Virus record (IMG/VR): IMGVR_UViG_3300032325_000464
Location: 1 to 64,000 of that record
DNA length: 64,000 nt
Reading direction: 5' to 3' (one strand)
Origin: a virus
Shown: one piece after another, positions 1 to 64,000 of the stretch
Position numbering within the stretch: the first letter of the stretch is position 1
Layout: each line of letters begins with the position of its first letter
Position numbers and translations under genes: made by a program
Notes under the pieces: generated by a model
Database searches by the model: none
What the model saw: the letters and a program-made list of their open reading frames with translations, nothing else
What the model was told of the DNA's origin: nothing

Positions 1-1872
1 GCTTCACATTGGAACACACCCTTAGTGTATCCCTCTGAAAGCATCTTGTAAATATTGGCATCTTCCATATTAACCTTAAGTAGATCAATACGCTTATTTC
101 CCTCACGCTCCTGAATAATCTTTAGAGTATCTTGCAATACGGACAGAGTCTTTAGGCCAAGTGCGTCAATCTTAATAAGACCAATACGCTCTGCTTCTGT
201 CATGTCTACCGCTACAACTGGAATACGTTCCTGTGATCCAGGTGCAGTACGAGTTTCTAGTGGAGCAAACTTAAAGATAGGCTCCTTAGAAGTTACAACA
301 CCAGCAGCGTGAATGCCCGTACCACGAATGCGCCCACGCAATTGCTCTCCATAAAGCTCAATCTCTGGATACTTTTCACGGAACTCTTCTGTAGACTTCG
401 ACATGCAGTACTCATCCCAAGTGTCTACAAGCTTTAGAACCTTGTTGACATCAGCCAGTGGAATATTTAGAACACGTGCAATGTCACGGACAACACCCTT
501 ATCTTTAAATTCTAAGAATGTTGCAATGGATGCTACGTGACGATACTGACGAACTAGATAGTCCTTAACCTCTTCACGTCTTGAGTCCTGAATGTCCGTA
601 TCAATATCTGGGAAGTCATTACGCTCGGGATTGATAAATCGGAAAAACAGTAGGCCATGTTGAATAGGGTCAATGTCAGTAATGCCCAATGCATAGCAAA
701 GCAAGGAGCCAGCAGAAGATCCACGTCCTGGCCCAACCATGATATCTTCTTTTTTAGCCCACGCAATCATAGATCGTACAACTAGGAAGTATGGGCCAAA
801 GTTCTTGTCCTTAATTACCCTAAGCTCTTCATCAAGCCGATCTAGGTAATCTTTCTTTCCATCAAGACCACGCTCTTTTAGTCCAGCTATTGCTAATTCG
901 TATAACTCTGCATCTGGGTCTTGGTACTGAACTGGAAGAAGGTCCTGGTGGTCCTTGATATCATACTCACCAATCTTGTCTACAATCTCTAGGGTAGTTT
1001 CATACATGTCTTCACGGTCAATGCCCTGGGCCCTCATGGCCTTGTGCATCTCTTCGTCTGACAATAGGTGAATCTCAAACTTGTTAAATGACATCTGCCT
1101 GTCTTCGCCATACAGGTAATCAAGCTTATCCATTAGGTTGTCATAGTCTAGGGACCCTTCGTATGTAGACTCCTTGTCAACCTTATTTGAGTAAGAGTTT
1201 AGGATTAGTTTTAGCTCCTGAATCTCTTTCTGCTTTGGATCTGAATGGTGACAGTCTGGAGTAACTACTGGCTTAATAGAAAACTCATCTGCCAAATCCA
1301 AAATTATCTTATTAATTTCTGCTGGGTTGTGTGGCATAACCTCTAGGTAGTAGTCATCTCCAAATGTTTCTTTACACCACTGAATGTGCTTCTTAGCATA
1401 GGCAAGCTCATTTGCCTCAATGGCCTTAGCCAATACGCCAGACAAGCAGCCAGAGGTAATGATTAGGCCTTCTTTATACTCCTCTAAAATCTTCCAGTCG
1501 ATACGTGGCTTCTTGTAGAAGCCCTCAGTCCAGCCAAGCTCGTTTAGCTTGTTTAGGTTCTCTAGCCCCTTGGCATTCTTTGCCAAGATAATCAAGTGGT
1601 TATAATTAAGGTCTAGTGGATCATTCTTTTCTTTTTTGTCTGTGTGATCCAAGCGGTCTTTTGTAATGTACCCCTCAATACCCAGGATTGGCTTAATGCC
1701 TGCTTCCTTAGCAGCTCGGTACATCTCACGGTGGCCTGATAGCGAGCCGTGGTCTGTGATTGCAATAGCGGTCATTCCCAGCTCTACTGCACGATCTACA
1801 TATTCTTGTGGTGTAGCAATTCCGTCAAACAAACTATAGTGCGTGTGTACGTGTAGTCCTACGTAACTCATT
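1..1872 (-). CDS. dnaE: DNA polymerase III alpha subunit (DnaE type), C-terminus cut off
   Basis: Replicative C-family polymerase; the first 624 residues are visible and the gene runs off the left edge of the window. It opens with a PHP domain (HVHTHYS at residues 7-13, then TDHG near residue 70), whose metal-binding histidines look intact, so proofreading nuclease activity is possible. The palm carries GPGRGSSAGS at about residues 378-388 and PDIDTD at about 420-425, which holds the paired catalytic aspartates of the family. The start is the ATG at 1872, preceded by AAAGGATGTTA as ribosome site. It is the last visible gene of the minus-strand replication set and has its own consensus promoter (1907-1935). 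Actinobacteriophages that carry DnaE usually carry DnaB and DnaG as well, as here. Confidence 0.96.
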
Positions 1873-1906
1873 AACATCCTTTATTAGTTTTATATTGTGT
1901 GTAAAG

Positions 1907-1935
1907 ATTATGACATATTTTTTATACATTGTCAA
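1907..1935 (-). promoter_or_regulatory. Sigma70-type promoter for dnaE
   Basis: Read on the minus strand: TTGACA (1935-1930), a 17-base spacer, then CATAAT (1912-1907). The start codon is at 1872, leaving an untranslated leader of about 28 bases with AAAGGATG. This near-consensus promoter would let the polymerase be made independently of the upstream replication genes. Confidence 0.75.
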
Positions 1936-1951
1936 GGCGTGTAAAACAAAT

Positions 1952-1976
1952 GGGGGTACCATTTATAGATACCCCC
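1952..1976 (-). terminator. Intrinsic terminator after the ssDNA-binding protein gene
   Basis: Minus strand: GGGGGTA, an 11-base loop, TACCCCC, then ATTTGTTTT. It lies 13 bases past the stop of the 1989-2645 gene and just upstream of the dnaE promoter, so it separates dnaE from the primase/helicase transcript. Confidence 0.75.
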
Positions 1977-1988
1977 AAAAGTTTTATA

Positions 1989-2645
1989 TTACCAGTCTGT
2001 GTTAGTAGAGGTAATGGACGAAGGTCCGTCAAAGCCGAAGTAGAATGCTTCCTGCTCTGAGTAAGGAACTTCACGAACAACCTTTTCAAGATTGAAGAAC
2101 TCGTGTTCTCCCCAGGTGAATGGCTCTGTATCTGGCTTGCTTGGTAGCAAGGTGTAGTTGGTCTCAGTTCCCTGACCATTACGCTTTAGCTTCCACTCAA
2201 GATTTGAGATAGAACCAGTGTCTAGCGCATACTCACGAATGTTATTAAAAGCAGACTGCTTTGAAATACCCTGTGACCAAACAGCAACGTATGGATCCTC
2301 AGTTCCGTCATCCACTAGCACGTTACAGTAGAAACGTAGGCGTGAGCGCCATCCTGACTTTGGCTCCTTACGAGCCATCTCACAACCAAAGCAACGACCC
2401 TCTGAGTCTACGGTACATGCAGCTTTACGCTTAAAGTCCTTTGGGTTAGTGTGCTCTGAAATTACTACAGAGAGACCACGGCTCTCTGAATAGCTTGCTG
2501 AATCTGAGTCTAGCTCTTCAACAAAACGAATCTTTGCTGACTGTCCGTCTGCCAACTTGACCCAACGAACCTTTGCTCCTGTGCTTTCATATTTTGGCTT
2601 ATCGACTAATGCACCGATATCTTTTAGCCCTCTAACTATGCTCAT
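1989..2645 (-). CDS. Probable single-stranded DNA-binding protein (gp32-like)
   Basis: 218 residues. A central Cys cluster (C at about 77, then CFGC at about 85-88) resembles the zinc-binding element of phage ssDNA-binding proteins. It is followed by a beta-rich region with aromatic residues (RLRFYCNVLV, WGEHEFFNLEKV). The C-terminus has acidic and Ser/Thr residues and ends in Trp, a place where such proteins often dock partners. It sits between primase and dnaE. Ribosome site AAGGAGAAATA directly precedes the ATG. The assignment rests on the Cys cluster, size and replication context; another nucleic-acid-binding role is possible. Confidence 0.7.
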   Translation of the reverse strand: MSIVRGLKDIGALVDKPKYESTGAKVRWVKLADGQSAKIRFVEELDSDSASYSESRGLSVVISEHTNPKDFKRKAACTVDSEGRCFGCEMARKEPKSGWRSRLRFYCNVLVDDGTEDPYVAVWSQGISKQSAFNNIREYALDTGSISNLEWKLKRNGQGTETNYTLLPSKPDTEPFTWGEHEFFNLEKVVREVPYSEQEAFYFGFDGPSSITSTNTDW

Positions 2646-2673
2646 TATTTCTCCTTGTTTTTATAATAGTTTA

Positions 2674-3603
2674 TTATTGTAGCATACTAGCAATCGCATT
2701 GTCAAATGACTCATCAAGATTTTTGATTTCCTCATCCGACATATCACCAATATCCTTATATTGTTTATCTAGTTTAATCACGCTAACACGAGATCCAAGA
2801 CGTTCAACAATCTTGTCTTTCATATTACCGCCTGCTTCATCATTGTCTGCAATAACAATAATGTTATTGAAGTATTTTTGTAGTAGGTCTGTTTGCATAT
2901 TGGACACATTAGCACCCAATGTAGCTACCGCTGGAAATCCACACTGATCTAAGCGAATAGCGTCAAAAGACGATTCTACCACATAAACACGATCTGCAGT
3001 CTTAACACGGTGAATATTAAATAAGGTCTTGCTTTTCGGCAAGCCTGGAGTGTTTTTAAACTCTTTGCCCTCAATAGATCTACCAACAAAGCCTATCTCT
3101 ATGCCGTCTGGTGAGTGAACGGGGATGGTAACCATATCTTGCTTTTCAGAAAAGCCTAGTGCAAACTTCTTTACGGACTCCTCTGTAATAAGTCTGCCAG
3201 AATAGTATCTCATTGCGCGTGGCGACTCCAGAGCCTGCTGGTTTAAACGCTTAATCAAAACCTGGTCGTATTGAACATACATGGGCTTGTCTACCAGCTT
3301 ACGACTTATATCCTGATCAAAGTTTCCCTCTTGCTCTTTGCTCTTAATAAAACGAACTGCTTCAAAGTATGTTCTAGAAGTCATGTGCATTATGAATTGA
3401 GTTAGGTCTGCAACCTTGTGGCAAGAGAAACAAAAAAATGTTCCCTTGAACTTATCGACCTCTCCAGCTGGTGAGCGAGAATTATTGTGATATGGGCAAA
3501 AGATAATGTAGTCGGAATCAATCTCTGACTCAATGGTTACCCCAGAGCCAATGAGAATACGCTTAACCTGATCTGGTGTGTAAGCTGATTTAGAATGCTT
3601 CAT
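2674..3603 (-). CDS. dnaG: DnaG-like DNA primase
   Basis: 309 residues. An N-terminal CHC2-type zinc finger is visible (C36, H39, C58, C61; FCPYH and FCFSCH). A TOPRIM domain follows, with the glutamate in VYVVESSFDAI near residue 210 and the aspartate pair in IADNDEAGG near 252-258. It makes RNA primers for the DnaE polymerase. It is much shorter than cellular DnaG (about 600 residues) and lacks a recognisable C-terminal helicase-binding domain. The start codon overlaps the helicase stop (TAATG), so the two are translationally coupled. Confidence 0.93.
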   Translation of the reverse strand: MKHSKSAYTPDQVKRILIGSGVTIESEIDSDYIIFCPYHNNSRSPAGEVDKFKGTFFCFSCHKVADLTQFIMHMTSRTYFEAVRFIKSKEQEGNFDQDISRKLVDKPMYVQYDQVLIKRLNQQALESPRAMRYYSGRLITEESVKKFALGFSEKQDMVTIPVHSPDGIEIGFVGRSIEGKEFKNTPGLPKSKTLFNIHRVKTADRVYVVESSFDAIRLDQCGFPAVATLGANVSNMQTDLLQKYFNNIIVIADNDEAGGNMKDKIVERLGSRVSVIKLDKQYKDIGDMSDEEIKNLDESFDNAIASMLQ

Positions 3604-4823
3604 TACTTGTCCTCGAAGTCCTTGTACTTGTACCAGCCCTTGTCAAAGTCAGCCTGCACTAAAAACTCTCCCATAAATCCATTACGGTTTTTGCGGAATA
3701 CACATTCAATGATATCAGAATTTGCAGCACGTCCTAGGGCAAGAACCCAGTCAGCATCATAGGCAATCTGACGGGACCAAGCAGTCTGCCCAAGTGTAGG
3801 AACGGTATCTAGCTTATTGACGTCATCTGGGGTAGCTGATGAAATTGCAATGATTGGCATCTCTTCACCAATAGCCATTAGCTTTAACTCACGAGACAGG
3901 TTCTTCATACGAACAGTTTCATTGTCTGACTTTTGATTAGGAGACATTAGCTGCAAGTAGTCAACAATAATTAAGTCTGGCTTATATTGATCAATCTTTC
4001 CTCTAATAACGCTTGGCGTTACTTCTCCACCTGAGTCATTCGAAATAATATGAAACTCTGGCTTTCCAGCAAGATCTTTTTTGTGCCAACGCTTTAGGTC
4101 TTCTACGTCAATATTTCCGTTGCTAAGCTTTCTATGTGACCAAAGACCTTCTCCCATAATAGTAAATACACGGTTACGAACTTCTGTCTCAGACATTTCT
4201 AGAGATATTACTAGTGGGGACTTCCCAGCCTTCCATGCCTGTACTGCAAAATATAAAGCCATCCAAGACTTACCAATACCTGGGTAAGCAAGAAACACCC
4301 CAAGCTGTCCTGGCATAATTCCAGCAGGCAAGTAATTATCAAAGCCTGCTAGGCCAGTCTTGATGCCAACCGACCCCAACGCATTTTGCCTTTGAACATT
4401 TTCATAATATGCAACTGCATCTTCAAGGTCTGTTGCATCAATATCACGGATAGTTGATGTGTTTTTCTTAAGAGTAGATGTCTTTGTAATTAGATCTTCT
4501 AGGGCCTTTACGCCTTCTCCAGACTGAATCTCTCCAGCTGCTTCTCGGATAATATCTTTAAGACTATCGTTTAGATACTCAACCTGTAGCTCTTCTAAAT
4601 GATGCTTAGTTGCACCAATTCCATCTACTGGCTGAAAGTCACGAAACTTATCGACAACTAAATTTACTGGCGGAACGGATCCATTATTTTCAGAGTAGTT
4701 ACGAATAAACTGCCAGATGTCATTATGAGTTCGTAGCAGGTTGTCAACATTTGCCTGAAGCAATACGTGTATCTGCTTGTCCTGCAATACCGCTGTAATT
4801 AATTTGGATTCTGTATTATTCAT
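3603..4823 (-). CDS. dnaB: Replicative DNA helicase, DnaB-like
   Basis: 406 residues. An N-terminal helical domain is followed by a RecA-like ATPase. The Walker A is AYPGIGKS (about residues 175-182; an alanine at the first position is normal for DnaB), then the sensor-like SLEMSETEVRNR, and Walker B DLIIVDYLQLM near residues 280-290. Near the end, VFRKNRNG is the usual DnaB arginine-rich segment. It unwinds DNA ahead of the fork. The start overlaps the upstream 103-residue gene by 8 bases, and the stop overlaps the primase start. Confidence 0.95.
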   Translation of the reverse strand: MNNTESKLITAVLQDKQIHVLLQANVDNLLRTHNDIWQFIRNYSENNGSVPPVNLVVDKFRDFQPVDGIGATKHHLEELQVEYLNDSLKDIIREAAGEIQSGEGVKALEDLITKTSTLKKNTSTIRDIDATDLEDAVAYYENVQRQNALGSVGIKTGLAGFDNYLPAGIMPGQLGVFLAYPGIGKSWMALYFAVQAWKAGKSPLVISLEMSETEVRNRVFTIMGEGLWSHRKLSNGNIDVEDLKRWHKKDLAGKPEFHIISNDSGGEVTPSVIRGKIDQYKPDLIIVDYLQLMSPNQKSDNETVRMKNLSRELKLMAIGEEMPIIAISSATPDDVNKLDTVPTLGQTAWSRQIAYDADWVLALGRAANSDIIECVFRKNRNGFMGEFLVQADFDKGWYKYKDFEDK

Positions 4824-5127
4824 TTAGCCACGCCTTAGCTGCCTTACGGCGCTCAGCTCTCTCCTCTAGGTCTCGTTTATAGTCTTGCCTTGCTTCAATA
4901 ATCTTATCAGCATAGTTGGCAAAATACTTCCAACTTGGTGTTTGTGCTGTGGTGAAATAATATTCTAGCAGATCGTAGCAAAAAGGTAAAGTGTAAGATT
5001 CAATAAGTGCGTCTGCAGCCCATTGCTCTACGTTTAAATTTAATAGTGGCTTTTCTTCGTATCTAGCAGTATGAAATTTGCTATATCGTGAAAGCAAAGC
5101 CATTCGGTCTTTGCGTTCTACAGCCAT
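4816..5127 (-). CDS. Unknown protein upstream of helicase; possible helicase-associated factor
   Basis: 103 residues, predominantly helical, with a very basic and acidic C-terminal segment (KRDLEERAERRKAAKAW). No domain recognised. It overlaps the helicase gene by 8 bases and follows the 5127-5318 gene with a one-base overlap. A small helical protein encoded directly before DnaB could be a loader or partner, but that is a positional guess only. Confidence 0.75.
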   Translation of the reverse strand: MAVERKDRMALLSRYSKFHTARYEEKPLLNLNVEQWAADALIESYTLPFCYDLLEYYFTTAQTPSWKYFANYADKIIEARQDYKRDLEERAERRKAAKAWLNE

Positions 5128-5318
5128 TAGTCTTCCTGGCTCTCGGCAATCTTTTCTGTAAGCTTTGCCTCTACGTATTTATATACGCGCTCAAATGCGT
5201 CATTAGTCATTTCTCCATCTCTCTTGGAGTCTTCTACGCCAATATCAATGCGTAGCGACTGGAAATTACCCAGGTTTAATGTATAACCTAGAGACACCTT
5301 TACTTTTGTTTCGTCCAT
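5127..5318 (-). CDS. Unknown small protein of the replication operon
   Basis: 63 residues from the ATG at 5318. An in-frame ATG at 5324 is less likely because the ribosome site AAGAGGT would abut it, whereas it is spaced normally from 5318. The sequence pairs a beta-like N-terminus (KVKVSLGYTLNLG) with a helical C-terminus ending in acidic residues. No family recognised. Coupled to the next gene by overlapping stop and start. Confidence 0.65.
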   Translation of the reverse strand: MDETKVKVSLGYTLNLGNFQSLRIDIGVEDSKRDGEMTNDAFERVYKYVEAKLTEKIAESQED

Positions 5319-5333
5319 ACCCATACCTCTTAA

Positions 5334-5876
5334 TTAAATTGATTCTCCCCAAATAGGGATAAACCTTCCATCTTCAGTTCTTGTATAAGTCAGTATACCA
5401 TCGCCCATACGCCTTGTCAACTCTTGTGATGAAGGAGTTATATCATTAGTTACCAGCTTATCTTTTCTTGGTCTGCCCATATGATAGGAAGCAAGTATAT
5501 CACGAATTTCTCTTACCTGGGATTCTGAGTAATAGGACCTTACTTGCCAACCTCGTGCCCCACCTTTTTGGCTGCCCATTGGAAATGGAATAATTCCCCT
5601 TTTCATTAGGGACGGCATATACTTCTTATGTCTATTGATAAGATCTGCAGTTTCTCCCACAGTAAAAGCTCTTTCACGACCTTTTTTAAAATCATTAATT
5701 AAACAGCTTTCAATTTGATCTTTTGTAATATTATAAACAGACATTATGCCATTTGATTTATTTAGGTGGTGAATTCTAACCAAGTGACCATTTAAAAACC
5801 AAACCTTTTTGTTTCCAGGTATTACTGGTAATGAGTTATAGCCTTCTTTTTCTATGCTACCCTTTTTGATAGACAT
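5334..5876 (-). CDS. Putative DNA-binding protein with MerR-like helix-turn-helix and AT-hook-like motif
   Basis: 180 residues. Residues near 90-140 (FTVGETADLINRHKKYMPSL, then a wing-like segment and SESQVREIRDI) look like a MerR/excisionase-type winged helix-turn-helix. GRPRKDK immediately after resembles an AT-hook. It is the first gene of the replication group after the tail genes, so it may regulate this group or act at an origin; this is inference. Ribosome site AAGGATATCC precedes the ATG. Confidence 0.65.
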   Translation of the reverse strand: MSIKKGSIEKEGYNSLPVIPGNKKVWFLNGHLVRIHHLNKSNGIMSVYNITKDQIESCLINDFKKGRERAFTVGETADLINRHKKYMPSLMKRGIIPFPMGSQKGGARGWQVRSYYSESQVREIRDILASYHMGRPRKDKLVTNDITPSSQELTRRMGDGILTYTRTEDGRFIPIWGESI

Positions 5877-5885
5877 TGGATATCC

Positions 5886-6332
5886 TTAGTTTGGGATGCC
5901 CACAATAATTAGGTTAACGGCCAAGGAAAGGTCTCCAGATGAATTAAACTTTACGATGCCATCTACCTTTGAGGTAGTTACATTTTTAATAACTACTGTA
6001 ACGTTCTTGCCAGCCTCAGTAGCATTTCCAACGATTACTGGTGTTGCAGTTACAATTGGAGCATATTTAAATTCTCCGCCAGTAAAAGAGTAAGAAAAAG
6101 ACTCCTCGTTTCCAGTGCTAACTGTTGCCCCAGATTTTACTGTAACATATCCAGCGATTATTCTTGCCTCAGATGCCTTTACGCTTTGCTTAGATCCATC
6201 AGTATCGATTGTAACGTACTTATAAGACGATGGTGAAACCTGGGATGATAGATTATTTACTGCATTAGCAATATCAGAGAGGTATGTTAGGTCTATTGGT
6301 TGACCTCGTTGTGGTAGTGGAATTTTAGCCAT
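5886..6332 (-). CDS. Putative small virion protein (tail-associated)
   Basis: 148 residues. The N-terminus reads like a short trimeric helix (DLTYLSDIANAVNNLSSQV), followed by beta-strand-rich sequence with alternating valines (TVKSGATVSTG, VTATPVIVG). This layout is common in short fibre or decoration proteins. It is the last gene of the tail module. TATAAT at 6338-6343 lies only 5 bases before the ATG, so the mRNA is probably leaderless. No named family recognised. Confidence 0.65.
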   Translation of the reverse strand: MAKIPLPQRGQPIDLTYLSDIANAVNNLSSQVSPSSYKYVTIDTDGSKQSVKASEARIIAGYVTVKSGATVSTGNEESFSYSFTGGEFKYAPIVTATPVIVGNATEAGKNVTVVIKNVTTSKVDGIVKFNSSGDLSLAVNLIIVGIPN

Positions 6333-6337
6333 AGCCT

Positions 6338-6343
6338 ATTATA
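6338..6343 (-). promoter_or_regulatory. Extended -10 box, leaderless start
   Basis: Minus strand TGGTATAAT, 5 bases before the ATG at 6332. No Shine-Dalgarno sequence fits between them. Confidence 0.6.
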
Positions 6344-6346
6344 CCA

Positions 6347-6847
6347 TTAAACGGTCAGAGTGGTTGGACTATACACTCTTAGAGAGGTATTTGTTCTAGA
6401 TACTGGCACACTCTCTAGAAATATTTCAACAGTTAGCTGATTTGGCCTTAATTCCTGGTCAACTCCATTAATCGAATAGCTATCTGGAATAATAAAGTTT
6501 GTTGTGTTTGTTTGTGATTTACCGTCATATATCCAGTCACCGTTGCCTGATCTCCCCCACTTTATCCACACCTCATAATCCCTTACCTTTCCAAGAGACG
6601 CATCACCCTTTTTAATCTCTACTCTATCCCAGGTTGTAGTAACAATATCTACTGTTTTTGAAAATTTTATTTGTCCAGGAACATATGTATATTGCGCGTC
6701 TAGTAAATGTACTGGTGACCAATGTGAAATTCTGTTACGGTCTTCAGAGACTATCCTGTATCTAACACCATACCCAGCAATTTCTGAATTAATGATTGGC
6801 AAGTCTTCATTAAGAATAATTACTTTTTTAATTCCAATATCTGCCAC
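6347..6847 (-). CDS. Putative minor tail protein with FN3/Ig-like character
   Basis: 166 residues, almost entirely beta-like. Strand-turn patterns such as YGVRYRIVSEDRNRISHWSP and RDYEVWIKWGR resemble fibronectin type III or Ig-like modules found in phage tail tips. The stop-start junction with the 385-residue gene overlaps, so the two are co-translated. Specific function unknown. Confidence 0.65.
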   Translation of the reverse strand: MADIGIKKVIILNEDLPIINSEIAGYGVRYRIVSEDRNRISHWSPVHLLDAQYTYVPGQIKFSKTVDIVTTTWDRVEIKKGDASLGKVRDYEVWIKWGRSGNGDWIYDGKSQTNTTNFIIPDSYSINGVDQELRPNQLTVEIFLESVPVSRTNTSLRVYSPTTLTV

Positions 6848-8004
6848 TATTGCACATCCATTGCAAATCTAAACTCTATGAGGTTGGTTGTATTCGATAG
6901 CTTAGTTATAGTTTTTGAATCAATATTTTTAATTACAGAATATCCAGTTAGGCCGTATAGTGGATTTACAACAGATACGTTATCTAGTCTTAGGGCATCC
7001 AAGAATACATAAAAGTCTTCTGATACAGAGCCATTCTTCATTACAGATACATAAATTTTGGCAACGTCAACAGTGTTCCAGGTAAAGCCTGAACTTTTAT
7101 AAAGATCTTGAATATCTTTAGAAACAACTACATATCTGTTATTATTAAAGTTATGCTGCCCAGCTCCTGTTCCATTTGCTAGATTTATTTCAAACCTAGC
7201 ATACTGACCGCTAGAATCATTGTGCACGTCCGATGATGCAAACTCTAGTAATATTTTTACTGAGTCTGGAGCTGTTCCATCTGCATCTTTGCTCACTACA
7301 GAAAAAGCAAACTTTAGCTCATCTATGGGTGCATTTTTATTTAAATCAATATTTATTCCAGTTAGGTGTATGTGGCTAGACCCTGCTGCTGGCTGAAGAT
7401 GTCCGTCAACAACATTTAGTGTTGATGATGCACCAGACATTGCAATCACATTATTTAGAAATCTGCAATTCTCATATCTTGCAATTCTTGAATTATCTGT
7501 AAAAATTCTGTTGTCTGCATTTGTTTGAAATACTGGCTTTTGATATACTGGATCACCAGCCACTTCTCCGTGTATTGCGTTATCTGAATAAGTTCCATCT
7601 AGTGGTGCATAAACTGTTGGTATTAGTACTGCTGTAGTTGGATTATGATATTCCCAAGATTCGTTTTGTGTAAATGAATAAATCATTTTACTGTCGTATA
7701 GTCCAGCACTTGGGTTTGACCCTGCAGAATATACTCCTACCTCACTTATTTCATAACGCTCTTCTGTCGGTAGCTCTCCAGTAAATACAATTTTGGAAAC
7801 ACCATCCTCATTTACATATCCACGAGAAGTAATTGGAATACGAAACATCTCAAAGTCTAGTCTCTCCTTTGATGAGTAGTCACCCAAGGCTCCGTCAGAT
7901 GCCAGTGGGGTGGCTCCACAGCCAACAGCAATATATGAGGCATAGGCTGGTGCCTGACCAATTAAGTATTTTGCAAGAATGTTTTTCCCAGTATTAGTAA
8001 TCAT
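6847..8004 (-). CDS. Minor tail protein / fibre-like protein
   Basis: 385 residues. The N-terminus (MITNTGKNILAKYLIGQAP) is typical of tail fibre proteins that attach to a tail tip; the rest is beta-rich with many Asp/Asn/Thr residues. It sits among the distal tail genes after the 1490-residue protein. Receptor binding is plausible but not demonstrable from sequence. It starts just after the stop of the 164-residue gene. Confidence 0.7.
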   Translation of the reverse strand: MITNTGKNILAKYLIGQAPAYASYIAVGCGATPLASDGALGDYSSKERLDFEMFRIPITSRGYVNEDGVSKIVFTGELPTEERYEISEVGVYSAGSNPSAGLYDSKMIYSFTQNESWEYHNPTTAVLIPTVYAPLDGTYSDNAIHGEVAGDPVYQKPVFQTNADNRIFTDNSRIARYENCRFLNNVIAMSGASSTLNVVDGHLQPAAGSSHIHLTGINIDLNKNAPIDELKFAFSVVSKDADGTAPDSVKILLEFASSDVHNDSSGQYARFEINLANGTGAGQHNFNNNRYVVVSKDIQDLYKSSGFTWNTVDVAKIYVSVMKNGSVSEDFYVFLDALRLDNVSVVNPLYGLTGYSVIKNIDSKTITKLSNTTNLIEFRFAMDVQ

Positions 8005-8006
8005 AG

Positions 8007-8501
8007 TTATCCTTCATATATTGTATCATTAAGTAGCGACCCTCTAGCCACTATTTGTACTTCTACTTGTTCATCACTAGCCATATTAACAACATTAATT
8101 ATCAAATTTCCACTTGACTCATCCAGATATACTATTGGATATTCTGGGGCTGGTCCAGTGCCCTCTATTGGAATGTGGCTTTCTAGCTTAATTGGAAAAT
8201 TCTTAAAGTATGAATCTAAAGTATTTTCTAGATTAATAATATTGTTAGAGTTATATTGAGAATTAATTTTTGATAAGTTTTTTACTGGCCTATAAATAAC
8301 GCTTTGGCCATTAACCATATCATTTCTAACCATATTAATAATTTCCTGACCGCCAATATCTTCGAAAATTAAATCAGTCATTAGCTCAATTGGCAAAGAA
8401 TCATTGTCTACCAGCATTATGTCTGGTCTAGCAATTTTAATTGCTTCAGTTGCAGGAGAAATTTTAGCTGTCTCGGGCACATTAGGTGTTGACGATACCA
8501 T
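8007..8501 (-). CDS. Putative minor tail protein
   Basis: 164 residues with no recognised domain. Pro/Ile-rich segments suggest an extended structural protein. Its start overlaps the stop of the 1490-residue gene (TAATG), tying it to the tail-tip operon. Confidence 0.6.
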   Translation of the reverse strand: MVSSTPNVPETAKISPATEAIKIARPDIMLVDNDSLPIELMTDLIFEDIGGQEIINMVRNDMVNGQSVIYRPVKNLSKINSQYNSNNIINLENTLDSYFKNFPIKLESHIPIEGTGPAPEYPIVYLDESSGNLIINVVNMASDEQVEVQIVARGSLLNDTIYEG

Positions 8502-11500
8502 TAAAACACCTCGCTAAGATATAGTGTCATTTCTGGTCCCTCCGAGGATCTTGAAAATTGTATATTATAAACTACAAACCTAGTGTCAGAATCGGATATT
8601 TGCTCAAAGTCTGTTTTTGCAGTATAGTTTATTTTTACAATATCTCCCAGCTGAATGGTTGGCATTGAAAATACTTTTAGCCCAACAGCCTTTCTTGGCT
8701 TCATTACCTTTGATATTATCCACCCCATCAGGCTCTGCGCGTCATCATGGCTTTGAACATATGGTAGGTCCAAAGAAAAATCTTTTTTGCCATAAGTAGA
8801 TCTACTATTCTTAATGTCTAAATATTCTTTTTCTACTATTAGCGGTGACTTAATTATTGAGCTACCAACTAATTCTGGATTTGATAAATCACTATTTTTA
8901 GAGAAATACTCATCAACAGTTAGGTCGTGTGGCGATGCTTGAGTAAATGTTACGCCCTGGATTCTTAAATAGTTTCCACTAGAATCGTCTAGGCTTAATG
9001 CGGTATCTGTTGCATTAAAAATTAAAAACTCTGCCCCATATGGGCCAGCAATAAAACCAGAAGCGACATACCCCTTTAAATTATTATAGGTTGGTGATAG
9101 CTTTGCGTATAGTGCTGGATATGCCTTGTCATACCTTATATTGAGGTATGCTGCTTCACGCATAATTGTGCCAAATTCTTCAAAATATATTTTGTAGTCT
9201 GGCGGCTCTGATGGCTTTATTCCAGATAGGTAGGTAGACTGAATCATTCCGCTCATGGCATACTTTCTAAAAGACTCATCTACATTTATTTCGCTGTCAT
9301 CAAAAACTGCGCTAATTGGGGTGTCTAGAACATACCCAGTGCTTTTGCTATAATTGTTTGTAATAGCATAAATGTTTTCAAACATGCATCTTGCCGAACC
9401 ACGGACAAATAGTGCCATGTTATTATATATTGGCAAAGGATCATTATCATCTACGGTAGCAACAAGGCTATTGTTTATGTATAGAAAAAATCTTCTAGTA
9501 CCAGCTATTGTTTCATACTCTACTGCCAGGTCATACACTGTGGTGGCATCTTCTGCAGTTATTCTTGACTGACCAGTAAACTTTCCGCTGTCTACTATTA
9601 TTTGAGTTAGGCCAGCCCACAGCCTTACTGGTATTGCCTCAGAACTAGATGTTGTTCCAGGTGCAGCAGATTTTTTTATTTTGTAAAAAATAACATTATA
9701 AATATTTTCTGATCCAGTATAGCTGCTTGGATCATTTTCTGTTAATGCGGCAATCTCAAAATAATATCCGTTATTTGTTTCTGGATTAAGCATAACTGCA
9801 AGTCCTCCAGAGGCTGCATTGACATTAATATTTTGATCTGGAGATGAACTGTTTACAATGTAGTACGAGGTACTTCCAATAGGAGTCTGACCACGATTCT
9901 CGTTATTCTCTATTCTTCCTATAATTCTCATTCTTGTGCCAAAGTGTCTAAACTTTTCAGTTAGTGGTTTATACACATATGATATAAAATCTTTTGGAAG
10001 TGGCTTTTCTGTTGTTGCAAAAGCAGGACCATTCATTACTAATGCCGAAGACTGAATTGTTCCAGATTGAGTAGAGTATAGTCTTGCCAAATCTGTCTCA
10101 TTAACATAAGAGCTACTCATAAAGTTTTTAATTAATCCACTGCATGTAGTTTTGGCAGCAAGAATATTGTTAACTCCTGCAGCGCCAGTAGTTGTAGCTG
10201 GAACCTCTTCATCGCTAAAGAGATGAGATGACTTCATTGAACAACCTCTTAAGTTTTTGGGATCTGCCCAATATGGATCTAGCCCAGCCCTGTGCTCTAC
10301 AACATTTGTTCCAAACTGACCTCTGCCATGCTTTGCAATACTTTCTGGTATTGTTATTCCATTAACAATTTTATAGTTTGGCTCTGTATAAATTCTGACT
10401 AAGCCTGTAGGATATATTTTTCCGTTAAAAGATATTTTAGAAAAATAATTTTGATATTCTTCTACGCTTGATATCCAAACATTATTGTCAATGTAGCCCA
10501 GGCCAGTTGACTCAGATCCAGTTACAGAAGGAACGTTATACTGTACTGCATCAAATTTTATTACTTCTCCATTTGAATAGAAGTAACCGTTATACCTACT
10601 CAGCCAATAAATGCCCTCACCAAGATCCATAATGTTATTTTGAACTTTGTTGTTGGCTACATAAGGTATTTGTGCAGAAAGGTCAGAGTTGAGTGGAATG
10701 GCGCTCAGAACATACGACGACTGATTAGACAGCTCGTCATTAATTGACTTTGTGTTCTGTTCTCCCGCCACTTCCCAAAGCAGTACTGGCTTATATGTCC
10801 AGTCTTTTTCTCTATCTACCACAGCTGCTTGACCTATTGACCCATAAGTTTTTTGGATATACCTAGTTGTATATGTAATCTTTCCATCATTATAGACTTT
10901 ATTTTCATCTGATGATATCTCAGCTATATTTGAAGAGTTAATTACTCTATCAAAATCACCACCAACTACCCAGCGATTTTGACCGAAAGACCATACATAA
11001 ATTTTATTTTCTGAAAGAACCAAAAATCCCCCAGGCTGTCTGGATGTTGGTAGCTGGTCTACATGGTTTACGGAACCAGAGTATAGTATTCTACTACCAG
11101 TGGTTGAAACAATAACATCATTTCCGTATAGCGTTATGTCGGTAGCTCTGTCTGATTCTGACGGCATAATGTATCCCTTTGTCATCAAAACAAAGTTATT
11201 ATACTCATCAAAAAACATAGCCGTTTGAGTTGATATGGCTATGTCATTAAGAACTTGCGCTACAGTTTTATCTGGACCTATAAAGAAACTTGGAATTATC
11301 GGGTCTTTTTCTTCTGGTGCCCTTTTAAATACATAATTTGAAAATCCAATATTATCCAAAAGCAAAGACACGGCATAACTTACAGAAGCATTCTGAATAA
11401 ATATTTGTGGAGCAGTCAAAGACTCAAAATGAAAAAACATATCTCTTAGATCAACGTCTACCAACCTATTTGCATTATTAATTTTAGGCAATGTGTCAGA

Positions 11501-12973
11501 GTATAAAGTTTTAATGGGAACAAAATAGTCATATCCATTTACATCTAGGATAGACTCATAAAATTTTATTTGCATTGTTCTATTAGCGTAATCTTTTATT
11601 ATGCTTAGCGGATTGTTAGAATTAAATACTTGCTCTGGATCAAATAGGGATAGTGAGCCCGTTGAGGCAAGAAGCTGGCCGACTGGCATTCCACTAATTC
11701 CTAGATCTGATGCTGATTTTGTTACAACATAATCTTTTGTCATATCTGATATATCAGCTACTAGTCTAGGAGACATTTCAATTAAGTCAAAAGTTGAATC
11801 AAACTTGTTCATGGTTTCTACTACAACCCTTATTCCTGAGATGTATTCAAACTCTCTATATGTAAGATAACCAGTTCCAGGATCTATGTATGACAATGGA
11901 GAAGACATTTTAGTAACAAAGTTTGTTGAGGTAGTAACATCTTCGCTATGCAGATGCCAATCATATGTTGGAATAAAGTTTTCAAATAAATCTGAGTCTG
12001 AATTCCAAACATAATATGTTCCAACACTTAGCTCATTTTCTTTTACAAGATAGGCATGTCCATCTAGAGATACTGTCGGCAAGCTATTAACGCCTGGTAA
12101 TATTGCTATTTCTTTAAAGTTATCCTGATATTTTTCTGGAATAATTAGTCCGTAAGATAGCTCAACGTATCCGTCTTGAGATATAACAGGAGTACCATCT
12201 GGTCTAGTAGACATCTGGTTAAAAGATTTTGCATCTATCCAACTATTATTTTTTAGTATTTGAACTTTCCATTTTATAGGAGTAGTTTTATTTAAGTCTC
12301 CAAAAAATGGATCTAAAAATGATCCAGACGAATCTGCAAATGGCCCAAGATTAATGCTTCCAATATTTGTCTGCATTTTAATTACTAGCCTGTTTGCAGG
12401 AACCTCTTTTTTATATACAACATATGGGGCTGCATCGTCTATATAGAATTGCCCATTTACCTGATGGCTTGCGACTCCTCTTTCAATACCGTTTTCAGTT
12501 CTATATGATGTCCAGTATTTAAAAGTATCATTTTTGTCTGACATGTAATATCTTGGCCTGTTAGCCATTTCAATGTTGGTGTGGTGACTAAAATTGTTGC
12601 CAAAAAATCTAAGCTTATTTATCCCAGATCTAGGTCTAAACTTTCCCAAACAGTCTTCTAGAGAATATAGTGATTTTTCCTTTTCTCTAATTGATTGAAA
12701 GGCTAGGGGCTCTTCATTATCTTTTAGACCACCATCAATTGTTATGTCTGAATCTGTTGCACCAGTATAAAAATTACCAGAATCATTTATGTCAAAGCCG
12801 CCAGGTACTGTCCTGTATATTTCATTAGAGTCTGCAGTTGGCCTATATCTATAATTTCCCAATGCCTCTACATTGTCTAAATAATTTAGGTTCCACTCTG
12901 CTAAAATTAGAGACTGGGATCTTATTGTTGATGCCGTCTCTAGATGTTCTTTTAGTTGATCATCTATGAACAC
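8501..12973 (-). CDS. Large minor tail protein (tail tip / baseplate hub candidate)
   Basis: 1490 residues, third gene after the tape measure's distal-tail partner. This is the usual place of the tail-associated hub or lysin-like protein in siphoviruses. The sequence is a succession of beta-rich domains. Around residues 1150-1240 it resembles a LamG/ConA-like jelly roll (YYFEIAALTEN, FFLYINNSLVATVDD). The C-terminus (FSMPTIQLGDIVKINYTA) matches the oligosaccharide-binding-like ending of phage hub proteins. It starts at GTG 12973, immediately after the previous stop, with GGAAGAGG as ribosome site. Confidence 0.75.
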   Translation of the reverse strand: MFIDDQLKEHLETASTIRSQSLILAEWNLNYLDNVEALGNYRYRPTADSNEIYRTVPGGFDINDSGNFYTGATDSDITIDGGLKDNEEPLAFQSIREKEKSLYSLEDCLGKFRPRSGINKLRFFGNNFSHHTNIEMANRPRYYMSDKNDTFKYWTSYRTENGIERGVASHQVNGQFYIDDAAPYVVYKKEVPANRLVIKMQTNIGSINLGPFADSSGSFLDPFFGDLNKTTPIKWKVQILKNNSWIDAKSFNQMSTRPDGTPVISQDGYVELSYGLIIPEKYQDNFKEIAILPGVNSLPTVSLDGHAYLVKENELSVGTYYVWNSDSDLFENFIPTYDWHLHSEDVTTSTNFVTKMSSPLSYIDPGTGYLTYREFEYISGIRVVVETMNKFDSTFDLIEMSPRLVADISDMTKDYVVTKSASDLGISGMPVGQLLASTGSLSLFDPEQVFNSNNPLSIIKDYANRTMQIKFYESILDVNGYDYFVPIKTLYSDTLPKINNANRLVDVDLRDMFFHFESLTAPQIFIQNASVSYAVSLLLDNIGFSNYVFKRAPEEKDPIIPSFFIGPDKTVAQVLNDIAISTQTAMFFDEYNNFVLMTKGYIMPSESDRATDITLYGNDVIVSTTGSRILYSGSVNHVDQLPTSRQPGGFLVLSENKIYVWSFGQNRWVVGGDFDRVINSSNIAEISSDENKVYNDGKITYTTRYIQKTYGSIGQAAVVDREKDWTYKPVLLWEVAGEQNTKSINDELSNQSSYVLSAIPLNSDLSAQIPYVANNKVQNNIMDLGEGIYWLSRYNGYFYSNGEVIKFDAVQYNVPSVTGSESTGLGYIDNNVWISSVEEYQNYFSKISFNGKIYPTGLVRIYTEPNYKIVNGITIPESIAKHGRGQFGTNVVEHRAGLDPYWADPKNLRGCSMKSSHLFSDEEVPATTTGAAGVNNILAAKTTCSGLIKNFMSSSYVNETDLARLYSTQSGTIQSSALVMNGPAFATTEKPLPKDFISYVYKPLTEKFRHFGTRMRIIGRIENNENRGQTPIGSTSYYIVNSSSPDQNINVNAASGGLAVMLNPETNNGYYFEIAALTENDPSSYTGSENIYNVIFYKIKKSAAPGTTSSSEAIPVRLWAGLTQIIVDSGKFTGQSRITAEDATTVYDLAVEYETIAGTRRFFLYINNSLVATVDDNDPLPIYNNMALFVRGSARCMFENIYAITNNYSKSTGYVLDTPISAVFDDSEINVDESFRKYAMSGMIQSTYLSGIKPSEPPDYKIYFEEFGTIMREAAYLNIRYDKAYPALYAKLSPTYNNLKGYVASGFIAGPYGAEFLIFNATDTALSLDDSSGNYLRIQGVTFTQASPHDLTVDEYFSKNSDLSNPELVGSSIIKSPLIVEKEYLDIKNSRSTYGKKDFSLDLPYVQSHDDAQSLMGWIISKVMKPRKAVGLKVFSMPTIQLGDIVKINYTAKTDFEQISDSDTRFVVYNIQFSRSSEGPEMTLYLSEVF

Positions 12974-13648
12974 TTAAACCTCTTCCAAGGTCATGGATAT
13001 GTTCCAAAGATCATGATTGCTTCCGCCACGCTTAACAACTGAGTAGTTAAAGTCTGTAATAAACATTTCTAAAATATCATTGTATACGCCTAGCTTATTG
13101 TATGCAGATTCAGAATCTCCAAAATTTTTATAATTATCGTAAGCTAAAAATACCCAAAACGAGCCTTTGTGCTGGTTATACCAATCAAGAATCTCTGCAC
13201 CGCCAGCGCCACCGTCAGTTGTATATGAGGTATCTTGTGCGTTAGGCTTGCCAGAGCCTACATTATCTGATCTGCCAGAAACTGCATCGAATGCTGGTAA
13301 CTGAGAAAATGACCTAGATGGCAACATGTCCCACGAGACTGATAGCGTAGCTTTGTCTGCAATATGGTAAGAGCGCATTCTGCCATTAATCATTCTCTCA
13401 CGCTTTTCTATTCTTATTGATCCAAAATCTAGCGCTTTTCTATTATCATCTGAAAGTATTAAGAAGCTATTTAGTGGCGAACTGTCTATGGCTGTTTCTT
13501 CATCTATACCTATTTCGTAGCCAATTGGAAGTATGTTCCCATTTGAAATATAGCCAGAATTCTCTGAAAAAAGAATAGCCTGTGGCCTGTGGTATCTTTT
13601 TCTTCCAGTATTGGAATCTACACCATATAGATATCTTGAAGTTGCCAT
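12974..13648 (-). CDS. Distal tail protein candidate
   Basis: 224 residues, directly after the tape measure gene and overlapping its stop (TATAATGG). Position and size match the distal tail (Dit-like) or first minor tail protein that links tube and tip. The sequence is beta-rich with an RMRSYHIADKATLSVSWDML segment. RNA from the tape measure gene would carry its ribosome site (AGAGGAAATAGG). Confidence 0.7.
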   Translation of the reverse strand: MATSRYLYGVDSNTGRKRYHRPQAILFSENSGYISNGNILPIGYEIGIDEETAIDSSPLNSFLILSDDNRKALDFGSIRIEKRERMINGRMRSYHIADKATLSVSWDMLPSRSFSQLPAFDAVSGRSDNVGSGKPNAQDTSYTTDGGAGGAEILDWYNQHKGSFWVFLAYDNYKNFGDSESAYNKLGVYNDILEMFITDFNYSVVKRGGSNHDLWNISMTLEEV

Positions 13649-16600
13649 TATAGCCTATTTCCTCTTATTCTCTGTGAATCAATTTGTTTAATTTGAGTCA
13701 TTACGCTTCTAGCAATTTCATCTGCGTTTGCATCTGACTTAACATTTAGGTTCAACTCATAATTATACACTGAACTGCCCTGGTATGTTCCATTATTTAT
13801 AGCCTTTAGGTTATCTACCCCGAAAGAATCTACGGCATACTTCTTGACCACAAACTCTCCTGGCGTTAGCATTGCTGGGACTGTGTCTGTGCCAAATGAT
13901 GAGAAGTCAATTAGACCTCCAGAAGCCTTCTTTGTTGGAATGGTAATTTTTGATCCAGAGTATATAAGATTAGGATTTGTTATCTTTGGGTTAGCAGTCA
14001 GTAGTTTTGCTACAGTCGTGTTATTTTTACCAGCAATTCCAGAAAGAGTGTCTCCAGGCTTAACAGTATATACTACTGGTTTTACAGTGGTAGTAGTAGT
14101 TACTGGCTTTACTGGAGTGACAGGAGCAACAGGAGCCAATGGCTTTGGGGCAGACTGCTCTGCTATTGCGGCGGTGGCTAAAGCTTGGGCGGCTGTGAGA
14201 GTTGCCAAATAGGTAGAGGCAGAGGCTGCAGCCAAATCAACACTGATCTTTAACTGATCCCACTTGTTTTTTTCATCATCTAGCGCATCTAGCTTTATGT
14301 CTCTTGCAACTGTTGCTAGTCGTATTGACTCTTTGGCTGGCTCAAGCCTAGATTCTTCTATTAAGAAAATTTCTTTTTCAATTTTTAGAATGTCATCTTC
14401 AATTTGTTTTCTGGTTTTCTTAACTCCGTTTACCGTAGCACTTAGGCCACCAAGCTCTGTTTCTCTAGATTTCTCAATTAAATCTCTCTGTGTTTGAGAA
14501 GACTCTTTAGCCTCTAAGCTTCTAAACTCTTGTGCTGCCTTTGCTGCTGCAGCTATGTCACCACGAGAAAGGGCTTCTGCAAGTCCAAGCTGAGCTTTTT
14601 GCGAGTTAGCTATTCTTTCATTTGCCTTTTCAACTTTATCTAGAGCTTCTAGTCTTTCATCATAAGTTTTATTTATGGCATCTTCTTGCCAAGTAATTTG
14701 CTGCAGACCTGCCTGAAGGTCATCTAGTCCGCCAGGCTGATTTACCTTCTTGTCAATGTCTGCCTGTGCAGAAGACACTGCATCATTAAAAGGATCTGTT
14801 GCAATATCAAACTCGACCTGTATAGTTGCTTCCTTAGCATTAATCAGATCCATCTGTGCATTATAGGTGTCATCAAACTTCTCTTGCATTGTCCTTGCTG
14901 ACTCTACTGCTGCCTTTTCTTGCTTGTACAGACTAATAGCTTCTTTTATTGCCTTGTTTTTATCTTTTATTGCAGTGTTTGATTTTATTGCAGCAATAGC
15001 TTCGGCTAGGCCTGAGTCTCTAGCTGCCTCGGCTGCCTCTTTGTAAGACATGGTTGTAAGGCTTAGAATTGTTTTCCTAGCACTAAGCTCTTTATTTATA
15101 GCACCAATAGACTCTCTAATGCCTCTTTCAAAGTTTCCCAAAGTTACTGCAGCAAATAGGTTTTGTAAGGCCTTTCCAGAATCTTTTAGTTTTACAACGC
15201 CCTTGTCGATGGTCATAAAACGTTTTTGATCTGCTTTGTCGGCATCGGCCATAAATCTTATAAACTCTTCACTGTATCCTTTTAGGCTAAGCTGTTGCTC
15301 AATACCACTAAAGCCAGTAAAGTTTTTACCACTTTGCAGTAGAGACATTAGTTCTTTTATTCCGCCATTAACATCTACAGAAGCTCTTCTAACATTCTGA
15401 AGTTTCTTTAATAGTTCGTCTAAGACATCTGTCTTTTTACTTCCGCCATCTTCTTCATCTGGATCTGGATTTTCATTTGTTTTAGTGTTTGGATTCTCTT
15501 GCCCGTCTGCAAAAAATTGTGCCCTAGCTGCTGGCATCAATGAGGTCTGTACTGAAATGGTGGCGTTTGCCAAAGCAGGGTTTTTTGATATATAGTATGC
15601 CCAGATTGCTGCGTCACTAGCTTTTCCAATTACATAGTCGACCATTACCTGGTAGTTAACCTTGTTGTCTCCACCTGTGAGAACATCCCAGTTTGAAAGC
15701 ATTTCTTGTAGATTTGCTTTTTGTACAGGGTCCATTCCTGGATTATTTGCTATATAGTTTGTTACAATTTCTCTTGTAACTGGCTTACCCTTAAGTCCCC
15801 CAGTTGCCTGCAAGAAGGCACTAACATCTTGAAGCTTCTTTGCTCCGTTAACATTTAGGTCTATCTCAATACCATATTCTGCCTGCATGTTTGCAATTTG
15901 AGCGAGAGCCTCTTGGTCTTCTTTAAAAGTCTGTGGATTTTTATTTATGTAGTCTAGAATTACTCCATAGTTTTTAGAAGATACTCCAGCTTTTCCTATT
16001 AGCTGAAGAAGCTGGTTAGCTTCTGCAGTTCCTTGGGCAGATGTAATTAGGTTAAAGTTTGTTTCAATTGTTTTATCTTCCGCTGCAGCATTTGCTAAGT
16101 TTAGTGCAGCCATTGGACTAAATTCTCCAGATGCTAGACCAAACTGTACTGTTGCCTTAAAGGTATTAAATTTACCGTCAGTCCCAGTAGTAGGAATTGC
16201 TGCAAGGGCTTCCTTTGCCATGGTTGCCGAAAGCTTTAGAGATCCTGTTGCATCTTTAAATCTTTCATCAATTGCTAACCCAACAGAATCGTTAAAGGCG
16301 GGCCCCATGGCCTCTGCTTGCTTAATTAGCTCACTAAAGACTTCTTCATTTGCTTTTTTCTGGCTAGCAATTGCAGAACTTCTATCTCTAATTTTTTGAG
16401 TAATTTTATCTTCTATTTCTAATTTTTCTTTATCGGTTTTTGCATTTTCTTTTTTAAGCTCAAGCTCTTTTATTTCTGTATTATATCTGTCATTTAGGGA
16501 GTCCAATAATCCCTGATTTTGTGCAATCTGCTCAACACCCAAAGAAACTGCTAGGCCACGCGCCTTGTTATTTTCTTGCTTGTCTCCCTCATTTGCAAGC

Positions 16601-19600
16601 TCTCCACCAATAAGCATTCCTCCACCTGCAAGGCCAGTAAGGGCTCCTGCTGCAGCAATAAATGGTGCAGCAACTGCTCCTATTCCAGTAACAGCAGCGG
16701 CGCCCGAGGCCACAAATAGACCTGCAGAAAGGCTAGTTAGTGCACCGCCGACATCAGCCACCCAGTCATTTGCAGCATTTTCGTTTATTGCTTGAACTGC
16801 ATTTTCGTATGCAGCAAGCTGTTCCGTTGAAGAATCTTTTTGAATCTTTAGTGCTATCTGTAGTGGATCAGTTAGTAGGTTTTCTCCGTTTCTGCCATAA
16901 AGAGCTGTAAGGTTTCCAACTATATTTGCAGAAATAGAATAGTCTTGAAGCTTTTCTCCTAGAGCTGCGGCAATTGACGCTGCTTGCTCTTGAGTAACAG
17001 CACCTTGCAAAACAGCATAAGAAAGCTGATTAGAAAAGTTTTCAGCAATTTCTTTGTTGCTTTGACCGTTACTGGTCATAGACTCTGCGTCTGCAAGCAT
17101 GGACTTTCCAGCATCTGATTCTAGGAAATTTTGTCCGTAGTACCTCTTTTTTGCAGACTCACCAGTTAGCTGATTATCTCTTGTTTTTATTGCTTCTTGA
17201 CTAGAGGTAACTACACCGTTCAAGGAAGCAAACTCATCAAGTTTTTTATTAGTCATGGACATTGACTTGCCCAGCTTTATACCAGACTTAGTGGCCTCAT
17301 CTGCTTGAATCTTAAAGTAAACCATAGCTCCGACAAATGATGCAAGGCCAGCCACAATTAAGCCAATTGGGTTTGCGATCATTGGCAAAATCATTGATAG
17401 CATCATTAGTGGCATAGCTACCTGGCCAGCAATGTCGGCTCCTGGGCCACCAGACATTCCATACATCATTGCGCCCATTCCAGCAACGCCACCAACTGCT
17501 CCAAGTTTTCCAGCCACTGCTCCTGAAGTTTTTTGCTTTGGCTCGGCCCCTGCGGCAGCAGCGTTATTTTTGTATCTAGCCTCTGCCTCTTCTTTAGAAA
17601 TTTTTCCTTCGCCCTTGGCGCCTACAAAGTATTGTCTACCGTTCTTGTCGGTTTTTGTTTCTACACCGTTATCAAACTCTCTACCATTTTTACTAACAAC
17701 TGTTGCGGTTCCACCATTGAGCAATGAAAGAGCTTTTCCAACTGTTGCAGAATTTCCAATAGCATTTCCAATAGAGGTGCCTAGAATCTTAGACCTTCCA
17801 AGAACCTGTCCAAGACCTTTTCCAATAATTTCTGCAGCACGGTCACTGAAGCCACCTCCACTAGAGTTTCCAGCTGCTCCAGCCCTACCCTTAAAGTATC
17901 CTGGGACGTTTCCAGAAATCATAGAACTAATTAATGGACTATACTTCTTTGTCATCTCAGCAGGGATTACCGCCTCTCCTGGAGACAGCATCGCTGGAAT
18001 TACATCGCCAGCACCCTTTGGACCAGGAACGCTAACTACCCCGTCCTCAAATCCAAATATCTTGGCCATAATTCCAGAACGCTGGCCACGCACTGGAATC
18101 TTTAATCCCTGTGCTTTTAGGGCTGCCCTGATAAGCGGAATAGCTTCTGGGTTTTTTGTAATAATTTTTGAAATTTCTCTTAGGTCAAATCCACCTGGAG
18201 TGTAAGTCTCTATATAAGGGATTCCTGGATTTGATGTATATGGCTGATTTCCCCACTTGTCTGGTGGACCAGACTTGTAGCTTGTTCCAAATTGGTGAGA
18301 AAGTGTTGACTTTAGATTACCAGAATCTCTACCAAAGTCTTTTGCACCGTAAAGATTTTGTAATTGTGGTGCGTATTTACCACTAAATCCTTGTGGAAAC
18401 TTAAGGTACTGATTTAATATGTCATTACCATAAAATTTTGATCTTCGGCCAATAGAGCGTTTACCAATTAGAGATGTATCTCCGTACAGATCTAGATTAC
18501 TATTTAGGGGATTAGTAACATCAAGGAACTGTTTACCAGTTAGTCTTCCAAACAACTTGGCAAGAATTTTAGCAGCTGGACTAACGGTTGCTGCGGCACC
18601 ATATGTTGGCCTATCTAAAGAGTTGGCTCCATACGGAATTCCAAATACATCGCTCTCAAGCTTGCTTCTTTGCTGCTTCCCATACTTATTTTCTGATCCC
18701 CTACCAGCTGAAGATCTATTCTTTGTAAAATCTGCACCATATCCAGTATCAAAGGCAGTCTTGTACTTGGTGTCACCCTTGCCCAGCATTTCAGTAAGCA
18801 TGTCGCTAGGCATTCTAGTAGAAACTCTAGATTTTTTGAGCAATTCAGATAGCAGTTTTGATTGAGTTGTTGACTTTGCTATACCACCAAAACGTGCTCG
18901 TACGCCAAATAGTTTTGCTATTAACCCAGCTTTTCCAGGTGTCACACTCTTCGATGTAGATCCAAGAATTTCAGACATGTTAAACGTTTGAGCACCCTTG
19001 GTAGCTTTTGCTGCTTGCTTAACAACTTCTTTTTTAAGCTCTGGAGTTTTTAGAGTTTTATTATTAGCATCTTTAATAATTTTTGAAACATCTTCTTTAC
19101 TTCCATCACTAGCAGATAGTGACAACATAAGCTTTTTGGCTTCATCTTCTGGCAAGGTTTTAAACAGATTTTTAATTGCGTCTCTGTCAGCCTGAGATGC
19201 TTTAGTTTTCATAGAATTCTTTGTAGCCCAGGTATCGGCTATCTTTGCAAAGCTCATTAACCTTTTTCTAGTCTCTGGAGATCTTAGCTGTTTCTGAGTA
19301 TCTTGATATTTAATGTATGGGTTGGGAAGATTTGTTCTTCCTGACTTTTCAGACCCTGGAACTACTGGGCTAGTCTTGGCTCTGCCAAAAACATTTGCCT
19401 TTCTAATACTTTCCTTTTCGTCAAACTTTACAATCTTTTTCTCTGCCTCGTCTTGAGCCTTTACAAAAATGTCTTGCAACTGTCTTTCAGAAAGGGCTTT
19501 TGACTTAGAGTTTGAAATCATTGATCTAAAGGTTTTGTCCAAGTCCTCTAGGTATTTTGTAGTTGTTGAATCACTGACCTTTCCAACCATACCATTTTTA

Positions 19601-22152
19601 ACAAGGTAATCCATGTTTGGAATTAGGCTGCCTCCAGAAAGTGCCTTTGTTTTTGAAAGCTCGTTAAGAATACTAGTGACATCTTTTACAGCTCTTTTAT
19701 CTGTAAAAAATTGATTAAATGTTTTGGTCAGCATTCCAGCTGTTTGGCTATTTAGTCTAACTTCTTTAGATATTCTTGAAATTATTGACCTATCTACCAT
19801 AGATTCTTTTATAATTCCTTGTTTAATCAAATCATCAATTTCAGCATTCATGATCTGCTTGGCCTTATTAGAACTTAAGACATCTGTTCCAGGAGACATG
19901 TGAGAAGCTTCTAACAAGAATTTTGCAGGAAATGATATAGATGGGTCTGCAACACTATACTTAAGCTTTGCAGGCTTGCCGCTCTCATAACCAGGGACAT
20001 TGCCGCTAATCATAGAGTTGATTAGTGGACCATATTTTTGAGCCATCTTTGTTGGAATAACTGCTTCCCCTGGTGAAAGCATGGCTGGGACAACATCGCC
20101 AGCGCCCTTTGGACCAGGCACAGAAACAACTCCAGTTTTATACTTCTTAACATTTGGAGTCTTTGGTAAAGTTTTTCCTCCAGCCCCAAGTGGAACACCT
20201 AAAAGCTTTGATTGGGCGATAATGGCCCTACCATAAGCAGAAGCTAGATTATTTACAGCACCAGTTTCTGAAGTAAAAGTTTGAATAAGTTTTGCATGTT
20301 TTTGATCTAGTGAGGATGCGACTGCGGCTGCTTCAAGCTGTTGCTGAGTCAAATATTCTGTCTGAGAGCCAAGAGTGTTGGACTGTCCACCCAACCCAGA
20401 AAATACATTTCGAAGCCCTGCAAAAAGTTTTATAATGTTTGCTGCACCGTTAGCTATTAGACCAAATGTCATTAGCAATATTGGACCAATTCCAGCAACA
20501 ACAGTTGTTATAAGCACCGTAAACTGCTTAGCCCCATCGCTCATTTCATTAAACTTGTCTAAGAAGCCCTTTACAAATTCAACAATAGGAGTTACAGCCT
20601 TTAGGAATGCCTCTCCCAGTGGAACCAAAGAAACCCTTATGTCTTCAACAGCCTTTTTAAACTTATACATTGGTGAATCTTCAATGCGCTTTAGCTCTCG
20701 CTCAGATAGTATTGCAAGCTCTTCTGCTGTAGATGAAGATAGCTTTAAGACTCGCTCTGCCTGCGTACCCTCTTTTACAACGTTCTGAAATAGTGTTGAT
20801 AGTCTTGAGAACTGAAACTTTCCAAATAGTTGCTCAATAGCTCTAGACCTATTTAGTGGGTCTAGTGTATTCAGGGCGTTAGCTAGCTCAATAACTGTGG
20901 CAGTTACATCTCCTGCATTAGAGTCTACAATTTGTTTAATATTTACACCCAGGCTAGCCAAAAACTTGCTAGTTTTTTCTGCTGGATTAATCATGGATGC
21001 AAGGCCAGACTTAAGTGCGTTTGCACCCTCAGAGGCGTTTATTCCACCTTCTCGCATGGCAGTAAGGAAGAAGGTTAGGTCTTCGACGTCTCCTCCAAGC
21101 TGCTGAATAACTGGACCAGCTTTTGGAACTGCAATTGTCAGGTCTTCAATGGAGGTTACAGTTTGGTTTTCAACTGCGTTAAGGAAGTTTATTTTACCAG
21201 TCAGGTCTTCTGCTGCAAGACCGAAGGCGTTGGTCAGAGATATTGTTGTTTGTAGAGCTTGGTCTTGTTCTACGCCACCAAGAACTGCAAGCCTTGTTGC
21301 CTGGCCTACCTGGGCCAACAGGTCTGCACCCATCTGTCCCATAGCTGCAGCGTCGGCTGCCATCTTCATTGTTTTTTCTACAGCAACGCCATATTTTGTA
21401 AACTCGTTTGCTAACTCTTTAATCTGAACGACCATCTTGTCTGTCTCAGAAGATGCTGTAAATGAGTCTCCATATACACGCTTAAATCTAATTGCCTGCT
21501 CTTCCATTTCCATGAAAGTTTTTGCCGCAATAGTTCCTATGTATGCAAGAGGAATAGAGAATCCAACCATAAGCTGGCGACCAGCCCACTGAGTATTTTT
21601 ACCAAAATTTAGTAGGTTGGTAGATCCCTGTTTTACTAGTTGATTGAAGATCTGCTGTTTTTGAGCGGCCATCTCAGTTTTTGTAGCCAGGTTATTCATA
21701 TCCAAAGCCAAAGGCCGCACTGCTATGGCTTGAAGAGATCCATTTGCATTACGGCCTAGCTTTGTGAACTGAGTTTGAATAGTCTTTACTCTTTCACGAG
21801 CAACCTTTTCAATTGTGTCAAATTCATTTCTAAAAAGTTTACCAAAAGTTTTACTGGCTCCGCCAGCATAGCGGAAATACTCACCTAGGCCAAGCTTATT
21901 TTTTTCTAGCCTATTTGTAAAATTTTCTGTAGTATTAGTTATATTTTTTACATTTGCAGCAAACTGACCAGTAGCATTTATATTATTTAATAGATTTCGC
22001 TGAACGTTTTCTGCAGCACGTGCTTGAGCTGCTCCACTTTTCAGTAGCTGCGCATTAAGGGAAGCAACCTGCCTTTGCAGATTCTTAATCTCTGCGATAC
22101 CAATTTTGGTATCAACATTTATAATTATGTTTGACTGTATGTTTTCAGCCAT
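13648..22152 (-). CDS. Tail tape measure protein with C-terminal LysM
   Basis: 2834 residues. Residues about 1-600 are the coiled-coil and TMP core (FGKNTQWAGRQLMVGFSIPL; hydrophobic segment near 540-580). A 52-residue block starting GVVSVPGPKGAGDV occurs near residues 670 and 1370, and a shorter relative (FGTDTVPAMLTPGEFVV) near 2750. Between the two long copies lies a Lys/Ser-rich stretch unlike a coiled coil. Hydrophobic Gly/Ala-rich segments follow near 1570-1640 and 1780-1870. A LysM repeat (YTVKPGDTLSGIAG) lies near 2690-2737 and is expected to bind peptidoglycan during DNA entry. Length sets tail length; at about 0.15 nm per residue this predicts roughly 425 nm. Ribosome site AAGGGAAGTG precedes the ATG. 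Confidence 0.95.
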   Translation of the reverse strand: MAENIQSNIIINVDTKIGIAEIKNLQRQVASLNAQLLKSGAAQARAAENVQRNLLNNINATGQFAANVKNITNTTENFTNRLEKNKLGLGEYFRYAGGASKTFGKLFRNEFDTIEKVARERVKTIQTQFTKLGRNANGSLQAIAVRPLALDMNNLATKTEMAAQKQQIFNQLVKQGSTNLLNFGKNTQWAGRQLMVGFSIPLAYIGTIAAKTFMEMEEQAIRFKRVYGDSFTASSETDKMVVQIKELANEFTKYGVAVEKTMKMAADAAAMGQMGADLLAQVGQATRLAVLGGVEQDQALQTTISLTNAFGLAAEDLTGKINFLNAVENQTVTSIEDLTIAVPKAGPVIQQLGGDVEDLTFFLTAMREGGINASEGANALKSGLASMINPAEKTSKFLASLGVNIKQIVDSNAGDVTATVIELANALNTLDPLNRSRAIEQLFGKFQFSRLSTLFQNVVKEGTQAERVLKLSSSTAEELAILSERELKRIEDSPMYKFKKAVEDIRVSLVPLGEAFLKAVTPIVEFVKGFLDKFNEMSDGAKQFTVLITTVVAGIGPILLMTFGLIANGAANIIKLFAGLRNVFSGLGGQSNTLGSQTEYLTQQQLEAAAVASSLDQKHAKLIQTFTSETGAVNNLASAYGRAIIAQSKLLGVPLGAGGKTLPKTPNVKKYKTGVVSVPGPKGAGDVVPAMLSPGEAVIPTKMAQKYGPLINSMISGNVPGYESGKPAKLKYSVADPSISFPAKFLLEASHMSPGTDVLSSNKAKQIMNAEIDDLIKQGIIKESMVDRSIISRISKEVRLNSQTAGMLTKTFNQFFTDKRAVKDVTSILNELSKTKALSGGSLIPNMDYLVKNGMVGKVSDSTTTKYLEDLDKTFRSMISNSKSKALSERQLQDIFVKAQDEAEKKIVKFDEKESIRKANVFGRAKTSPVVPGSEKSGRTNLPNPYIKYQDTQKQLRSPETRKRLMSFAKIADTWATKNSMKTKASQADRDAIKNLFKTLPEDEAKKLMLSLSASDGSKEDVSKIIKDANNKTLKTPELKKEVVKQAAKATKGAQTFNMSEILGSTSKSVTPGKAGLIAKLFGVRARFGGIAKSTTQSKLLSELLKKSRVSTRMPSDMLTEMLGKGDTKYKTAFDTGYGADFTKNRSSAGRGSENKYGKQQRSKLESDVFGIPYGANSLDRPTYGAAATVSPAAKILAKLFGRLTGKQFLDVTNPLNSNLDLYGDTSLIGKRSIGRRSKFYGNDILNQYLKFPQGFSGKYAPQLQNLYGAKDFGRDSGNLKSTLSHQFGTSYKSGPPDKWGNQPYTSNPGIPYIETYTPGGFDLREISKIITKNPEAIPLIRAALKAQGLKIPVRGQRSGIMAKIFGFEDGVVSVPGPKGAGDVIPAMLSPGEAVIPAEMTKKYSPLISSMISGNVPGYFKGRAGAAGNSSGGGFSDRAAEIIGKGLGQVLGRSKILGTSIGNAIGNSATVGKALSLLNGGTATVVSKNGREFDNGVETKTDKNGRQYFVGAKGEGKISKEEAEARYKNNAAAAGAEPKQKTSGAVAGKLGAVGGVAGMGAMMYGMSGGPGADIAGQVAMPLMMLSMILPMIANPIGLIVAGLASFVGAMVYFKIQADEATKSGIKLGKSMSMTNKKLDEFASLNGVVTSSQEAIKTRDNQLTGESAKKRYYGQNFLESDAGKSMLADAESMTSNGQSNKEIAENFSNQLSYAVLQGAVTQEQAASIAAALGEKLQDYSISANIVGNLTALYGRNGENLLTDPLQIALKIQKDSSTEQLAAYENAVQAINENAANDWVADVGGALTSLSAGLFVASGAAAVTGIGAVAAPFIAAAGALTGLAGGGMLIGGELANEGDKQENNKARGLAVSLGVEQIAQNQGLLDSLNDRYNTEIKELELKKENAKTDKEKLEIEDKITQKIRDRSSAIASQKKANEEVFSELIKQAEAMGPAFNDSVGLAIDERFKDATGSLKLSATMAKEALAAIPTTGTDGKFNTFKATVQFGLASGEFSPMAALNLANAAAEDKTIETNFNLITSAQGTAEANQLLQLIGKAGVSSKNYGVILDYINKNPQTFKEDQEALAQIANMQAEYGIEIDLNVNGAKKLQDVSAFLQATGGLKGKPVTREIVTNYIANNPGMDPVQKANLQEMLSNWDVLTGGDNKVNYQVMVDYVIGKASDAAIWAYYISKNPALANATISVQTSLMPAARAQFFADGQENPNTKTNENPDPDEEDGGSKKTDVLDELLKKLQNVRRASVDVNGGIKELMSLLQSGKNFTGFSGIEQQLSLKGYSEEFIRFMADADKADQKRFMTIDKGVVKLKDSGKALQNLFAAVTLGNFERGIRESIGAINKELSARKTILSLTTMSYKEAAEAARDSGLAEAIAAIKSNTAIKDKNKAIKEAISLYKQEKAAVESARTMQEKFDDTYNAQMDLINAKEATIQVEFDIATDPFNDAVSSAQADIDKKVNQPGGLDDLQAGLQQITWQEDAINKTYDERLEALDKVEKANERIANSQKAQLGLAEALSRGDIAAAAKAAQEFRSLEAKESSQTQRDLIEKSRETELGGLSATVNGVKKTRKQIEDDILKIEKEIFLIEESRLEPAKESIRLATVARDIKLDALDDEKNKWDQLKISVDLAAASASTYLATLTAAQALATAAIAEQSAPKPLAPVAPVTPVKPVTTTTTVKPVVYTVKPGDTLSGIAGKNNTTVAKLLTANPKITNPNLIYSGSKITIPTKKASGGLIDFSSFGTDTVPAMLTPGEFVVKKYAVDSFGVDNLKAINNGTYQGSSVYNYELNLNVKSDANADEIARSVMTQIKQIDSQRIRGNRL

Positions 22153-22174
22153 ACATCCGCACTTCCCTTTTTAA

Positions 22175-22486
22175 CTATTTAATAGATGTTGGAAGAAATG
22201 CTGTGTTTCCAGATGCCTCTTCAACAATCTTATATACTGTTGGCAAGTCAAGAATTTCTTCTAGCTTTGCCCTATCTTTTGCAAGATCGGGGTTAAATTG
22301 CTCCATAGCAATCATCACGCAATCCAGTAGTAAGTCCATGGACTTGTCGTTGTCTTCTGCCACATCTTGAATCGCAACAAACTTTTTCATAAATGTTCTT
22401 AGTAGCGAAATCTTTAGTGGTCTAACTGTTAAATCTGTTCCATCAAGTAGTTTAATTACTTTTTCTTCACTTATTGTAGTTGCCAT
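22175..22486 (-). CDS. Tail assembly chaperone, short paralogue
   Basis: 103 residues, directly upstream of the tape measure gene. The first 60 residues are clearly homologous to the N-terminus of the 235-residue neighbour (VIKLLDGTDLTVRPLKISLL against VIKTIDGVEIYITPLKIKYL). Such proteins coat the tape measure during tube assembly. In many phages a programmed frameshift makes a long form; here a separate paralogous gene does the job. Ribosome site GAGAGGAAAA. A TGATATAAT box lies upstream at about 22532-22537. Confidence 0.8.
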   Translation of the reverse strand: MATTISEEKVIKLLDGTDLTVRPLKISLLRTFMKKFVAIQDVAEDNDKSMDLLLDCVMIAMEQFNPDLAKDRAKLEEILDLPTVYKIVEEASGNTAFLPTSIK

Positions 22487-22522
22487 TATTATTTTCCTCT
22501 CGATAATGCTTGTTTAATTATA

Positions 22523-23230
22523 TCACAGGGGCTTTTGTTTTTTCTCAATTTTTTCATAGCCAAGCCCCATGCCAATTCCGAATCCAGCCTTGGCAGCATT
22601 AACACCTTGAAGAGCTGTAATGTCATTGGGGTTACTCGTTCCTCCGCCAGAAAATACCCTGGCCTTCATCTTTTCCCAAGCATCGGAATTGTTTTTGCCA
22701 GAATGCTTGTCAAGATCTATCCCCTGAATAGATGCCTGAAACTTTTTATCTGAGTATTCTAGCTCTCTTTTTGCAGTTAGTGTTGCAGTTAACTCTGACA
22801 TAGAAAGCGACATCTCTAGGTCCTCGTAGTCTTTCCAAATGCCAAGCAAAAATACCTCTGACTCTAACTTTGCTAAGTCTAGGTCATCCCAAGAAGCCCC
22901 ACTATCTTCTGCCTGTTTCTTTACAGTTTCTTCAGTTTTTTCTTGATTTATTTTAATACCAGCTGCAATGTTAATTATTTTATATATGGTCTGAAGATCA
23001 AAACTGTCGCCTACATCATCTATTGTTTTTATTTCTGGATAATACTGTTGCATAGCTATTCTTGTGCAATAAAGCAATCTTTCTATAGCGCCGTCATCAT
23101 CTTTAGCTAATTTAACAGTTTCAAATTCTTCTAAGAACATCCTTAGATATTTTATCTTTAGAGGGGTTATGTATATCTCTACCCCGTCTATAGTCTTTAT
23201 GACTTCAGAATCATATATTTTAGTGGCCAT
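22523..23230 (-). CDS. Tail assembly chaperone, long paralogue
   Basis: 235 residues: an N-terminal domain shared with the 103-residue neighbour, then an extra helical, charged C-terminal part (DLEMSLSMSELTATLTAKRE) and a Gly-rich end. This reproduces the short-form plus long-form pair of siphovirus tail chaperones without a frameshift. TATACT at 23237-23242 sits 6 bases before the ATG, so the transcript is probably leaderless. Confidence 0.8.
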   Translation of the reverse strand: MATKIYDSEVIKTIDGVEIYITPLKIKYLRMFLEEFETVKLAKDDDGAIERLLYCTRIAMQQYYPEIKTIDDVGDSFDLQTIYKIINIAAGIKINQEKTEETVKKQAEDSGASWDDLDLAKLESEVFLLGIWKDYEDLEMSLSMSELTATLTAKRELEYSDKKFQASIQGIDLDKHSGKNNSDAWEKMKARVFSGGGTSNPNDITALQGVNAAKAGFGIGMGLGYEKIEKKQKPL

Positions 23231-23236
23231 CTTATA

Positions 23237-23242
23237 AGTATA
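23237..23242 (-). promoter_or_regulatory. Extended -10 box, leaderless start
   Basis: Minus strand TGGTATACT, 6 bases before the ATG at 23230. Confidence 0.55.
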
Positions 23243-23252
23243 CCAAATACAA

Positions 23253-23280
23253 AACCGCCCAGCTATTAAACTGGACGGTT
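23253..23280 (-). terminator. Terminator after the major tail protein gene
   Basis: Minus strand AACCGTCCAG, 8-base loop, CTGGGCGGTT (10 pairs including one G-U), followed by TTGTATTTGG. It separates the highly expressed tube gene from the chaperones. Confidence 0.75.
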
Positions 23281-23305
23281 CTGCTATTAAGTTATTATTT
23301 AGTTA

Positions 23306-23950
23306 TTACGATACTAATGATAGGGTACGATCTACGATCTTACCGTATGATGCATCGTCGTTTGGTAGTAGACGGAATGAGACCTCAAACATTGTTGCCT
23401 CATCGCGCTTTGCTGATACTGTAACGCTCTCGATTGAAAGTGCACGGTATGCAACATAGATACGCTCTAGTGAGCTTCCTACTGCACAGTCACCTGTACC
23501 TGGACCAACTGCAACTAGACCACGCTCAACTGGACATTCTCCAATGTCACCAGCTGAAAGATTTAGGGCTGGGTTACCAGCACCGAAAGATCCATTTGGA
23601 ACGTTTGCTAGATCTGAGTCCTTGCCTGCAAGAGAGAACAGCAAGTTCTCTAGTGTAGATTCAGCAAATGTAGTATTCAGGTTAACCTGCATACCTTGCT
23701 TGTATAGCTTGGCTACGTCTAGAACCTGATCGACCTGTACCTCACCAAAATCAGGCTGGAACTGAATCTCCAGACCGTTCATGGTGTATCCGACGTTGCG
23801 GAAGTCTGCATCTGCTGACAAGGTTGTCTTGTAAGATACATCTTCAACTAGCGTTGGTAGGTCTGCATCTGTTAGCGTACCTGCCTCATATGTCCATAGT
23901 GCTGCTGCTCCAACAATAATGTTAGAACTTGAACCACGTGTATATGCCAT
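23306..23950 (-). CDS. Major tail (tube) protein
   Basis: 214 residues. Its place between the tail terminator candidate and the chaperones, flanking by its own promoter-like box and terminator, and a beta-rich composition (NGLEIQFQPDFGEVQVDQV, SIESVTVSAKRDEATMFEV) fit the tube subunit. Codon choice and a strong ribosome site (AAGAGGTGAAA) suggest high expression. A TGGTATACT box lies upstream near 24010. Confidence 0.85.
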   Translation of the reverse strand: MAYTRGSSSNIIVGAAALWTYEAGTLTDADLPTLVEDVSYKTTLSADADFRNVGYTMNGLEIQFQPDFGEVQVDQVLDVAKLYKQGMQVNLNTTFAESTLENLLFSLAGKDSDLANVPNGSFGAGNPALNLSAGDIGECPVERGLVAVGPGTGDCAVGSSLERIYVAYRALSIESVTVSAKRDEATMFEVSFRLLPNDDASYGKIVDRTLSLVS

Positions 23951-24021
23951 AATTATTTCACCTCTTTTTCTTTAGAATAATAGGCGTGTTTCCTCAATTA
24001 TAAGTATACCAGCCTTTATTG

Positions 24022-24663
24022 CTATAGTGTCGTTCCGTTATATGTTTCTGTCGGAACTGGAATGTCGTTGTTTTGATTATTATCGTTATTGAGGGCTGTA
24101 GCCTCATCCCTGGCTGCTTTATTATATCCGACTGTGTGATAGCAATAATCAATAATTATCTTATTTCCAGCAAAGGTTCTTGCTGTTCCAAAATCAATAA
24201 TGTCCCTGGTTTCTTCTAGCTGATAGATTTTTATATCGTGAAAGTATACTAACGGGTACTGGTCGCCCCTGTCGTCCAGTAGTGGATTTGCTGAAGCTTG
24301 TTTATTTTTAATCCATTCGTTTACCTCTTGGGCTGACTCATCTCCACGATCTAAAAGATCCTGGACAATCTGTGAGGTTTCAATTAGGGCCACTGGGTCG
24401 CCGTGCATTTTATAAAAATAGTACAGTAGCTGCTCATCTTTAATATGAGGAAATGCACGTCTTCTCATCTTAAACATTCTGTCATATACCGCAAAAACAT
24501 CATTTGCAACATCTGGAAATGTTTCTGTCAATGAGTTTATGTCTGTAGGAAGTGTAGGGAAAAACCTCATTGTATCTTTTGAAAATCTACCAGAGCCCAA
24601 GGCTGCTGGAACCTTCTCTGATAAATAAGCATTTATAAAAATTGGTGGGTATGAAATTGCCAT
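24022..24663 (-). CDS. Tail terminator candidate
   Basis: 213 residues, no recognised domain. It is the gene immediately before the tube protein, where siphoviruses encode the tail terminator. The N-terminus (YPPIFINAYLSEKVPAALGS) is followed by a helical middle and an Asn/Asp-rich end. TATAAT at 24669-24674 is 5 bases from the ATG and overlaps the previous gene's last codons. Confidence 0.6.
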   Translation of the reverse strand: MAISYPPIFINAYLSEKVPAALGSGRFSKDTMRFFPTLPTDINSLTETFPDVANDVFAVYDRMFKMRRRAFPHIKDEQLLYYFYKMHGDPVALIETSQIVQDLLDRGDESAQEVNEWIKNKQASANPLLDDRGDQYPLVYFHDIKIYQLEETRDIIDFGTARTFAGNKIIIDYCYHTVGYNKAARDEATALNNDNNQNNDIPVPTETYNGTTL

Positions 24664-24664
24664 G

Positions 24665-25333
24665 TTAAATTATACCAGCCTTTGCAATCCACTGTTTCCC
24701 AATAGAAATGCCAAGGGCACGTCCTCCAGACTTACCCTTAGAAAAGTTCTTTTTAAAATCTGTTGGATTTTCTAAATATGATAAAATACCAGTTGATGCT
24801 AAAAATGATTGCTTAAAGTAAAGATTAAAAAAGCTATCAAATACTCTTTCGTACTCGCCCTGTACATTACCTCCAGGGTTTGTTACAGTAACTGGTGAAG
24901 AGGTAAAAACATCTTCTCCGTCAACATTAAAGGCTAAAACTCTATTTTTAGGAACTATTGTTACTGGAATTCCGTTTTCCATAATTCTAGCCTTATCGTA
25001 AAAAGGAACTCTAGAACCATCCTTAATACTTCTTGACTGTTTAAATTTTGAATCAAAAGATAGCCCAACTCCGTTTACGGCATATCTAATATCAAACAGT
25101 CTTGCCTCTGGAGACCCTGTCTGATTCCATTCATAAACATGGTGCAATAATTCTGAAGAGACTCTGGCGTTAGAATCAATATAGTGTTTTAGTGATTCTA
25201 GAACTGTAAGACCAAAGCCCTTTAAAAACACTCCCTGTCCCTGCTCTACTCCAGTCAAAAACCCCACACTATAACCCATAAGGTTATTCATCTGTTTTTG
25301 AAATTTCTTGTTATTTACTTTAATTGAAATCAT
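24665..25333 (-). CDS. Tail completion / neck protein candidate (HK97 gp10-like position)
   Basis: 222 residues from the ATG at 25333, which overlaps the previous stop (TGATG). An in-frame GTG three bases earlier is less likely. It begins with a basic helix (KVNNKKFQKQMNNLMGYSVG) and has a central beta region. Gene order (connector, stopper, completion, terminator, tube) supports a neck role. Confidence 0.65.
   Translation of the reverse strand: MISIKVNNKKFQKQMNNLMGYSVGFLTGVEQGQGVFLKGFGLTVLESLKHYIDSNARVSSELLHHVYEWNQTGSPEARLFDIRYAVNGVGLSFDSKFKQSRSIKDGSRVPFYDKARIMENGIPVTIVPKNRVLAFNVDGEDVFTSSPVTVTNPGGNVQGEYERVFDSFFNLYFKQSFLASTGILSYLENPTDFKKNFSKGKSGGRALGISIGKQWIAKAGII
24669..24674 (-). promoter_or_regulatory. 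Extended -10 box, leaderless start
   Basis: Minus strand TGGTATAAT, 5 bases before the ATG at 24663 and inside the last codons of the preceding gene. Confidence 0.6.
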
Positions 25334-25782
25334 CACACATCTGCTGACTGGTTTTCTGATCTGCGCAAAATAACCTTATAATATTCTACAGCTCCAAATG
25401 GTCCAACAAATGGCTCTACTGTCGCCACCTCAAAAATTGTTGCTTTCCCAGATCTTGGACCAGAAGTCTCAATATAGACCTGCTCGGAGTTTCGATCTTT
25501 AATATTGCTTACAACAATATTAGTAATGGCATTTTTTGCATTTTTAGAAGATATTCTAATGTCTGTTTTAAGTCTTCCAAGCAATATCGATTCTTGGGTG
25601 ATATTTACATTTGGAGTAACTTCTTCTTTAAAGGCAGATCCAGCATGAACTAGAGAACAAGCTATCGTTCTATCGTGAATCCACTGTTTCACAATGTTTC
25701 CCAACGAGCCCTGCTCTACAATTGGGTAAAAAACGTCTGCACACATTGGAAAAGTAAAATCTGTTGTCTCATAAACAGTCAT
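25333..25782 (-). CDS. Head closure / stopper candidate
   Basis: 149 residues, beta-rich (TIACSLVHAGSAF, ILLGRLKTDIRISS, EYYKVILRRSE), a profile common in head-closure barrels. It starts inside the previous stop (TATAATGAC) with GGAG upstream, and overlaps the next gene. Assignment is mainly by gene order. Confidence 0.65.
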   Translation of the reverse strand: MTVYETTDFTFPMCADVFYPIVEQGSLGNIVKQWIHDRTIACSLVHAGSAFKEEVTPNVNITQESILLGRLKTDIRISSKNAKNAITNIVVSNIKDRNSEQVYIETSGPRSGKATIFEVATVEPFVGPFGAVEYYKVILRRSENQSADV

Positions 25783-26696
25783 TATAATACTCCGACTTTA
25801 GTAATAGACTTGGCATACTTATTAAGTACCTTGTCCACTATTACGTTTCCTGTTCCGCTTAAGATGCTTTTATCAAATTGAATTCTAAACTGATCAGTAT
25901 TGTAGGATGTTACATAGCGCTGATAGTAGTCAAGTCTGCCGCATTTTAGGTCATCGATTAGCATCTCTGCTGCATGCTTGATGTCTGATGGAAGTCTTAC
26001 AAATCCTTCATCTAAAATAAAATTATAGTTATATCTTTCTGGGAATGAGCCGTAATTGTATACCCCACTTGCAATGTCACCACTGGAGGCTGGAAGCTTG
26101 ATTGTTGGGGATGCTATTCTATTTACCTCTCCAGACTCTACCCTATAAATAGCAGACTTGTCTAGAGTTATTTGAAACACATACTCATAGTCTTCTGGAT
26201 TTTCAGCGTCATAAATAAGAACATCATTTTCATACACCTTTAACACAGAGTTAGCATTTAGCCATACTGGGACATAGTCTGCGCCAGTCCCCTTTGTCTC
26301 TAAAGATCTTTTACGATTATAAAACTCTACTGGGCTAGAATAGTTGTCGATAATAGCTCTAGCTATTAGCTCCCACTTTTTATACTCTGCAATTTCAGAT
26401 GCTGTTGTCCCAAGTGTATTTGGATTTACATATGGTCGTACAATGTCATAGGTTTCTGAGAATATCGACACGCCATTTCTAGATAGGTCTACTAGATAAG
26501 AGTTATCATAGTTTTTATTTAGGTAAAATGTTAGGTCGGAACCGCCAGAAGTTTGAACCTCTAGGGTAGAAATTGAGAGGTCGCCAAGGTCAGTAATAGA
26601 CAAGATATGCTCAGACTGTGCGTGGGCCCCTGGTACTTCAATGGTTACCCCAATTCCAGCTGTGGTAATGTTCTCAGCAACTCTCAAAATTTCCAT
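25782..26696 (-). CDS. Head-tail connector / adaptor candidate
   Basis: 304 residues from the ATG at 26696, one base after the upstream stop. A longer in-frame start at 26753 would overlap the previous gene by 56 bases and is unlikely. The middle contains KHAAEMLIDDLKCGRLDYYQRYV, a helical segment like phage head-tail adaptors. No exact family assigned. Confidence 0.65.
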   Translation of the reverse strand: MEILRVAENITTAGIGVTIEVPGAHAQSEHILSITDLGDLSISTLEVQTSGGSDLTFYLNKNYDNSYLVDLSRNGVSIFSETYDIVRPYVNPNTLGTTASEIAEYKKWELIARAIIDNYSSPVEFYNRKRSLETKGTGADYVPVWLNANSVLKVYENDVLIYDAENPEDYEYVFQITLDKSAIYRVESGEVNRIASPTIKLPASSGDIASGVYNYGSFPERYNYNFILDEGFVRLPSDIKHAAEMLIDDLKCGRLDYYQRYVTSYNTDQFRIQFDKSILSGTGNVIVDKVLNKYAKSITKVGVL

Positions 26697-26697
26697 A

Positions 26698-27171
26698 TTA
26701 CTTACCGTACTCCCTGGCAACCTCTTCTGGGGTTGCAATACGGATATGGTCACGCTTGGCCCACTTGTCAGCGGCCTCTTTGGTTACAATATTATAGCCG
26801 ATATATACTTTTCCAACACCGCTCCAGGTTACGTTGCGTGTTGAATGAACAGCAACGGTGTCCTTCTTATTTTCTTTATTTGGTGTTGCAGCCTTTTGTT
26901 TACTGGCTGCTGAAGAAACAGTAGTAGAGCCCATAGCTCCATTTCCAACAAAACCCAAAGCTGGTTTTTCTTCTGCTGGTTTGGGTGAGGTAATCAAAGA
27001 CTCAGTCTTTGCCTCTTTTTCTTCAGTCAAGTCTTTCACTGAATCTTTATACTTTTCAACCAATTCATTTATGGCATCCCTATTATTATCTATGTACTCT
27101 TTTGAGATAACTGGCTCTCCAGGCTGCAAAGTTGCTAGTGTAATATTTTCGTTATTTGTATTTTCAAACAT
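26698..27171 (-). CDS. Small head-associated protein, unknown
   Basis: 157 residues. Highly charged N-terminal half (Asp/Glu/Lys; VEKYKDSVKDLTEEKEAKTE), Ala/Ser-rich linker, then a compact C-terminus (NVTWSGVGKVYIGYNIVTKE). Located between capsid and connectors. Could be a decoration or neck protein. Well-formed AGGAGG ribosome site and an upstream TGTTATAAT box. Confidence 0.65.
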   Translation of the reverse strand: MFENTNNENITLATLQPGEPVISKEYIDNNRDAINELVEKYKDSVKDLTEEKEAKTESLITSPKPAEEKPALGFVGNGAMGSTTVSSAASKQKAATPNKENKKDTVAVHSTRNVTWSGVGKVYIGYNIVTKEAADKWAKRDHIRIATPEEVAREYGK

Positions 27172-27191
27172 AATAACCTCCTAAACTATAA

Positions 27192-27197
27192 TTATAA
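27192..27197 (-). promoter_or_regulatory. Extended -10 box (TGTTATAATTATA)
   Basis: Palindromic TATAATTATA just upstream of the AGGAGG of the 27171 gene; the transcript would carry a short leader. It lies next to the terminator at 27211-27242, so it restarts transcription after the capsid gene. Confidence 0.55.
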
Positions 27198-27210
27198 CAG
27201 ATATTGAAAA

Positions 27211-27242
27211 AGAGGGCAGGAGCCGAAACCCCTGCCCCCTCT
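27211..27242 (-). terminator. Terminator after the major capsid gene
   Basis: Minus strand AGAGGGGGCAGG, 10-base loop, CCTGCCCTCT, then TTTTTC. Ten pairs with a two-base bulge. It punctuates the end of the capsid gene. Confidence 0.85.
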
Positions 27243-27259
27243 AAAGGTCAAGCTAAGAT

Positions 27260-28411
27260 TTATGAATCTGAGCTGTCTGAGTCAGCGAATGCAATTGCAT
27301 CCTCTTCTTCCCACTGAACGCCGAATCTTACGAATACGGTGTACTCAATGGTGTCCTTCTTTGGCTTGTACTCACGGTTTACTGTGATGTCGCGCTGGAA
27401 TCCCCAGATACGGTTCTGTGGGAATGTAAGGTCTACATATCCTGCAGGGAAATAAGGAACTTCCTGAACATCAACGCCTAGAACACGTGTTGTACGTGCT
27501 CCACCGAATGTCTGACCGACACCGTCAAGGTAGTCCTGACGGTTAGCCTGAGTTGATCCTGGAGTCATTCCTGCGAATGCCTCAGCAACAGCGTCAGCTA
27601 GGGTACCATTGTGCTTAACAATGCCCTGGAATGCATCAGTACCTGCGTAGAACTTAAGGTTGTTCTTAAGTGCGCGGTACTTACGAGGCATAGCCAAGAT
27701 AATGTTCTGCATAACATCTGGAGTCCAAGCGTTGTCAGTTACTGTAACAACTGACTCGTGTGCATCTCCAGTCTTTGCTCGGTTAACGAAACCCTGCAAG
27801 ATAGATAGGAATGCATCTGAACCTGTACCAGTACCGTTGATCGCTAGATCTTCGATGTCATTAGCAAAAGCGTTTGTCATCAAACGTACTAGGTGGTCTT
27901 CAAGTGCACCTCCTTCAATTCCATCTTCAAGTGCTTCAGCAGTTACTTCCCAGTCAAGACGAATCTTCTTGGTAGTAAGCTCAACCTTTGTAAACTGAGC
28001 TCCTGCGTTAGAGTAGTCTCCAACAGCCTGTGTGGCCGCACGGATAACACGCTCTCCGACATTAACCTTCTCAAGTTCCATGGTGTTGGCTCGCATTGTT
28101 ACTCTGCGTCCATCCTTGGCGAGAACTGTGGCATCCCACACGTAGTCAATAAAACGACGTGCTTGCTCTGGGCGTAGGATACCTGAACCTGCATCACCTG
28201 AAGGGTTAATAGCATTAGCCCCATTAGTATTGCCAAGGTAGGCATTGTCAATGTTTCCAAGAACACCAGCTGTGGTGTAGTTTCCTGGAATGTTCTGGCC
28301 AGCCTCTGACCCAGACGCAAATGATCCCTGGCCCTGATATAGACCTGGAGTAGTTCCGCCTAGCTCACCAGCCTCGCCTGGCTGATTTTTAATAATTTCT
28401 TGTTCCGACAT
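27260..28411 (-). CDS. Major capsid protein
   Basis: 383 residues. The start is the ATG at 28411, 8 bases after AGGAGG; an in-frame GTG at 28420 abuts that ribosome site and is unlikely. It follows the protease/scaffold gene and has features of HK97-fold subunits: a flexible Gly/Gln/Asn-rich N-terminus, a long central helix region (LVRLMTNAFANDIEDLAING), and a beta-rich end (TIEYTVFVRFGVQWEEEDA). Strong ribosome site and dedicated terminator fit the most abundant virion protein. Confidence 0.9.
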   Translation of the reverse strand: MSEQEIIKNQPGEAGELGGTTPGLYQGQGSFASGSEAGQNIPGNYTTAGVLGNIDNAYLGNTNGANAINPSGDAGSGILRPEQARRFIDYVWDATVLAKDGRRVTMRANTMELEKVNVGERVIRAATQAVGDYSNAGAQFTKVELTTKKIRLDWEVTAEALEDGIEGGALEDHLVRLMTNAFANDIEDLAINGTGTGSDAFLSILQGFVNRAKTGDAHESVVTVTDNAWTPDVMQNIILAMPRKYRALKNNLKFYAGTDAFQGIVKHNGTLADAVAEAFAGMTPGSTQANRQDYLDGVGQTFGGARTTRVLGVDVQEVPYFPAGYVDLTFPQNRIWGFQRDITVNREYKPKKDTIEYTVFVRFGVQWEEEDAIAFADSDSSDS

Positions 28412-28437
28412 AATTGTCACCTCCTAAGTGATTTTGT

Positions 28438-29751
28438 TTATTTGAATAAATCGGCAGTTTTGAGGAAACGTCCGCCCCATAGGGATTTCTCAACCTGTTC
28501 TGGCTGAGTTTCCTGAATGATCTCGCCTAGATCACCAGACTTGCGGAAAGCTGTATCTGCCTCTACGGCGTCTACTCTCTTTCCAAACTCGTTAAATACG
28601 TCCTTGCTTGCAGTTACCTCATTTTTTACTGCTGCAATAGACTTGTGTAGTTCTGAAATTTGCTCTGCTTGTGCACGAACAACTTCAGTTAGATCGCTAA
28701 AGGCTTTTGTAACAACATCCTTAACATCTGCAATAGATGCCTCAAGGGTGTTGTCTGACTTAGACACTTCTTCCTCCGCAGCCTCTTCCTTCATGTCGTC
28801 AGACTTTAGAGTTTCCTCGTCATCTTCGTCCATGTCGTCAGACTTCTTTTCTTCCTTCATAGACTTTTCTTTCTCGTCCATGTCGTAAGACTTTTCTACT
28901 GCATCTTCGTTTGTAGCATCTGCCTCTGGAGCGACCTGTGATTCTTCAACCACATCATCAGACTTTTCTGTGATGTCATTTGTTGTTTCAGTCATAAGAC
29001 CTACCTCCTTGTTAATCTCAGTCTTAATGCCTTTAGCACTATCAACCAAGAACTTTATCATATCTGTTTTTTCGTTATCTGATTTTTCAACGAAACCTAT
29101 ATTTTGCATTGGGGCTCCTGAAGTAGGGCTTACCTCTACTTCTTTTTCAGAAAGCATTATAATTTGAGACTCTGGATCCCAAAAAACGTTTTCAATTTCT
29201 GTATTTACGCCATCACCTTTGATAACGTCTACTCCATCTACTTTTTCAACAGACAAAATGTTCGCAAATTGGTTTGCTGGGGTATCTACCAGGGAAAGTT
29301 CCACTAGATCATACTCCTTAATAATGCGAATTGTAGAGTCCATTTTTTCATCATATGCGTCATCCCACTTGTTCATCTTGCCGCCAATAGAAAAACCTGA
29401 AAGAGTTCCATCTAGAACCTTTTCCCAGGTATCTTGTGCGCCTTTTGAAACATATGCAGACACATAGACTCCGCTGTAAAACTTTTTTGTTTCAGGATCA
29501 AAATACTTGTCTTCTTTGAACGCTACCATTTTACCAACGGCTAGTGGTTGGTGCATCTCACGGATATTGCCACGAAACTTTGAGAATGCCTTTACGGATG
29601 CCTCAGTTGTGACGATATCTTTTTGACGATCAACGTTGTCAAGTGTGGCAAACCCAGAAACGATACGACGTTCCTTGTCTACTTTAGAGAATGGCATAGA
29701 GAGGCGAACGTTGTCGCCCTCTGAATTCCAATGTGCTTTTGCTATAGTCAT
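28438..29751 (-). CDS. Prohead protease fused to scaffolding domain
   Basis: 437 residues. Residues 1-165 match the HK97-type prohead serine protease family: catalytic His in REMHQPL (H67) and Ser in LSGFSIGG (S121), then LVELSLVDTPAN. Residues about 240-430 are a very acidic, Lys/Glu/Asp-repeat coiled-coil region, as expected for an internal scaffold that is cleaved during maturation. Such fusions are known in phages without a separate scaffold gene. TATAAT at 29761-29766 lies 9 bases before the ATG. Confidence 0.9.
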   Translation of the reverse strand: MTIAKAHWNSEGDNVRLSMPFSKVDKERRIVSGFATLDNVDRQKDIVTTEASVKAFSKFRGNIREMHQPLAVGKMVAFKEDKYFDPETKKFYSGVYVSAYVSKGAQDTWEKVLDGTLSGFSIGGKMNKWDDAYDEKMDSTIRIIKEYDLVELSLVDTPANQFANILSVEKVDGVDVIKGDGVNTEIENVFWDPESQIIMLSEKEVEVSPTSGAPMQNIGFVEKSDNEKTDMIKFLVDSAKGIKTEINKEVGLMTETTNDITEKSDDVVEESQVAPEADATNEDAVEKSYDMDEKEKSMKEEKKSDDMDEDDEETLKSDDMKEEAAEEEVSKSDNTLEASIADVKDVVTKAFSDLTEVVRAQAEQISELHKSIAAVKNEVTASKDVFNEFGKRVDAVEADTAFRKSGDLGEIIQETQPEQVEKSLWGGRFLKTADLFK

Positions 29752-29760
29752 GGTACTTTA

Positions 29761-29805
29761 ATTATACCCCCGTTTTAATAACATGTTAATAACTATGTTA
29801 ATAAC
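29761..29805 (-). promoter_or_regulatory. Promoter with three tandem repeats before the protease-capsid genes
   Basis: Minus strand: three copies of GTTATTAA at 29805-29798, 29793-29786 and 29782-29775 (spacing 12 and 11 bases), then GGGGG and TATAATTAAA, 9 bases before the ATG at 29751. No good -35 hexamer is present, so the repeats may bind an activator. Confidence 0.5.
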
Positions 29806-29807
29806 TT

Positions 29808-31433
29808 TTATTGTGAGGATCTTCCCTCTCCTTGAGCATTGCGCCCAGAGATGGTGGCAGTATTGTCAGAGGAGTTGTTTGCTCTCTCTGAATCCCTAGT
29901 TTTATTGCCAGCCATGTTACCCTTGGCATCAGCAGCGGCCCTAGCATTAAGCTCTAGAGGCTCATCGCCATCTGGTCTTTGAGGTAGTCCAAGGATTGTT
30001 CTAGCCTCATTAGGAACCATAATCTGATTCTTTACGTAACGCTCTAGAATTTGAGATTGTGCAATCTCGTCAGTAAGTGTGAGCTCATTAAATTTAAGCT
30101 CAAGAAGATCTGTCTTTTCTTTAATAATTTTGCTCAAAAGCTTCTCAATGTTTCTTTGAGCTGGCCTAGCAACCTGCTCCTTAAAAGTACGATCCTGTGC
30201 TAGAGCAGCAGCAATAGCAGAAGAATCTCCACCACCAATCTTAGATAGTGGAACTTGGTGAGCAACAAGAATGTCATCACGATTACGGATGCGGTAATCA
30301 TTGAAAGACGCCTCTTGAACACCATTTTCAATTGGTTCCATCTTAAACTCAACCTTGTTTGTATCTGAGTCTGCTGGCAAAGGAATATATAGTGTTCTAT
30401 GGTTTTGGCCTTTTAGGCTAGTTTGCAAGAAGCGGAACATCTTGTCCTCTGCCTCTTCAGAAAGCTTTGCACCCTTTAGGGTTACTACATACCTAGGCAC
30501 TGCCTTGTTTCCAAAGAAGTCAATGTTATATTGTGATGCTAGCTGGTCTCCATGTAAGGCTGAGATTGCCGACATAATGTCTGGAACGCCGTAAAAAGTG
30601 TTTAGTGGGGAGTATTCCTTAAAGTGAATAATCTCGTTTGGCCTATTATCTGTTGTTAGTGGGTTTTGGTTTTTTGCCCCAAAGTTTCTAAAGTAAACAA
30701 CTTTCTGACCAATAATCTGTACATATCCATCACGCAATCTACGTGCTCGCATAGTTGTTGAAGGAATGTGCCCTAGATATCCAATCTCTCCAGCAGTAGT
30801 TCTACCAATTTCTAGATAACCATTTCCCGTGGCCTGTACATCAGTATATACCTTTTCCATCGTTAGGTTAAATGAATCATCATCATTTAAGCTTTCTAGC
30901 CAATCCTTTAACTCTACTTTTGCGCGTTCAATACGCTTTCTAGCCTTATCGGTTGCTGACTCATTGGTAGATGCCTCGATAGCCATAAGAGTTTTTTGTG
31001 TTGGCTTAAACTCATAGCCTAGCCCAACAATGTTTTCAACTTTTGCATCGATGGCAGCGTGATTAGCAAATGAGGTGTCATAATAGTTTGCAAGCTCGTA
31101 AAGGTTCCATGGTGGGGTAATAACATCGAATAGTCCGTAGCCATTGCGATATACAACGCCAGGGTTGATTTCTTTTGAATATGCCCCGTTTATTCCACGG
31201 CTAGTGGTCAATGCGCTATCTTGGTATTCTGGCCTTGTCGTGTCTACATTGTTTCCTATGGCTGATATGTCTGCCTTAGAGATGCGATCTGATCTGCGCT
31301 TAAAGTTTTTTTCTAAACCAGACAAGGACTTCAAATCATCCCAGGTTTTTGCAAATGGGTCTTGATCCTTAAAAATGTTGTTTTCTAGCTCCAACCTATC
31401 AAGGCCGAGGTCTCTAATATACTGTTCTGACAT
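29808..31433 (-). CDS. Portal protein
   Basis: 541 residues. A phage portal (HK97-type) profile: YELANYYDTSFANHAAIDAKV near residue 105, TGNGYLEIGR near 205, the IIHFKEYSPLNTFYGVPDI segment near 270-290, and the LVAHQVPLSKIGG region near 395. The C-terminus is Asn/Ser/Arg-rich. It forms the dodecameric DNA gate and lies just before the protease/scaffold gene, the canonical order. Confidence 0.93.
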   Translation of the reverse strand: MSEQYIRDLGLDRLELENNIFKDQDPFAKTWDDLKSLSGLEKNFKRRSDRISKADISAIGNNVDTTRPEYQDSALTTSRGINGAYSKEINPGVVYRNGYGLFDVITPPWNLYELANYYDTSFANHAAIDAKVENIVGLGYEFKPTQKTLMAIEASTNESATDKARKRIERAKVELKDWLESLNDDDSFNLTMEKVYTDVQATGNGYLEIGRTTAGEIGYLGHIPSTTMRARRLRDGYVQIIGQKVVYFRNFGAKNQNPLTTDNRPNEIIHFKEYSPLNTFYGVPDIMSAISALHGDQLASQYNIDFFGNKAVPRYVVTLKGAKLSEEAEDKMFRFLQTSLKGQNHRTLYIPLPADSDTNKVEFKMEPIENGVQEASFNDYRIRNRDDILVAHQVPLSKIGGGDSSAIAAALAQDRTFKEQVARPAQRNIEKLLSKIIKEKTDLLELKFNELTLTDEIAQSQILERYVKNQIMVPNEARTILGLPQRPDGDEPLELNARAAADAKGNMAGNKTRDSERANNSSDNTATISGRNAQGEGRSSQ

Positions 31434-31810
31434 TAGTCATCACTTCCATATTTAGCTAGGGTTTCTTTAGCTGCCATTACTGCACCAAGATCATTCATGC
31501 TTGGAATTAGGCCTTGCTTCATTCTGTCTAGCTGTTCGCTATACTCTTCTTCGGAAACTCTTTCTACCCCTGGCATAAACTCGTATGAGCCGTCGCCTTG
31601 GCCAAGAGCCGTAGCCTCCTGTTGCAATTTATGAATCTGAAGTGCGTCACCCCTATGGGACGGAATGTTTAGAACATTACCACTACCATCTGTAAAAGCT
31701 TTGCCGTTAGCCTTTTTCCAGAAATAAATACCCCAGTCATACTGCTTATCTAAAACTGTAAGCTTTGACTCGCCAACCTGACCAGGAACTCTAAATTTTT
31801 CATCATTCAT
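31433..31810 (-). CDS. Unknown small protein before the portal
   Basis: 125 residues from the ATG at 31810. The in-frame GTG at 31816 would be a single base from the TATACT box (31818-31823), so the ATG, 7 bases from it, is favoured. No domain recognised; the C-terminal half is helical and acidic (EEEYSEQLDRMKQG). The last codon overlaps the portal start. A terminase small subunit is sometimes found in this position, but no helix-turn-helix supports that. Confidence 0.6.
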   Translation of the reverse strand: MNDEKFRVPGQVGESKLTVLDKQYDWGIYFWKKANGKAFTDGSGNVLNIPSHRGDALQIHKLQQEATALGQGDGSYEFMPGVERVSEEEYSEQLDRMKQGLIPSMNDLGAVMAAKETLAKYGSDD

Positions 31811-31817
31811 AACCACC

Positions 31818-31823
31818 AGTATA
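31818..31823 (-). promoter_or_regulatory. Extended -10 box, leaderless start
   Basis: Minus strand TGGTATACT, 7 bases before the ATG at 31810. Confidence 0.5.
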
Positions 31824-31828
31824 CCATA

Positions 31829-34800
31829 TTATACTGCTGATATTGTTTGTGTTTGCCAAGAAATATCCTTTAACACGTTATACTCATAAGACTTTAGCGT
31901 CAATGGTCTTGTATCATCAACAATTATTTTGTTAGTTCCAGTATAGGTTTTGTATATGTCTGACGGATCAACTCCGTAGTAGCTTCTTGAAGAAAGTATC
32001 AGAACTCCATTCCAAATATATGATGTATCCCAATATTCCCAGTCAAAGTCTAATGATCCAGAGGTTTTAACCTTTATCCATGGCCTTGAGGTAATCTGCT
32101 GCACCTCTTGTAGGTTTGTTGATTGATAGTGAGAAAGCATATTTATTAAAATTGGACCAGATATTCTTAAAAATCCTATGTAATTATTTAAATTAAGAGT
32201 ATTAGAAAAGCTGATTCCAAGCATACCCCACTGTTTCACAGTTATGTTTGGCTCTTTTACAATTTTCCCATTCCAGTAAAAAGCTATTCCATTCTCAAGC
32301 AGTCCAGTCTTAGCATTAACTGCATAAATTTTTGCTCTTTTGCCGCCTGGATGGTTGGCCACTAGATAAAACTTTAGCAATGATCCCCTTGACTCAATTT
32401 GAAAAATTTCTGTTGGGGCAAATGGGAAGAAGTCTTCGTCGTATCTTATAGCCATTTGAGAGGCTATTATCTTATAGTCTGACGACCTACCCTCATTTAA
32501 TGGTATTGATAGGCCACGGTCTACTAGGGGATCGTAGTCGCCCCTTACCTGTATGCCACTTGTTCTTGTAAGATATAGGTAAGGAGAGCTTCCTTTATAA
32601 ATACTAAATGGGTTTCTGCTCTTGTAGTCATAGTAAACTCCAGACTTCTTGTATGGATATATTTTTGTTCCAAACCTGGTTCCAACCCCTACTGGGGTAG
32701 TGTCATTAAGTGCCTGGGACGAGTACTGAAGCTTTTTAATCTTAATTGGGTTATAACTTAAACCATCTACAATAAACTCTATATGGGTTACTAGAGCCAA
32801 CTCACTAAAGTTAACCCCAGACGGTGGATAAATTATCATATTGTCTACTACCTCATATTTTGTGCTAGACCAGTCTTCTAGAGAGCTTCCTGGAATAATT
32901 ACCCCATTTTTAGGTGCAGGTATTGTGCTTGTAAAGTATTCAGAAGACTCGTTAGCTCCGTTTTTTAAATACTGAAAAGTTATGTATGTCTTTACTAGTG
33001 ATGAAGATGTGTCATAGCTGTAGGACTTGATTGCTTTATTTTTTAGATCAAGGTAGTCCTGATATCCAGTAAACAACTGATTATCTAAAGAAGAGTATGT
33101 TCTTTGTACTGGAACAGCATATTGCGATTGTAGCTGATCGTAGGTCCATGAACTGGATGTTTCGTCTTCAGAAAATATTGATGGTGCTGGGTAGTTTATA
33201 TTAAACTGAATAAAGTCCAGCTCGTATCTAGATTGATTGTTTGCGTCTGTTACATATTTGGCAAAATAGCTAAGTGGAATGTAGTCTTCCCAATAAGAGT
33301 CTGCAGAAATATCTAGCACAAAATTGCCAAAATATGATTTGGGAGATATGGTGTAGCTTGCAATATGTGGCTGTAGGTTAGCTGTTGCTATTGTTGCTGG
33401 AGTTCCACCATCATAAAGAATAGTCCAAAATGTTGTTGATGCCTCCCCGCCGTCGAGCTCTAATCCATCCAGCAAATACTGAAGGTCTTGCTGATCAACA
33501 ACTATACCTCTATTGCTAAACAGGTGAGATATTTTCTTGAGGTTTCTTTTAGTACAAAATCCAACATTATATATATGGCCCAAGAATGTTTTGTCAAATT
33601 CTTTATTTCCACCAACAGACATGCTTAAGAGTGACTTTTTTCCAAAAAATGATGCAAGGTTGCCGCCAAAATAACTAACAAATGACTGTATATTTATACC
33701 AACAGAAAAGTCTTCACCAAGATAATGTTTTTGCGCTCTATAGATTATCTCTTCTTGTGAATTAAAATATAAAATATAATCTATCGAGTCTGACGCAAGT
33801 TTTATTTGAAAATAATTAGAGCTAGACACGTCATCTATCTGAAAAAGTATCTGCTCTCTATTTGCTGAATCTATTTCACGAAAAACGCCGTAGAAGCCTT
33901 TTACATCTTCTGAAAGAACACTGAGCCTATCTACCAAAACATATCCCTGAGTTTGATCCCATTGAGAGTTTGGGTATAGCGACACAAAGCTATCAGACAT
34001 TTCTGACTGGGCTAGTGCTATATCAATATTCCACTCATCCCTTGTTTTATTGTTAAATATAACTTTAGGCTCTGGCAGAGTTGGAGAAGATAGCATACCA
34101 TTATCAACAGATAGGTTTTCAACTATGGCCTGATCCCACTTACCGATATCTGGATAGCTATAGCTATTTGCATAATTTGCAAACGGATAGTCTATAAAAA
34201 CTGAGGTTCCGCTATATGCAGTATTAATGTTTTCTGGAAACTCTACGCCCTGGCCATAAATCCATCTACGCTTTAGCATTATTTGAGATGTCTTGTATGG
34301 ATATATTGCTATGCAGTCTATTTCTATTGGGGATACATCCTGATAAGAATAAAATCCAATCCAGTCCTGACTTTTACCAGAAGAATTTGTTTTATCTGGA
34401 AAATTTAAAACACTATTTGCTATATTTAATGACACTACCTCTTCGCCATTTATAAGTAAGCTAGCCGAAGATCTTGAATAATTAATATTAATAAGCATAG
34501 GCCTTTGCCATTCACCAACAAAGTAGGACCCAAAAAGATCTCCAATTTTTAAAATAATCAACGGACCGTGAACATACACCCCATCTTCAGAAGATATTGG
34601 CCCTAGGATTCTTTTTTCTATTGGACTATCTGAGCTTATTCTTAGCCATGCCTCAAAGGTATAGTCACGATACTCTCCAGATGAATTCAAAAATCCGTAT
34701 CCAGGAACAATTAAAGATGGACCAGCACTTGGAGACAAAATTGTTACGTTTGAAGCACCATAAACCATAGGCATTCCAGTATTTTTTGCTAAAAGTGCAT

Positions 34801-35533
34801 AGTCGTCAATAAAGTAATATCCAGGAGATTCCTGAATTCCATAAGCATTTGCCTCTACCACCTTGGATGCAGGGAGGGCTATAGATGATGGAAGATTTTG
34901 TTGAGCAACCCCTAGGGAAACAGAGTTAAACTCTTCTGACCATTGTCCTACAGATAGTCCATTTATTAAAAATTTATAGTCTTCTACTGAGGAGGCGCCA
35001 CCGATATAGTTAATTTTAAACAATATTCTCATTGTAGAATTATCGCTTGGAATATCAAATGTTTCTGCAATAAACATCCATTTTTGAGAAACACTTGTAT
35101 CAAATCTTTTTGTTTTTTGAACATTTTCTGCTGATACAGAGTCGTAATACTCGTATCCTATTTCTATGCTATCTAGGTATGCCCCATCAGAATAAACATA
35201 GGCTCCAATGGCAAAGGTTGAAAGATCAGAGTTTAGTAATGAAAAATTAATGCCGTCTGGTCCACCGATATTGTCTGGACTAATACATACAACCTGTCCA
35301 AAATCTTGATCAGTCAAACTTCCAGTTATTTCTGTTGTGTAACTGGCGCTAAATGGCTCGTCTACAACTGATGATTTTAAAATTGCTGAGCCACCAGAAA
35401 TATTCCAATCAGAGATGTCTCTGTCTTGCTCTGATATTAATGATACAAAGTCTGCTACGTCATCAAGTGCCCACAAAGCCAGTGGGTGTTCGCTAAATAT
35501 TTTTTCAGCATATACATTTGATGGGCTAGACAT
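31829..35533 (-). CDS. Giant LamG/ConA-like surface protein
   Basis: 1234 residues. Repeated jelly-roll (concanavalin/LamG) signatures: HPLALWALDDVADF at the N-terminus, YTFEAWLRISSD near 295 with GEWQRPMLININYSRSSASLLINGEEV near 340-365, and a third near 555-665 (FYGVFREIDS). LamG-type modules bind sugars or proteins. It lies upstream of the portal, not in the distal tail cluster, so it may be a head- or side-fibre adhesin. TAAAAT at 35542-35547 is 8 bases from the ATG. Confidence 0.75.
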   Translation of the reverse strand: MSSPSNVYAEKIFSEHPLALWALDDVADFVSLISEQDRDISDWNISGGSAILKSSVVDEPFSASYTTEITGSLTDQDFGQVVCISPDNIGGPDGINFSLLNSDLSTFAIGAYVYSDGAYLDSIEIGYEYYDSVSAENVQKTKRFDTSVSQKWMFIAETFDIPSDNSTMRILFKINYIGGASSVEDYKFLINGLSVGQWSEEFNSVSLGVAQQNLPSSIALPASKVVEANAYGIQESPGYYFIDDYALLAKNTGMPMVYGASNVTILSPSAGPSLIVPGYGFLNSSGEYRDYTFEAWLRISSDSPIEKRILGPISSEDGVYVHGPLIILKIGDLFGSYFVGEWQRPMLININYSRSSASLLINGEEVVSLNIANSVLNFPDKTNSSGKSQDWIGFYSYQDVSPIEIDCIAIYPYKTSQIMLKRRWIYGQGVEFPENINTAYSGTSVFIDYPFANYANSYSYPDIGKWDQAIVENLSVDNGMLSSPTLPEPKVIFNNKTRDEWNIDIALAQSEMSDSFVSLYPNSQWDQTQGYVLVDRLSVLSEDVKGFYGVFREIDSANREQILFQIDDVSSSNYFQIKLASDSIDYILYFNSQEEIIYRAQKHYLGEDFSVGINIQSFVSYFGGNLASFFGKKSLLSMSVGGNKEFDKTFLGHIYNVGFCTKRNLKKISHLFSNRGIVVDQQDLQYLLDGLELDGGEASTTFWTILYDGGTPATIATANLQPHIASYTISPKSYFGNFVLDISADSYWEDYIPLSYFAKYVTDANNQSRYELDFIQFNINYPAPSIFSEDETSSSWTYDQLQSQYAVPVQRTYSSLDNQLFTGYQDYLDLKNKAIKSYSYDTSSSLVKTYITFQYLKNGANESSEYFTSTIPAPKNGVIIPGSSLEDWSSTKYEVVDNMIIYPPSGVNFSELALVTHIEFIVDGLSYNPIKIKKLQYSSQALNDTTPVGVGTRFGTKIYPYKKSGVYYDYKSRNPFSIYKGSSPYLYLTRTSGIQVRGDYDPLVDRGLSIPLNEGRSSDYKIIASQMAIRYDEDFFPFAPTEIFQIESRGSLLKFYLVANHPGGKRAKIYAVNAKTGLLENGIAFYWNGKIVKEPNITVKQWGMLGISFSNTLNLNNYIGFLRISGPILINMLSHYQSTNLQEVQQITSRPWIKVKTSGSLDFDWEYWDTSYIWNGVLILSSRSYYGVDPSDIYKTYTGTNKIIVDDTRPLTLKSYEYNVLKDISWQTQTISAV

Positions 35534-35541
35534 GATAGTCT

Positions 35542-35547
35542 ATTTTA
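35542..35547 (-). promoter_or_regulatory. -10 box, leaderless start
   Basis: Minus strand GATAAAAT, 8 bases before the ATG at 35533. Together with the gene at 35610-35762 this accounts for the gap left of the oxygenase gene. Confidence 0.45.
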
Positions 35548-35609
35548 TCACACTATGAGCGAAAACCATCTAGGAATTGTATAAGCGGTCATTTATGAAT
35601 CTAATTGTC

Positions 35610-35762
35610 TTAAGAAAATGACATTGATCCGTGTGAGGAATGAGACCCATTTTTGCATCTACTACATGAGCTAAGGGTTGCCTCAGTAACAGGACATTTA
35701 GCAGTTACAATATTGTGACCACGAAAAAAGCATATTACTTTATTTTTTAGATTCTTGTTCAA
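35610..35762 (-). CDS. Small Cys/His-rich protein (possible zinc ribbon), TTG start
   Basis: 50 residues. The frame opens at TTG 35762, overlapping the stop of the oxygenase gene (ATTGA), with GGATACC 8 bases upstream. The sequence has CFFRGH, then C and CSRC, then two His residues, consistent with a small metal site. It would be missed by a scan that requires ATG or GTG. Function unknown; possibly a zinc-binding accessory protein co-translated with the oxygenase. Confidence 0.55.
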   Translation of the reverse strand: MNKNLKNKVICFFRGHNIVTAKCPVTEATLSSCSRCKNGSHSSHGSMSFS

Positions 35763-36403
35763 TTTAAAGGTATCCAATGCTGTTCATGCTTTATGCCTGC
35801 GCCCATTAAATCTTTGAGTGGAATTATGTCATAAGCTATTGTTATTCTAGGACCATCCCAACTCCAATCACCCATTGCATGAGGGTGTCCCATTTCTGAG
35901 AGAACTGCACGATTATCTAAATTCACGTTAGTCTTTGGACCCTGTGTAGTGATATAGTGAGTTTCTGATGGCTCTGCCTTGACGCAGTAATATCCGTGAA
36001 AATTAGGAGCACCTTCGTGACCATGCTCATGCCAATCAAGTTTCCCGCTACCTGCATGATTAATGTTAAACCATCCTTGCAACATAAATCGTTGATCTTC
36101 AAAATTTAATTCATAATATTCGCAGGCTTCACGAACCATTTGCCCAACGGCCTTATATAATGAATAGATTTCCTTGGTATGGAATTGAAAAACATTATAC
36201 TGTGACCACTTCATTGTAGAAATGCTTCCAGATGATTTCCAAACTTCATTATCTGTTTCTGGAGTCACACCGATAATTTCTGCATTTTTTATTAATTCAT
36301 ATCTTTTTGTTAAATCATTCGATAACTTTTCTAGATTATTATCTAGAAAATATTCAAAGAATTTATGTGGCTGTGATGATTTACTTACTGGTGCTAAACT
36401 CAT
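35759..36403 (-). CDS. Putative 2OG-Fe(II) oxygenase
   Basis: 214 residues. The iron-binding facial triad is visible as a His/acid cluster in DWHEHGHEG (H125, E126, H127), followed by NFHGYYCVKAEPS, a distal His in GHPHAMG (H173 or H175) and an Arg in GPRITIAYDI (R186) that would bind the 2-oxoglutarate carboxylate. This is the layout of the putative 2OG-Fe(II) oxygenase group seen in aquatic phages. Substrate unknown: protein side chains or nucleobases. TATAAT near 36449 lies upstream; a weak GATGGG ribosome site precedes the ATG. Confidence 0.75.
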   Translation of the reverse strand: MSLAPVSKSSQPHKFFEYFLDNNLEKLSNDLTKRYELIKNAEIIGVTPETDNEVWKSSGSISTMKWSQYNVFQFHTKEIYSLYKAVGQMVREACEYYELNFEDQRFMLQGWFNINHAGSGKLDWHEHGHEGAPNFHGYYCVKAEPSETHYITTQGPKTNVNLDNRAVLSEMGHPHAMGDWSWDGPRITIAYDIIPLKDLMGAGIKHEQHWIPLN

Positions 36404-36485
36404 TATTTTCCCATCTGTAATAATATTGCTTTTTCTATAACAATATTATACACCATACGGAGATAATTACAAAAGGTATTTTATT

Positions 36486-37163
36486 TTAGAAAAAATAGAA
36501 ATAGGCTGGTGCAAAACCAAATACACCAAAGAAGCTAAATACCGAAAATGGAACAAAAGAGAATGTTGTAACGCTTGGAGATGCGGCTGATGCCAGAGAT
36601 CTACCATTAGCATTATCTGCATAAACAGTATATGTTTGTGCAGTTCCTGCCTCCTGACCAACATTTTTTGTTGTTGTTGCACTATTGTCAACTTTTCCAT
36701 CAGACGATGTTATGTAGTAATTAGTTATTGCCTTACCACCATTAGCGCCTGCCGTCCAAGAAACAGTGTCATAGTTAGCTCCTCCTGGAGACGTTGCAGT
36801 AACTGAAGTTGGTGCTGCTGGAACAGTTGTTGCTGTTACTGAAGAGGATGCTGAAGATGTTCCAGAAACTCCCTGAGCATTTGCTGCAGTTACAGTAAAA
36901 GTATACGCAGTATCTGACTGTAGTCCTTCGACCGTTAAAGGCGAAGCTGAGCCAGATGCAGTGTATGATCCTGGTGAAGATGTAACTGTATAGCTAGTTG
37001 CTGCTGGTGAGTTAGCAGGCAAAGAGAATGATACTGATGCTGCTCCATTGTTAAATGCTCTTGATGTTCCGACATCTGTAGCCACAACGTTTATTGGGGT
37101 AGCTGGTTGCAAAAAGTCGTTTTGTGCAAGAGACTTTTTACCTACTCTTTTATTTGCTGCCAT
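36486..37163 (-). CDS. Two-domain fibronectin type III protein with aromatic tail
   Basis: 225 residues. Two FN3 modules are visible: residues about 18-115 (TSYTVTSSPG, YTFTVTAANAQG) and 115-200 (DTVSWTAGANGGKAITNYYI, YTVYADNANGRS). The last 25 residues are almost only Phe, Tyr, Ala, Pro, Gly and Val (FSVFSFFGVFGFAPAYFYFF). Such a hydrophobic, non-helical end is unusual and may anchor the protein in the capsid or membrane, or self-assemble. Ribosome site AAGGGGAA. Confidence 0.75.
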   Translation of the reverse strand: MAANKRVGKKSLAQNDFLQPATPINVVATDVGTSRAFNNGAASVSFSLPANSPAATSYTVTSSPGSYTASGSASPLTVEGLQSDTAYTFTVTAANAQGVSGTSSASSSVTATTVPAAPTSVTATSPGGANYDTVSWTAGANGGKAITNYYITSSDGKVDNSATTTKNVGQEAGTAQTYTVYADNANGRSLASAASPSVTTFSFVPFSVFSFFGVFGFAPAYFYFF

Positions 37164-37185
37164 TTATTATATTCCCCTTCTAGGA

Positions 37186-38586
37186 TTAAGCTGATAGATC
37201 TCCGAAAACAACCCAAGTGTTTTCAGCTCTCTTGAATAATGTAGCAGATGACCACTGGGTACGTAGTTTTAGACCTGGAGTAGCGTTAACTGTAACTCCA
37301 CCTGCACCTGCGATAGTAACCTGTCCAGCACCTGTCTGTAGGATATCAATAGACGTTCCTACTGGGTATGCAACAGATGAATTTGTAGGGATAGTAATAG
37401 TAACCCCTGAAGCCGAAGAGACCTCTACGAGCTTGTCACGGTCTGTGAGGACTGTTGTGTAAGCAGATGTCTTCTGATTGATTTCAGTAAGTGATGGTAC
37501 ACCCTGCTTAACCTGGGTTCCGTCAGCATATTCGATTCCGCCTACCTTTAGAGTATCGTAAACAGCCTGTGAGAAGTTAACTGTAGTTGTTGGCTCATCC
37601 TCAACGCTTGAGAATAGCTTCCAAACACCATCAGAGGCGTCACGAACGATACCTGCATGCTGGTATGAACCATTGTTGAATGATGAAACAAGACCAAGGT
37701 CTACAATGTTTGCCTCGTTTCCTTCACCGATATAGATCAGTGGGTCAGTTACAACTAGGTCTGTTGCGTTAACAGTAGTTGTAGTTCCGCCAACAGTTAG
37801 ATCTCCAGTAATAGAGATATCTCCAGCTGCTAGTGTACCAGTAAATGTTGGGTTAGCTAGTGGTGCCTTTGCATCTAGCTGAGTCTGAATAGCTGATGTA
37901 ACTCCATCAACATAGTTTAGTTCTGTAACTGTTAGGGTAGCGCCATCAAGAATATTTAGTTCTCCTGCTGAAGCAGTTACGTCAATAATGTCTGCTGCAT
38001 TTACTGTTACGGTATTATTTGCTGCAGAAATTGTCTTTCCAGTAAGTGTCTGAGTTCCAGTTAGAGTTACCAAAGCTGAGGTGTCTGAGATACCGTGAAC
38101 ATCTGTAGTGTCTGCTGCGTGAGTAGATACATATCCAGAAGCAGTAGTTTCTGCACCAGATTTAGCATTATTAGCCTTTGTAGTTGCATCTAGCGCTGCT
38201 GCAGAAGCAGTGGATGTGTCACCGCCAGAGATAGCAGTTGAAAGAACAGTGTAAACTTTGCTAAGGGTATTGATTGTATCCCCTGCACCACCACGAACGT
38301 CGTTGAGGATTGCGGTACCATTTGCAACTGGAACCTGTCCACTTGAATTTAGTGGTGCAACACCGCTATTGGCACCAACCGAAGTTAGCAGAACATAGTC
38401 ATCTAGATTGCCACCAAGGTCTTCTAGGTTCTTAAAGTATGAAAGGTCTGCCCAGTGATTGGTTCCGTCACCAATCTTGAACTGACCAGTATCTGATTCA
38501 AATCCGATTTCACCAGCAGCGAGAATTGGATCTGCTGTTGTCCACTGAGAGGCTGTTCCTCTTCTTTGCTGCATTCTTGTTGCCAT
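37186..38586 (-). CDS. Tail-fibre-like protein with N-terminal attachment and C-terminal shared domain
   Basis: 466 residues. The N-terminus (RMQQRRGTASQWTTADPIL, then GEIGFESDTGQFKIGDG) is the widespread attachment domain of phage fibres. The middle carries repeats such as TELNYVDGVTSAIQTQLDAK, also found in the 753-residue protein. The C-terminal 90 residues match the end of the 46551-47183 product (SVGT, TGAGQVTI, WVVFGDLSA). Promoter TGTTATAATTAT lies about 45 bases upstream, with an AGGAG ribosome site. Confidence 0.8.
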   Translation of the reverse strand: MATRMQQRRGTASQWTTADPILAAGEIGFESDTGQFKIGDGTNHWADLSYFKNLEDLGGNLDDYVLLTSVGANSGVAPLNSSGQVPVANGTAILNDVRGGAGDTINTLSKVYTVLSTAISGGDTSTASAAALDATTKANNAKSGAETTASGYVSTHAADTTDVHGISDTSALVTLTGTQTLTGKTISAANNTVTVNAADIIDVTASAGELNILDGATLTVTELNYVDGVTSAIQTQLDAKAPLANPTFTGTLAAGDISITGDLTVGGTTTTVNATDLVVTDPLIYIGEGNEANIVDLGLVSSFNNGSYQHAGIVRDASDGVWKLFSSVEDEPTTTVNFSQAVYDTLKVGGIEYADGTQVKQGVPSLTEINQKTSAYTTVLTDRDKLVEVSSASGVTITIPTNSSVAYPVGTSIDILQTGAGQVTIAGAGGVTVNATPGLKLRTQWSSATLFKRAENTWVVFGDLSA

Positions 38587-38651
38587 GGTAATTGTCTCCT
38601 AATTGGGTTGGGGTGTTTCCCTTTTATAATTATAACATCTATTTTAGATGA

Positions 38652-39251
38652 TTAATTAAAGTTGTCTATTGCAAGACCTCCATCATAGGAGTTATCCCAT
38701 GATTCGGTATTGTAAAATCCTGCTGAAACTAGAGATCCATCTGTATTTAGATAAAACCCAGAATCTACAAAAGTCGATACAACCATTCCATTTCCGCCAA
38801 TTGACGTGTCATGGATGTGTTGAGGTATTTCAGTAATTCCTGCGTCCGTAAGGTTTGCAAGAATAAACCATTGATTGTTATAAAAAACCGAAAGTCTGTT
38901 GGTTTCGGTATTAAAGTAAAGATCTCCATTTTGTCCAGTTTCAGGGGCTGTAGGATAAGTTCCTACAACGCTAGCAACGCCGATGCCACCTGCATCTATG
39001 ATGGCATTCCATGAGATTGTTCCTGGGGTGCCGCCGTCATAGGTATCATCCCATGATTCGGTATCTGCAAATCCTGCATCTTTATAGAGTACACCCTGAA
39101 CGGCAGCGTTAACCTGGGTATCTACATATAGCTTAGTTGTTGCTTCATTAGAAAATTGAGCCTCGGCAATCTGAACAGTACCGCCAAAGCGACCACCTGC
39201 TGCTACCAGCAGTCCATTTTTGACCTTAAAGTCTTTTTCGACCGATGCCAT
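38652..39251 (-). CDS. Fibre-like protein
   Basis: 199 residues. N-terminus VEKDFKVKNGLLVAAGGRFGG resembles that of the 753-residue neighbour (VNKDFKIKSGLVVEG), a trimeric fibre base. Two copies of an ESWDDTYDGG-type segment (residues 65-75 and 185-195) suggest a short repeat. GGAGA ribosome site. Probably a surface fibre. Confidence 0.7.
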   Translation of the reverse strand: MASVEKDFKVKNGLLVAAGGRFGGTVQIAEAQFSNEATTKLYVDTQVNAAVQGVLYKDAGFADTESWDDTYDGGTPGTISWNAIIDAGGIGVASVVGTYPTAPETGQNGDLYFNTETNRLSVFYNNQWFILANLTDAGITEIPQHIHDTSIGGNGMVVSTFVDSGFYLNTDGSLVSAGFYNTESWDNSYDGGLAIDNFN

Positions 39252-39280
39252 CTAATTCTCCTAATTAAAACTTTTTGAGT

Positions 39281-39306
39281 GGGGGGGGTTTTTAAGGAAC
39301 CCCCCC
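39281..39306. other. G/C hairpin between fibre genes
   Basis: Plus strand: eight G then TT, a 7-base loop, AA and seven C. Nine pairs form in RNA from either strand, but no U tract follows on either side. It may be a processing or attenuation element between the 753- and 199-residue genes. Confidence 0.55.
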
Positions 39307-39323
39307 ATAAACCTTTAATTCAA

Positions 39324-41585
39324 TTATACTAGCAATGTTCCAACAACAGTAACTGTAGAGCTATTGTTGGCAGTTGTTGCTAGCAGTCTTACGTTTGAGC
39401 CTGAAATATCTGCTGAAATTGTTGATGCTGAACCATTGGTTCCAACAATTCCATACTCGGTGATTGCAATGTTGTCTGAGGTATCTAGGGTCAAAAGAAC
39501 CTTGGAAATCTCTGTGTGGGTTCCGTATGCAACCTTAACCAGGAATTCTGCTGAACGGTATTCTGCCTTAGCAAAAGAGTAAGCTGTCTGAATACCTGCA
39601 GTTGGTGCTGAAAGAGTTGCTGCGACCTGCTTAGCAACTGAGTTTAGCTCAACTGCATCAAAGTCTGGAACAACTGCCTCAAGAGCGGTTACTGCACGAG
39701 CATTTGTAAAGTAAAGGTTTGTACCTTCTGCAAGATCAGTGGTTGTAGAATCTGCAACACCGTTTTCTGCAGTAATTGTAAGTCCTGAACCATTGCCAGT
39801 GATAGTAATGTTAGTCTTTGAAGCACCAGTCAACAACTCAGCAGCTGCAGTCTTAGCACGAGCAGCTGTAAAGTACTCATTAGTACCCTCTTCAATAACT
39901 GTGGTAGTCAGTGCGTCAATTGCTGTTGTGATGTTTGCAGGTGTAGCCTTGGCATCCAACTGAGTCTGGATAGCAGAGGTTACGCCATCTACATAGTTAA
40001 GCTCTACTGTAGAAGCAGTAATACCATCAAGTACGTTTAGCTCAGATGCTGATGCAGTCAAGTCAGAAACATCTGCAACCACAACAGTGATGTCGTTGCT
40101 TGCAGTGTTAATTGTCTTGTTGATTAGTGTCTCTGTCTTAGATGCAGTTGACTTATCGTCCAACTGTGTCTGGATTGCAGAGGTAACTCCATTAAGGTAA
40201 CCAATTTCAGTGTCTGTTACATCTGCCACACGGGTCTGAGTAATTGCTGTGTCAATTGTAAAGGTGTTACCAGTTAGAGTCAGACCATTGCCTGCTAGGA
40301 ATGTTCCAGCACCAGAGAACTGAGTAAAGCTAATTGCATCTGTACCGATTATAGCTGGCTTGTTTGTCTGTACCCATCCAGTACTTGCGTTTACTGTACC
40401 TGAGTATACGAATATAAAGTCACCGCCGTCAACTTCTTGTGCGGTGTCAAAATCAGTTGCACGAGTTGGTTGACCCGAAGCCTGAACAACGTAGATACCG
40501 TTTTCTGAAGCGGTTGTCTGATTCTTGACAAGAACACGGTTGCCAGTAGCAAGAGTAATTCCGTCAAGAACGTCTCCATTTTCAAGAGCATTTGCAAGGT
40601 TAACGTTTGCAGTTGTTGCTGCAATTGCAGCCTCATGAATGTGAAGACCCTCTGATACTGAGTCTACATATGCCTTTGTTGCTGCGTCAGCTGAATCTGT
40701 TGGTGTGCCAAGACCAGTGATCTTGTTTGTGCCCATTGCAATGGCACCAGTCATGGTACCGCCAGCTAGGGCTAGCTTTGCGTCGAGCTGGGTTTGAATT
40801 GCAGAGGTTACGCCGTCAACATAATTAAGCTCAGTGGTGCTTAGAGTTGCACCATCTAGAATATTTAGCTCAGTAGCAGTAGCGGTAAGAGCAACATCCT
40901 CGTTAATCTTTGGTGAGGTTAGTGTCTTGTTAGTTAGTGTCTGAGTGTCGGTAGTTCCAACAATTGCACCAGTAACACCGTGAGTTGAAGTGTCTGACAT
41001 GTGAGTAGTCAGGTCGCCAGCAACTGCAGAAGCTGAACCATATGCATCATATGTATTTGCAGTTACAGAGATTGCACCAGTTGTATCGTTGTAGGTAAGA
41101 CCAGTTCCAACTGCGTTACCCACTGCATCTTGTGCTCTTTCGACTGTGAAGTACTCGTTTGTTCCTTCTTCAATAACGCTTGTTGTAATTGCATCTACTG
41201 CTGCAGTGATGTCTGAAGTAAGTGCTACTGTTCCAGTTGCGTTTGGAAGTGTAATTGTACGGTCTGCTGTTGGGTCTACTACTGCAAGAGTTGTTTCGTA
41301 ACCATCTGCTGTAGCACCTTCAAAAATAATGCTTTCTGTAAATACGCCAACTGCTGCTGGGTCTGACCACTCAACTCCATATGTTGCACCTGAATTTGCT
41401 GTAAGAACCTGACCATTTGTTCCAACTCCTAAAGGAGCAACTGCATCATCTGCACTACCTACAATCAAATCACCCTTGGCATTAGAAATGCCTGCTGTGA
41501 TAATTGATTTTCCATTAATGGTACCTGTGGTACCTTCTACGACTAGACCACTTTTGATCTTAAAGTCTTTATTTACTGTTGCCAT
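39324..41585 (-). CDS. Large repetitive fibre protein
   Basis: 753 residues. The attachment-like N-terminus (VNKDFKIKSGLVVEGTTGTI) is followed by many units built on ELNYVDGVTSAIQTQLDAK and TTVIEEGTNEYFTVERAQDA, typical of long triple-beta-helix side fibres in aquatic phages. The stop codon forms part of a TATAAT box (minus strand GCTAGTATAATTG) that could drive the next gene. Ribosome site CTAGGAGATAAAA. Confidence 0.8.
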   Translation of the reverse strand: MATVNKDFKIKSGLVVEGTTGTINGKSIITAGISNAKGDLIVGSADDAVAPLGVGTNGQVLTANSGATYGVEWSDPAAVGVFTESIIFEGATADGYETTLAVVDPTADRTITLPNATGTVALTSDITAAVDAITTSVIEEGTNEYFTVERAQDAVGNAVGTGLTYNDTTGAISVTANTYDAYGSASAVAGDLTTHMSDTSTHGVTGAIVGTTDTQTLTNKTLTSPKINEDVALTATATELNILDGATLSTTELNYVDGVTSAIQTQLDAKLALAGGTMTGAIAMGTNKITGLGTPTDSADAATKAYVDSVSEGLHIHEAAIAATTANVNLANALENGDVLDGITLATGNRVLVKNQTTASENGIYVVQASGQPTRATDFDTAQEVDGGDFIFVYSGTVNASTGWVQTNKPAIIGTDAISFTQFSGAGTFLAGNGLTLTGNTFTIDTAITQTRVADVTDTEIGYLNGVTSAIQTQLDDKSTASKTETLINKTINTASNDITVVVADVSDLTASASELNVLDGITASTVELNYVDGVTSAIQTQLDAKATPANITTAIDALTTTVIEEGTNEYFTAARAKTAAAELLTGASKTNITITGNGSGLTITAENGVADSTTTDLAEGTNLYFTNARAVTALEAVVPDFDAVELNSVAKQVAATLSAPTAGIQTAYSFAKAEYRSAEFLVKVAYGTHTEISKVLLTLDTSDNIAITEYGIVGTNGSASTISADISGSNVRLLATTANNSSTVTVVGTLLV

Positions 41586-41604
41586 TTTTATCTCCTAGGG
41601 TTAA

Positions 41605-42051
41605 TTAAGCCTTGAGTCCAATACGAGCAAATCGTACTGTGACTGGCTTTATGATTGAGTCTGGGGTAACAGTTAAAGCAACTGTATTCCCAGCTCTAGA
41701 GACGCTAACGGTGCCAATATTCCCATCGTTGTCTATTGTTCCATACTCAGAGACGTTAACATTTGTTCCGTCTACAAGAATGGTAAGTTCGGTTGCATAG
41801 AATTTGTTATCCCCTGCTGATGTTTTTGAAATTGAAACAAGGTACTTAACCATACGCCATACAGTTGCATCAAATGAGTCAATAACTGTTGGGTTCTCGA
41901 CACCGCTAATGGTGTTTTCGTTATTACCAAAAGTACCCAAATCAGTTGATTGGGCAGATGAGGTATCAATAAGATCTACATAGTCCTGTTCTTCAGGACG
42001 GTCGCCAGTTTGAAACTTGTTTTTTACATAAGATAGGGTTTGTCTAGACAT
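41605..42051 (-). CDS. Small virion surface protein
   Basis: 148 residues. The N-terminus (TLSYVKNKFQTGDRPEEQDYVDLIDT) resembles a fibre-attachment helix used by several aquatic phage proteins; the remainder is beta-rich. TATAAT at 42058-42063 is 6 bases from the ATG, so translation is probably leaderless. Confidence 0.65.
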   Translation of the reverse strand: MSRQTLSYVKNKFQTGDRPEEQDYVDLIDTSSAQSTDLGTFGNNENTISGVENPTVIDSFDATVWRMVKYLVSISKTSAGDNKFYATELTILVDGTNVNVSEYGTIDNDGNIGTVSVSRAGNTVALTVTPDSIIKPVTVRFARIGLKA

Positions 42052-42057
42052 GTAATA

Positions 42058-42063
42058 ATTATA
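42058..42063 (-). promoter_or_regulatory. Extended -10 box, leaderless start
   Basis: Minus strand TGATATAATTAT, 6 bases before the ATG at 42051. Confidence 0.6.
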
Positions 42064-42075
42064 TCAGCTTTTATT

Positions 42076-42300
42076 CTACATTACATAATTGTTTACGCCA
42101 ATAACGGCAATGCCAATTGGGGCTGGCTGTGAGGAGCCATAGCTTGTAATTCCAATATTTATAAACTTAACCTTAAATGGCAAAGTGTGACTAATTTTTA
42201 CATTGCCAGACTTATACTTTATTTTTGAGTTAAAAAAATCTGCTAGCTTTATTGACCTAGTTATATGTTTTGTCTTATTGCTAATTACTGCCTTGGACAT
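42076..42300 (-). CDS. Small unknown protein, probably virion-associated
   Basis: 74 residues, basic N-terminal half (KTKHITRSIKLADFFNSKIKYK) and beta-like C-terminus. The start overlaps the stop of the 128-residue gene (TTAATG), so it is co-translated with a BppU-like protein. Confidence 0.55.
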   Translation of the reverse strand: MSKAVISNKTKHITRSIKLADFFNSKIKYKSGNVKISHTLPFKVKFINIGITSYGSSQPAPIGIAVIGVNNYVM

Positions 42301-42686
42301 TAATCAGTCACGTCTTCAATAATTATCATTTTACCCTGGGCAACTGTCCAAACAGTGCCAGGCTGAGATAGTTGGATATCGAAAATGTCTCCTGTTTGCA
42401 AAATCAAAGACTGTGATGCAGTAAGTGATACTGTAAACTCTCCAGCTAAATCATCTGGGTCGGCAACTGGCGAAAGCGTTAAGACTACTGTGGCATCGTC
42501 AGTTATAATTCCAAGATTTTTTGCAAGGTTTGGACGCTTGACCTTCATAGAAATTGTCCAGTCTGAAATTGTCAGTGCTGATTTTGCATCGTCTGTTACA
42601 TATACCTTGAATGCTGCGGTATCTCCACGAACTACGGTCCATGCTACTTGTGGCGGTACGTTGCCAACGCTATATCCTCTAGCCAT
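42300..42686 (-). CDS. BppU-N-like beta-sandwich protein, copy 1
   Basis: 128 residues. WTVVRGDTAAFKVYV near the N-terminus and WTVAQGKMIIIEDVTD at the end match the pattern of baseplate upper protein N-terminal domains (GDT, then a closing strand). Two more genes in this module share the pattern (48497-48841 and 51345-51737). TATAAT at 42693-42698 is 6 bases from the ATG. Confidence 0.7.
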   Translation of the reverse strand: MARGYSVGNVPPQVAWTVVRGDTAAFKVYVTDDAKSALTISDWTISMKVKRPNLAKNLGIITDDATVVLTLSPVADPDDLAGEFTVSLTASQSLILQTGDIFDIQLSQPGTVWTVAQGKMIIIEDVTD

Positions 42687-42692
42687 TTTATA

Positions 42693-42698
42693 ATTATA
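42693..42698 (-). promoter_or_regulatory. Extended -10 box, leaderless start
   Basis: Minus strand TGATATAATTATAAA, 6 bases before the ATG at 42686. Confidence 0.6.
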
Positions 42699-42721
42699 TC
42701 ACGATTAAGCTAAGATAAAGG

Positions 42722-43285
42722 CTAAACAATAAAGTTGGATAATTCTTTAGTTTTATCAAACGTTAGAAAAGAAGTTAAGGTATACCTGACCGCATTTTCT
42801 ATTTTTGTAACCCCATGCATATGATCTGCACTTGCTGGGTGTACGGCCATCTTTCCAGGCTCTGGGGTAATTTCAAAACTATGTTGTGGATAAAATGTTT
42901 TTCCTCCAGAAAAATCATCATTTAGATATATAACAATCCCATACTCCCTATGCTTATGTATTTCATGATCGTTAGTGTTTTCCATGTTGTCTGAATGAGG
43001 TGACTGTGCCATGCCAGGAAACCATCTGGTTATGCTTAACAAGTCTGCATATAGCTTTTGGTCTAGCCCATAAGTATCTTGCACTGCATCAACAATTCTA
43101 TGTTTTATAATATCTAGCGTCTTTCCTAGCTCATGATTTTCTAAATAGATTGAGTGTGCACCCAGAACACGATTATCCCAAAATGATTCTGGAATGCGAG
43201 ACCAAAGATCTGTATTTTTTGCAAAAGTTAAAATATCTTCAATTTCTTTTTTAGTTAAGAAATTAGAAAATTCTTTGGCTATCAT
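42722..43285 (-). CDS. Prolyl 4-hydroxylase-like 2OG-Fe(II) oxygenase
   Basis: 187 residues. Complete active-site set: HxD (H97, D99 in SPHSDN), YLNDDFSGGKTFYP at 120-133, distal His H157 (HMHGVTKI) and Arg R167 (VRYTL) for 2-oxoglutarate. This is the P4H fold, which hydroxylates prolines in peptides or collagen-like repeats. It is encoded within the fibre module, 6 kb from two collagen-like genes, so virion protein modification is a reasonable inference. TATAGT at 43293-43298 is 7 bases from the ATG. Confidence 0.9.
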   Translation of the reverse strand: MIAKEFSNFLTKKEIEDILTFAKNTDLWSRIPESFWDNRVLGAHSIYLENHELGKTLDIIKHRIVDAVQDTYGLDQKLYADLLSITRWFPGMAQSPHSDNMENTNDHEIHKHREYGIVIYLNDDFSGGKTFYPQHSFEITPEPGKMAVHPASADHMHGVTKIENAVRYTLTSFLTFDKTKELSNFIV

Positions 43286-43304
43286 TTTTATGACTATATC
43301 GCTA

Positions 43305-43808
43305 TTAGCTTAGTCCAGCTTTTAGTGCACCCCAAGTACCATTTCCCTTTGAGTCAACTGAGATTATTCCATTTTCTGAAGCATAGACAACTACTGCTAC
43401 TGCTCCACCAATATCCTGAGTAGTAGTCAGTCCTCCAGATGTACCAGCATATAAAATATTACCAGCAGAAAATCCAGACGTATTAATGTTTTCTAAAACT
43501 CCAGAAACAACAATAATGCCATTTGCCCCATTAGGAATTGAGGTTTTTGCTAAACCAAGAATTGGCTGAGTAGTTGAAGAGGTTGCTTTGCTTACTGTAG
43601 TTGCAGTAGTATATCCAGTTACAAATACTGGGTCGCCTGCAGAAATTAATACACCGCTATTATTTAACACTCTAATTTGAGAATATGATGACAGCGGAAG
43701 AACAGCTTCTAGCTTTTCAACTAGTTGCTTAATATCTCCATGAACATTAACACTATCTTCTGCTAATGGGTATGGTAAGTCGTAAGAGTTTGATTGTCCT
43801 GTAGCCAT
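43305..43808 (-). CDS. Surface/fibre accessory protein
   Basis: 167 residues. A short N-terminal helix (DIKQLVEKLEAVLPL) is followed by Gly/Ser/Thr-rich strands (ISAGDPVFVTGYTTATTV, GNILYAGTSGGLTT). This resembles DUF2190-like or head-fibre decoration proteins. TATAAT at 43815-43820, 6 bases from the ATG, faces the plus-strand promoter at 43833-43862; the two diverge. Confidence 0.65.
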   Translation of the reverse strand: MATGQSNSYDLPYPLAEDSVNVHGDIKQLVEKLEAVLPLSSYSQIRVLNNSGVLISAGDPVFVTGYTTATTVSKATSSTTQPILGLAKTSIPNGANGIIVVSGVLENINTSGFSAGNILYAGTSGGLTTTQDIGGAVAVVVYASENGIISVDSKGNGTWGALKAGLS

Positions 43809-43814
43809 TCAATA

Positions 43815-43820
43815 ATTATA
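43815..43820 (-). promoter_or_regulatory. Extended -10 box, leaderless start
   Basis: Minus strand TGGTATAATTAT, 6 bases before the ATG at 43808. Confidence 0.6.
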
Positions 43821-43832
43821 CCACGCAAAAAG

Positions 43833-43862
43833 TTTGAATACAGGGTAAAAAACTGGTATAAT
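43833..43862 (+). promoter_or_regulatory. Promoter of the plus-strand lysis-like island
   Basis: TTTGAA (43833-43838), 18-base spacer, TATAAT (43857-43862) with an extended TGG in front. Transcription would start near 43869, at the foot of the hairpin at 43870. Confidence 0.7.
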
Positions 43863-43869
43863 TGTAGTT

Positions 43870-43889
43870 AACTTCTTGAAAAAGAAGTT
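43870..43889 (+). promoter_or_regulatory. 5' stem-loop at the start of the transcript
   Basis: AACTTCTT, loop GAAA, AAGAAGTT: eight pairs capped by a GNRA tetraloop, followed by TTTTG. It may stabilise the mRNA or act as an attenuator. Confidence 0.65.
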
Positions 43890-43908
43890 TTTGTTCTAAG
43901 GAGGACAA

Positions 43909-43986
43909 ATGATTAAACAGAGTAATAACAAAGTGAAAATCAGCATTAACTCTAAAAGACAGACAATTTTATTGCTATCGCACTAA
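43909..43986 (+). CDS. 25-residue leader peptide
   Basis: ATG at 43909 behind a strong AAGGAGG, product rich in Lys, Ser, Asn and Leu (IKQSNNKVKIS, then TILLLSH). It ends 70 bases before the hydrolase gene. No homologue recognised; it could be a regulatory upstream ORF for the hydrolase. Confidence 0.5.
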   Translation: MIKQSNNKVKISINSKRQTILLLSH

Positions 43987-44056
43987 TAAAAATATTGTCG
44001 CCAAGGTATTGAAACTGGTACCGTAACAACGAAAAGAATAAAAAGGAGGTAGCAAA

Positions 44057-44806
44057 ATGAATAAAAAATTTGCTGCAATTAGTACTATCGCACTATTAAC
44101 TACTGGATCTGGGGCTGCATTTGCTCAGATGTCAGATTTGTCCAGTTCAAAAACTGAACAGATAATAACAGAAGTAACAAAACCAGCCCCAATAATTAAC
44201 TCCCCAATAATAAAAGAAGTTCTTTTTTCTGGGCCAGTCAGGTATATAAGCCTAGAGGATGGACCAGTACTTACTTCAGATGCCCCACTTATTGGCTCTG
44301 TTGACTGGATGGCTCAGGAAAAAGCTGCCAAGGATAGACTTAAGCTTGAGGCTCAGAAAAAACAAGACGAGCTAGAAGCAGAGATTTCGAAACTAGAAAA
44401 AATTGCTAGTGATACTAAGACGCTAAATGAAACTTTGATCTTGGTAAAAAAGCAAATTGGCAAAACCCCCTGGGTGTTTTCTGGATCTACTCCAGCAGCC
44501 TGGGATTGTTCAGGCCTAGTTATGTGGACATATGCTCACTTAGGTGTTGACCTAGAGCACAGCGCAACAAAGCAAAGAGTGTCGGGTAAGTTCGTCACTG
44601 AACCCAAAATTGGAGACCTGGTGTCTTTTAATCATCGAAGCTATGGAAGTGCATATCACATTGGAATCTATATAGGTCCTGATGAAATGATACACGCAGG
44701 GGGCAAGCCAGGGGATAGGACCGAAGTACGTTCAATCAAGGGCTGGGCCAAGGGCAATGGTGGTAGCGAGATTACATATACTAGAATTATTGAAACTAAT
44801 AACTAA
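44057..44806 (+). CDS. Secreted NlpC/P60 peptidoglycan endopeptidase (endolysin candidate)
   Basis: 249 residues. Residues 1-23 are a Sec signal peptide (MNKKF, hydrophobic core, GAAFA before QM). Residues about 85-135 form a Lys/Glu coiled coil. The C-terminal NlpC/P60 domain has the catalytic Cys in WDCSGL (C151), His in YHIGIYIG (H201) and MIHAGG (H213). It cleaves peptide cross-links of the cell wall. The signal peptide means Sec export instead of, or in addition to, holin release. Preceded by AAGGAGGT. It stands on the plus strand inside a minus-strand block. Confidence 0.9.
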   Translation: MNKKFAAISTIALLTTGSGAAFAQMSDLSSSKTEQIITEVTKPAPIINSPIIKEVLFSGPVRYISLEDGPVLTSDAPLIGSVDWMAQEKAAKDRLKLEAQKKQDELEAEISKLEKIASDTKTLNETLILVKKQIGKTPWVFSGSTPAAWDCSGLVMWTYAHLGVDLEHSATKQRVSGKFVTEPKIGDLVSFNHRSYGSAYHIGIYIGPDEMIHAGGKPGDRTEVRSIKGWAKGNGGSEITYTRIIETNN

Positions 44807-44879
44807 AAATACGCTTTATTTTATTGACTTTAACCATACAACACTATATAATATTAAATAATAATAACAAAAGGAAAAA

Positions 44880-45122
44880 ATGAAAAACATATATAAAAGC
44901 ATAGTTGTTTCTGTTGTATTTGGAAATATAATTTCGTTTTCGGCAGTGGCCTGGACTTTCCCATGGGATACCTATCTTATTGATCCAACACCATATTACA
45001 TTGTTGAGTCTGGAGCACTTGGATTGCTTATTGCCAGCTGTATATTTATTTATGAATGGGTAAGATATGGCGAGAAGAAATGGCTTACCAAGATCACTGC
45101 TAGCGCAAAAATAAAGAAATAG
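44880..45122 (+). CDS. Holin-like membrane protein
   Basis: 80 residues, two hydrophobic segments (about 7-24 and 42-58) and a Lys-rich C-terminus. Size, topology and the position directly after the hydrolase fit a holin, but no holin family is recognised. AAAAGGAAAAA precedes the ATG. A terminator follows at 45138. Confidence 0.6.
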   Translation: MKNIYKSIVVSVVFGNIISFSAVAWTFPWDTYLIDPTPYYIVESGALGLLIASCIFIYEWVRYGEKKWLTKITASAKIKK

Positions 45123-45137
45123 CATTAAAACAAAAAG

Positions 45138-45169
45138 ATACCCTCGGTTAATTCTGAGGGTATTTTTTT
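45138..45169 (+). terminator. Intrinsic terminator closing the plus-strand island
   Basis: ATACCCTC, loop, GAGGGTAT, then a run of seven T. On the other strand the hairpin is followed by TTTTTG, so it can also stop minus-strand transcripts. Confidence 0.9.
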
Positions 45170-45197
45170 AATATTTGTAAAGATATACAAATATTAT

Positions 45198-45488
45198 TTA
45201 CCATTTCCCTAAAGGGCATGTAGCTTTCTCTAGTTTTGTTTTTAGATTCATAAAGCAGCCGCACTTCTTACACTGATTTGTCAAAGATATAAGTTCTGGA
45301 CATAGTTTACAAATTTCTAACCTATACAAAGCCTTTTCGTCAGTAGACTTTTCGGATTTTGGATTTATAAGATCTAGAGGTGTGACTCTTGAAGCCCTAT
45401 TATCTTTAGATGCACTAACTGCATCCAAGAAACTAGAAGACTTTTTAAGATCCTTGTATTTTTTCCAAGGACTTTTACTTTCTTCCAT
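45198..45488 (-). CDS. Four-Cys zinc-ribbon protein, paralogue of 52525-52743
   Basis: 96 residues. The C-terminal 45 residues hold ICKLCP, CKKCGCFMNLKTKL and ATCPLGKW, a compact Cys-rich motif of small phage proteins with unknown function. The N-terminus is Lys/Ser-rich and likely flexible. The paralogue 7 kb away shares the same ending. Placed alone between the lysis-like island and fibre genes. Confidence 0.75.
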   Translation of the reverse strand: MEESKSPWKKYKDLKKSSSFLDAVSASKDNRASRVTPLDLINPKSEKSTDEKALYRLEICKLCPELISLTNQCKKCGCFMNLKTKLEKATCPLGKW

Positions 45489-45493
45489 TTTAC

Positions 45494-45886
45494 CTACTCT
45501 GTTCCGCTAAGCCTAATTGTTGGATTGCTCTGTAGTGCCGCAATTAATGCACTCATTGGGCCGCCGTCGTCTTGCCTAAGAATTAAATTTCCATAAACAG
45601 TTTCTCCAACCAAGTATACAAATCTAAATGTTCCATCTAGAGAGTCTGGAATTGTGATATTTTCTGAATTATCCAGATTAGTAAAAGTATTGGACTCTTC
45701 GCTATACACACTCATTTTTTGAGGCACGTAGTTTAAATCAGTAACTTCTACTACCCTGGCATTATTCTCAAATGCGTATATTTTATCTTCCATGTATGGA
45801 TTTACTGCAGTACCATCTTGATTACAGTCATAGGCAAAAAATGGAAGAACGTCTTCTCCAACCACTAATTCAAATATTTTTTTCAT
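45494..45886 (-). CDS. Unknown virion-module protein
   Basis: 130 residues, beta-rich with acidic patches (LVVGEDVLPFFAYDC). No domain recognised. GATAAT at 45892-45897 is 5 bases from the ATG. Its place among fibre genes suggests a surface or chaperone role, without direct evidence. Confidence 0.55.
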   Translation of the reverse strand: MKKIFELVVGEDVLPFFAYDCNQDGTAVNPYMEDKIYAFENNARVVEVTDLNYVPQKMSVYSEESNTFTNLDNSENITIPDSLDGTFRFVYLVGETVYGNLILRQDDGGPMSALIAALQSNPTIRLSGTE

Positions 45887-45891
45887 AGTAT

Positions 45892-45897
45892 ATTATC
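45892..45897 (-). promoter_or_regulatory. -10 box, leaderless start
   Basis: Minus strand GATAATATACT, ending 5 bases before the ATG at 45886. Confidence 0.45.
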
Positions 45898-45914
45898 TCA
45901 TACTTTCTCTATTT

Positions 45915-46547
45915 TTAACATGGGCAACAGTATCCGCTGCCAGTTACAATACTTCTATTTTGGTATCCACAGTTAGTGCTTATTTCATAGTATCCAACTT
46001 CATAGTAAAGCGATCCGTTAATACATGTTTCACTGTCATAGTAGTTTCCAAAGCTCCACGTTGGCTCACATGCTGGCGGTGGCGGTGGTGGTGGCGTACA
46101 AGAGCAACAATACTGATATGGATAGGTTACTATATCTCTAGTTTCGTAGCCAGTTATGCTACAGTTTCTGAATTCATAGTATCCAGCCTCTGAGTAAAGA
46201 CTTCCATTAATACATTCTTCACGATCCCAATAGTTTCCAAATGTCCAATCTGAACATTCATTTGTTGGAGGTGGTGGTGGAGGTGGTGGAGGTGGTGGTG
46301 CTGAATAAGAGTATAACACAATAGAAATTGATGTTTCATAATCGACTAGTGTCCCACTGGCTATTGAGCTACTTGAAACTGTTCCATTATTACCAGAGCT
46401 TGCTCCGCTAGATGTAGTGGTAGCTTGATCAAAAGTAAGACCAGCAGAAATAATGGCTGATTGTGCTGCTGATGAGCTTAGCCCAGAAAGATTTGGCACA
46501 GTAGTCATGCCCTTAGATGAAAAAAGTCCAGATGATAGCCCAAGCAT
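45915..46547 (-). CDS. PASTA domain plus two Cys-rich repeats: putative cell-wall adhesin
   Basis: 210 residues in three parts. Residues about 15-80 form a PASTA-like domain (TTVPNLSGLSSSAAQSAI, then GTLVDYETSISIVLYS), a module that binds peptidoglycan stems. An eleven-proline linker follows. Two homologous Cys-rich modules, separated by a second proline run, share FGNYxDxExCINGSLYxExGYYE and end in YCCxC. Five or six cysteines per module suggest disulfides outside the cell. Starts three bases after the upstream stop. Confidence 0.75.
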   Translation of the reverse strand: MLGLSSGLFSSKGMTTVPNLSGLSSSAAQSAIISAGLTFDQATTTSSGASSGNNGTVSSSSIASGTLVDYETSISIVLYSYSAPPPPPPPPPPPTNECSDWTFGNYWDREECINGSLYSEAGYYEFRNCSITGYETRDIVTYPYQYCCSCTPPPPPPPACEPTWSFGNYYDSETCINGSLYYEVGYYEISTNCGYQNRSIVTGSGYCCPC

Positions 46548-46550
46548 TTA

Positions 46551-47183
46551 TTAGGCCTTAAGGTCACCTATGATTAGCCACTCATTCGTGCCAATTTTAG
46601 TTAGGGTTGCGCCAGTATATTGTGAAGAAAGCTTTTTATTTGAGTTCTTGCTTCTAATTGTAACTCCCACGCCTTCTCTAAAGGCTACTTCCCCAGTGCC
46701 TAGCCTCATGACTTCTAGTCTTGTGCCTACTGACAGTGGAACAGATGAATTAGGTGGTATGTCCAAGAAAGTGTCTGAAGAAGAGCTAATATTTATAGTT
46801 TTACCAAAGTCTGAAGCAACTAGTACGTATGTGCCTGTTTTTGTTGCTATCTGAACGTCATTAGCCGAAACCCATGTAGATAGAGTAAGGGAATAGTAAA
46901 ATATTTGATTAATTACGTTTCCAGAAGAGTCTTCTCTTATAAAACAAACTGCACCATTTTGTGGCGTTGGTATTGCCGCATCTCTAGCAGCTGGATTTTG
47001 AAAATTGTTAACTCCAGCTTTTGAATTTACGACATCTCTAAAAGATACTGAGGCAGAAAATGAATGATCTCCAGTCCAGTCGTAATCAGCTGATGTGCTG
47101 GCACTTCCTGATACTGGATACCAGGTATCTGTTGGTTCATCGTAAATATAAGCTAATTTACCGCTAGTGCTAACCGTTGCCAT
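46551..47183 (-). CDS. Fibre protein with C-terminal domain shared with 37186-38586
   Basis: 210 residues. N-terminal segment YDWTGDHSFSASVSFRD resembles fibre attachment repeats. The C-terminal 90 residues (TYVLVASDFGKTINISSSSD to WLIIGDLKA) align with the end of the 466-residue fibre. Translationally coupled to both neighbours (GGAGCTATAGATAATG). Confidence 0.7.
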   Translation of the reverse strand: MATVSTSGKLAYIYDEPTDTWYPVSGSASTSADYDWTGDHSFSASVSFRDVVNSKAGVNNFQNPAARDAAIPTPQNGAVCFIREDSSGNVINQIFYYSLTLSTWVSANDVQIATKTGTYVLVASDFGKTINISSSSDTFLDIPPNSSVPLSVGTRLEVMRLGTGEVAFREGVGVTIRSKNSNKKLSSQYTGATLTKIGTNEWLIIGDLKA

Positions 47184-47908
47184 TATCTATAGCTCCAAAC
47201 TTCATATGTTCCACCGTCAAAACTAGCTGTTGGGGTCAGCGATAGCTGTACTGAGGATATTTCATTAGTATTTTTGTAATAACCAAAATATTGACCAGCT
47301 TCAGTGCTAGCACTAGTAGATACTGGCTTTAGGGATGCAGCGGTATTTGCCAAATCAACTGATATAGTTATGTCTTGAGTGTCAGTATTTGAAAAAAGCG
47401 GAGAGTATAATGCTCCAGCAGATAGCAATCCACCAGTATTTACATAGTTTGGCCCTGCATCATTATTAAACTTAATTACTAGCCCAGATGTTGCTGAAGA
47501 GTTATTGTGACTCCAGTCTTTTAATACTATAAAAAATTTATCGGCATCTAGCCCTGTAACACTTATAGACAATCCAGAAAGCGATCCACTGGCTGACAAC
47601 ACCCAAGTAGCTTTTTCAACCAAAGGGGCAATAACTGATGTTGAATCTACCCAAATAAATCCGTCTTGTGGAGAAGATGGCTTAGTAGATCCGTAATCAG
47701 ATCCAATACCTGTGGACTCTACTGCGTCAATTCTTGTATCTAATGCTTTTATGTGACCAACAACAGAGTTTGCCACAATTTGTGATTCTTGGCTAATTGG
47801 GGTGGCTGTTCCATAGTGATAAAGTTTTAGTGCAGCTTGAATATCTGCAGCATCCTCGTATCCTGGGATTTGCGTTTTATATATAGTGCCGATGTCTTCA
47901 GATGCCAT
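47183..47908 (-). CDS. Fibre/collar-like protein
   Basis: 241 residues; helical N-terminus (GYEDAADIQAALKLYHYG) with a SVVGHIKALDTRIDAVE coiled coil, then beta-rich sequence. This is the layout of trimeric fibre proteins. GGTGAT serves as ribosome site; a TGGTATAAT box lies at 47927-47932. Confidence 0.65.
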   Translation of the reverse strand: MASEDIGTIYKTQIPGYEDAADIQAALKLYHYGTATPISQESQIVANSVVGHIKALDTRIDAVESTGIGSDYGSTKPSSPQDGFIWVDSTSVIAPLVEKATWVLSASGSLSGLSISVTGLDADKFFIVLKDWSHNNSSATSGLVIKFNNDAGPNYVNTGGLLSAGALYSPLFSNTDTQDITISVDLANTAASLKPVSTSASTEAGQYFGYYKNTNEISSVQLSLTPTASFDGGTYEVWSYR

Positions 47909-47927
47909 TTTTTATCACCATTTTAAA

Positions 47928-48497
47928 TTATACCACAGTAATGAATACGTGGACTATCTTTGTTCCAGATAAATTTGACCAAGAACTGCCAGAGTATTCC
48001 ACTGCCTTTATTGTAATAGGCAATACCTGACTTCCATCAACTATTTGAATTGTTCCAATAGTTAGTGATGCTGAAACTGGGTTACTGTTAATAATATTTA
48101 ACTGAATATTAAAGTTTGTTGCTGTAAGATTTTGTTTTTCTGTAATACTTGAAATTGGAATATTGATCTGTGTTTGACCACTAACAAAAGATTTGCTATA
48201 GTTCTGACTGTAAGTATTTGGTATTAGTTTAAATAGTGGAACCCAAGCATTCGCAGCACCAAGATTTTGATACTGATACATAAACAAATATTCTTCATCA
48301 GAGGTTAGTGTGTTTATGCAAAGATCAAATACTTCTGGAGTCTGCCCTAATACAGTTAACGGATCAGTTGGATCGCCAGCTGCAATAAAAATTTGACTGC
48401 CACGTTTACCAGTTGCACCAAGATCAACATTTACGTTAATAGAGGATGGTCCACCAAGAACTACCAAGTCATCGTTGGCTATTAAAACTTCTGGCAT
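47928..48497 (-). CDS. Beta-rich surface protein
   Basis: 189 residues with alternating hydrophobic strands (INVNVDLGATGKRGSQIFIA, TATNFNIQLNIINSNPVSAS). It overlaps the upstream gene's stop. No family recognised; probably part of the accessory fibre assembly. Confidence 0.6.
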   Translation of the reverse strand: MPEVLIANDDLVVLGGPSSINVNVDLGATGKRGSQIFIAAGDPTDPLTVLGQTPEVFDLCINTLTSDEEYLFMYQYQNLGAANAWVPLFKLIPNTYSQNYSKSFVSGQTQINIPISSITEKQNLTATNFNIQLNIINSNPVSASLTIGTIQIVDGSQVLPITIKAVEYSGSSWSNLSGTKIVHVFITVV

Positions 48498-48841
48498 TAA
48501 ACTGCTCCAGTGACATCTGCGGTAACAGAGATTGTCCCAGTAAGTAGTGTGTGTACGACTGAATCACTGCTTTTGGCAATTTGAACATCATAGAAATAAG
48601 TAACTCCTGGAGTTAGACTTCTACCTCTTGCTGGAAGAATAGTACAAGTTATTACTCCATTTGAAATTGAAGATGTGGCCTCATACTGAGTCGCACCAGT
48701 GCCTCTCTTAGTTGCAATAAAGAATTTGCTTGAGTATCCAGCTAGGCTGAATGCTGAGCCGTCTGATGCTTTTGGGGTAACGGTGAACTCAAAAGTATCA
48801 CCGTGATAGTATGAAATATTATAGGTTCCTGGAAATGCCAT
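48497..48841 (-). CDS. BppU-N-like beta-sandwich protein, copy 2
   Basis: 114 residues from the ATG at 48841. The in-frame GTG at 48856 overlaps the TATAAT box (48848-48853) and cannot be part of the mRNA if that box is used. YYHGDTFEFTVTPKASDG and LLTGTISVTADVTGAV repeat the pattern of copies 1 and 3. Confidence 0.65.
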   Translation of the reverse strand: MAFPGTYNISYYHGDTFEFTVTPKASDGSAFSLAGYSSKFFIATKRGTGATQYEATSSISNGVITCTILPARGRSLTPGVTYFYDVQIAKSSDSVVHTLLTGTISVTADVTGAV

Positions 48842-48847
48842 AAGTTT

Positions 48848-48853
48848 ATTATA
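48848..48853 (-). promoter_or_regulatory. -10 box, leaderless start
   Basis: Minus strand GTGTATAATAAA, 6 bases before the ATG at 48841. Confidence 0.6.
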
Positions 48854-48855
48854 CA

Positions 48856-49569
48856 CTAATTAACTGATATATATATTGATTTTATTTTCACTTCGGAATC
48901 AAGATCTGTCCTTATTTGTGGGACAATTCCTGCATTTTTATGTGCCTCTGAAAATATTGCCATGTTATGGGTTATTGACATTTCATAAGTATGCTGATAT
49001 TTTAAATTTGCACAAAATGTTGTGACCGAATCATCTAATCCAAAAAATTGAGATCTCATCCATACTTCTGTATTTGAACTAAAAGTTGTAATCTCAATAT
49101 CATAGGTTATCTGTACTTGAGCACCTACCTTTAGTCCTCTTGTATTTATTTTTCTGGTATCTTTAATGTAAAGACTTACTGAATCTTCTGGTAGAAAATC
49201 TTCGATAGATGCTTCTGAATCTACATAAAGATCAACCCAACCATCTACCCCCCTAGAAGCGCCTGCAGCGGTGGCTTTAGGCTTTTTATTTTTATAAAGT
49301 GCCCAGCCAACATTTTGATTATATTTTGGAAAATACGATTTACCATCTTTACCATCTTTTCCAGGAATCCCGCGCTCACCCCTAGGTCCAGTAATGCTTT
49401 CTCCAGGATCTCCATTTTTTCCAGGATCTCCCTTTGGTCCTATTGGACCTGGAGGGCCTTGAGGACCAGGAACAGCAAAAAATACTCCTTCTTGTGGTGT
49501 TTCGACGGATTGTTTTACTTTTGAGGCATACCCAGATGTGGGGAAATCGATGTTAGATGAAGTTGCCAT
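48856..49569 (-). CDS. Collagen-like fibre protein
   Basis: 237 residues. Residues about 32-78 are Gly-X-Y repeats (GPQGPPGPIGPKGDPGKNG, then GPRGERGIPGKDGKDG) with prolines in the Y position, as in substrates of prolyl hydroxylases. The C-terminal 150 residues form a beta-rich head (YDIEITTFSSNTEVWMRSQF). GATAAT at 49576-49581 is 6 bases before the ATG. Confidence 0.85.
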   Translation of the reverse strand: MATSSNIDFPTSGYASKVKQSVETPQEGVFFAVPGPQGPPGPIGPKGDPGKNGDPGESITGPRGERGIPGKDGKDGKSYFPKYNQNVGWALYKNKKPKATAAGASRGVDGWVDLYVDSEASIEDFLPEDSVSLYIKDTRKINTRGLKVGAQVQITYDIEITTFSSNTEVWMRSQFFGLDDSVTTFCANLKYQHTYEMSITHNMAIFSEAHKNAGIVPQIRTDLDSEVKIKSIYISVN

Positions 49570-49575
49570 ACATCT

Positions 49576-49581
49576 ATTATC
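49576..49581 (-). promoter_or_regulatory. -10 box, leaderless start
   Basis: Minus strand GAGATAATAG, 6 bases before the ATG at 49569. Confidence 0.45.
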
Positions 49582-49586
49582 TCAGA

Positions 49587-50975
49587 CTATTCGGCAGCTA
49601 TGTAAGTACCGCTAACATAAAAATAATTTGCTGTTGTTAGCGTTATCGGTGTATTGTGATCAAATGCTATATCTCTAGCACTTGAGCCTGGGTGCCATAA
49701 AGTCATTTGCACAGTTCCATCTTCTGCATCTGCTGATATTGCATGGTGATTTCCAGTTGATGTATCGTGGAACCCACCGTCTCTAAATATATAGTCTGAA
49801 ATTGGAGCAAACGGCAAAGTTAGGGAGTACTGGCCAGTTCCAAAGTTTGTAACATTTGTTAAAGTAACTTTAATATTAAAGCTAACCAAGTCACCAATTC
49901 TAACATATGAGCCAACCGCTGGAGTGCCAGTATACGCTAGACCAGTTCCAGTCCAACTAGGGGTATAGGATGATGTGGTTGTTCCAATAGCATCTACGTA
50001 ACCACGAGTAGCAATTCTTGTTTCTCCACCAACAGTTGGCGTACCAAGATAGGCATATGAACTTCCTGGGTAAAGAATAATATCATTATCTGCTTCAATA
50101 GTTAAATTAGATCCATCTGATGCAATTTTTTCAGTTTCATTATCACCAAAAACAATTCCTCCTTTAGATGAATCTTGATTTCCTTGGATAGAAATATGAT
50201 TGGCCTCATTTACGTCACCAATCCAAGCATCGTCACCGATCTTAACATTTTGCCCATCGCCATTGTGAGTTACATAAAGTTTGTCATAGCTATTCCCTGC
50301 AATTGCACCAGTGTCTGTTAGATAAAGTCCGTATTCGTTTTCATCTGTAATGCCAGATGCAATAGCGTTGTAGGCAGTAGAGTTATACTCTAAGACCCAA
50401 ATTTCTTTGTTTGGAGCAGTATTCTCTACGTTTGGTACTGGGACACCTAGTGTCAGAGTAAAACTTTCATCGGATCCGAAAGACTTAAATGTCCAGGATT
50501 GAGGAACACCTTTTGAGATAGCATAATTAATGTAAGCATCTACCTGTGGAGTTCTTGCAATTGCAATTGAATTACCATATGTAGCATGGCTAAAGTATCC
50601 ATAGTCAACAGAATAGTCGCTTGCTTCTTGAAAAGCCTTTAATGGTAGATAAGCTGAAAGACCTGCAACTATAAGACCATTTGTGTATTCTGTCCAAGAA
50701 TCGGTTCCTGGCGGATACCCTGGATTGCCTGGGTTGGTGGCTCTTATAAAAAGTTGTCCTGGATTTCCATATGGACTTCCAACTGGAATACTTACGATCG
50801 CACCAATTGGATAGCTTGCTCCGTTGTTATATTCACCTAAGTAATTAGGATATTGACCATCTGCACCATCGGCACCTGGGGCACCGTCAGCGCCATCTGC
50901 TCCGTCAGCACCTGCTGGCCCCTGTGGTCCTGGAGTTCCTTCTCCACTACCACCTATAGTAGTGAAACGTGCCAT
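49587..50975 (-). CDS. Collagen-like tail fibre
   Basis: 462 residues. Gly-X-Y repeats at about residues 10-38 (GTPGPQGPAGADGADG, then GAPGADGADG) follow a short N-terminus. A carbohydrate-module-like segment (YLGEYNNGASYPIGAIVSIP) comes next, then a fibre shaft with ISIQGNQDSSKGGIVFGDNE, and a C-terminal beta domain (SYTPSWTGTGLAYTGTPAVG) seen in many phage fibre ends. Probable receptor-binding fibre. Confidence 0.85.
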   Translation of the reverse strand: MARFTTIGGSGEGTPGPQGPAGADGADGADGAPGADGADGQYPNYLGEYNNGASYPIGAIVSIPVGSPYGNPGQLFIRATNPGNPGYPPGTDSWTEYTNGLIVAGLSAYLPLKAFQEASDYSVDYGYFSHATYGNSIAIARTPQVDAYINYAISKGVPQSWTFKSFGSDESFTLTLGVPVPNVENTAPNKEIWVLEYNSTAYNAIASGITDENEYGLYLTDTGAIAGNSYDKLYVTHNGDGQNVKIGDDAWIGDVNEANHISIQGNQDSSKGGIVFGDNETEKIASDGSNLTIEADNDIILYPGSSYAYLGTPTVGGETRIATRGYVDAIGTTTSSYTPSWTGTGLAYTGTPAVGSYVRIGDLVSFNIKVTLTNVTNFGTGQYSLTLPFAPISDYIFRDGGFHDTSTGNHHAISADAEDGTVQMTLWHPGSSARDIAFDHNTPITLTTANYFYVSGTYIAAE

Positions 50976-51259
50976 TAGCTGCCAGCCTCTAGGCTAGTCT
51001 TAAGAATAGCAACAGTCGAACCATTGGTTGCAGAAATTGCGTATAGTGGGCTTGGCCCAGAAAGCTCTACAGACCAGGCTGTCCCTGGTGCAAGGCGGAA
51101 TCCAAAGCTTGAAGATGTTACGCCTTCTCCACCAAGATATACATATGCTGATTCGTGCAGATTCTGTACTGTAATGTCAGTTCCAGTGTGCAAACCATTT
51201 GGGGTAAGTCTGGTTGCTGTTGAGTTACTCAAAGTAACTATTGCATGTGTAGTTGCCAT
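50975..51259 (-). CDS. Small beta-sandwich virion protein
   Basis: 94 residues, with ATRLTPNGLHTGTDITVQNL and VYLGGEGVTSSSFGFRLAPG. This resembles small phage decoration or fibre-base proteins. Stop overlaps the collagen-like gene start; AAGGTGAAT ribosome site lies within the preceding micro-gene. Confidence 0.65.
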   Translation of the reverse strand: MATTHAIVTLSNSTATRLTPNGLHTGTDITVQNLHESAYVYLGGEGVTSSSFGFRLAPGTAWSVELSGPSPLYAISATNGSTVAILKTSLEAGS

Positions 51260-51345
51260 TATTTATTCACCTTATATATTTTAGACCCAATTTTAATAAC
51301 TGGGGGTAGTGCTAAATTGTTTGTAGTAACCTTAATAACTGGCAT
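51259..51345 (-). CDS. 28-residue peptide
   Basis: The frame starts inside the stop of the 51345 gene (TATAATG) and ends inside the start of the next (TAATG). Its product, PVIKVTTNNLALPPVIKIG then KIYKVNK, is basic and beta-like. Perfect stop-start overlap on both sides supports translation. Function unknown. Confidence 0.5.
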   Translation of the reverse strand: MPVIKVTTNNLALPPVIKIGSKIYKVNK

Positions 51346-51737
51346 TATAGACTTCCTCCAGTTACATCACCAATAACAGTAATTGTTCCTAATACTGGTG
51401 TCCAGACAGTATCATCAATGATAATTTCTAGGTCAAAGGCTAGCTCTGCAACTACAGATCCAGATCCAGTACCCCAATTTGCAGTAATGTCAGAGGATGC
51501 TACAATATCTACATATCCTACGCCCTCAATAACCTCTAGTTCGTCAAGTAGGTCTCCTCTGGTATCATATGCAGAAGATGCAAATTCCCAGTCAGATGTG
51601 TCAAAAAAAGTTACCTCATCGTTATCAAGAAACTGGACACGGAGTTTGGCGGTATCGCCTCGGACTATATTCCATTTAATAACAATAGGATTTGATCCAA
51701 AATATTCATCAGGGCAGCAGGTTGCAGAAGTAGTCAT
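51345..51737 (-). CDS. BppU-N-like beta-sandwich protein, copy 3
   Basis: 130 residues from the ATG at 51737. A longer reading from 51758 would include the TATAAT box (51747-51752) and is unlikely. WNIVRGDTAKLRVQFLDND and the closing WTPVLGTITVIGDVT match copies 1 and 2. It is the first gene of the minus-strand accessory fibre block. Confidence 0.65.
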   Translation of the reverse strand: MTTSATCCPDEYFGSNPIVIKWNIVRGDTAKLRVQFLDNDEVTFFDTSDWEFASSAYDTRGDLLDELEVIEGVGYVDIVASSDITANWGTGSGSVVAELAFDLEIIIDDTVWTPVLGTITVIGDVTGGSL

Positions 51738-51746
51738 AGTAATATA

Positions 51747-51752
51747 ATTATA
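51747..51752 (-). promoter_or_regulatory. -10 box at the head of the fibre block
   Basis: Minus strand GATGTATAATTATA, 9 bases before the ATG at 51737. Confidence 0.55.
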
Positions 51753-51762
51753 CATCAATATA

Positions 51763-51818
51763 AGAAAAAACTAGCACCCAAGGAGGTGGGTATGAGAGAC
51801 ATCCCTGGGCGCCAGTCT
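51763..51818 (-). ncRNA. Candidate small RNA with anti-Shine-Dalgarno loop
   Basis: Minus strand: TGATATAAT (-10 at 51830-51825), predicted start near 51818, a small 5' hairpin (CTGG/CCAG), then the 3' hairpin TACCCA, loop CCTCCT, TGGGTG, followed by GCTAGTTTTTT. The loop region reads CACCTCCTT, identical to the conserved anti-Shine-Dalgarno end of 16S rRNA. About 56 bases long and beside the DnaA boxes. Confidence 0.5.
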
Positions 51819-51835
51819 ATATAGATTATATCACA

Positions 51836-51971
51836 TTATCCACAGATTTTTTGTAGTTATTCACAGTTTTGTATTAGTTATCCACAGTTTTTTAATAGTT
51901 TTAAAAAATTTACACAATCGTAACAATTGATTTTATATATTTTGTTGCTTTTGGCTTTTTTATGTGTATAA
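51836..51971 (+). other. Putative DnaA-dependent replication origin
   Basis: Three DnaA boxes, TTATCCACA (51836-51844), TTATTCACA (51857-51865) and TTATCCACA (51878-51886), begin exactly 21 bp apart. A fourth in inverse orientation, TGTGTATAA, is at 51963-51971. The surrounding 200 bases are very AT-rich, suited to unwinding, and lie where gene orientation switches. The remaining non-coding bases to 52062 hold only AT-rich sequence. Confidence 0.65.
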
Positions 51972-52062
51972 TATCTATATATATTAAATAATAAAAGATA
52001 TGTTAACTAGCTTTATAGCTTTATATATTATATATAATAATCGGTTTTAAGTTTTCGCAGTT

Positions 52063-52347
52063 TTACTTCTGACGAGATACGTAGTTGATAAACATTTCTG
52101 TTAGATGATCTAGTTTAGAATCTAGCTTTTCGTGATATTCTTCACCTTTTATATTTTGATTCTTTAGACTAACTATATCTCGTTCTAGCCTATTAACCTG
52201 ATCTTTCATTGATGATCCACCGTTAGGCTTTAGCTCTTGAAGCACGTCTTTTAGATAGTGGCGTATCGCCCACCTGACAGAAACACCGATGATTGTTAAA
52301 ATTGATAGGGTTGTAAGGGTTAGGCCTAGCCAGTCTTGAATTGTCAT
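52063..52347 (-). CDS. Membrane-anchored coiled-coil protein
   Basis: 94 residues: a transmembrane segment at about 7-27 (LTLTTLSILTIIGVSVRW) and a C-terminal coiled coil (VNRLERDIVSLKNQ to LDHLTEMFINYV). This is the shape of many phage holin-like or membrane accessory proteins. TATAAT at 52357-52362 is 9 bases before the ATG. Confidence 0.65.
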   Translation of the reverse strand: MTIQDWLGLTLTTLSILTIIGVSVRWAIRHYLKDVLQELKPNGGSSMKDQVNRLERDIVSLKNQNIKGEEYHEKLDSKLDHLTEMFINYVSRQK

Positions 52348-52356
52348 GATAATACA

Positions 52357-52362
52357 ATTATA
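52357..52362 (-). promoter_or_regulatory. -10 box, near-leaderless start
   Basis: Minus strand CTTATAATTG, 9 bases before the ATG at 52347. Confidence 0.45.
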
Positions 52363-52458
52363 AGTGATTTTTTTTATATATAGAATATAAAGTTCGCGGC
52401 TATAAGTTCAAAATTAAAAACGAAAAATTCGGCGGAATAAGAGATACTACACACATAT

Positions 52459-52518
52459 CTACAAGTAATGAATGCAAGCATTCTCTATGTAGACAAGGTG
52501 AGAATTTTATGGTATTAT
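52459..52518 (+). promoter_or_regulatory. Promoter with nested dyad operator
   Basis: Nested inverted repeat: CTACA (52459-52463) with TGTAG (52488-52492), enclosing GAATG, CAAG, CATTC (52470-52483). The right arm overlaps the -35 TAGACA (52490-52495); 17 bases later comes TATTAT (52513-52518), and the ATG follows 6 bases after it. Looks like a repressor-controlled leaderless promoter. Confidence 0.6.
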
Positions 52519-52524
52519 TGCTGT

Positions 52525-52743
52525 ATGGCTTCTGGAGACGATAAGAAAAAAGATGTGGTGTTCTTTGACTTATTTGATCCGAGGCAGCCTAGAAGCGACA
52601 GAGAGCTAATAGAGGCACGTTTAGCAATTTGCAATGAATGTCCCTGGCTAGATAAAAGATTAACAAAATGTCGACAGTGTGGCTGCTTTATGAAACTAAA
52701 GTCTACATTAAAACAGGCCTCGTGCCCTTTAGAGAAATGGTGA
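52525..52743 (+). CDS. Four-Cys zinc-ribbon protein, paralogue of 45198-45488
   Basis: 72 residues from the ATG at 52525; longer in-frame starts lie upstream of the -10 box. ICNECPWLDKRLTKCRQCGC and ASCPLEKW match the paralogue. First gene of a three-gene plus-strand operon ending at 53116. Function unknown; nucleic-acid or metal binding is possible. Confidence 0.75.
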   Translation: MASGDDKKKDVVFFDLFDPRQPRSDRELIEARLAICNECPWLDKRLTKCRQCGCFMKLKSTLKQASCPLEKW

Positions 52744-52745
52744 GT

Positions 52746-52934
52746 ATGGAAAAAGAAAAAGTAGTCGAAATGATGACTAATTTTGTAATTAATCTAAATA
52801 GAGAAGAAATGGCTAAAACTGGTCAACTAAATCAAACCCAGATAGATCAAATGATTCAGCAAGTAACAGAGTCAATCTATATGATTAACTCAAAAATATA
52901 TGATCTGCTAGATGATAATGGAATTATTTCATAA
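52746..52934 (+). CDS. Small helical protein
   Basis: 62 residues from ATG 52746, two bases after the upstream stop; ATG 52737 is an alternative in the same frame. Helical with Gln/Met-rich middle (NQTQIDQMIQQVTESIYMIN). Ends inside the start codon of the next gene. Unknown function. Confidence 0.6.
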   Translation: MEKEKVVEMMTNFVINLNREEMAKTGQLNQTQIDQMIQQVTESIYMINSKIYDLLDDNGIIS

Positions 52935-53116
52935 TGGTAGATAAGGTCCCATATGTAAAAGATTATCAGAATAAAGCAGTTCTGGAATCATATCTAGTAA
53001 AAGGTTATGGATCAAGAGAGATTGCTAAAGACTATCATGTATCATATAAGCTTGTTAATTTATGGTTGTTACAACATGGACTCATCAGACCAACGTCAGA
53101 GCTGGCTCTTCCGTAA
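52934..53116 (+). CDS. Small helix-turn-helix protein
   Basis: 60 residues. GYGSREIAKDYHVSYKLVNL is a clear helix-turn-helix of the homeodomain-like/resolvase type. Almost the whole protein is this domain, so it is probably a DNA-binding regulator. It may bind the dyad upstream of its own operon (52459-52492); this is inference. Confidence 0.7.
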   Translation: MVDKVPYVKDYQNKAVLESYLVKGYGSREIAKDYHVSYKLVNLWLLQHGLIRPTSELALP

Positions 53117-53137
53117 TACCGTTGAAAATTAAAAACT

Positions 53138-53233
53138 ATGTTTAATAAGATATTATATATTGCAGGAGCTGTTATTGTTCTATACCTATGGATAGGCACA
53201 TTCCATAGTTTTGTTAACTATTTAGCATTTTAG
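53138..53233 (+). CDS. 31-residue single-span membrane peptide
   Basis: ATG at 53138. One hydrophobic segment (ILYIAGAVIVLYLWIG) fills most of the product. No clear ribosome site. It ends tail-to-tail with the minus-strand Cys-rich peptide, overlapping it by 4 bases. Confidence 0.4.
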   Translation: MFNKILYIAGAVIVLYLWIGTFHSFVNYLAF

Positions 53234-53304
53234 TTGTTTTTGCATTTGCAATTATCGCATTTGCATTCAGACTTAATTTCATTAGCAACATCTGGTATAG
53301 ACAT
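53230..53304 (-). CDS. 24-residue metallothionein-like peptide
   Basis: Product begins MSIPDVANEIKSE and continues CKCDNCKCKNN: four cysteines in a C-x-C-xx-C-x-C arrangement typical of thiolate metal clusters. The start overlaps the stop of the 16-residue gene (TAATG). Confidence 0.5.
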   Translation of the reverse strand: MSIPDVANEIKSECKCDNCKCKNN

Positions 53305-53354
53305 TATTTGCTTCCAGGGTTATTCTTGCCACAAGTGCAGTTACCATCACACAT
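53304..53354 (-). CDS. 16-residue Cys-rich peptide
   Basis: Product MCDGNCTCGKNNPGSK, three cysteines. AAAGGATCT lies 5 bases before the ATG, and GATGTATAAT (53377-53382) upstream is a -10 candidate. Coupled to the 24-residue Cys-rich peptide. Confidence 0.45.
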   Translation of the reverse strand: MCDGNCTCGKNNPGSK

Positions 53355-53376
53355 AATAGATCCTTTCGTTAGTTCT

Positions 53377-53382
53377 ATTATA
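53377..53382 (-). promoter_or_regulatory. -10 box for the Cys-rich micropeptides
   Basis: Minus strand GATGTATAATAG, 22 bases before the ATG at 53354, leaving room for the AAAGGATCT ribosome site. Confidence 0.45.
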
Positions 53383-53405
53383 CATCAGAGCTGATTCGTA
53401 TACCG

Positions 53406-53443
53406 CCAAAATCTGAAAAATTTTAAATTTACCAAAATCTGAA
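53406..53443. repeat. 12-bp direct repeat pair
   Basis: CCAAAATCTGAA at 53406-53417 and 53432-53443, starts 26 bp apart, in a 120-base AT-rich non-coding stretch between minus-strand genes. Possible protein-binding site. Confidence 0.55.
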
Positions 53444-53523
53444 TATTTTGTAGTTATGTATGATACATGATCGGTATAAGAAACACAAACTTTTTTAGTG
53501 CGCACACATTTACGGGCTTGTTT

Positions 53524-53628
53524 TTATTTTATCCTTGCGCTACCCGTACGACCCTTTTGTTTAGCAGTAGTGCCACCCTTTTCTATGCGACTACCGCCAG
53601 CCCTAACTTTTTTGCTTACGCAATTCAC
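53524..53628 (-). CDS. Small basic peptide, GTG start
   Basis: 34 residues, rich in Lys, Arg, Gly and Thr (KKVRAGGSRIEKGGTTAKQK), possibly nucleic-acid binding. The frame overlaps the end of the 49-residue gene by 26 bases. Supported only by composition and position. Confidence 0.35.
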   Translation of the reverse strand: MNCVSKKVRAGGSRIEKGGTTAKQKGRTGSARIK

Positions 53629-53752
53629 CACACTTGACTAGGTCGTGTCCCTTGTTCCATTGCTTACGGTCAAGGTAATAACTCAGAACAGTAGTCTGTT
53701 CGTATTCGCAATTTGAACACTTAGTTTTTCTCCACATTGTTGTTGTTGTCAT
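53603..53752 (-). CDS. 49-residue putative zinc-ribbon protein
   Basis: CSNCEYEQTTVLSYYLDRKQ, with a third Cys near the end (VKCGELRK). Start overlaps the previous stop (TAATG). Member of a coupled four- or five-gene minus-strand operon from 54168. Confidence 0.55.
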   Translation of the reverse strand: MTTTTMWRKTKCSNCEYEQTTVLSYYLDRKQWNKGHDLVKCGELRKQKS

Positions 53753-53850
53753 TAGTTATTTTCCTTTTCTGTTAGTGCGATTGTTAGTGAGGTGATACCG
53801 CTAATGGCTTGGTCAAATTCTTCCCAAGTGTCGAATGTTAGGACTACCAT
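53752..53850 (-). CDS. 32-residue unknown peptide
   Basis: Product VVLTFDTWEEFDQAISGITS and a hydrophilic end. Overlaps the upstream gene by 7 bases and the downstream gene by one; that coupling is the main evidence. Confidence 0.5.
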   Translation of the reverse strand: MVVLTFDTWEEFDQAISGITSLTIALTEKENN

Positions 53851-54026
53851 TTTCTAATTGACCCCTTTGCTTTTGCTAATGATGTGAGCATTGACAATTC
53901 ACGCTCAAACTCTGATGTGATGTTCCAATCACTATCTTCTGCTATCTTGAGATAAGCCTCTAGAGTTTTCTCTAGTTGGGCTAATGACATCTTCATAAAA
54001 TCTGATGAAGTAGCGTATCTGTTCAT
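53844..54026 (-). CDS. Small helical protein
   Basis: 60 residues from the ATG at 54026, one base after the preceding stop; an in-frame ATG at 54044 is possible. Helical and charged (SLAQLEKTLEAYLKIAEDSD). Unknown function. Confidence 0.6.
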   Translation of the reverse strand: MNRYATSSDFMKMSLAQLEKTLEAYLKIAEDSDWNITSEFERELSMLTSLAKAKGSIRKW

Positions 54027-54027
54027 A

Positions 54028-54168
54028 CTAATTACACTCTCCATAAGCCTCGAAGCAGTATTCGCAACATTCCTGCTGGAATTCTTCTACATACACTCTT
54101 GGAGTGTAGTTGTCGCAGATTTCACACATTGCTACATCTGCTACATTTATCTTTAGTAAGTTCATCAT
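54028..54168 (-). CDS. 46-residue Cys-rich zinc-finger-like protein
   Basis: CEICDNYTP and CCEYCFEAYGEC: two CxxC pairs. AAGGAGTTCAG precedes the ATG at 54168. First gene of the minus-strand operon, driven by the promoter at 54198-54220. Confidence 0.6.
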   Translation of the reverse strand: MMNLLKINVADVAMCEICDNYTPRVYVEEFQQECCEYCFEAYGECN

Positions 54169-54197
54169 TCTGAACTCCTTTCTTTCTAACTACTTAT

Positions 54198-54220
54198 ACA
54201 CTATCACCACCTACCGACAT
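54198..54220 (-). promoter_or_regulatory. Phased ATGTC promoter, minus strand
   Basis: Minus strand ATGTCGGTAGG begins at 54220; the hexamer TAGTGT begins exactly 17 bases later. The only minus-strand example of the right-arm promoter class. Bases 54221-54280 hold nothing else recognisable. Confidence 0.5.
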
Positions 54221-54288
54221 TTATGCTCATTTTACTAAACATTTTTATACAAACTTTTGCCCTCTTTTTTGTAGGGTATCTACAAGAA

Positions 54289-54381
54289 CGACACGCCCGA
54301 GTGAGCGCGGGCCTGTGGATAACTATGTGTATAACTCTTTATAAGAACGTTATAAAAAACCCCCTAATTCCTGGCGTGTCG
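54289..54381. repeat. CGACACGCC inverted repeat with DnaA boxes and GC hairpin
   Basis: CGACACGCC (54289-54297) and its inverse GGCGTGTCG (54373-54381). Between them: GCCCG/CGGGC hairpin (54295-54312), and inverse DnaA boxes TGTGGATAA (54314-54322) and TGTGTATAA (54326-54334), 12 bp apart. Confidence 0.55.
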
Positions 54382-54382
54382 C

Positions 54383-54412
54383 TTGACAAATGTCGTAGGC
54401 CTATGATAGATT
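54383..54412 (+). promoter_or_regulatory. Phased ATGTC promoter
   Basis: TTGACA (54383-54388), ATGTCGTAGG from 54390, TAGATT at 54407-54412 (17 bases after the element's A). Confidence 0.6.
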
Positions 54413-54443
54413 TTTACTAACAACAAAAGAAAAGGATAATCAA

Positions 54444-54578
54444 ATGACAGTAGAAGTAATGTTTCACGATGGTTCAGCAATCTACCCTAGCTATGACCCA
54501 GAACACCGCAAAACTATTTTAGAATTCTACGCTAACCTTTTTGATAAGGGTGAAATTATGTCTTGGAAGGTAATCTAA
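54444..54578 (+). CDS. 44-residue unknown protein
   Basis: Begins MTVEVMFHDGSAIYPSYDPE; a short alpha/beta-like protein. GAAAAGGATAA ribosome site. Stop overlaps the next start (TAATG). Unknown function. Confidence 0.6.
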   Translation: MTVEVMFHDGSAIYPSYDPEHRKTILEFYANLFDKGEIMSWKVI

Positions 54579-54751
54579 TGATGAGTCGCAAAGACTATGA
54601 GGCAATTGCCGAAATAATCAAAACATACAATCTACAACTTCCAGAAATTACTTTGGAAAGTATTGTGAATGACTTTTGTGAAATGCTAACAGAAGATAAC
54701 CCACGGTTTGACGCTAACCGTTTTCGTGTTGCTGCTATGGAGGTAAACTAA
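54578..54751 (+). CDS. 57-residue actinophage-type unknown protein
   Basis: MMSRKDYEAIAEIIKTYN and FCEMLTEDNPRFDANRFRVA: a helical small protein of a kind frequent in actinobacteriophage early regions. Start at 54578 overlaps the preceding stop; the longer in-frame start at 54563 would run back into the upstream gene. Confidence 0.65.
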   Translation: MMSRKDYEAIAEIIKTYNLQLPEITLESIVNDFCEMLTEDNPRFDANRFRVAAMEVN

Positions 54752-54858
54752 TGATGTTTTACAACGGATTCAATCTAATGATTGACCTAATACTAATTGC
54801 TGTTGTGTATGTAATTGCTCACGGCATTGGATACCGCAAAAATAAAACACCATTCTAA
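54751..54858 (+). CDS. 35-residue membrane peptide
   Basis: One hydrophobic span (LMIDLILIAVVYVIAHGIG) and a basic end. Start overlaps the preceding stop. Unknown function. Confidence 0.5.
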   Translation: MMFYNGFNLMIDLILIAVVYVIAHGIGYRKNKTPF

Positions 54859-54879
54859 CGGCGTGTTGATTTGACAGAT

Positions 54880-54922
54880 CCCTCGAAAGAGGGCGCGGGC
54901 CTGTGGATAACCCTGTGAACAA
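54880..54922 (+). promoter_or_regulatory. GC module and DnaA box
   Basis: CCCTC, GAAA, GAGGG hairpin (54880-54893) followed by CGCGGGCC, then TGTGGATAA (54902-54910) and the near-box TGTGAACAA (54914-54922), again 12 bp apart as at 54314. Confidence 0.55.
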
Positions 54923-54967
54923 CTCCGTTATGAACTTGTTATGAAACACCCCAAAAGTATGCCAGAA

Positions 54968-54990
54968 ATGTCAGTGGTTTGTGATAGGGT
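54968..54990 (+). promoter_or_regulatory. Phased ATGTC promoter
   Basis: ATGTCAGTGG from 54968; TAGGGT at 54985-54990. Confidence 0.5.
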
Positions 54991-55020
54991 TTTTAGTAAG
55001 CCAAAAGAAAGGAATACCAA

Positions 55021-55161
55021 ATGGATAAGATGTGTGTTTACTGCGAGAGTGTTTTCACTAACGATACTATTGTTTGCCACAACTGTAATGAGTATGACGG
55101 AATGATGCCGTTGGAAAAAGCGGTTGACTATCTCAACCTTGACCCTAATGACTTTTACTAA
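55021..55161 (+). CDS. 46-residue zinc-finger-like protein
   Basis: CVYCESVF and CHNCNEYDG: two CxxC pairs, then an acidic C-terminus. GAAAGGAATACC ribosome site. Unknown function. Confidence 0.6.
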   Translation: MDKMCVYCESVFTNDTIVCHNCNEYDGMMPLEKAVDYLNLDPNDFY

Positions 55162-55162
55162 A

Positions 55163-55185
55163 ATGTCAGACCCCTATACTAAGTT
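55163..55185 (+). promoter_or_regulatory. Phased ATGTC promoter
   Basis: ATGTCAGACC from 55163, one base after the stop of the previous gene; TAAGTT at 55180-55185. Confidence 0.45.
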
Positions 55186-55209
55186 TATAGTAATCAGAAA
55201 GGATAACAG

Positions 55210-55356
55210 ATGAAGCAATCAGTAATCACAGACACCACCATAAGCACTATTGTTGCTAAGGCAGAAGATGTCATTGACAGACCTCTAACCTACATGGAGA
55301 ACGCACTTATAGAGTATGTAGTTGACCAGATTCGTTTAGGGTTGGTAGAGAAATGA
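55210..55356 (+). CDS. 48-residue unknown helical protein
   Basis: Contains TISTIVAKAEDVIDRPLTYM, helical. GAAAGGATAAC ribosome site. Ends in ATGA overlap with the next gene. Confidence 0.55.
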   Translation: MKQSVITDTTISTIVAKAEDVIDRPLTYMENALIEYVVDQIRLGLVEK

Positions 55357-55448
55357 CAATCGAAGAACTAGAAACTTTGATTTACCAAATTGACCTAATG
55401 CTAACTGAAAGTGTTAGCCAACTATTCACAACACCAGAGGAGAAATAA
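55353..55448 (+). CDS. 31-residue unknown peptide
   Basis: Helical (IEELETLIYQIDLMLTESVS). ATGA overlap with the upstream gene supports translation. Confidence 0.5.
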   Translation: MTIEELETLIYQIDLMLTESVSQLFTTPEEK

Positions 55449-55589
55449 ATGGAACTAGGTTTGATTCTTATTTTTATTGCTGTTGGCGTTTCAATTTTTG
55501 TTGGAACTTCGGTTGCCACAATTTTATTTTTGCTACAAGAAAATAACAGACTTGGCGAAGAGCTAGAAAAAAACGAAACCCCATTCTAA
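55449..55589 (+). CDS. 46-residue membrane protein
   Basis: Strongly hydrophobic N-terminal span (LILIFIAVGVSIFVGTSVAT) and an acidic cytoplasmic-like tail. Starts directly after the previous stop, with GAGGAGAAA as ribosome site. Unknown function. Confidence 0.55.
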   Translation: MELGLILIFIAVGVSIFVGTSVATILFLLQENNRLGEELEKNETPF

Positions 55590-55590
55590 A

Positions 55591-55615
55591 CGACACGCCC
55601 GAGAGGGCGCGGCCC
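55591..55615 (+). promoter_or_regulatory. GC module (three-arm)
   Basis: CGACACGCC, then GCCC (55597-55600), GAGA, GGGC (55605-55608), GCG, GCCC (55612-55615). The central GGGC can pair with the left or right GCCC. Directly after the stop. Confidence 0.6.
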
Positions 55616-55664
55616 ATCGCAGGATAATAAATAACCTTAAGAATATTTTAAGATCTCCCCCAAA

Positions 55665-55687
55665 ATGTCCTAGGTTAGTGATAAGAT
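55665..55687 (+). promoter_or_regulatory. Phased ATGTC promoter
   Basis: ATGTCCTAGG from 55665; TAAGAT at 55682-55687. Confidence 0.5.
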
Positions 55688-55713
55688 AATCTTATTAACG
55701 AAAGGAAACCCCA

Positions 55714-56235
55714 ATGACTAACCATGTAGAGATTTATTCAGAGATTGCAAGTCGTGCAACATTCGGCCAGGTAGAGCAGGCAACTAAGTGGTACCTTGAC
55801 GCAGAGACAGTAGCACGTGAAGTTGCAGCCAACCTAGGCGTGACACTTGAAGTAGGTGCAACTATTGTTTCAGCATTCAGCCCTCGTGAGCGCTGGGCAC
55901 GTAATGTTTCTAATGCTATCAAGTTTTCACTAGGCGAACATGTTACCGCTCTAGGCAATAACATTCGCATGGCTAACGCTGCATTTGACTTAGGCTTCAA
56001 GGCTTTGAATGGTCAGAAGACTAATGCATTTGCTAAGGCTATTGCAGGCAATGAAGAATCAGTTGTGATTGACGTATGGATGTTGCGAGCAGTTGGTATT
56101 GAGAAGAAGACACCTAACCAGTCTGGCTATAACGAACTTGCTAAAGCAGTGACTACTGTTGCAGTTAAGCATGGCATGACACCACGTGCAATGCAAGCCC
56201 TAATCTGGATTGTTGTTAGAGGAAGTGGAGAGTGA
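55714..56235 (+). CDS. 173-residue conserved unknown protein, glycosylase-like pattern
   Basis: Helical protein. SAFSPRERWARNVSNAIKF (residues about 53-71) and NAFAKAIAGNEESVVIDVWM (about 103-122), followed by RAVG, recall the layout of helix-hairpin-helix DNA glycosylases and their catalytically silent relatives (a conserved acidic residue in IDVW). No zinc or iron-sulfur cysteines. Function uncertain; related proteins are frequent in actinophages. AACGAAAGGAAACC ribosome site. Confidence 0.7.
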   Translation: MTNHVEIYSEIASRATFGQVEQATKWYLDAETVAREVAANLGVTLEVGATIVSAFSPRERWARNVSNAIKFSLGEHVTALGNNIRMANAAFDLGFKALNGQKTNAFAKAIAGNEESVVIDVWMLRAVGIEKKTPNQSGYNELAKAVTTVAVKHGMTPRAMQALIWIVVRGSGE

Positions 56236-56264
56236 TTGACAACAAAACCCTAGTATGGGATAAT
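56236..56264 (+). promoter_or_regulatory. Consensus promoter, leaderless GTG
   Basis: TTGACA (56236-56241) directly after the previous stop, 17-base spacer, GATAAT (56259-56264). GTG start at 56273, 8 bases after the hexamer. Confidence 0.6.
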
Positions 56265-56272
56265 GGTAAGTA

Positions 56273-56407
56273 GTGGAGTATTATATTTGGTTGCCAGTAT
56301 TTGTTTTGTTGTTTTTACTTTTGCTTTTTGCCCTGCTTCCAATTTTTGTTGGCATAATTTTCTTTCTAGAATATTTGGCAGAAATATTTAGCAAAATAAA
56401 AAGCTGA
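56273..56407 (+). CDS. 44-residue membrane protein, GTG start
   Basis: Hydrophobic along most of its length (FVLLFLLLLFALLPIFVGII) with a short basic end. Probably leaderless. Too short for a typical two-span holin; function unknown. Confidence 0.5.
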   Translation: MEYYIWLPVFVLLFLLLLFALLPIFVGIIFFLEYLAEIFSKIKS

Positions 56408-56497
56408 CAGACACTCACCGATCTGGAGGGCGCGGCACTTTTTCTATCAGAAGTCAATTACGTTATGCATTAAAAATCTCCTAGAATATCCCCCAAA

Positions 56498-56520
56498 ATG
56501 TCTGATGGTCATGCTAAGAT
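56498..56520 (+). promoter_or_regulatory. Phased ATGTC promoter
   Basis: ATGTCTGATGG from 56498; TAAGAT at 56515-56520; ATG at 56527 only 6 bases later, so leaderless. Confidence 0.55.
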
Positions 56521-56526
56521 AAATCT

Positions 56527-56682
56527 ATGAAGCTAGGAAAAGGTAATGAGGCAAGACGTAAGGCAGAAAGCCAAGCGCTATTCTTTACTATGCTCAAAGC
56601 CCCTCACCTAGTAGCAACCCCCAAGAAATACAAAGGAAGCCGTCAGTCTAACAAGGCTAAGGCAATAAAGGAAAGTGAATAA
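56527..56682 (+). CDS. 51-residue basic protein
   Basis: Lys/Arg-rich (GKGNEARRKAESQALFFTML, then KKYKGSRQSNKAKAIK). Likely nucleic-acid binding. Stop overlaps the next start. Confidence 0.55.
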   Translation: MKLGKGNEARRKAESQALFFTMLKAPHLVATPKKYKGSRQSNKAKAIKESE

Positions 56683-56822
56683 TGTACAGTTATATCTGTC
56701 AGGATTGTAATCGCTTTATCAACGGAGTTGAGACAATTTACTCCTATGCCCTCAAAAATGTCTGTGGCAGATGTTATGCTATTCAGGCAGGACACCCCTC
56801 AACAAGAAAGCTGGTAAAGTAA
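56682..56822 (+). CDS. 46-residue zinc-ribbon-like protein
   Basis: CQDCNRF and CGRCYAI form two CxxC knuckles 27 residues apart, then a basic end. Coupled on both sides by TAATG overlaps. Confidence 0.6.
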   Translation: MYSYICQDCNRFINGVETIYSYALKNVCGRCYAIQAGHPSTRKLVK

Positions 56823-57016
56823 TGCCAAAGTATAATGTAGCAGTTCAGTTATCAGGTAATGATGGAAACGCATTCTCAGTAATGGGAGCCGTAAAGTCTG
56901 CCCTCAAAAAAGCTGGAGCAAGTAGAGAAGAACTTGACGAATACGTATCAGACTCAATGTCTGGCGACTATGACAACTTATTGCGTGTAGCAATGGAATG
57001 GGTAAAGGTAAAGTAA
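56822..57016 (+). CDS. 64-residue conserved actinophage-type protein
   Basis: Begins MPKYNVAVQLSGNDGNAF, then VMGAVKSALKKAGASREELD: alpha/beta fold with acidic C-terminal part. This kind of small protein recurs in actinobacteriophage early regions; role unknown. Start chosen at the TAATG overlap. Confidence 0.65.
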   Translation: MPKYNVAVQLSGNDGNAFSVMGAVKSALKKAGASREELDEYVSDSMSGDYDNLLRVAMEWVKVK

Positions 57017-57297
57017 TGGGAATGATGACAGCAATGGACTTGGCAGGTAGCGAAGTCTCATTAGAGCAACAACTATCAATTCACTTTAGTAGCAACTGTT
57101 ATCCACCAATTCCACAACAGATGATTCCAACAGCTATTGCAGCGATTGACGCTTGTTGGGAAGAAGACTATGACTTGATGATACCGTTGCCAGATGGAGT
57201 ATCTTTCAGAGGACAGACTGAAGTGTCTGCTAGAAATGTTGTTGAGTCTTACAGGCTTGACGCCTGGTTGGTTGATTACTACGAAGATGAAGAGTAG
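57016..57297 (+). CDS. 93-residue unknown acidic protein
   Basis: Begins MGMMTAMDLAGSEVSLEQQL; ends in an Asp/Glu-rich stretch. Start at 57016 overlaps the preceding stop; 56998 in the same frame is less likely. Last gene of a four-gene operon closed by the GC module at 57307. Confidence 0.6.
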   Translation: MGMMTAMDLAGSEVSLEQQLSIHFSSNCYPPIPQQMIPTAIAAIDACWEEDYDLMIPLPDGVSFRGQTEVSARNVVESYRLDAWLVDYYEDEE

Positions 57298-57306
57298 CTA
57301 ACGCTG

Positions 57307-57328
57307 CCCCAGAAATGGGGCGCGGCCC
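57307..57328 (+). promoter_or_regulatory. GC module (three-arm)
   Basis: CCCCA (57307-57311), GAAA, TGGGG (57316-57320), CGCGG, CCC. The G-run can pair left (GNRA hairpin) or right (GGGC/GCCC). Confidence 0.6.
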
Positions 57329-57421
57329 AGGATCAGTCAAAAGTCAAACCGACACGCCCTTAAGAAGATAACAATTTATTCCCCAAATCGTTATAATTAT
57401 TTTGCCTTTGGGGGTAGATAA

Positions 57422-57444
57422 ATGTCGGTGGTTAGTGGTAAAAT
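57422..57444 (+). promoter_or_regulatory. Phased ATGTC promoter
   Basis: ATGTCGGTGG from 57422; TAAAAT at 57439-57444. The upstream hexamer is poor, so the element itself probably matters. A CGACACGCC copy is at 57348. Confidence 0.6.
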
Positions 57445-57507
57445 AAACCTATCAACAAAAGTTGGTAATAAAAACAAAACAGTCCCTCTGGGGCGGAACG
57501 GAAGCAA

Positions 57508-57660
57508 ATGTCAAACGCAACTCTAACTGTTGGCTCACAGTTCACCACTCTAAAGTCTGGAGTATCAGGCACAATTCAGGAAATCGTAAACAACAAGAAC
57601 GGCACTCAGCGTGTTCGCCTTGATGTAAACGGACAGCCACGCTGGACTACTGTAAAGTAA
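57508..57660 (+). CDS. 50-residue SH3-like small protein
   Basis: Beta-rich: LTVGSQFTTLKSGVSGTIQE and GTQRVRLDVNGQPRWTTVK read like a small five-stranded barrel. The GGAACGGAAGC ribosome site lies in a long leader with a possible CCC/GGG hairpin. Unknown role; possibly nucleic-acid binding. Confidence 0.6.
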   Translation: MSNATLTVGSQFTTLKSGVSGTIQEIVNNKNGTQRVRLDVNGQPRWTTVK

Positions 57661-57670
57661 TAAACTAATT

Positions 57671-57739
57671 ATTGTTGTGGCGTTAGACTACATAAAAGGG
57701 TGAATCAGAGTCTAGTTGAGAACCCCTGCCACTAACAAT
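57671..57739 (+). ncRNA. Compact structured RNA with pseudoknot potential
   Basis: Outer stem: ATTGTTGTGGC (57671-57681) with GCCACTAACAAT (57728-57739), 11 pairs and one bulge. Inside, TAGACT (57684-57689) pairs with AGTCTA (57709-57714); its loop contains GGGT (57698-57701), which can pair with ACCC (57722-57725). Located just after the 50-residue gene and just before a phased promoter. Confidence 0.5.
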
Positions 57740-57741
57740 AA

Positions 57742-57764
57742 ATGTCAGACCCTAATGATAAAAT
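57742..57764 (+). promoter_or_regulatory. Phased ATGTC promoter
   Basis: ATGTCAGACC from 57742; TAAAAT at 57759-57764. Confidence 0.55.
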
Positions 57765-57808
57765 AATGAAGTAAACAAAACCCCACAAGTAAAGGAAGCA
57801 ATAAAATT

Positions 57809-58258
57809 ATGGCTAGAACTATGTCAGTAAAAATCCCTGTATCCGCACTAATCTCAGACATTGAGAAGTCTATTGCCAAGATTGACGAAGCAATTACAAA
57901 CTACGCATCAGACCGAAAGAAGTATGAGGTAGATGTTGCCGCATACAAAGAAAGTGTTGCTGAGTTTGTTTCTAATTTCATTAGCAAGAACGCATCAAGC
58001 ATTGGCTATGACTACGAAAGTCTAATCCGTATCAACCACGCTTACAATGGCAAGGTAGAGTTGATACTTGACAAGGACTCCATTGAGGGTTTCCCTGAGA
58101 AGCCAGAAGAGCCAAGCAAGCCAAATGAGAAAGAGTGGTTTGGTCGTGAACACCAGACACGCAAACAAATCCTAGAGCGTAATCTCAAGGTGCTGCGTAT
58201 GACTACACAGGAAGAAGTTTCTGCTAGTTCATACTCCTCAGTAATGGAACTAATCTAA
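57809..58258 (+). CDS. 149-residue coiled-coil protein
   Basis: An N-terminal coiled coil (LISDIEKSIAKIDEAITNYA to KKYEVDVAAYKESV), a linker rich in Pro/Glu/Lys (PEKPEEPSKPNEKEW), and a helical end. AAAGGAAGCAAT ribosome site. Unknown function. Confidence 0.65.
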   Translation: MARTMSVKIPVSALISDIEKSIAKIDEAITNYASDRKKYEVDVAAYKESVAEFVSNFISKNASSIGYDYESLIRINHAYNGKVELILDKDSIEGFPEKPEEPSKPNEKEWFGREHQTRKQILERNLKVLRMTTQEEVSASSYSSVMELI

Positions 58259-58342
58259 ATAATCAAACAACCTGAGCAAGTTGTAAAACTGCTTCCCGAA
58301 TTGGGGTAGCGACTAGACGGGTAAAATAATTTCGCTCCACAT

Positions 58343-58410
58343 CCCCCTCACAAAAGCTGAAGATCGCAAGATCACAAATACTGAGAGGGGGAAAAGGTGG
58401 GCGCGGCCCC
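58343..58410 (+). promoter_or_regulatory. Nested hairpin and GC module
   Basis: CCCCCTC (58343-58349) pairs with GAGGGGG (58385-58391), enclosing GATC, GCAA, GATC (58362-58373). GGGCGCGGCCCCC follows, so the G-run again has a left and a right partner. The stretch 58259-58342 also holds a GCTTCCC/GGGGTAGC hairpin. Confidence 0.55.
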
Positions 58411-58460
58411 CATAACGAATTGGTAACAAGTTTAAGAAACACTATTAAGAGCCCTTGTAA

Positions 58461-58483
58461 ATGTCAGTGGTTGGCTGTAAAAT
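58461..58483 (+). promoter_or_regulatory. Phased ATGTC promoter
   Basis: TTGTAA, then ATGTCAGTGG from 58461, TAAAAT at 58478-58483. Confidence 0.65.
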
Positions 58484-58506
58484 ATAGCTATAACGAAAGG
58501 AACCCC

Positions 58507-58629
58507 ATGGACGAGCAAGCAGAAGAAATCAAACAGGACCTAGCCGACTACTATGCTAACCCACAAGAATACACACTCTTTGACTTTGAGGAAATCTTTC
58601 AGGACAGGGACCCATTTGAATTCCTATAA
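58507..58629 (+). CDS. 40-residue acidic protein
   Basis: Asp/Glu-rich with aromatic residues (MDEQAEEIKQDLADYYANPQ). ATG at 58507 behind CGAAAGGAACCCC; a longer frame from 58420 would cross the promoter. Possibly an inhibitor-type DNA mimic, speculative. Confidence 0.55.
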   Translation: MDEQAEEIKQDLADYYANPQEYTLFDFEEIFQDRDPFEFL

Positions 58630-58651
58630 TGTCGTAGGGTCCTGGTAGAAT
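58629..58651 (+). promoter_or_regulatory. Phased ATGTC promoter
   Basis: ATGTCGTAGG begins on the last base of the preceding stop codon (58629); TAGAAT at 58646-58651. Confidence 0.55.
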
Positions 58652-58676
58652 TCAAACAAATAACGAAAGGAAAATA

Positions 58677-58871
58677 ATGAGCTTACTAAATAACATTGGA
58701 TACGTTTCCTATGACGGAAACTATGGAGCTGAAGCGGACCTACTAGTTTTCGACAGCAATGACCTCACTCTACAACAGTGGGAAACCCTAGGTGAGATAA
58801 ACGACAACTCTAGGTATGAGTATGTTGAAGCTATTTTTGCAGGTAAAGACCTATCTGAGTGGGAGGGCTAA
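58677..58871 (+). CDS. 64-residue acidic unknown protein
   Basis: Begins MSLLNNIGYVSYDGNYGAEA; rich in Asp/Glu and Tyr. CGAAAGGAAAAT ribosome site. Stop overlaps the next start. Confidence 0.6.
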   Translation: MSLLNNIGYVSYDGNYGAEADLLVFDSNDLTLQQWETLGEINDNSRYEYVEAIFAGKDLSEWEG

Positions 58872-59215
58872 TGCTACGTACAGATGAGACTTACTGGAAA
58901 ATCAAAGAGTACACAGATGAGGCCAAGGGTATAGCTTGGGACACATGTCACAAAATTTATATTCTTATGGATGACAATCAGGTAGCGCTAATGCGTGAGT
59001 ATGAATATGACCCAATCATCACGTCAGAACAAATAAACCCAGCCGAAATGGCAACGGTTGCAGCTGTTTGGTTTGAAAAGTCTTGTGCACTAAGATTTGT
59101 AAATGCAGTCTACAGTGATACTTCAATTGGACACGAGGGTTTTGTCAACGTCATTGCGCAGTTTGAAGGCGATGAAGAAGAAGACGATGAATATGATGAG
59201 GATGAAGATGAGTAA
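58871..59215 (+). CDS. 114-residue protein with acidic tail
   Basis: Start at the TAATG overlap (58871). An alpha/beta body (YWKIKEYTDEAKGIAWDTCH) ends in about 18 residues that are nearly all Asp/Glu. Function unknown. Confidence 0.65.
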   Translation: MLRTDETYWKIKEYTDEAKGIAWDTCHKIYILMDDNQVALMREYEYDPIITSEQINPAEMATVAAVWFEKSCALRFVNAVYSDTSIGHEGFVNVIAQFEGDEEEDDEYDEDEDE

Positions 59216-59309
59216 TATTTGGGAGCCAGCTCCAGGTGGAGTCTGGGATAGCTTCTTCCGTGAAGCAGGCTTTGACAATGGAGATAGCGAAGACGACGAA
59301 GACCTGTAG
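59208..59309 (+). CDS. 33-residue acidic peptide
   Basis: ATG at 59208 overlaps the previous stop (ATGAGTAA). Product MSNIWEPAPGGVWDSFFREA then an Asp/Glu-rich end. Followed by two hairpins (CATTCC/GGAATG and TGGCC/GGCCA) and the GCGCGGCCC module. Confidence 0.5.
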   Translation: MSNIWEPAPGGVWDSFFREAGFDNGDSEDDEDL

Positions 59310-59449
59310 TGCATTCCCTTACTTCCTTTCTGGAATGTACTACCGTCCTGGCCATGACGTAAATCTGGCCACCTTTTGTGCGCGGCCCACTTAACAGATC
59401 CATAACAACTTTAAGAAGAATTAAGATGTTTCCCTAAAACCCCTTGTAA

Positions 59450-59472
59450 ATGTCGGTGGGTAGCTGTAAAAT
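59450..59472 (+). promoter_or_regulatory. Phased ATGTC promoter
   Basis: TTGTAA, then ATGTCGGTGG from 59450, TAAAAT at 59467-59472. Confidence 0.65.
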
Positions 59473-59501
59473 GATACTACCCGAAAAGAAAGGAACCCCC
59501 A

Positions 59502-60005
59502 ATGGGAACCAGAAACCTAACAGTAGTAAAGAATAAAGCAGGGAAAAACAAGATTGCTCAATACGGACAATGGGACGGCTACCCAAGTTATTCAGGTGTT
59601 CAAGCCCTAGCATTTCTAAGAGACGAAGGCAACCAAGCCCTGCTACAAGCAAAGCTAGACCTTGTCCAGTTTGTTGGTGATGAGGAAGTAGATACCCTGT
59701 ATAAGCAGTATGAAACTACCGATTGGGAGAATAAAGATTTCCTAAACGCATACCCTGGACTTCACAGAGATACTGGTGTTGGTATCCTATCAGTAGTTGC
59801 TAACGCTGTTGCTCCTGTCAAGACTGTTGATAACACAGAGTTTGCTAAAGATGAATTGTTTTGTGAAGGTATCTTTGAGGTAGACTTCAAGACTAACAAG
59901 TTTATTACTGTCTATGCTGACAAGAAGGTTGAGTTTGACCTTGCCACTCTACCAACAGATGAAGAATACCTAGCCCAGTGGGAAGTGCAGCAAGTTGCTT
60001 CATAA
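59502..60005 (+). CDS. 167-residue GTRNLT-type conserved phage protein
   Basis: The N-terminus MGTRNLTVVKNKAGKNKIAQ followed by YGQWDGYPSYSG is a widely distributed phage family without assigned function. The compact alpha/beta body ends in an acidic segment. GAAAGGAACCCCC ribosome site; phased promoter upstream. Confidence 0.75.
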   Translation: MGTRNLTVVKNKAGKNKIAQYGQWDGYPSYSGVQALAFLRDEGNQALLQAKLDLVQFVGDEEVDTLYKQYETTDWENKDFLNAYPGLHRDTGVGILSVVANAVAPVKTVDNTEFAKDELFCEGIFEVDFKTNKFITVYADKKVEFDLATLPTDEEYLAQWEVQQVAS

Positions 60006-60174
60006 TCTAGATACCAAATACCTAACAGGGGACATCGCAAAGGATGTTCAGTTTATAAAAGATAACCTTAGTATTGATGACGAAGAGTTCTTTAGAAGGG
60101 CTATGGCTAACATAATGTCTGAGGGTAATGCTAGAATTGACTTACTTACTGGAGAGGAACTAAACAAACTATGA
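59995..60174 (+). CDS. 59-residue unknown protein, TTG start
   Basis: The frame opens at TTG 59995 inside the end of the previous gene, with GGGAAG upstream, and its stop overlaps the next start (ATGA). Helical acidic product (DIAKDVQFIKDNLSIDDEEF). Overlaps on both sides make a real gene likely. Confidence 0.5.
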   Translation: MLHNLDTKYLTGDIAKDVQFIKDNLSIDDEEFFRRAMANIMSEGNARIDLLTGEELNKL

Positions 60175-60344
60175 AGAAAACTTGGCAAGTAGAGTATAGT
60201 GCTACCTATTGGGTAGAAGCAGAAACAGAAGATGAAGCAATTGAATTGGCTATTGAATCACACGCTGACCTACCAGACGGTAGTTGGGAAGCAATGATTG
60301 ACCCCTATGATAGCAACAACTTCAATACGCTAGGAGAAAAGTGA
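60171..60344 (+). CDS. 57-residue unknown protein
   Basis: Begins MKKTWQVEYSATYWVEAETE, then DEAIELAIESH. A similar pattern (YFKVQREYT, VEADSKEHAEELA) occurs in the 61930 gene; both resemble short alpha/beta proteins that recur in phages. Ends in a GTGA overlap. Confidence 0.6.
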   Translation: MKKTWQVEYSATYWVEAETEDEAIELAIESHADLPDGSWEAMIDPYDSNNFNTLGEK

Positions 60345-60433
60345 TTATCGAATGCCCCAACCATGAGGGCAACTTTGACTGTACACCATTTTGCAATTTG
60401 TGTGAAGGAGAACAAGAGTATGTCAGTGAGTGA
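60341..60433 (+). CDS. 30-residue zinc-finger-like peptide, GTG start
   Basis: CPNHEGNFDCTPFCNLC: a compact cluster of four cysteines and one His. Starts in GTGA overlap with the upstream stop. Confidence 0.45.
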   Translation: MIIECPNHEGNFDCTPFCNLCEGEQEYVSE

Positions 60434-60602
60434 ACTAGAACAAATCGGGTATGAAGAAGGAATGAAGGATACCTATGCTTACATTATCAATACTATACGT
60501 AAGGCAATAGAGAATCCTTCACTTGATGTCATACCGTCAAAAATGGCACTACAAGTCCTGTTGGCAAGTTTAGAAGCTGACAGGGAAGAGAGCACGGTCT
60601 AA
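60420..60602 (+). CDS. 60-residue helical protein
   Basis: ATG at 60420 behind GAAGGAGAAC. MSVSELEQIGYEEGMKDTYA and SKMALQVLLASLEADR are helical. Overlaps the upstream peptide by 14 bases. Unknown function. Confidence 0.6.
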   Translation: MSVSELEQIGYEEGMKDTYAYIINTIRKAIENPSLDVIPSKMALQVLLASLEADREESTV

Positions 60603-60605
60603 GCT

Positions 60606-60626
60606 CCCCGAAAGGGGCGCGGCCCC
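60606..60626 (+). promoter_or_regulatory. GC module (three-arm), clearest copy
   Basis: CCCC (60606-60609), GAAA, GGGG (60614-60617), CGCGG, CCCC (60623-60626). GGGG can pair with either CCCC. Three bases after the stop. Confidence 0.65.
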
Positions 60627-60681
60627 AATATAACAGATCTATAACAACTTTAAGAACCTTAAGAATGTTTCCCCAGATGGC

Positions 60682-60710
60682 TTGACATTGTCGGTGGGTC
60701 ATGGGATAAT
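60682..60710 (+). promoter_or_regulatory. Phased promoter with consensus -35
   Basis: TTGACA (60682-60687), TTGTCGGTGG from 60688 and GATAAT at 60705-60710, again 17 bases from the element start. Confidence 0.7.
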
Positions 60711-60752
60711 AGTCTTACTAAACATTCACCCCTAAAAGAAAGTTGAACACAA

Positions 60753-61766
60753 ATGGCTCATGACCTAGAATCCGCAAACGGCCAGACTGCTTTTGCTTCA
60801 TTGCGACAGCCAGCTTGGCATGGTCTTGGAACTGTTTTCCAAGACGAGGTAGACACATCAGAAATGTTGTCTCTGGCTCACCTAAACGATTGGAACGTCC
60901 GTCTTGAAGATGTAGAGACTCCAGAGGGTTTCAACAGCGACAAGTCTTATTCATTCGTGACAAGAACTAACCCATTCGACAGAAACACTAACGACATTCT
61001 TGGTGTTGTTGGTGAACGCTATGTCCCTCTTCAGAATGAGGACTTATTTTCATTCGGAGACAACCTGCTAGACGGCGGAGGTCGTTGGGAAACTGCTGGC
61101 TCTATCAAGGGTGGGCGTGTTGTCTTTGGCTCTATCGCATTGGATAACTCAATTACCCTAGACCCAAATGGCATTGCTGATAAGATTGATAACTATCTTC
61201 TAATCAACACTAGCCACGACGGCTCTATTGCGATTCAGGCTTCTATCACACCTGTTCGTGTTGTTTGTGCCAACACTCTAAACCTTGCTCTATCTTCATT
61301 CAAGGGCAAGAAAGATGTCAAGCAAACTTTCAAGATTCGCCACACACAGACTGCCGAAGGTAAAATTGCGGTTGCTCGTGAGGCTCTTGGACTTGCTCAC
61401 AAATACATTGACGAGTTCTCAACTATGGCTAACGAAATGATTCAGACTGAAATTACTAAGGCTCAGTTTGATAAGATTGTTGAACTTGCCTACCCTGCCC
61501 CTGCTAAGGACGCCAAGGGTTCACAGAAAAAGTATGACAGCAAAATTGATTTGCTTCAGTCTATTTATGTTGGCGATTTCAATAACACCATTAGCGGAAC
61601 TGCTTGGGGTGCTTTCAATGCTCTAACCGAAAGACTAGACTGGTATCGCAATTCCCGAGGCGGAAAGAACGAAAGCATTCTTGCTTCTGCTTCTGGCTTT
61701 GACCCAATGATAAACGCTGAGAAGAATCGTTTGATGAAAGTTGTTCGCCAAGCCGTAATGGCATAA
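60753..61766 (+). CDS. DUF932 family protein
   Basis: 337 residues. Matches the phage/plasmid-like DUF932 family: AWHGLGTVF near the start, GVVGERYVPLQNEDLF near 85-100, and ITPVRVVCANTLNLAL near 165-180. These proteins are widespread in large phages and plasmids; their function is unknown. It is the only gene of its transcription unit, with AAAGAAAGTTG upstream and a GC module after it. Confidence 0.85.
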   Translation: MAHDLESANGQTAFASLRQPAWHGLGTVFQDEVDTSEMLSLAHLNDWNVRLEDVETPEGFNSDKSYSFVTRTNPFDRNTNDILGVVGERYVPLQNEDLFSFGDNLLDGGGRWETAGSIKGGRVVFGSIALDNSITLDPNGIADKIDNYLLINTSHDGSIAIQASITPVRVVCANTLNLALSSFKGKKDVKQTFKIRHTQTAEGKIAVAREALGLAHKYIDEFSTMANEMIQTEITKAQFDKIVELAYPAPAKDAKGSQKKYDSKIDLLQSIYVGDFNNTISGTAWGAFNALTERLDWYRNSRGGKNESILASASGFDPMINAEKNRLMKVVRQAVMA

Positions 61767-61767
61767 G

Positions 61768-61830
61768 CGACACGCAGACCTCCTGGCTTGACAGCTGGGA
61801 GGATCTGTGGCGCGGCCCCCTTATCACTAA
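61768..61830 (+). promoter_or_regulatory. GC module after the DUF932 gene
   Basis: CGACACGC, then a CTCC/GGAG hairpin with a long stem, TGGCGCGGCCCCC at the end. A weaker copy of the three-arm module. The region to 61929 also has a degenerate promoter but no ATGTC element. Confidence 0.45.
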
Positions 61831-61929
61831 TAAGATATTAACTTATAAAAAACCTATTAAGAAGTCCTTGACTTTTTCCCCAAAACGTGAGAGAATATAT
61901 TTATCAAACCATTCAACCCTAGGAGATAA

Positions 61930-62106
61930 ATGCCTTATTTCAAAGTACAAAGAGAATATACTAACTGGGAACAGATTACAGTTGAAGCTGATTCAAAAGA
62001 GCATGCAGAAGAGCTTGCAGAAGATGATGAGATATGGGATAATGCCTATGATGTAAACTCATATAACTACACTGGAGATACATGGGTAGGAGAAGCAGAT
62101 GAGTAA
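61930..62106 (+). CDS. 58-residue acidic protein
   Basis: Begins MPYFKVQREYTNWEQITVEA, then DSKEHAEELAEDDEIW. Paralogue-like to the 60171 product. TAGGAGATAA ribosome site. ATGAGTAA overlap with the next gene. Confidence 0.6.
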   Translation: MPYFKVQREYTNWEQITVEADSKEHAEELAEDDEIWDNAYDVNSYNYTGDTWVGEADE

Positions 62107-62206
62107 AAAGCACACGCATTACTATACTTATGGAGCCTGCACATGGTGCGGTAAGAAAATAAATAAAGGATTGGGCGTAGACCTATACAAGGGAAAGAGA
62201 GTCTAA
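62099..62206 (+). CDS. 35-residue peptide with CxxC
   Basis: SKKHTHYYTYGACTWCGKKI: one CxxC with nearby histidines. Overlaps on both sides support translation. Possibly metal binding. Confidence 0.5.
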   Translation: MSKKHTHYYTYGACTWCGKKINKGLGVDLYKGKRV

Positions 62207-62436
62207 TGCAGATTTATGCTGACAAGAAGCCTAGCGTAAAAGATACTACTTGGACCAGGATCTATCACTACAACACCGTCCAGGTTATGGAGTCCGATCG
62301 CTACTACGACTTTTATAAGTTAGTTATTGATGGCCAGAGACCTAAGTATTTCTTTGGTGAGGCAGCGTGGATGGATTGCCAGAGAGCAGCTGTTGACAAA
62401 GTAGGCCTTTCAGGCTATAATATATTTAGAAGATAA
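62206..62436 (+). CDS. 76-residue unknown protein
   Basis: Aromatic-rich alpha/beta protein (TWTRIYHYNTVQVMESDRYY, YFFGEAAWMDCQRAAVDKVG). Start overlaps the preceding stop. Unknown function. Confidence 0.6.
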   Translation: MQIYADKKPSVKDTTWTRIYHYNTVQVMESDRYYDFYKLVIDGQRPKYFFGEAAWMDCQRAAVDKVGLSGYNIFRR

Positions 62437-62457
62437 CCCTAAAAGAAAGAACCCCAA

Positions 62458-62976
62458 ATGCACGTATTACAATACATAGCAGTACAATCAGATGACCAAG
62501 ACATGGCCTTTCGTACAGTCAAAGACACATTAGAATCAGAGCTGGGTGGTATTGAATCTACGACTAACTCTTGGTTTGATTGGTTTGTAGCAGGTGGTGG
62601 TAGATTTGTAGAGGGCGACCCATATAAAGAATCTACTAATAATATAATCTCATATGATGAAGACCCTAAGACGTTTCTCAAACAGGTTGAGGTTTCTATT
62701 GAATCTCGTATGGATGAGTTCAGGGCCTATCGCAAACAGTTTGAGGAAAAGAATGTTGACCTCAATGATAAGTTAGATAACTATAAAGGTATCATGAACT
62801 ATGATTTTGAGCTGTACCCTTTGAAAAAGATGATTGATATGATTCAGGGTACATGGGATTTCAATTCCTACTTCTATGACATGCACCACGCCAGTACTAA
62901 CCCTGAACACATGTATAAGTCTATTGACACAGGCAACAAGAACTGGTATGCTGTACCTGTAGACTTTCACTTCTAA
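62458..62976 (+). CDS. 172-residue unknown protein
   Basis: Helical, acidic (DDQDMAFRTVKDTLESELGG; FEEKNVDLNDKLDNYKG), with a glycine-rich turn (AGGGRFVEG). AAAGAAAGAACCCC ribosome site. No family recognised. Confidence 0.65.
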   Translation: MHVLQYIAVQSDDQDMAFRTVKDTLESELGGIESTTNSWFDWFVAGGGRFVEGDPYKESTNNIISYDEDPKTFLKQVEVSIESRMDEFRAYRKQFEEKNVDLNDKLDNYKGIMNYDFELYPLKKMIDMIQGTWDFNSYFYDMHHASTNPEHMYKSIDTGNKNWYAVPVDFHF

Positions 62977-62985
62977 GGAGACCAA

Positions 62986-63381
62986 ATGACTAACTATGTA
63001 TCACTAACTTGGAAAGAATGGCAAGAGCGCTTCAAGCCTATCAAGAATCATTTTGCTAAGAACGACCCAGACCTAGAGATGTTTGAGACTTATGGCGAAG
63101 AGGTAGATTTTGTTATCTCTAAAGCCGAGGAAAATAAAGTTTGGACTTGGGGAGATGGAGACTTTGCTAGCTACATTAGCAATGGCTATCACTATGTAAA
63201 TAGGATTGGCTATTATGTTTGTGAGGTTCCTTATGACGAGGATACCGAATACGAAATAATCATAAGTACCGAAGAAGAGTGTAAGTGCTATCTTGAAGAC
63301 GGCTATGACGACGGAGAGTATGGACGCTCAGACTGTGAAGAATGTGAGGGTAGTGGGTATGTCACAAGATACAATGATTAG
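62986..63381 (+). CDS. 131-residue protein with C-terminal Cys cluster
   Basis: An acidic, aromatic body (TWKEWQERFKPIKNHFAKND) ends in CKCYLEDGYDDGEYGRSDCE then CEGSGY. The last part resembles a DnaJ-type zinc knuckle (C-x-C, DCxxCxGxG). AAGGAGACCAA ribosome site. Could hold a zinc site. Confidence 0.6.
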   Translation: MTNYVSLTWKEWQERFKPIKNHFAKNDPDLEMFETYGEEVDFVISKAEENKVWTWGDGDFASYISNGYHYVNRIGYYVCEVPYDEDTEYEIIISTEEECKCYLEDGYDDGEYGRSDCEECEGSGYVTRYND

Positions 63382-63712
63382 AAACAAGAACAAGGATAAG
63401 ACTGAGATTATCTATGACCTGAACATCTATCAGCTGGAGGACCTAGACGCCGATGGTGAGTATCGACACATGGGGCCATGGTACATTCATGTCTACGAAT
63501 ACGACGGTAGAACAACTGAGGAAGTTACAGCTCCTATAGAATTAACTGAAGATGAGTATAACAGTCTTATTAGGGATGATTCATACTATGATGAGCTAGA
63601 CGTCTGGTATGGCCTGCAAGGGTTTATCTTTGAAAAGTGGGATGTGCTCAGCGATCGTCTTAAGTATGCATTCGAATGCCTGCCCAAGTACAAGGAAGAT
63701 GTTTTGTTCTAA
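63359..63712 (+). CDS. 117-residue unknown protein
   Basis: Start at ATG 63359 (GAGGGTAGTGG upstream), overlapping the previous gene by 23 bases; ATG 63374 is an alternative. Tyr/Asp-rich product (YDLNIYQLEDLDADGEYRHM). Unknown function. Confidence 0.6.
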   Translation: MSQDTMIRNKNKDKTEIIYDLNIYQLEDLDADGEYRHMGPWYIHVYEYDGRTTEEVTAPIELTEDEYNSLIRDDSYYDELDVWYGLQGFIFEKWDVLSDRLKYAFECLPKYKEDVLF

Positions 63713-63715
63713 CCC

Positions 63716-63744
63716 TTGTGTTATCCCCCCATTTTTGATACAAT
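63716..63744 (+). promoter_or_regulatory. Promoter before the last small gene
   Basis: TTGTGT (63716-63721), 17-base spacer containing a C-run, TACAAT (63739-63744). Lacks the ATGTC element. Confidence 0.5.
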
Positions 63745-63769
63745 AGAAGATTGTAAGTGAGTAGGAGTT

Positions 63770-63964
63770 ATGCCTAGAAAAGAATCAGTAGAGCAGAAAA
63801 TAGTAGCAAAAGTGTCCAACCTGATAAATGATTTGACCGTGGACTTAGAGCAGACAGGTATTTACTTTGGAAGAACAAATGGAACGACCTATCGTAGACT
63901 AATGACTATTGCCGAATCAGCAAAGTATGAGAGAGAAGAAGAAAAAGATGACTACACCTATTGA
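63770..63964 (+). CDS. 64-residue basic/helical protein
   Basis: Begins MPRKESVEQKIVAKVSNLIN; GRTNGTTYRRLMTIAESAKY in the middle; acidic end. TAGGAGTT ribosome site. Possibly DNA binding; unknown. Confidence 0.6.
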   Translation: MPRKESVEQKIVAKVSNLINDLTVDLEQTGIYFGRTNGTTYRRLMTIAESAKYEREEEKDDYTY

Positions 63965-64000
63965 GAATAAAACAGCAATCCTTGCGGACTTGTTTCTGAA
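63948..64000 (+). CDS. Start of a further gene, cut by the window end
   Basis: ATG at 63948 overlaps the previous gene by 17 bases and the frame stays open to the end (MTTPIENKTAILADLFL). Too short to identify. Confidence 0.45.
   Translation, partial: MTTPIENKTAILADLFL

What the first reader, a model, noticed from the sequence alone, without database searches (positions are those of the whole stretch)
54198..60710. Right-arm promoter class with an element locked exactly 17 bp before the -10
Twelve sites carry ATGTC (once TTGTC), often followed by (A/G)GTGG, whose first base is exactly 17 bp upstream of a TA/GA-type -10 hexamer: 54220 (minus), 54390, 54968, 55163, 55665, 56498, 57422, 57742, 58461, 58629, 59450 and 60688. 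A good -35 (TTGACA or TTGTAA) is present in only some, yet spacing never changes. The element fills the spacer, so it could be an operator that lets one phage repressor or activator control all early units at once, including the opposite-strand operon at 54168.
Basis: partly seen in the sequence, partly recalled or inferred. Interest (0 to 1): 0.75.

Follow-up and report, generated by a model that had tools for sequence, protein, structure and literature searches.

The report
Phage promoters copying host DNA-damage promoters
A group of uncultured viruses that probably infect actinobacteria carries 7 to 30 copies of the promoter that these bacteria use to switch on DNA-repair genes, in front of nearly every gene of one genome arm, so the virus appears to use the cell's own DNA-damage alarm protein (PafBC) to run those genes.

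Summary
In the arm (53.9-61.0 kb) the fixed-distance pattern occurs 16 times against a shuffle mean of 1.2. In 39 related viral loci the ATGTC-to-TANNNT distance has one peak, at exactly 17 (445 versus about 40 elsewhere). A matrix trained on relatives recovers all 12 sites and adds 56758 and 60115. No -35 is conserved: 16% of sites have TTG there.

The logo, wAAATGTCnG[A/T][G/C][G/C]-N7-TANNNT, matches the actinobacterial RecA-NDp promoter tTGTCRgtg-8 nt-TAnnnT (PMC5656591). There PafBC, activated by single-stranded DNA, inserts between sigma-A region 4 and DNA and reads a -26 motif (PMC11804915). In unnamed actinobacterial genomes recA carries the same layout where PafC is found: TTGTCAGTGGC..TAGCGT in five genomes, NTGTCATACCCC..TANNNT at recA, radA and comM in a sixth. 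These are the two sub-types in the phages. The phages encode no WYL protein.

Best reading: a lytic actinophage clade placed a putative early arm under host PafBC. PafBC dependence, early timing and host identity are inferred. No paper found links PafBC to phage promoters.

The parts
54198..54220 (-). PafBC-type promoter, divergent: ATGTCGGTAGG (-26 element) + TAGTGT (-10), before ORF 54028-54168 (-)
   Evidence: score 20.7
54383..54412 (+). PafBC-type promoter with a -35 (TTGACA): ATGTCGTAGG + TAGATT, before ORF 54444
   Evidence: (23.7)
54968..54990 (+). PafBC-type promoter ATGTCAGTGG + TAGGGT, before ORF 55021
   Evidence: 17.0
55163..55185 (+). PafBC-type promoter, ACC sub-type: ATGTCAGACCCC + TAAGTT, before ORF 55210
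   Evidence: 24.6
55665..55687 (+). PafBC-type promoter ATGTCCTAGG + TAAGAT, before ORF 55714
   Evidence: 24.5
56498..56520 (+). PafBC-type promoter ATGTCTGATGG + TAAGAT, before ORF 56527
   Evidence: 26.4
   Evidence: 20.1; identical sequence in G008, where coding conservation could also explain it
57422..57444 (+). PafBC-type promoter ATGTCGGTGG + TAAAAT, before ORF 57508
   Evidence: 30.7, the best site
57742..57764 (+). PafBC-type promoter, ACC sub-type: ATGTCAGACCC + TAAAAT, before ORF 57809
   Evidence: 24.0
58455..58483 (+). PafBC-type promoter with TTGTAA at -35: ATGTCAGTGG + TAAAAT, before ORF 58507
   Evidence: (27.8)
58629..58651 (+). PafBC-type promoter ATGTCGTAGGG + TAGAAT, before ORF 58677
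   Evidence: 25.4
59444..59472 (+). PafBC-type promoter with TTGTAA at -35: ATGTCGGTGGG + TAAAAT, before ORF 59502
   Evidence: (27.0)
   Evidence: 28.9; same site in G008, with variants in G005, G006, G012 and G013
60682..60710 (+). hybrid promoter of the DUF932-type gene: TTGACA (-35) + TTGTCGGTGGG (-26) + GATAAT (-10)
   Evidence: 24.2; -26 element in 32 of 35 relatives, with a TTG -35 in 29 of 35
60753..61766 (+). conserved DUF932-type protein (337 aa, phrog_1221), the anchor used to find relatives

Best explanation
The sites are PafBC-type (RecA-NDp) promoters carried by the phage. Proposed mechanism: host RNA polymerase with sigma-A recognises the -10 (often TGn-extended). PafB of the host PafBC heterodimer reads the -26 element NTGTCnGWSS, and PafC bridges to sigma-A region 4, which replaces the missing -35 (sigma adaptation). 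The geometry needs exactly 17 bp from the element to the -10, hence the rigid spacing. PafBC is activated by single-stranded DNA, so the arm would respond to ssDNA made during DNA entry, replication or host-chromosome damage. The DUF932 gene has a hybrid promoter (good -35 plus -26), so it could also be read without PafBC. Shown here: motif, spacing, conservation, lack of a -35, confinement to one arm, match to the published consensus and to recA/radA/comM promoters of PafC-encoding genomes, and no WYL gene detected in the phages. Inferred: PafBC dependence, ssDNA triggering, early timing, and that the host has PafBC.
For: Published consensus tTGTCRgtg-8 nt-TAnnnT for the LexA-independent recA P1 promoter (PMC5656591) and TGTCGG/TGTCAG-N10-TA-N3-T for M. 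tuberculosis PafBC (PMC8151990) have the same letters and the same 17 bp as the phage logo TGTCnG-N10-TANNNT. PafBC inserts between promoter DNA and sigma-A region 4 and PafB reads a -26 motif (PMC11804915), which predicts absence of a -35 and fixed spacing; both are seen. recA upstream regions in five ~9 Mb actinobacterial genomes carry TTGTCAGTGGCAGGCGT-TAGCGT at 17 bp, and all five have strong HTH_PafC hits. In G168, with the strongest PafC hit, recA, radA and comM carry NTGTCATACCCC-N-TANNNT at 17 bp, and the restricted motif has a single peak at 17 (9 versus 2 or fewer): this is close to the ACC sub-type seen in the phages. Neither the motif at recA nor a strong PafC hit was found in the other 24 genomes sampled. 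Actinobacterial host: WhiB genes in 9 of 14 relatives and nearest cultured relatives on Streptomyces. No WYL domain in 18 phage records.
Against: The host is unknown and its PafBC was not seen. The phages are 39-43% GC, and the small low-GC actinobacterial genomes sampled lacked a strong PafC hit and the recA motif, so a PafBC-free host is possible. The phages prefer A at the first position (A 808, T 216) where the published consensus has t, and allow T at the R position. Cultured cousins (Boydwoodruffvirinae, Dorin, Patelgo) and three other DUF932 phages lack the motif. No expression data exist.
Confidence: 0.72

Rival explanations
1. A phage-encoded activator, analogous to T4 MotA, reads the -26/-30 element and makes this a delayed-early (middle) class.
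For: T4 middle promoters have the same layout: MotA box at -30 in place of the -35, 12 +/- 1 bp from the -10, TGn in about half. Ordinary TTGACA-N16-18-TANNNT promoters exist elsewhere in these genomes, as an immediate-early set would need. A conserved 180-aa protein at 5334-5876 (-) has, by eye, a MerR-like HTH.
Against: No MotA C-terminal domain match, although that search rang nowhere, controls included. The sequence is that of the host PafBC motif, and both sub-types have counterparts before recA in PafC-encoding genomes.
Confidence: 0.15
2. The element is an operator for one phage repressor (immunity or early shut-off), similar to L5 stoperators.
For: The element lies between -35 and -10, repeats 7-30 times per phage, and is asymmetric.
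Against: 253 of 263 copies of the full element sit exactly 17 bp before a -10-like hexamer; an operator would not need such a lock. No tyrosine integrase. Where the element is absent from the DUF932 promoter, a canonical -35/-10 promoter remains, so the element behaves as an aid to transcription.
Confidence: 0.06
3. Host WhiA/WhiB read the element (GACAT is the reverse complement of ATGTC; the WhiA motif is GACAC).
For: Relatives encode WhiB; WhiB works with WhiA at GACAC.
Against: GTGTC (= GACAC) at 17 bp is near background: 39 versus 445 for ATGTC. WhiA motifs show no fixed orientation, whereas here orientation and spacing are fixed.
Confidence: 0.03
4. Plain extended -10 promoters recognised by host holoenzyme alone, the element being a favourable spacer sequence.
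For: A TGn is common in some sub-types, and T-1/A+1 and an A-rich discriminator are conserved.
Against: TGn is present in only about 22% of the commonest (TGG) sub-type, while ATGTCnG is the most conserved part; spacer sequence alone would not give this specificity.
Confidence: 0.04

Closest known systems
RecA-NDp (PafBC-dependent) promoters of the actinobacterial LexA-independent DNA damage response (recA P1)
   Same: -26 element TGTC[R]G.., exactly 17 bp from first base to TANNNT, no required -35, fixed orientation
   Different: Carried by lytic phages in dense arrays (7-30 in one arm) before unrelated small genes; A preferred at the first base; GTGG and GACC sub-types often mixed in one phage; hybrid -35/-26 promoter at the DUF932 gene
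T4 middle promoters (MotA/AsiA sigma appropriation)
   Same: A -30 region box replaces the -35, -10 kept, about 12 bp between box core and -10, TGn in part of the sites
   Different: Box sequence differs, spacing tolerance is zero instead of +/-1, no MotA-like protein found, and the probable reader is a host protein
Early promoters of Streptomyces Boydwoodruffvirinae phages (Jay2Jay, Coruscant, LukeCage, Tomas, Daubenski)
   Same: Homologous arm (DUF932 gene, small genes each with its own promoter, divergent from structural genes); 17-bp class spacing; some nTGTC after the -35
   Different: They keep a TTGnnn -35 and a TAGACT/TAAGCT -10, and mostly lack TGTCnG

Membership tests
RecA-NDp / PafBC-dependent promoter | -26 motif tTGTCRgtg (or TGTC[GA]G) | tested here: met
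   Logo AATGTCnG[AT][GC][GC]; 1024 nonredundant sites selected for TGTCNG, first base A 808, T 216; TGG 438, ACC 211. Deviation: A instead of t at the first base
RecA-NDp / PafBC-dependent promoter | 8 nt after the 9-nt motif (17 bp from its first base) to TAnnnT | tested here: met
   Single peak at 17; 16 and 18 at background
RecA-NDp / PafBC-dependent promoter | no sigma-A -35 needed | tested here: met
   TTG at -35 in 81 of 491 sites; no -35 in the logo
RecA-NDp / PafBC-dependent promoter | PafB and PafC present in the cell | not testable with these tools
   Host unknown. PafC co-occurs with the motif at recA in 6 of 6 genomes; no strong PafC hit in the other 24. The phages themselves have no WYL or PafC
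RecA-NDp / PafBC-dependent promoter | DNA-damage induction and loss of activity without PafBC | not testable with these tools
   needs an experiment
T4-type middle promoter | MotA box (a/t)(a/t)(a/t)TGCTTtA, 12 +/- 1 bp from the -10 | tested here: not met
   Element is AATGTCnGWSS with zero spacing tolerance
T4-type middle promoter | phage encodes MotA (MotCF domain) | tested here: inconclusive
   No hit, but the search rang in no control genome
Phage repressor operator (stoperator type) | sites not tied to one distance from a promoter -10 | tested here: not met
   253 of 263 full elements have NANNNT at exactly 17 bp
WhiA target | GACAC/GTGTC motif | tested here: not met
   GTGTC at 17 bp near background, ATGTC far above
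Canonical sigma-A -35/-10 promoter | TTGACA-like -35 at 16-18 bp | tested here: not met
   4 of 12 window sites; 16% in relatives

The most novel reading that the evidence does not exclude
A widespread clade of lytic actinophages uses the host's ssDNA-sensing DNA-damage activator PafBC as master activator of a whole putative early arm, so that the cell's damage alarm, raised by the infection itself, fuels phage takeover in a positive loop; hosts that lower PafBC would be partly resistant.
Probability: 0.5. Interest if true: 0.85.

Novelty: new variant of a known kind. Interest (0 to 1): 0.72.

Why it matters
Phages are known to exploit LexA-type damage signals for prophage induction. A lytic phage arm driven by a host DNA-damage activator would be a different strategy, and it would link the ssDNA sensor PafBC to phage infection. 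It also gives a sequence signature (NTGTCnGWSS-N7-TANNNT arrays) for finding actinophages among uncultured viruses, and it predicts the damage-responsive promoters of their unknown hosts. It can be tested with known parts: M. smegmatis RNAP, PafBC and ssDNA in vitro.

Tried and rejected
L5-type stoperator: rejected because sites are locked to a -10. WhiA/WhiB: read the WhiA papers; rejected on GTGTC counts. T4 MotA: same layout, different box; MotCF not found, with a non-informative control. Phage sigma factor: no Sigma70_r4 hit in 14 records. Phage-encoded WYL/PafC activator: none found. Cultured relatives as carriers: Boydwoodruffvirinae, Dorin, Patelgo, Jace, Jawnski and LuckyBarnes have no clear class. 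Host by gene similarity: the GDP-mannose dehydratase scan of genome contigs gave many unrelated phyla and did not help. Exact phage pattern in 198 actinobacterial genomes: 46 scattered hits, no array. Domain searches of ten conserved proteins gave no clear regulator. Two papers on PafBC (sigma adaptation; regulon) were not held.
Full report
OBSERVATION. The window is bases 1-64000 of a 77,957-bp viral record. The 12 listed sites are exactly as described. Between 54 and 62 kb the distance from ATGTC to TANNNT is 17 in 13 cases and is found 0 to 3 times at any other distance; in 1-54 kb the count at 17 is no higher than at several other distances.

CONSERVATION. A DUF932-type protein at 60753-61766 found 39 related loci in IMG/VR. 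There the ATGTC-to-TANNNT distance has one peak at 17 (445 cases), with 24 at 16 and 37 at 18, which is background. The nonredundant logo (384 sites) is wAAATGTCnG[A/T][G/C][G/C]-N7-TAtaaT-A[G/A]A, then T at -1 and A at +1, with no -35. Of 263 WATGTCnGWSS occurrences, 253 have NANNNT at exactly 17, so the element is a promoter element and little else. A matrix trained on relatives gives 14 sites in the window arm (the 12 plus 56758 and 60115), and at a threshold of 13 there is no hit in the reversed genome.

ARM AND GENOME. In seven large records the sites cluster in one arm, nearly all in one orientation, with one or two divergent sites at its edge. Elsewhere these genomes have ordinary TTGACA-N16-18-TANNNT promoters. 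The nearest cultured phages are Streptomyces Boydwoodruffvirinae (portal 46-48%, DUF932 49-55%, helicase 38-40% identity), in which the DUF932 arm holds many small genes, each with its own promoter, and occurs at both genome ends (two places per record). That the arm is early is inferred from this layout. Those phages use TTGnnn-N17-TAGACT or TAAGCT promoters and mostly lack TGTCnG. Relatives encode WhiB (9 of 14), which points to actinobacterial hosts; no tyrosine integrase was found.

IDENTITY OF THE ELEMENT. The published consensus of the LexA-independent DNA-damage promoter of mycobacteria is tTGTCRgtg-8 nt-TAnnnT (PMC5656591); for M. tuberculosis PafBC it is TGTCGG or TGTCAG-N10-TA-N3-T (PMC8151990). 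PafBC is activated by ssDNA, inserts between promoter DNA and sigma-A region 4, and PafB reads a -26 motif (PMC11804915). This explains both the dispensable -35 and the rigid spacing.

TEST IN BACTERIAL GENOMES. recA was located in 29 of 30 unnamed actinobacterial genomes. Five genomes of about 9 Mb have TTGTCAGTGGCAGGCGT-TAGCGT before recA, and all five have strong HTH_PafC hits. A sixth genome, G168 (2.4 Mb, 59% GC), has the best PafC hit. Its recA has GTGTCATACCCCCTCGC-TACGCT, and in 0.54 Mb of it the same TGTCATACCCC form stands before radA (named by sequence inspection) and a comM-like gene (Mg_chelatase family); the restricted motif peaks at 17 (9 against 2 or fewer). The 24 remaining genomes, including one in which recA was not found, showed neither a strong PafC hit nor this motif at recA. 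Thus the motif goes with PafC, and the two phage sub-types, [A/G]GTGG and [A/T]GACC, both have counterparts before recA. Both occur together in 55 of 83 phage loci with six or more sites.

A HYBRID PROMOTER. The DUF932 gene is preceded by the -26 promoter in 32 of 35 cases, and 29 of these also have a TTG -35, typically TTGACA-[A/T]TGTC...-TAAAAT. In the three cases without the element, a TTGAC -35 with a -10 remains. This gene could be read both without and with PafBC.

MECHANISM AND ITS LIMITS. Shown: motif, spacing, conservation, arm confinement, lack of a -35, match to PafBC promoters, and no WYL or PafC gene detected in the phages. The main weakness is the unknown host: the small low-GC genomes sampled have no strong PafC hit, and the phages are 39-43% GC. 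A phage-encoded reader of the same box is the main rival.

NOVELTY. The promoter type is known. Its use as the array controlling an arm of a lytic phage clade was not found in the held literature (PafBC + phage, 24 papers; RecA-NDp + phage, 3 papers; a broader search). From general knowledge, phages using host activators (for example PhoB in cyanophages) or LexA (temperate phages) are precedents of a looser kind.

Noticed in passing
window 51836-51886, 54314-54334, 54902-54910: TTATNCACA (DnaA-box-like) occurs 10 times against 3.6 expected; three copies at 21-bp spacing at 51836-51886 and three more inside the promoter arm. Possible origin or host DnaA contact at the junction of the two arms.
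   Followed up: partly
window 54891, 55605, 56428, 57318, 58399, 60615: GGGCGCGG occurs 6 times (0.14 expected), always 60-105 bp upstream of an arm promoter, often followed by AT-rich TTAAGAA stretches; function unknown, perhaps a terminator stem or a second cis-element.
   Followed up: no
window 5334-5876 (-): Conserved 180-aa protein (phrog_9440) with, by eye, a MerR-like HTH; its coding sequence holds a TTGACA-N17-TATACT that recurs in relatives, probably because the peptide is conserved.
   Followed up: partly
window 56236-56264: A canonical TTGACA-17-GATAAT promoter without the TGTC element inside the arm.
   Followed up: no
L337 (G168 C27), - strand, offset 720: A bacterial contig has a phage-like AATGTCAGACCCCCCACC-TAAAAT promoter directly before a gene that looks like a DNA methyltransferase; possibly a mobile element using the same promoter type.
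   Followed up: no
L001 (63500-77957 of the record): The rest of the record encodes, by sequence inspection, a GroES-like co-chaperonin, an Hsp20-like protein and a GDP-mannose 4,6-dehydratase-like protein; only the last was used in a search.
   Followed up: partly
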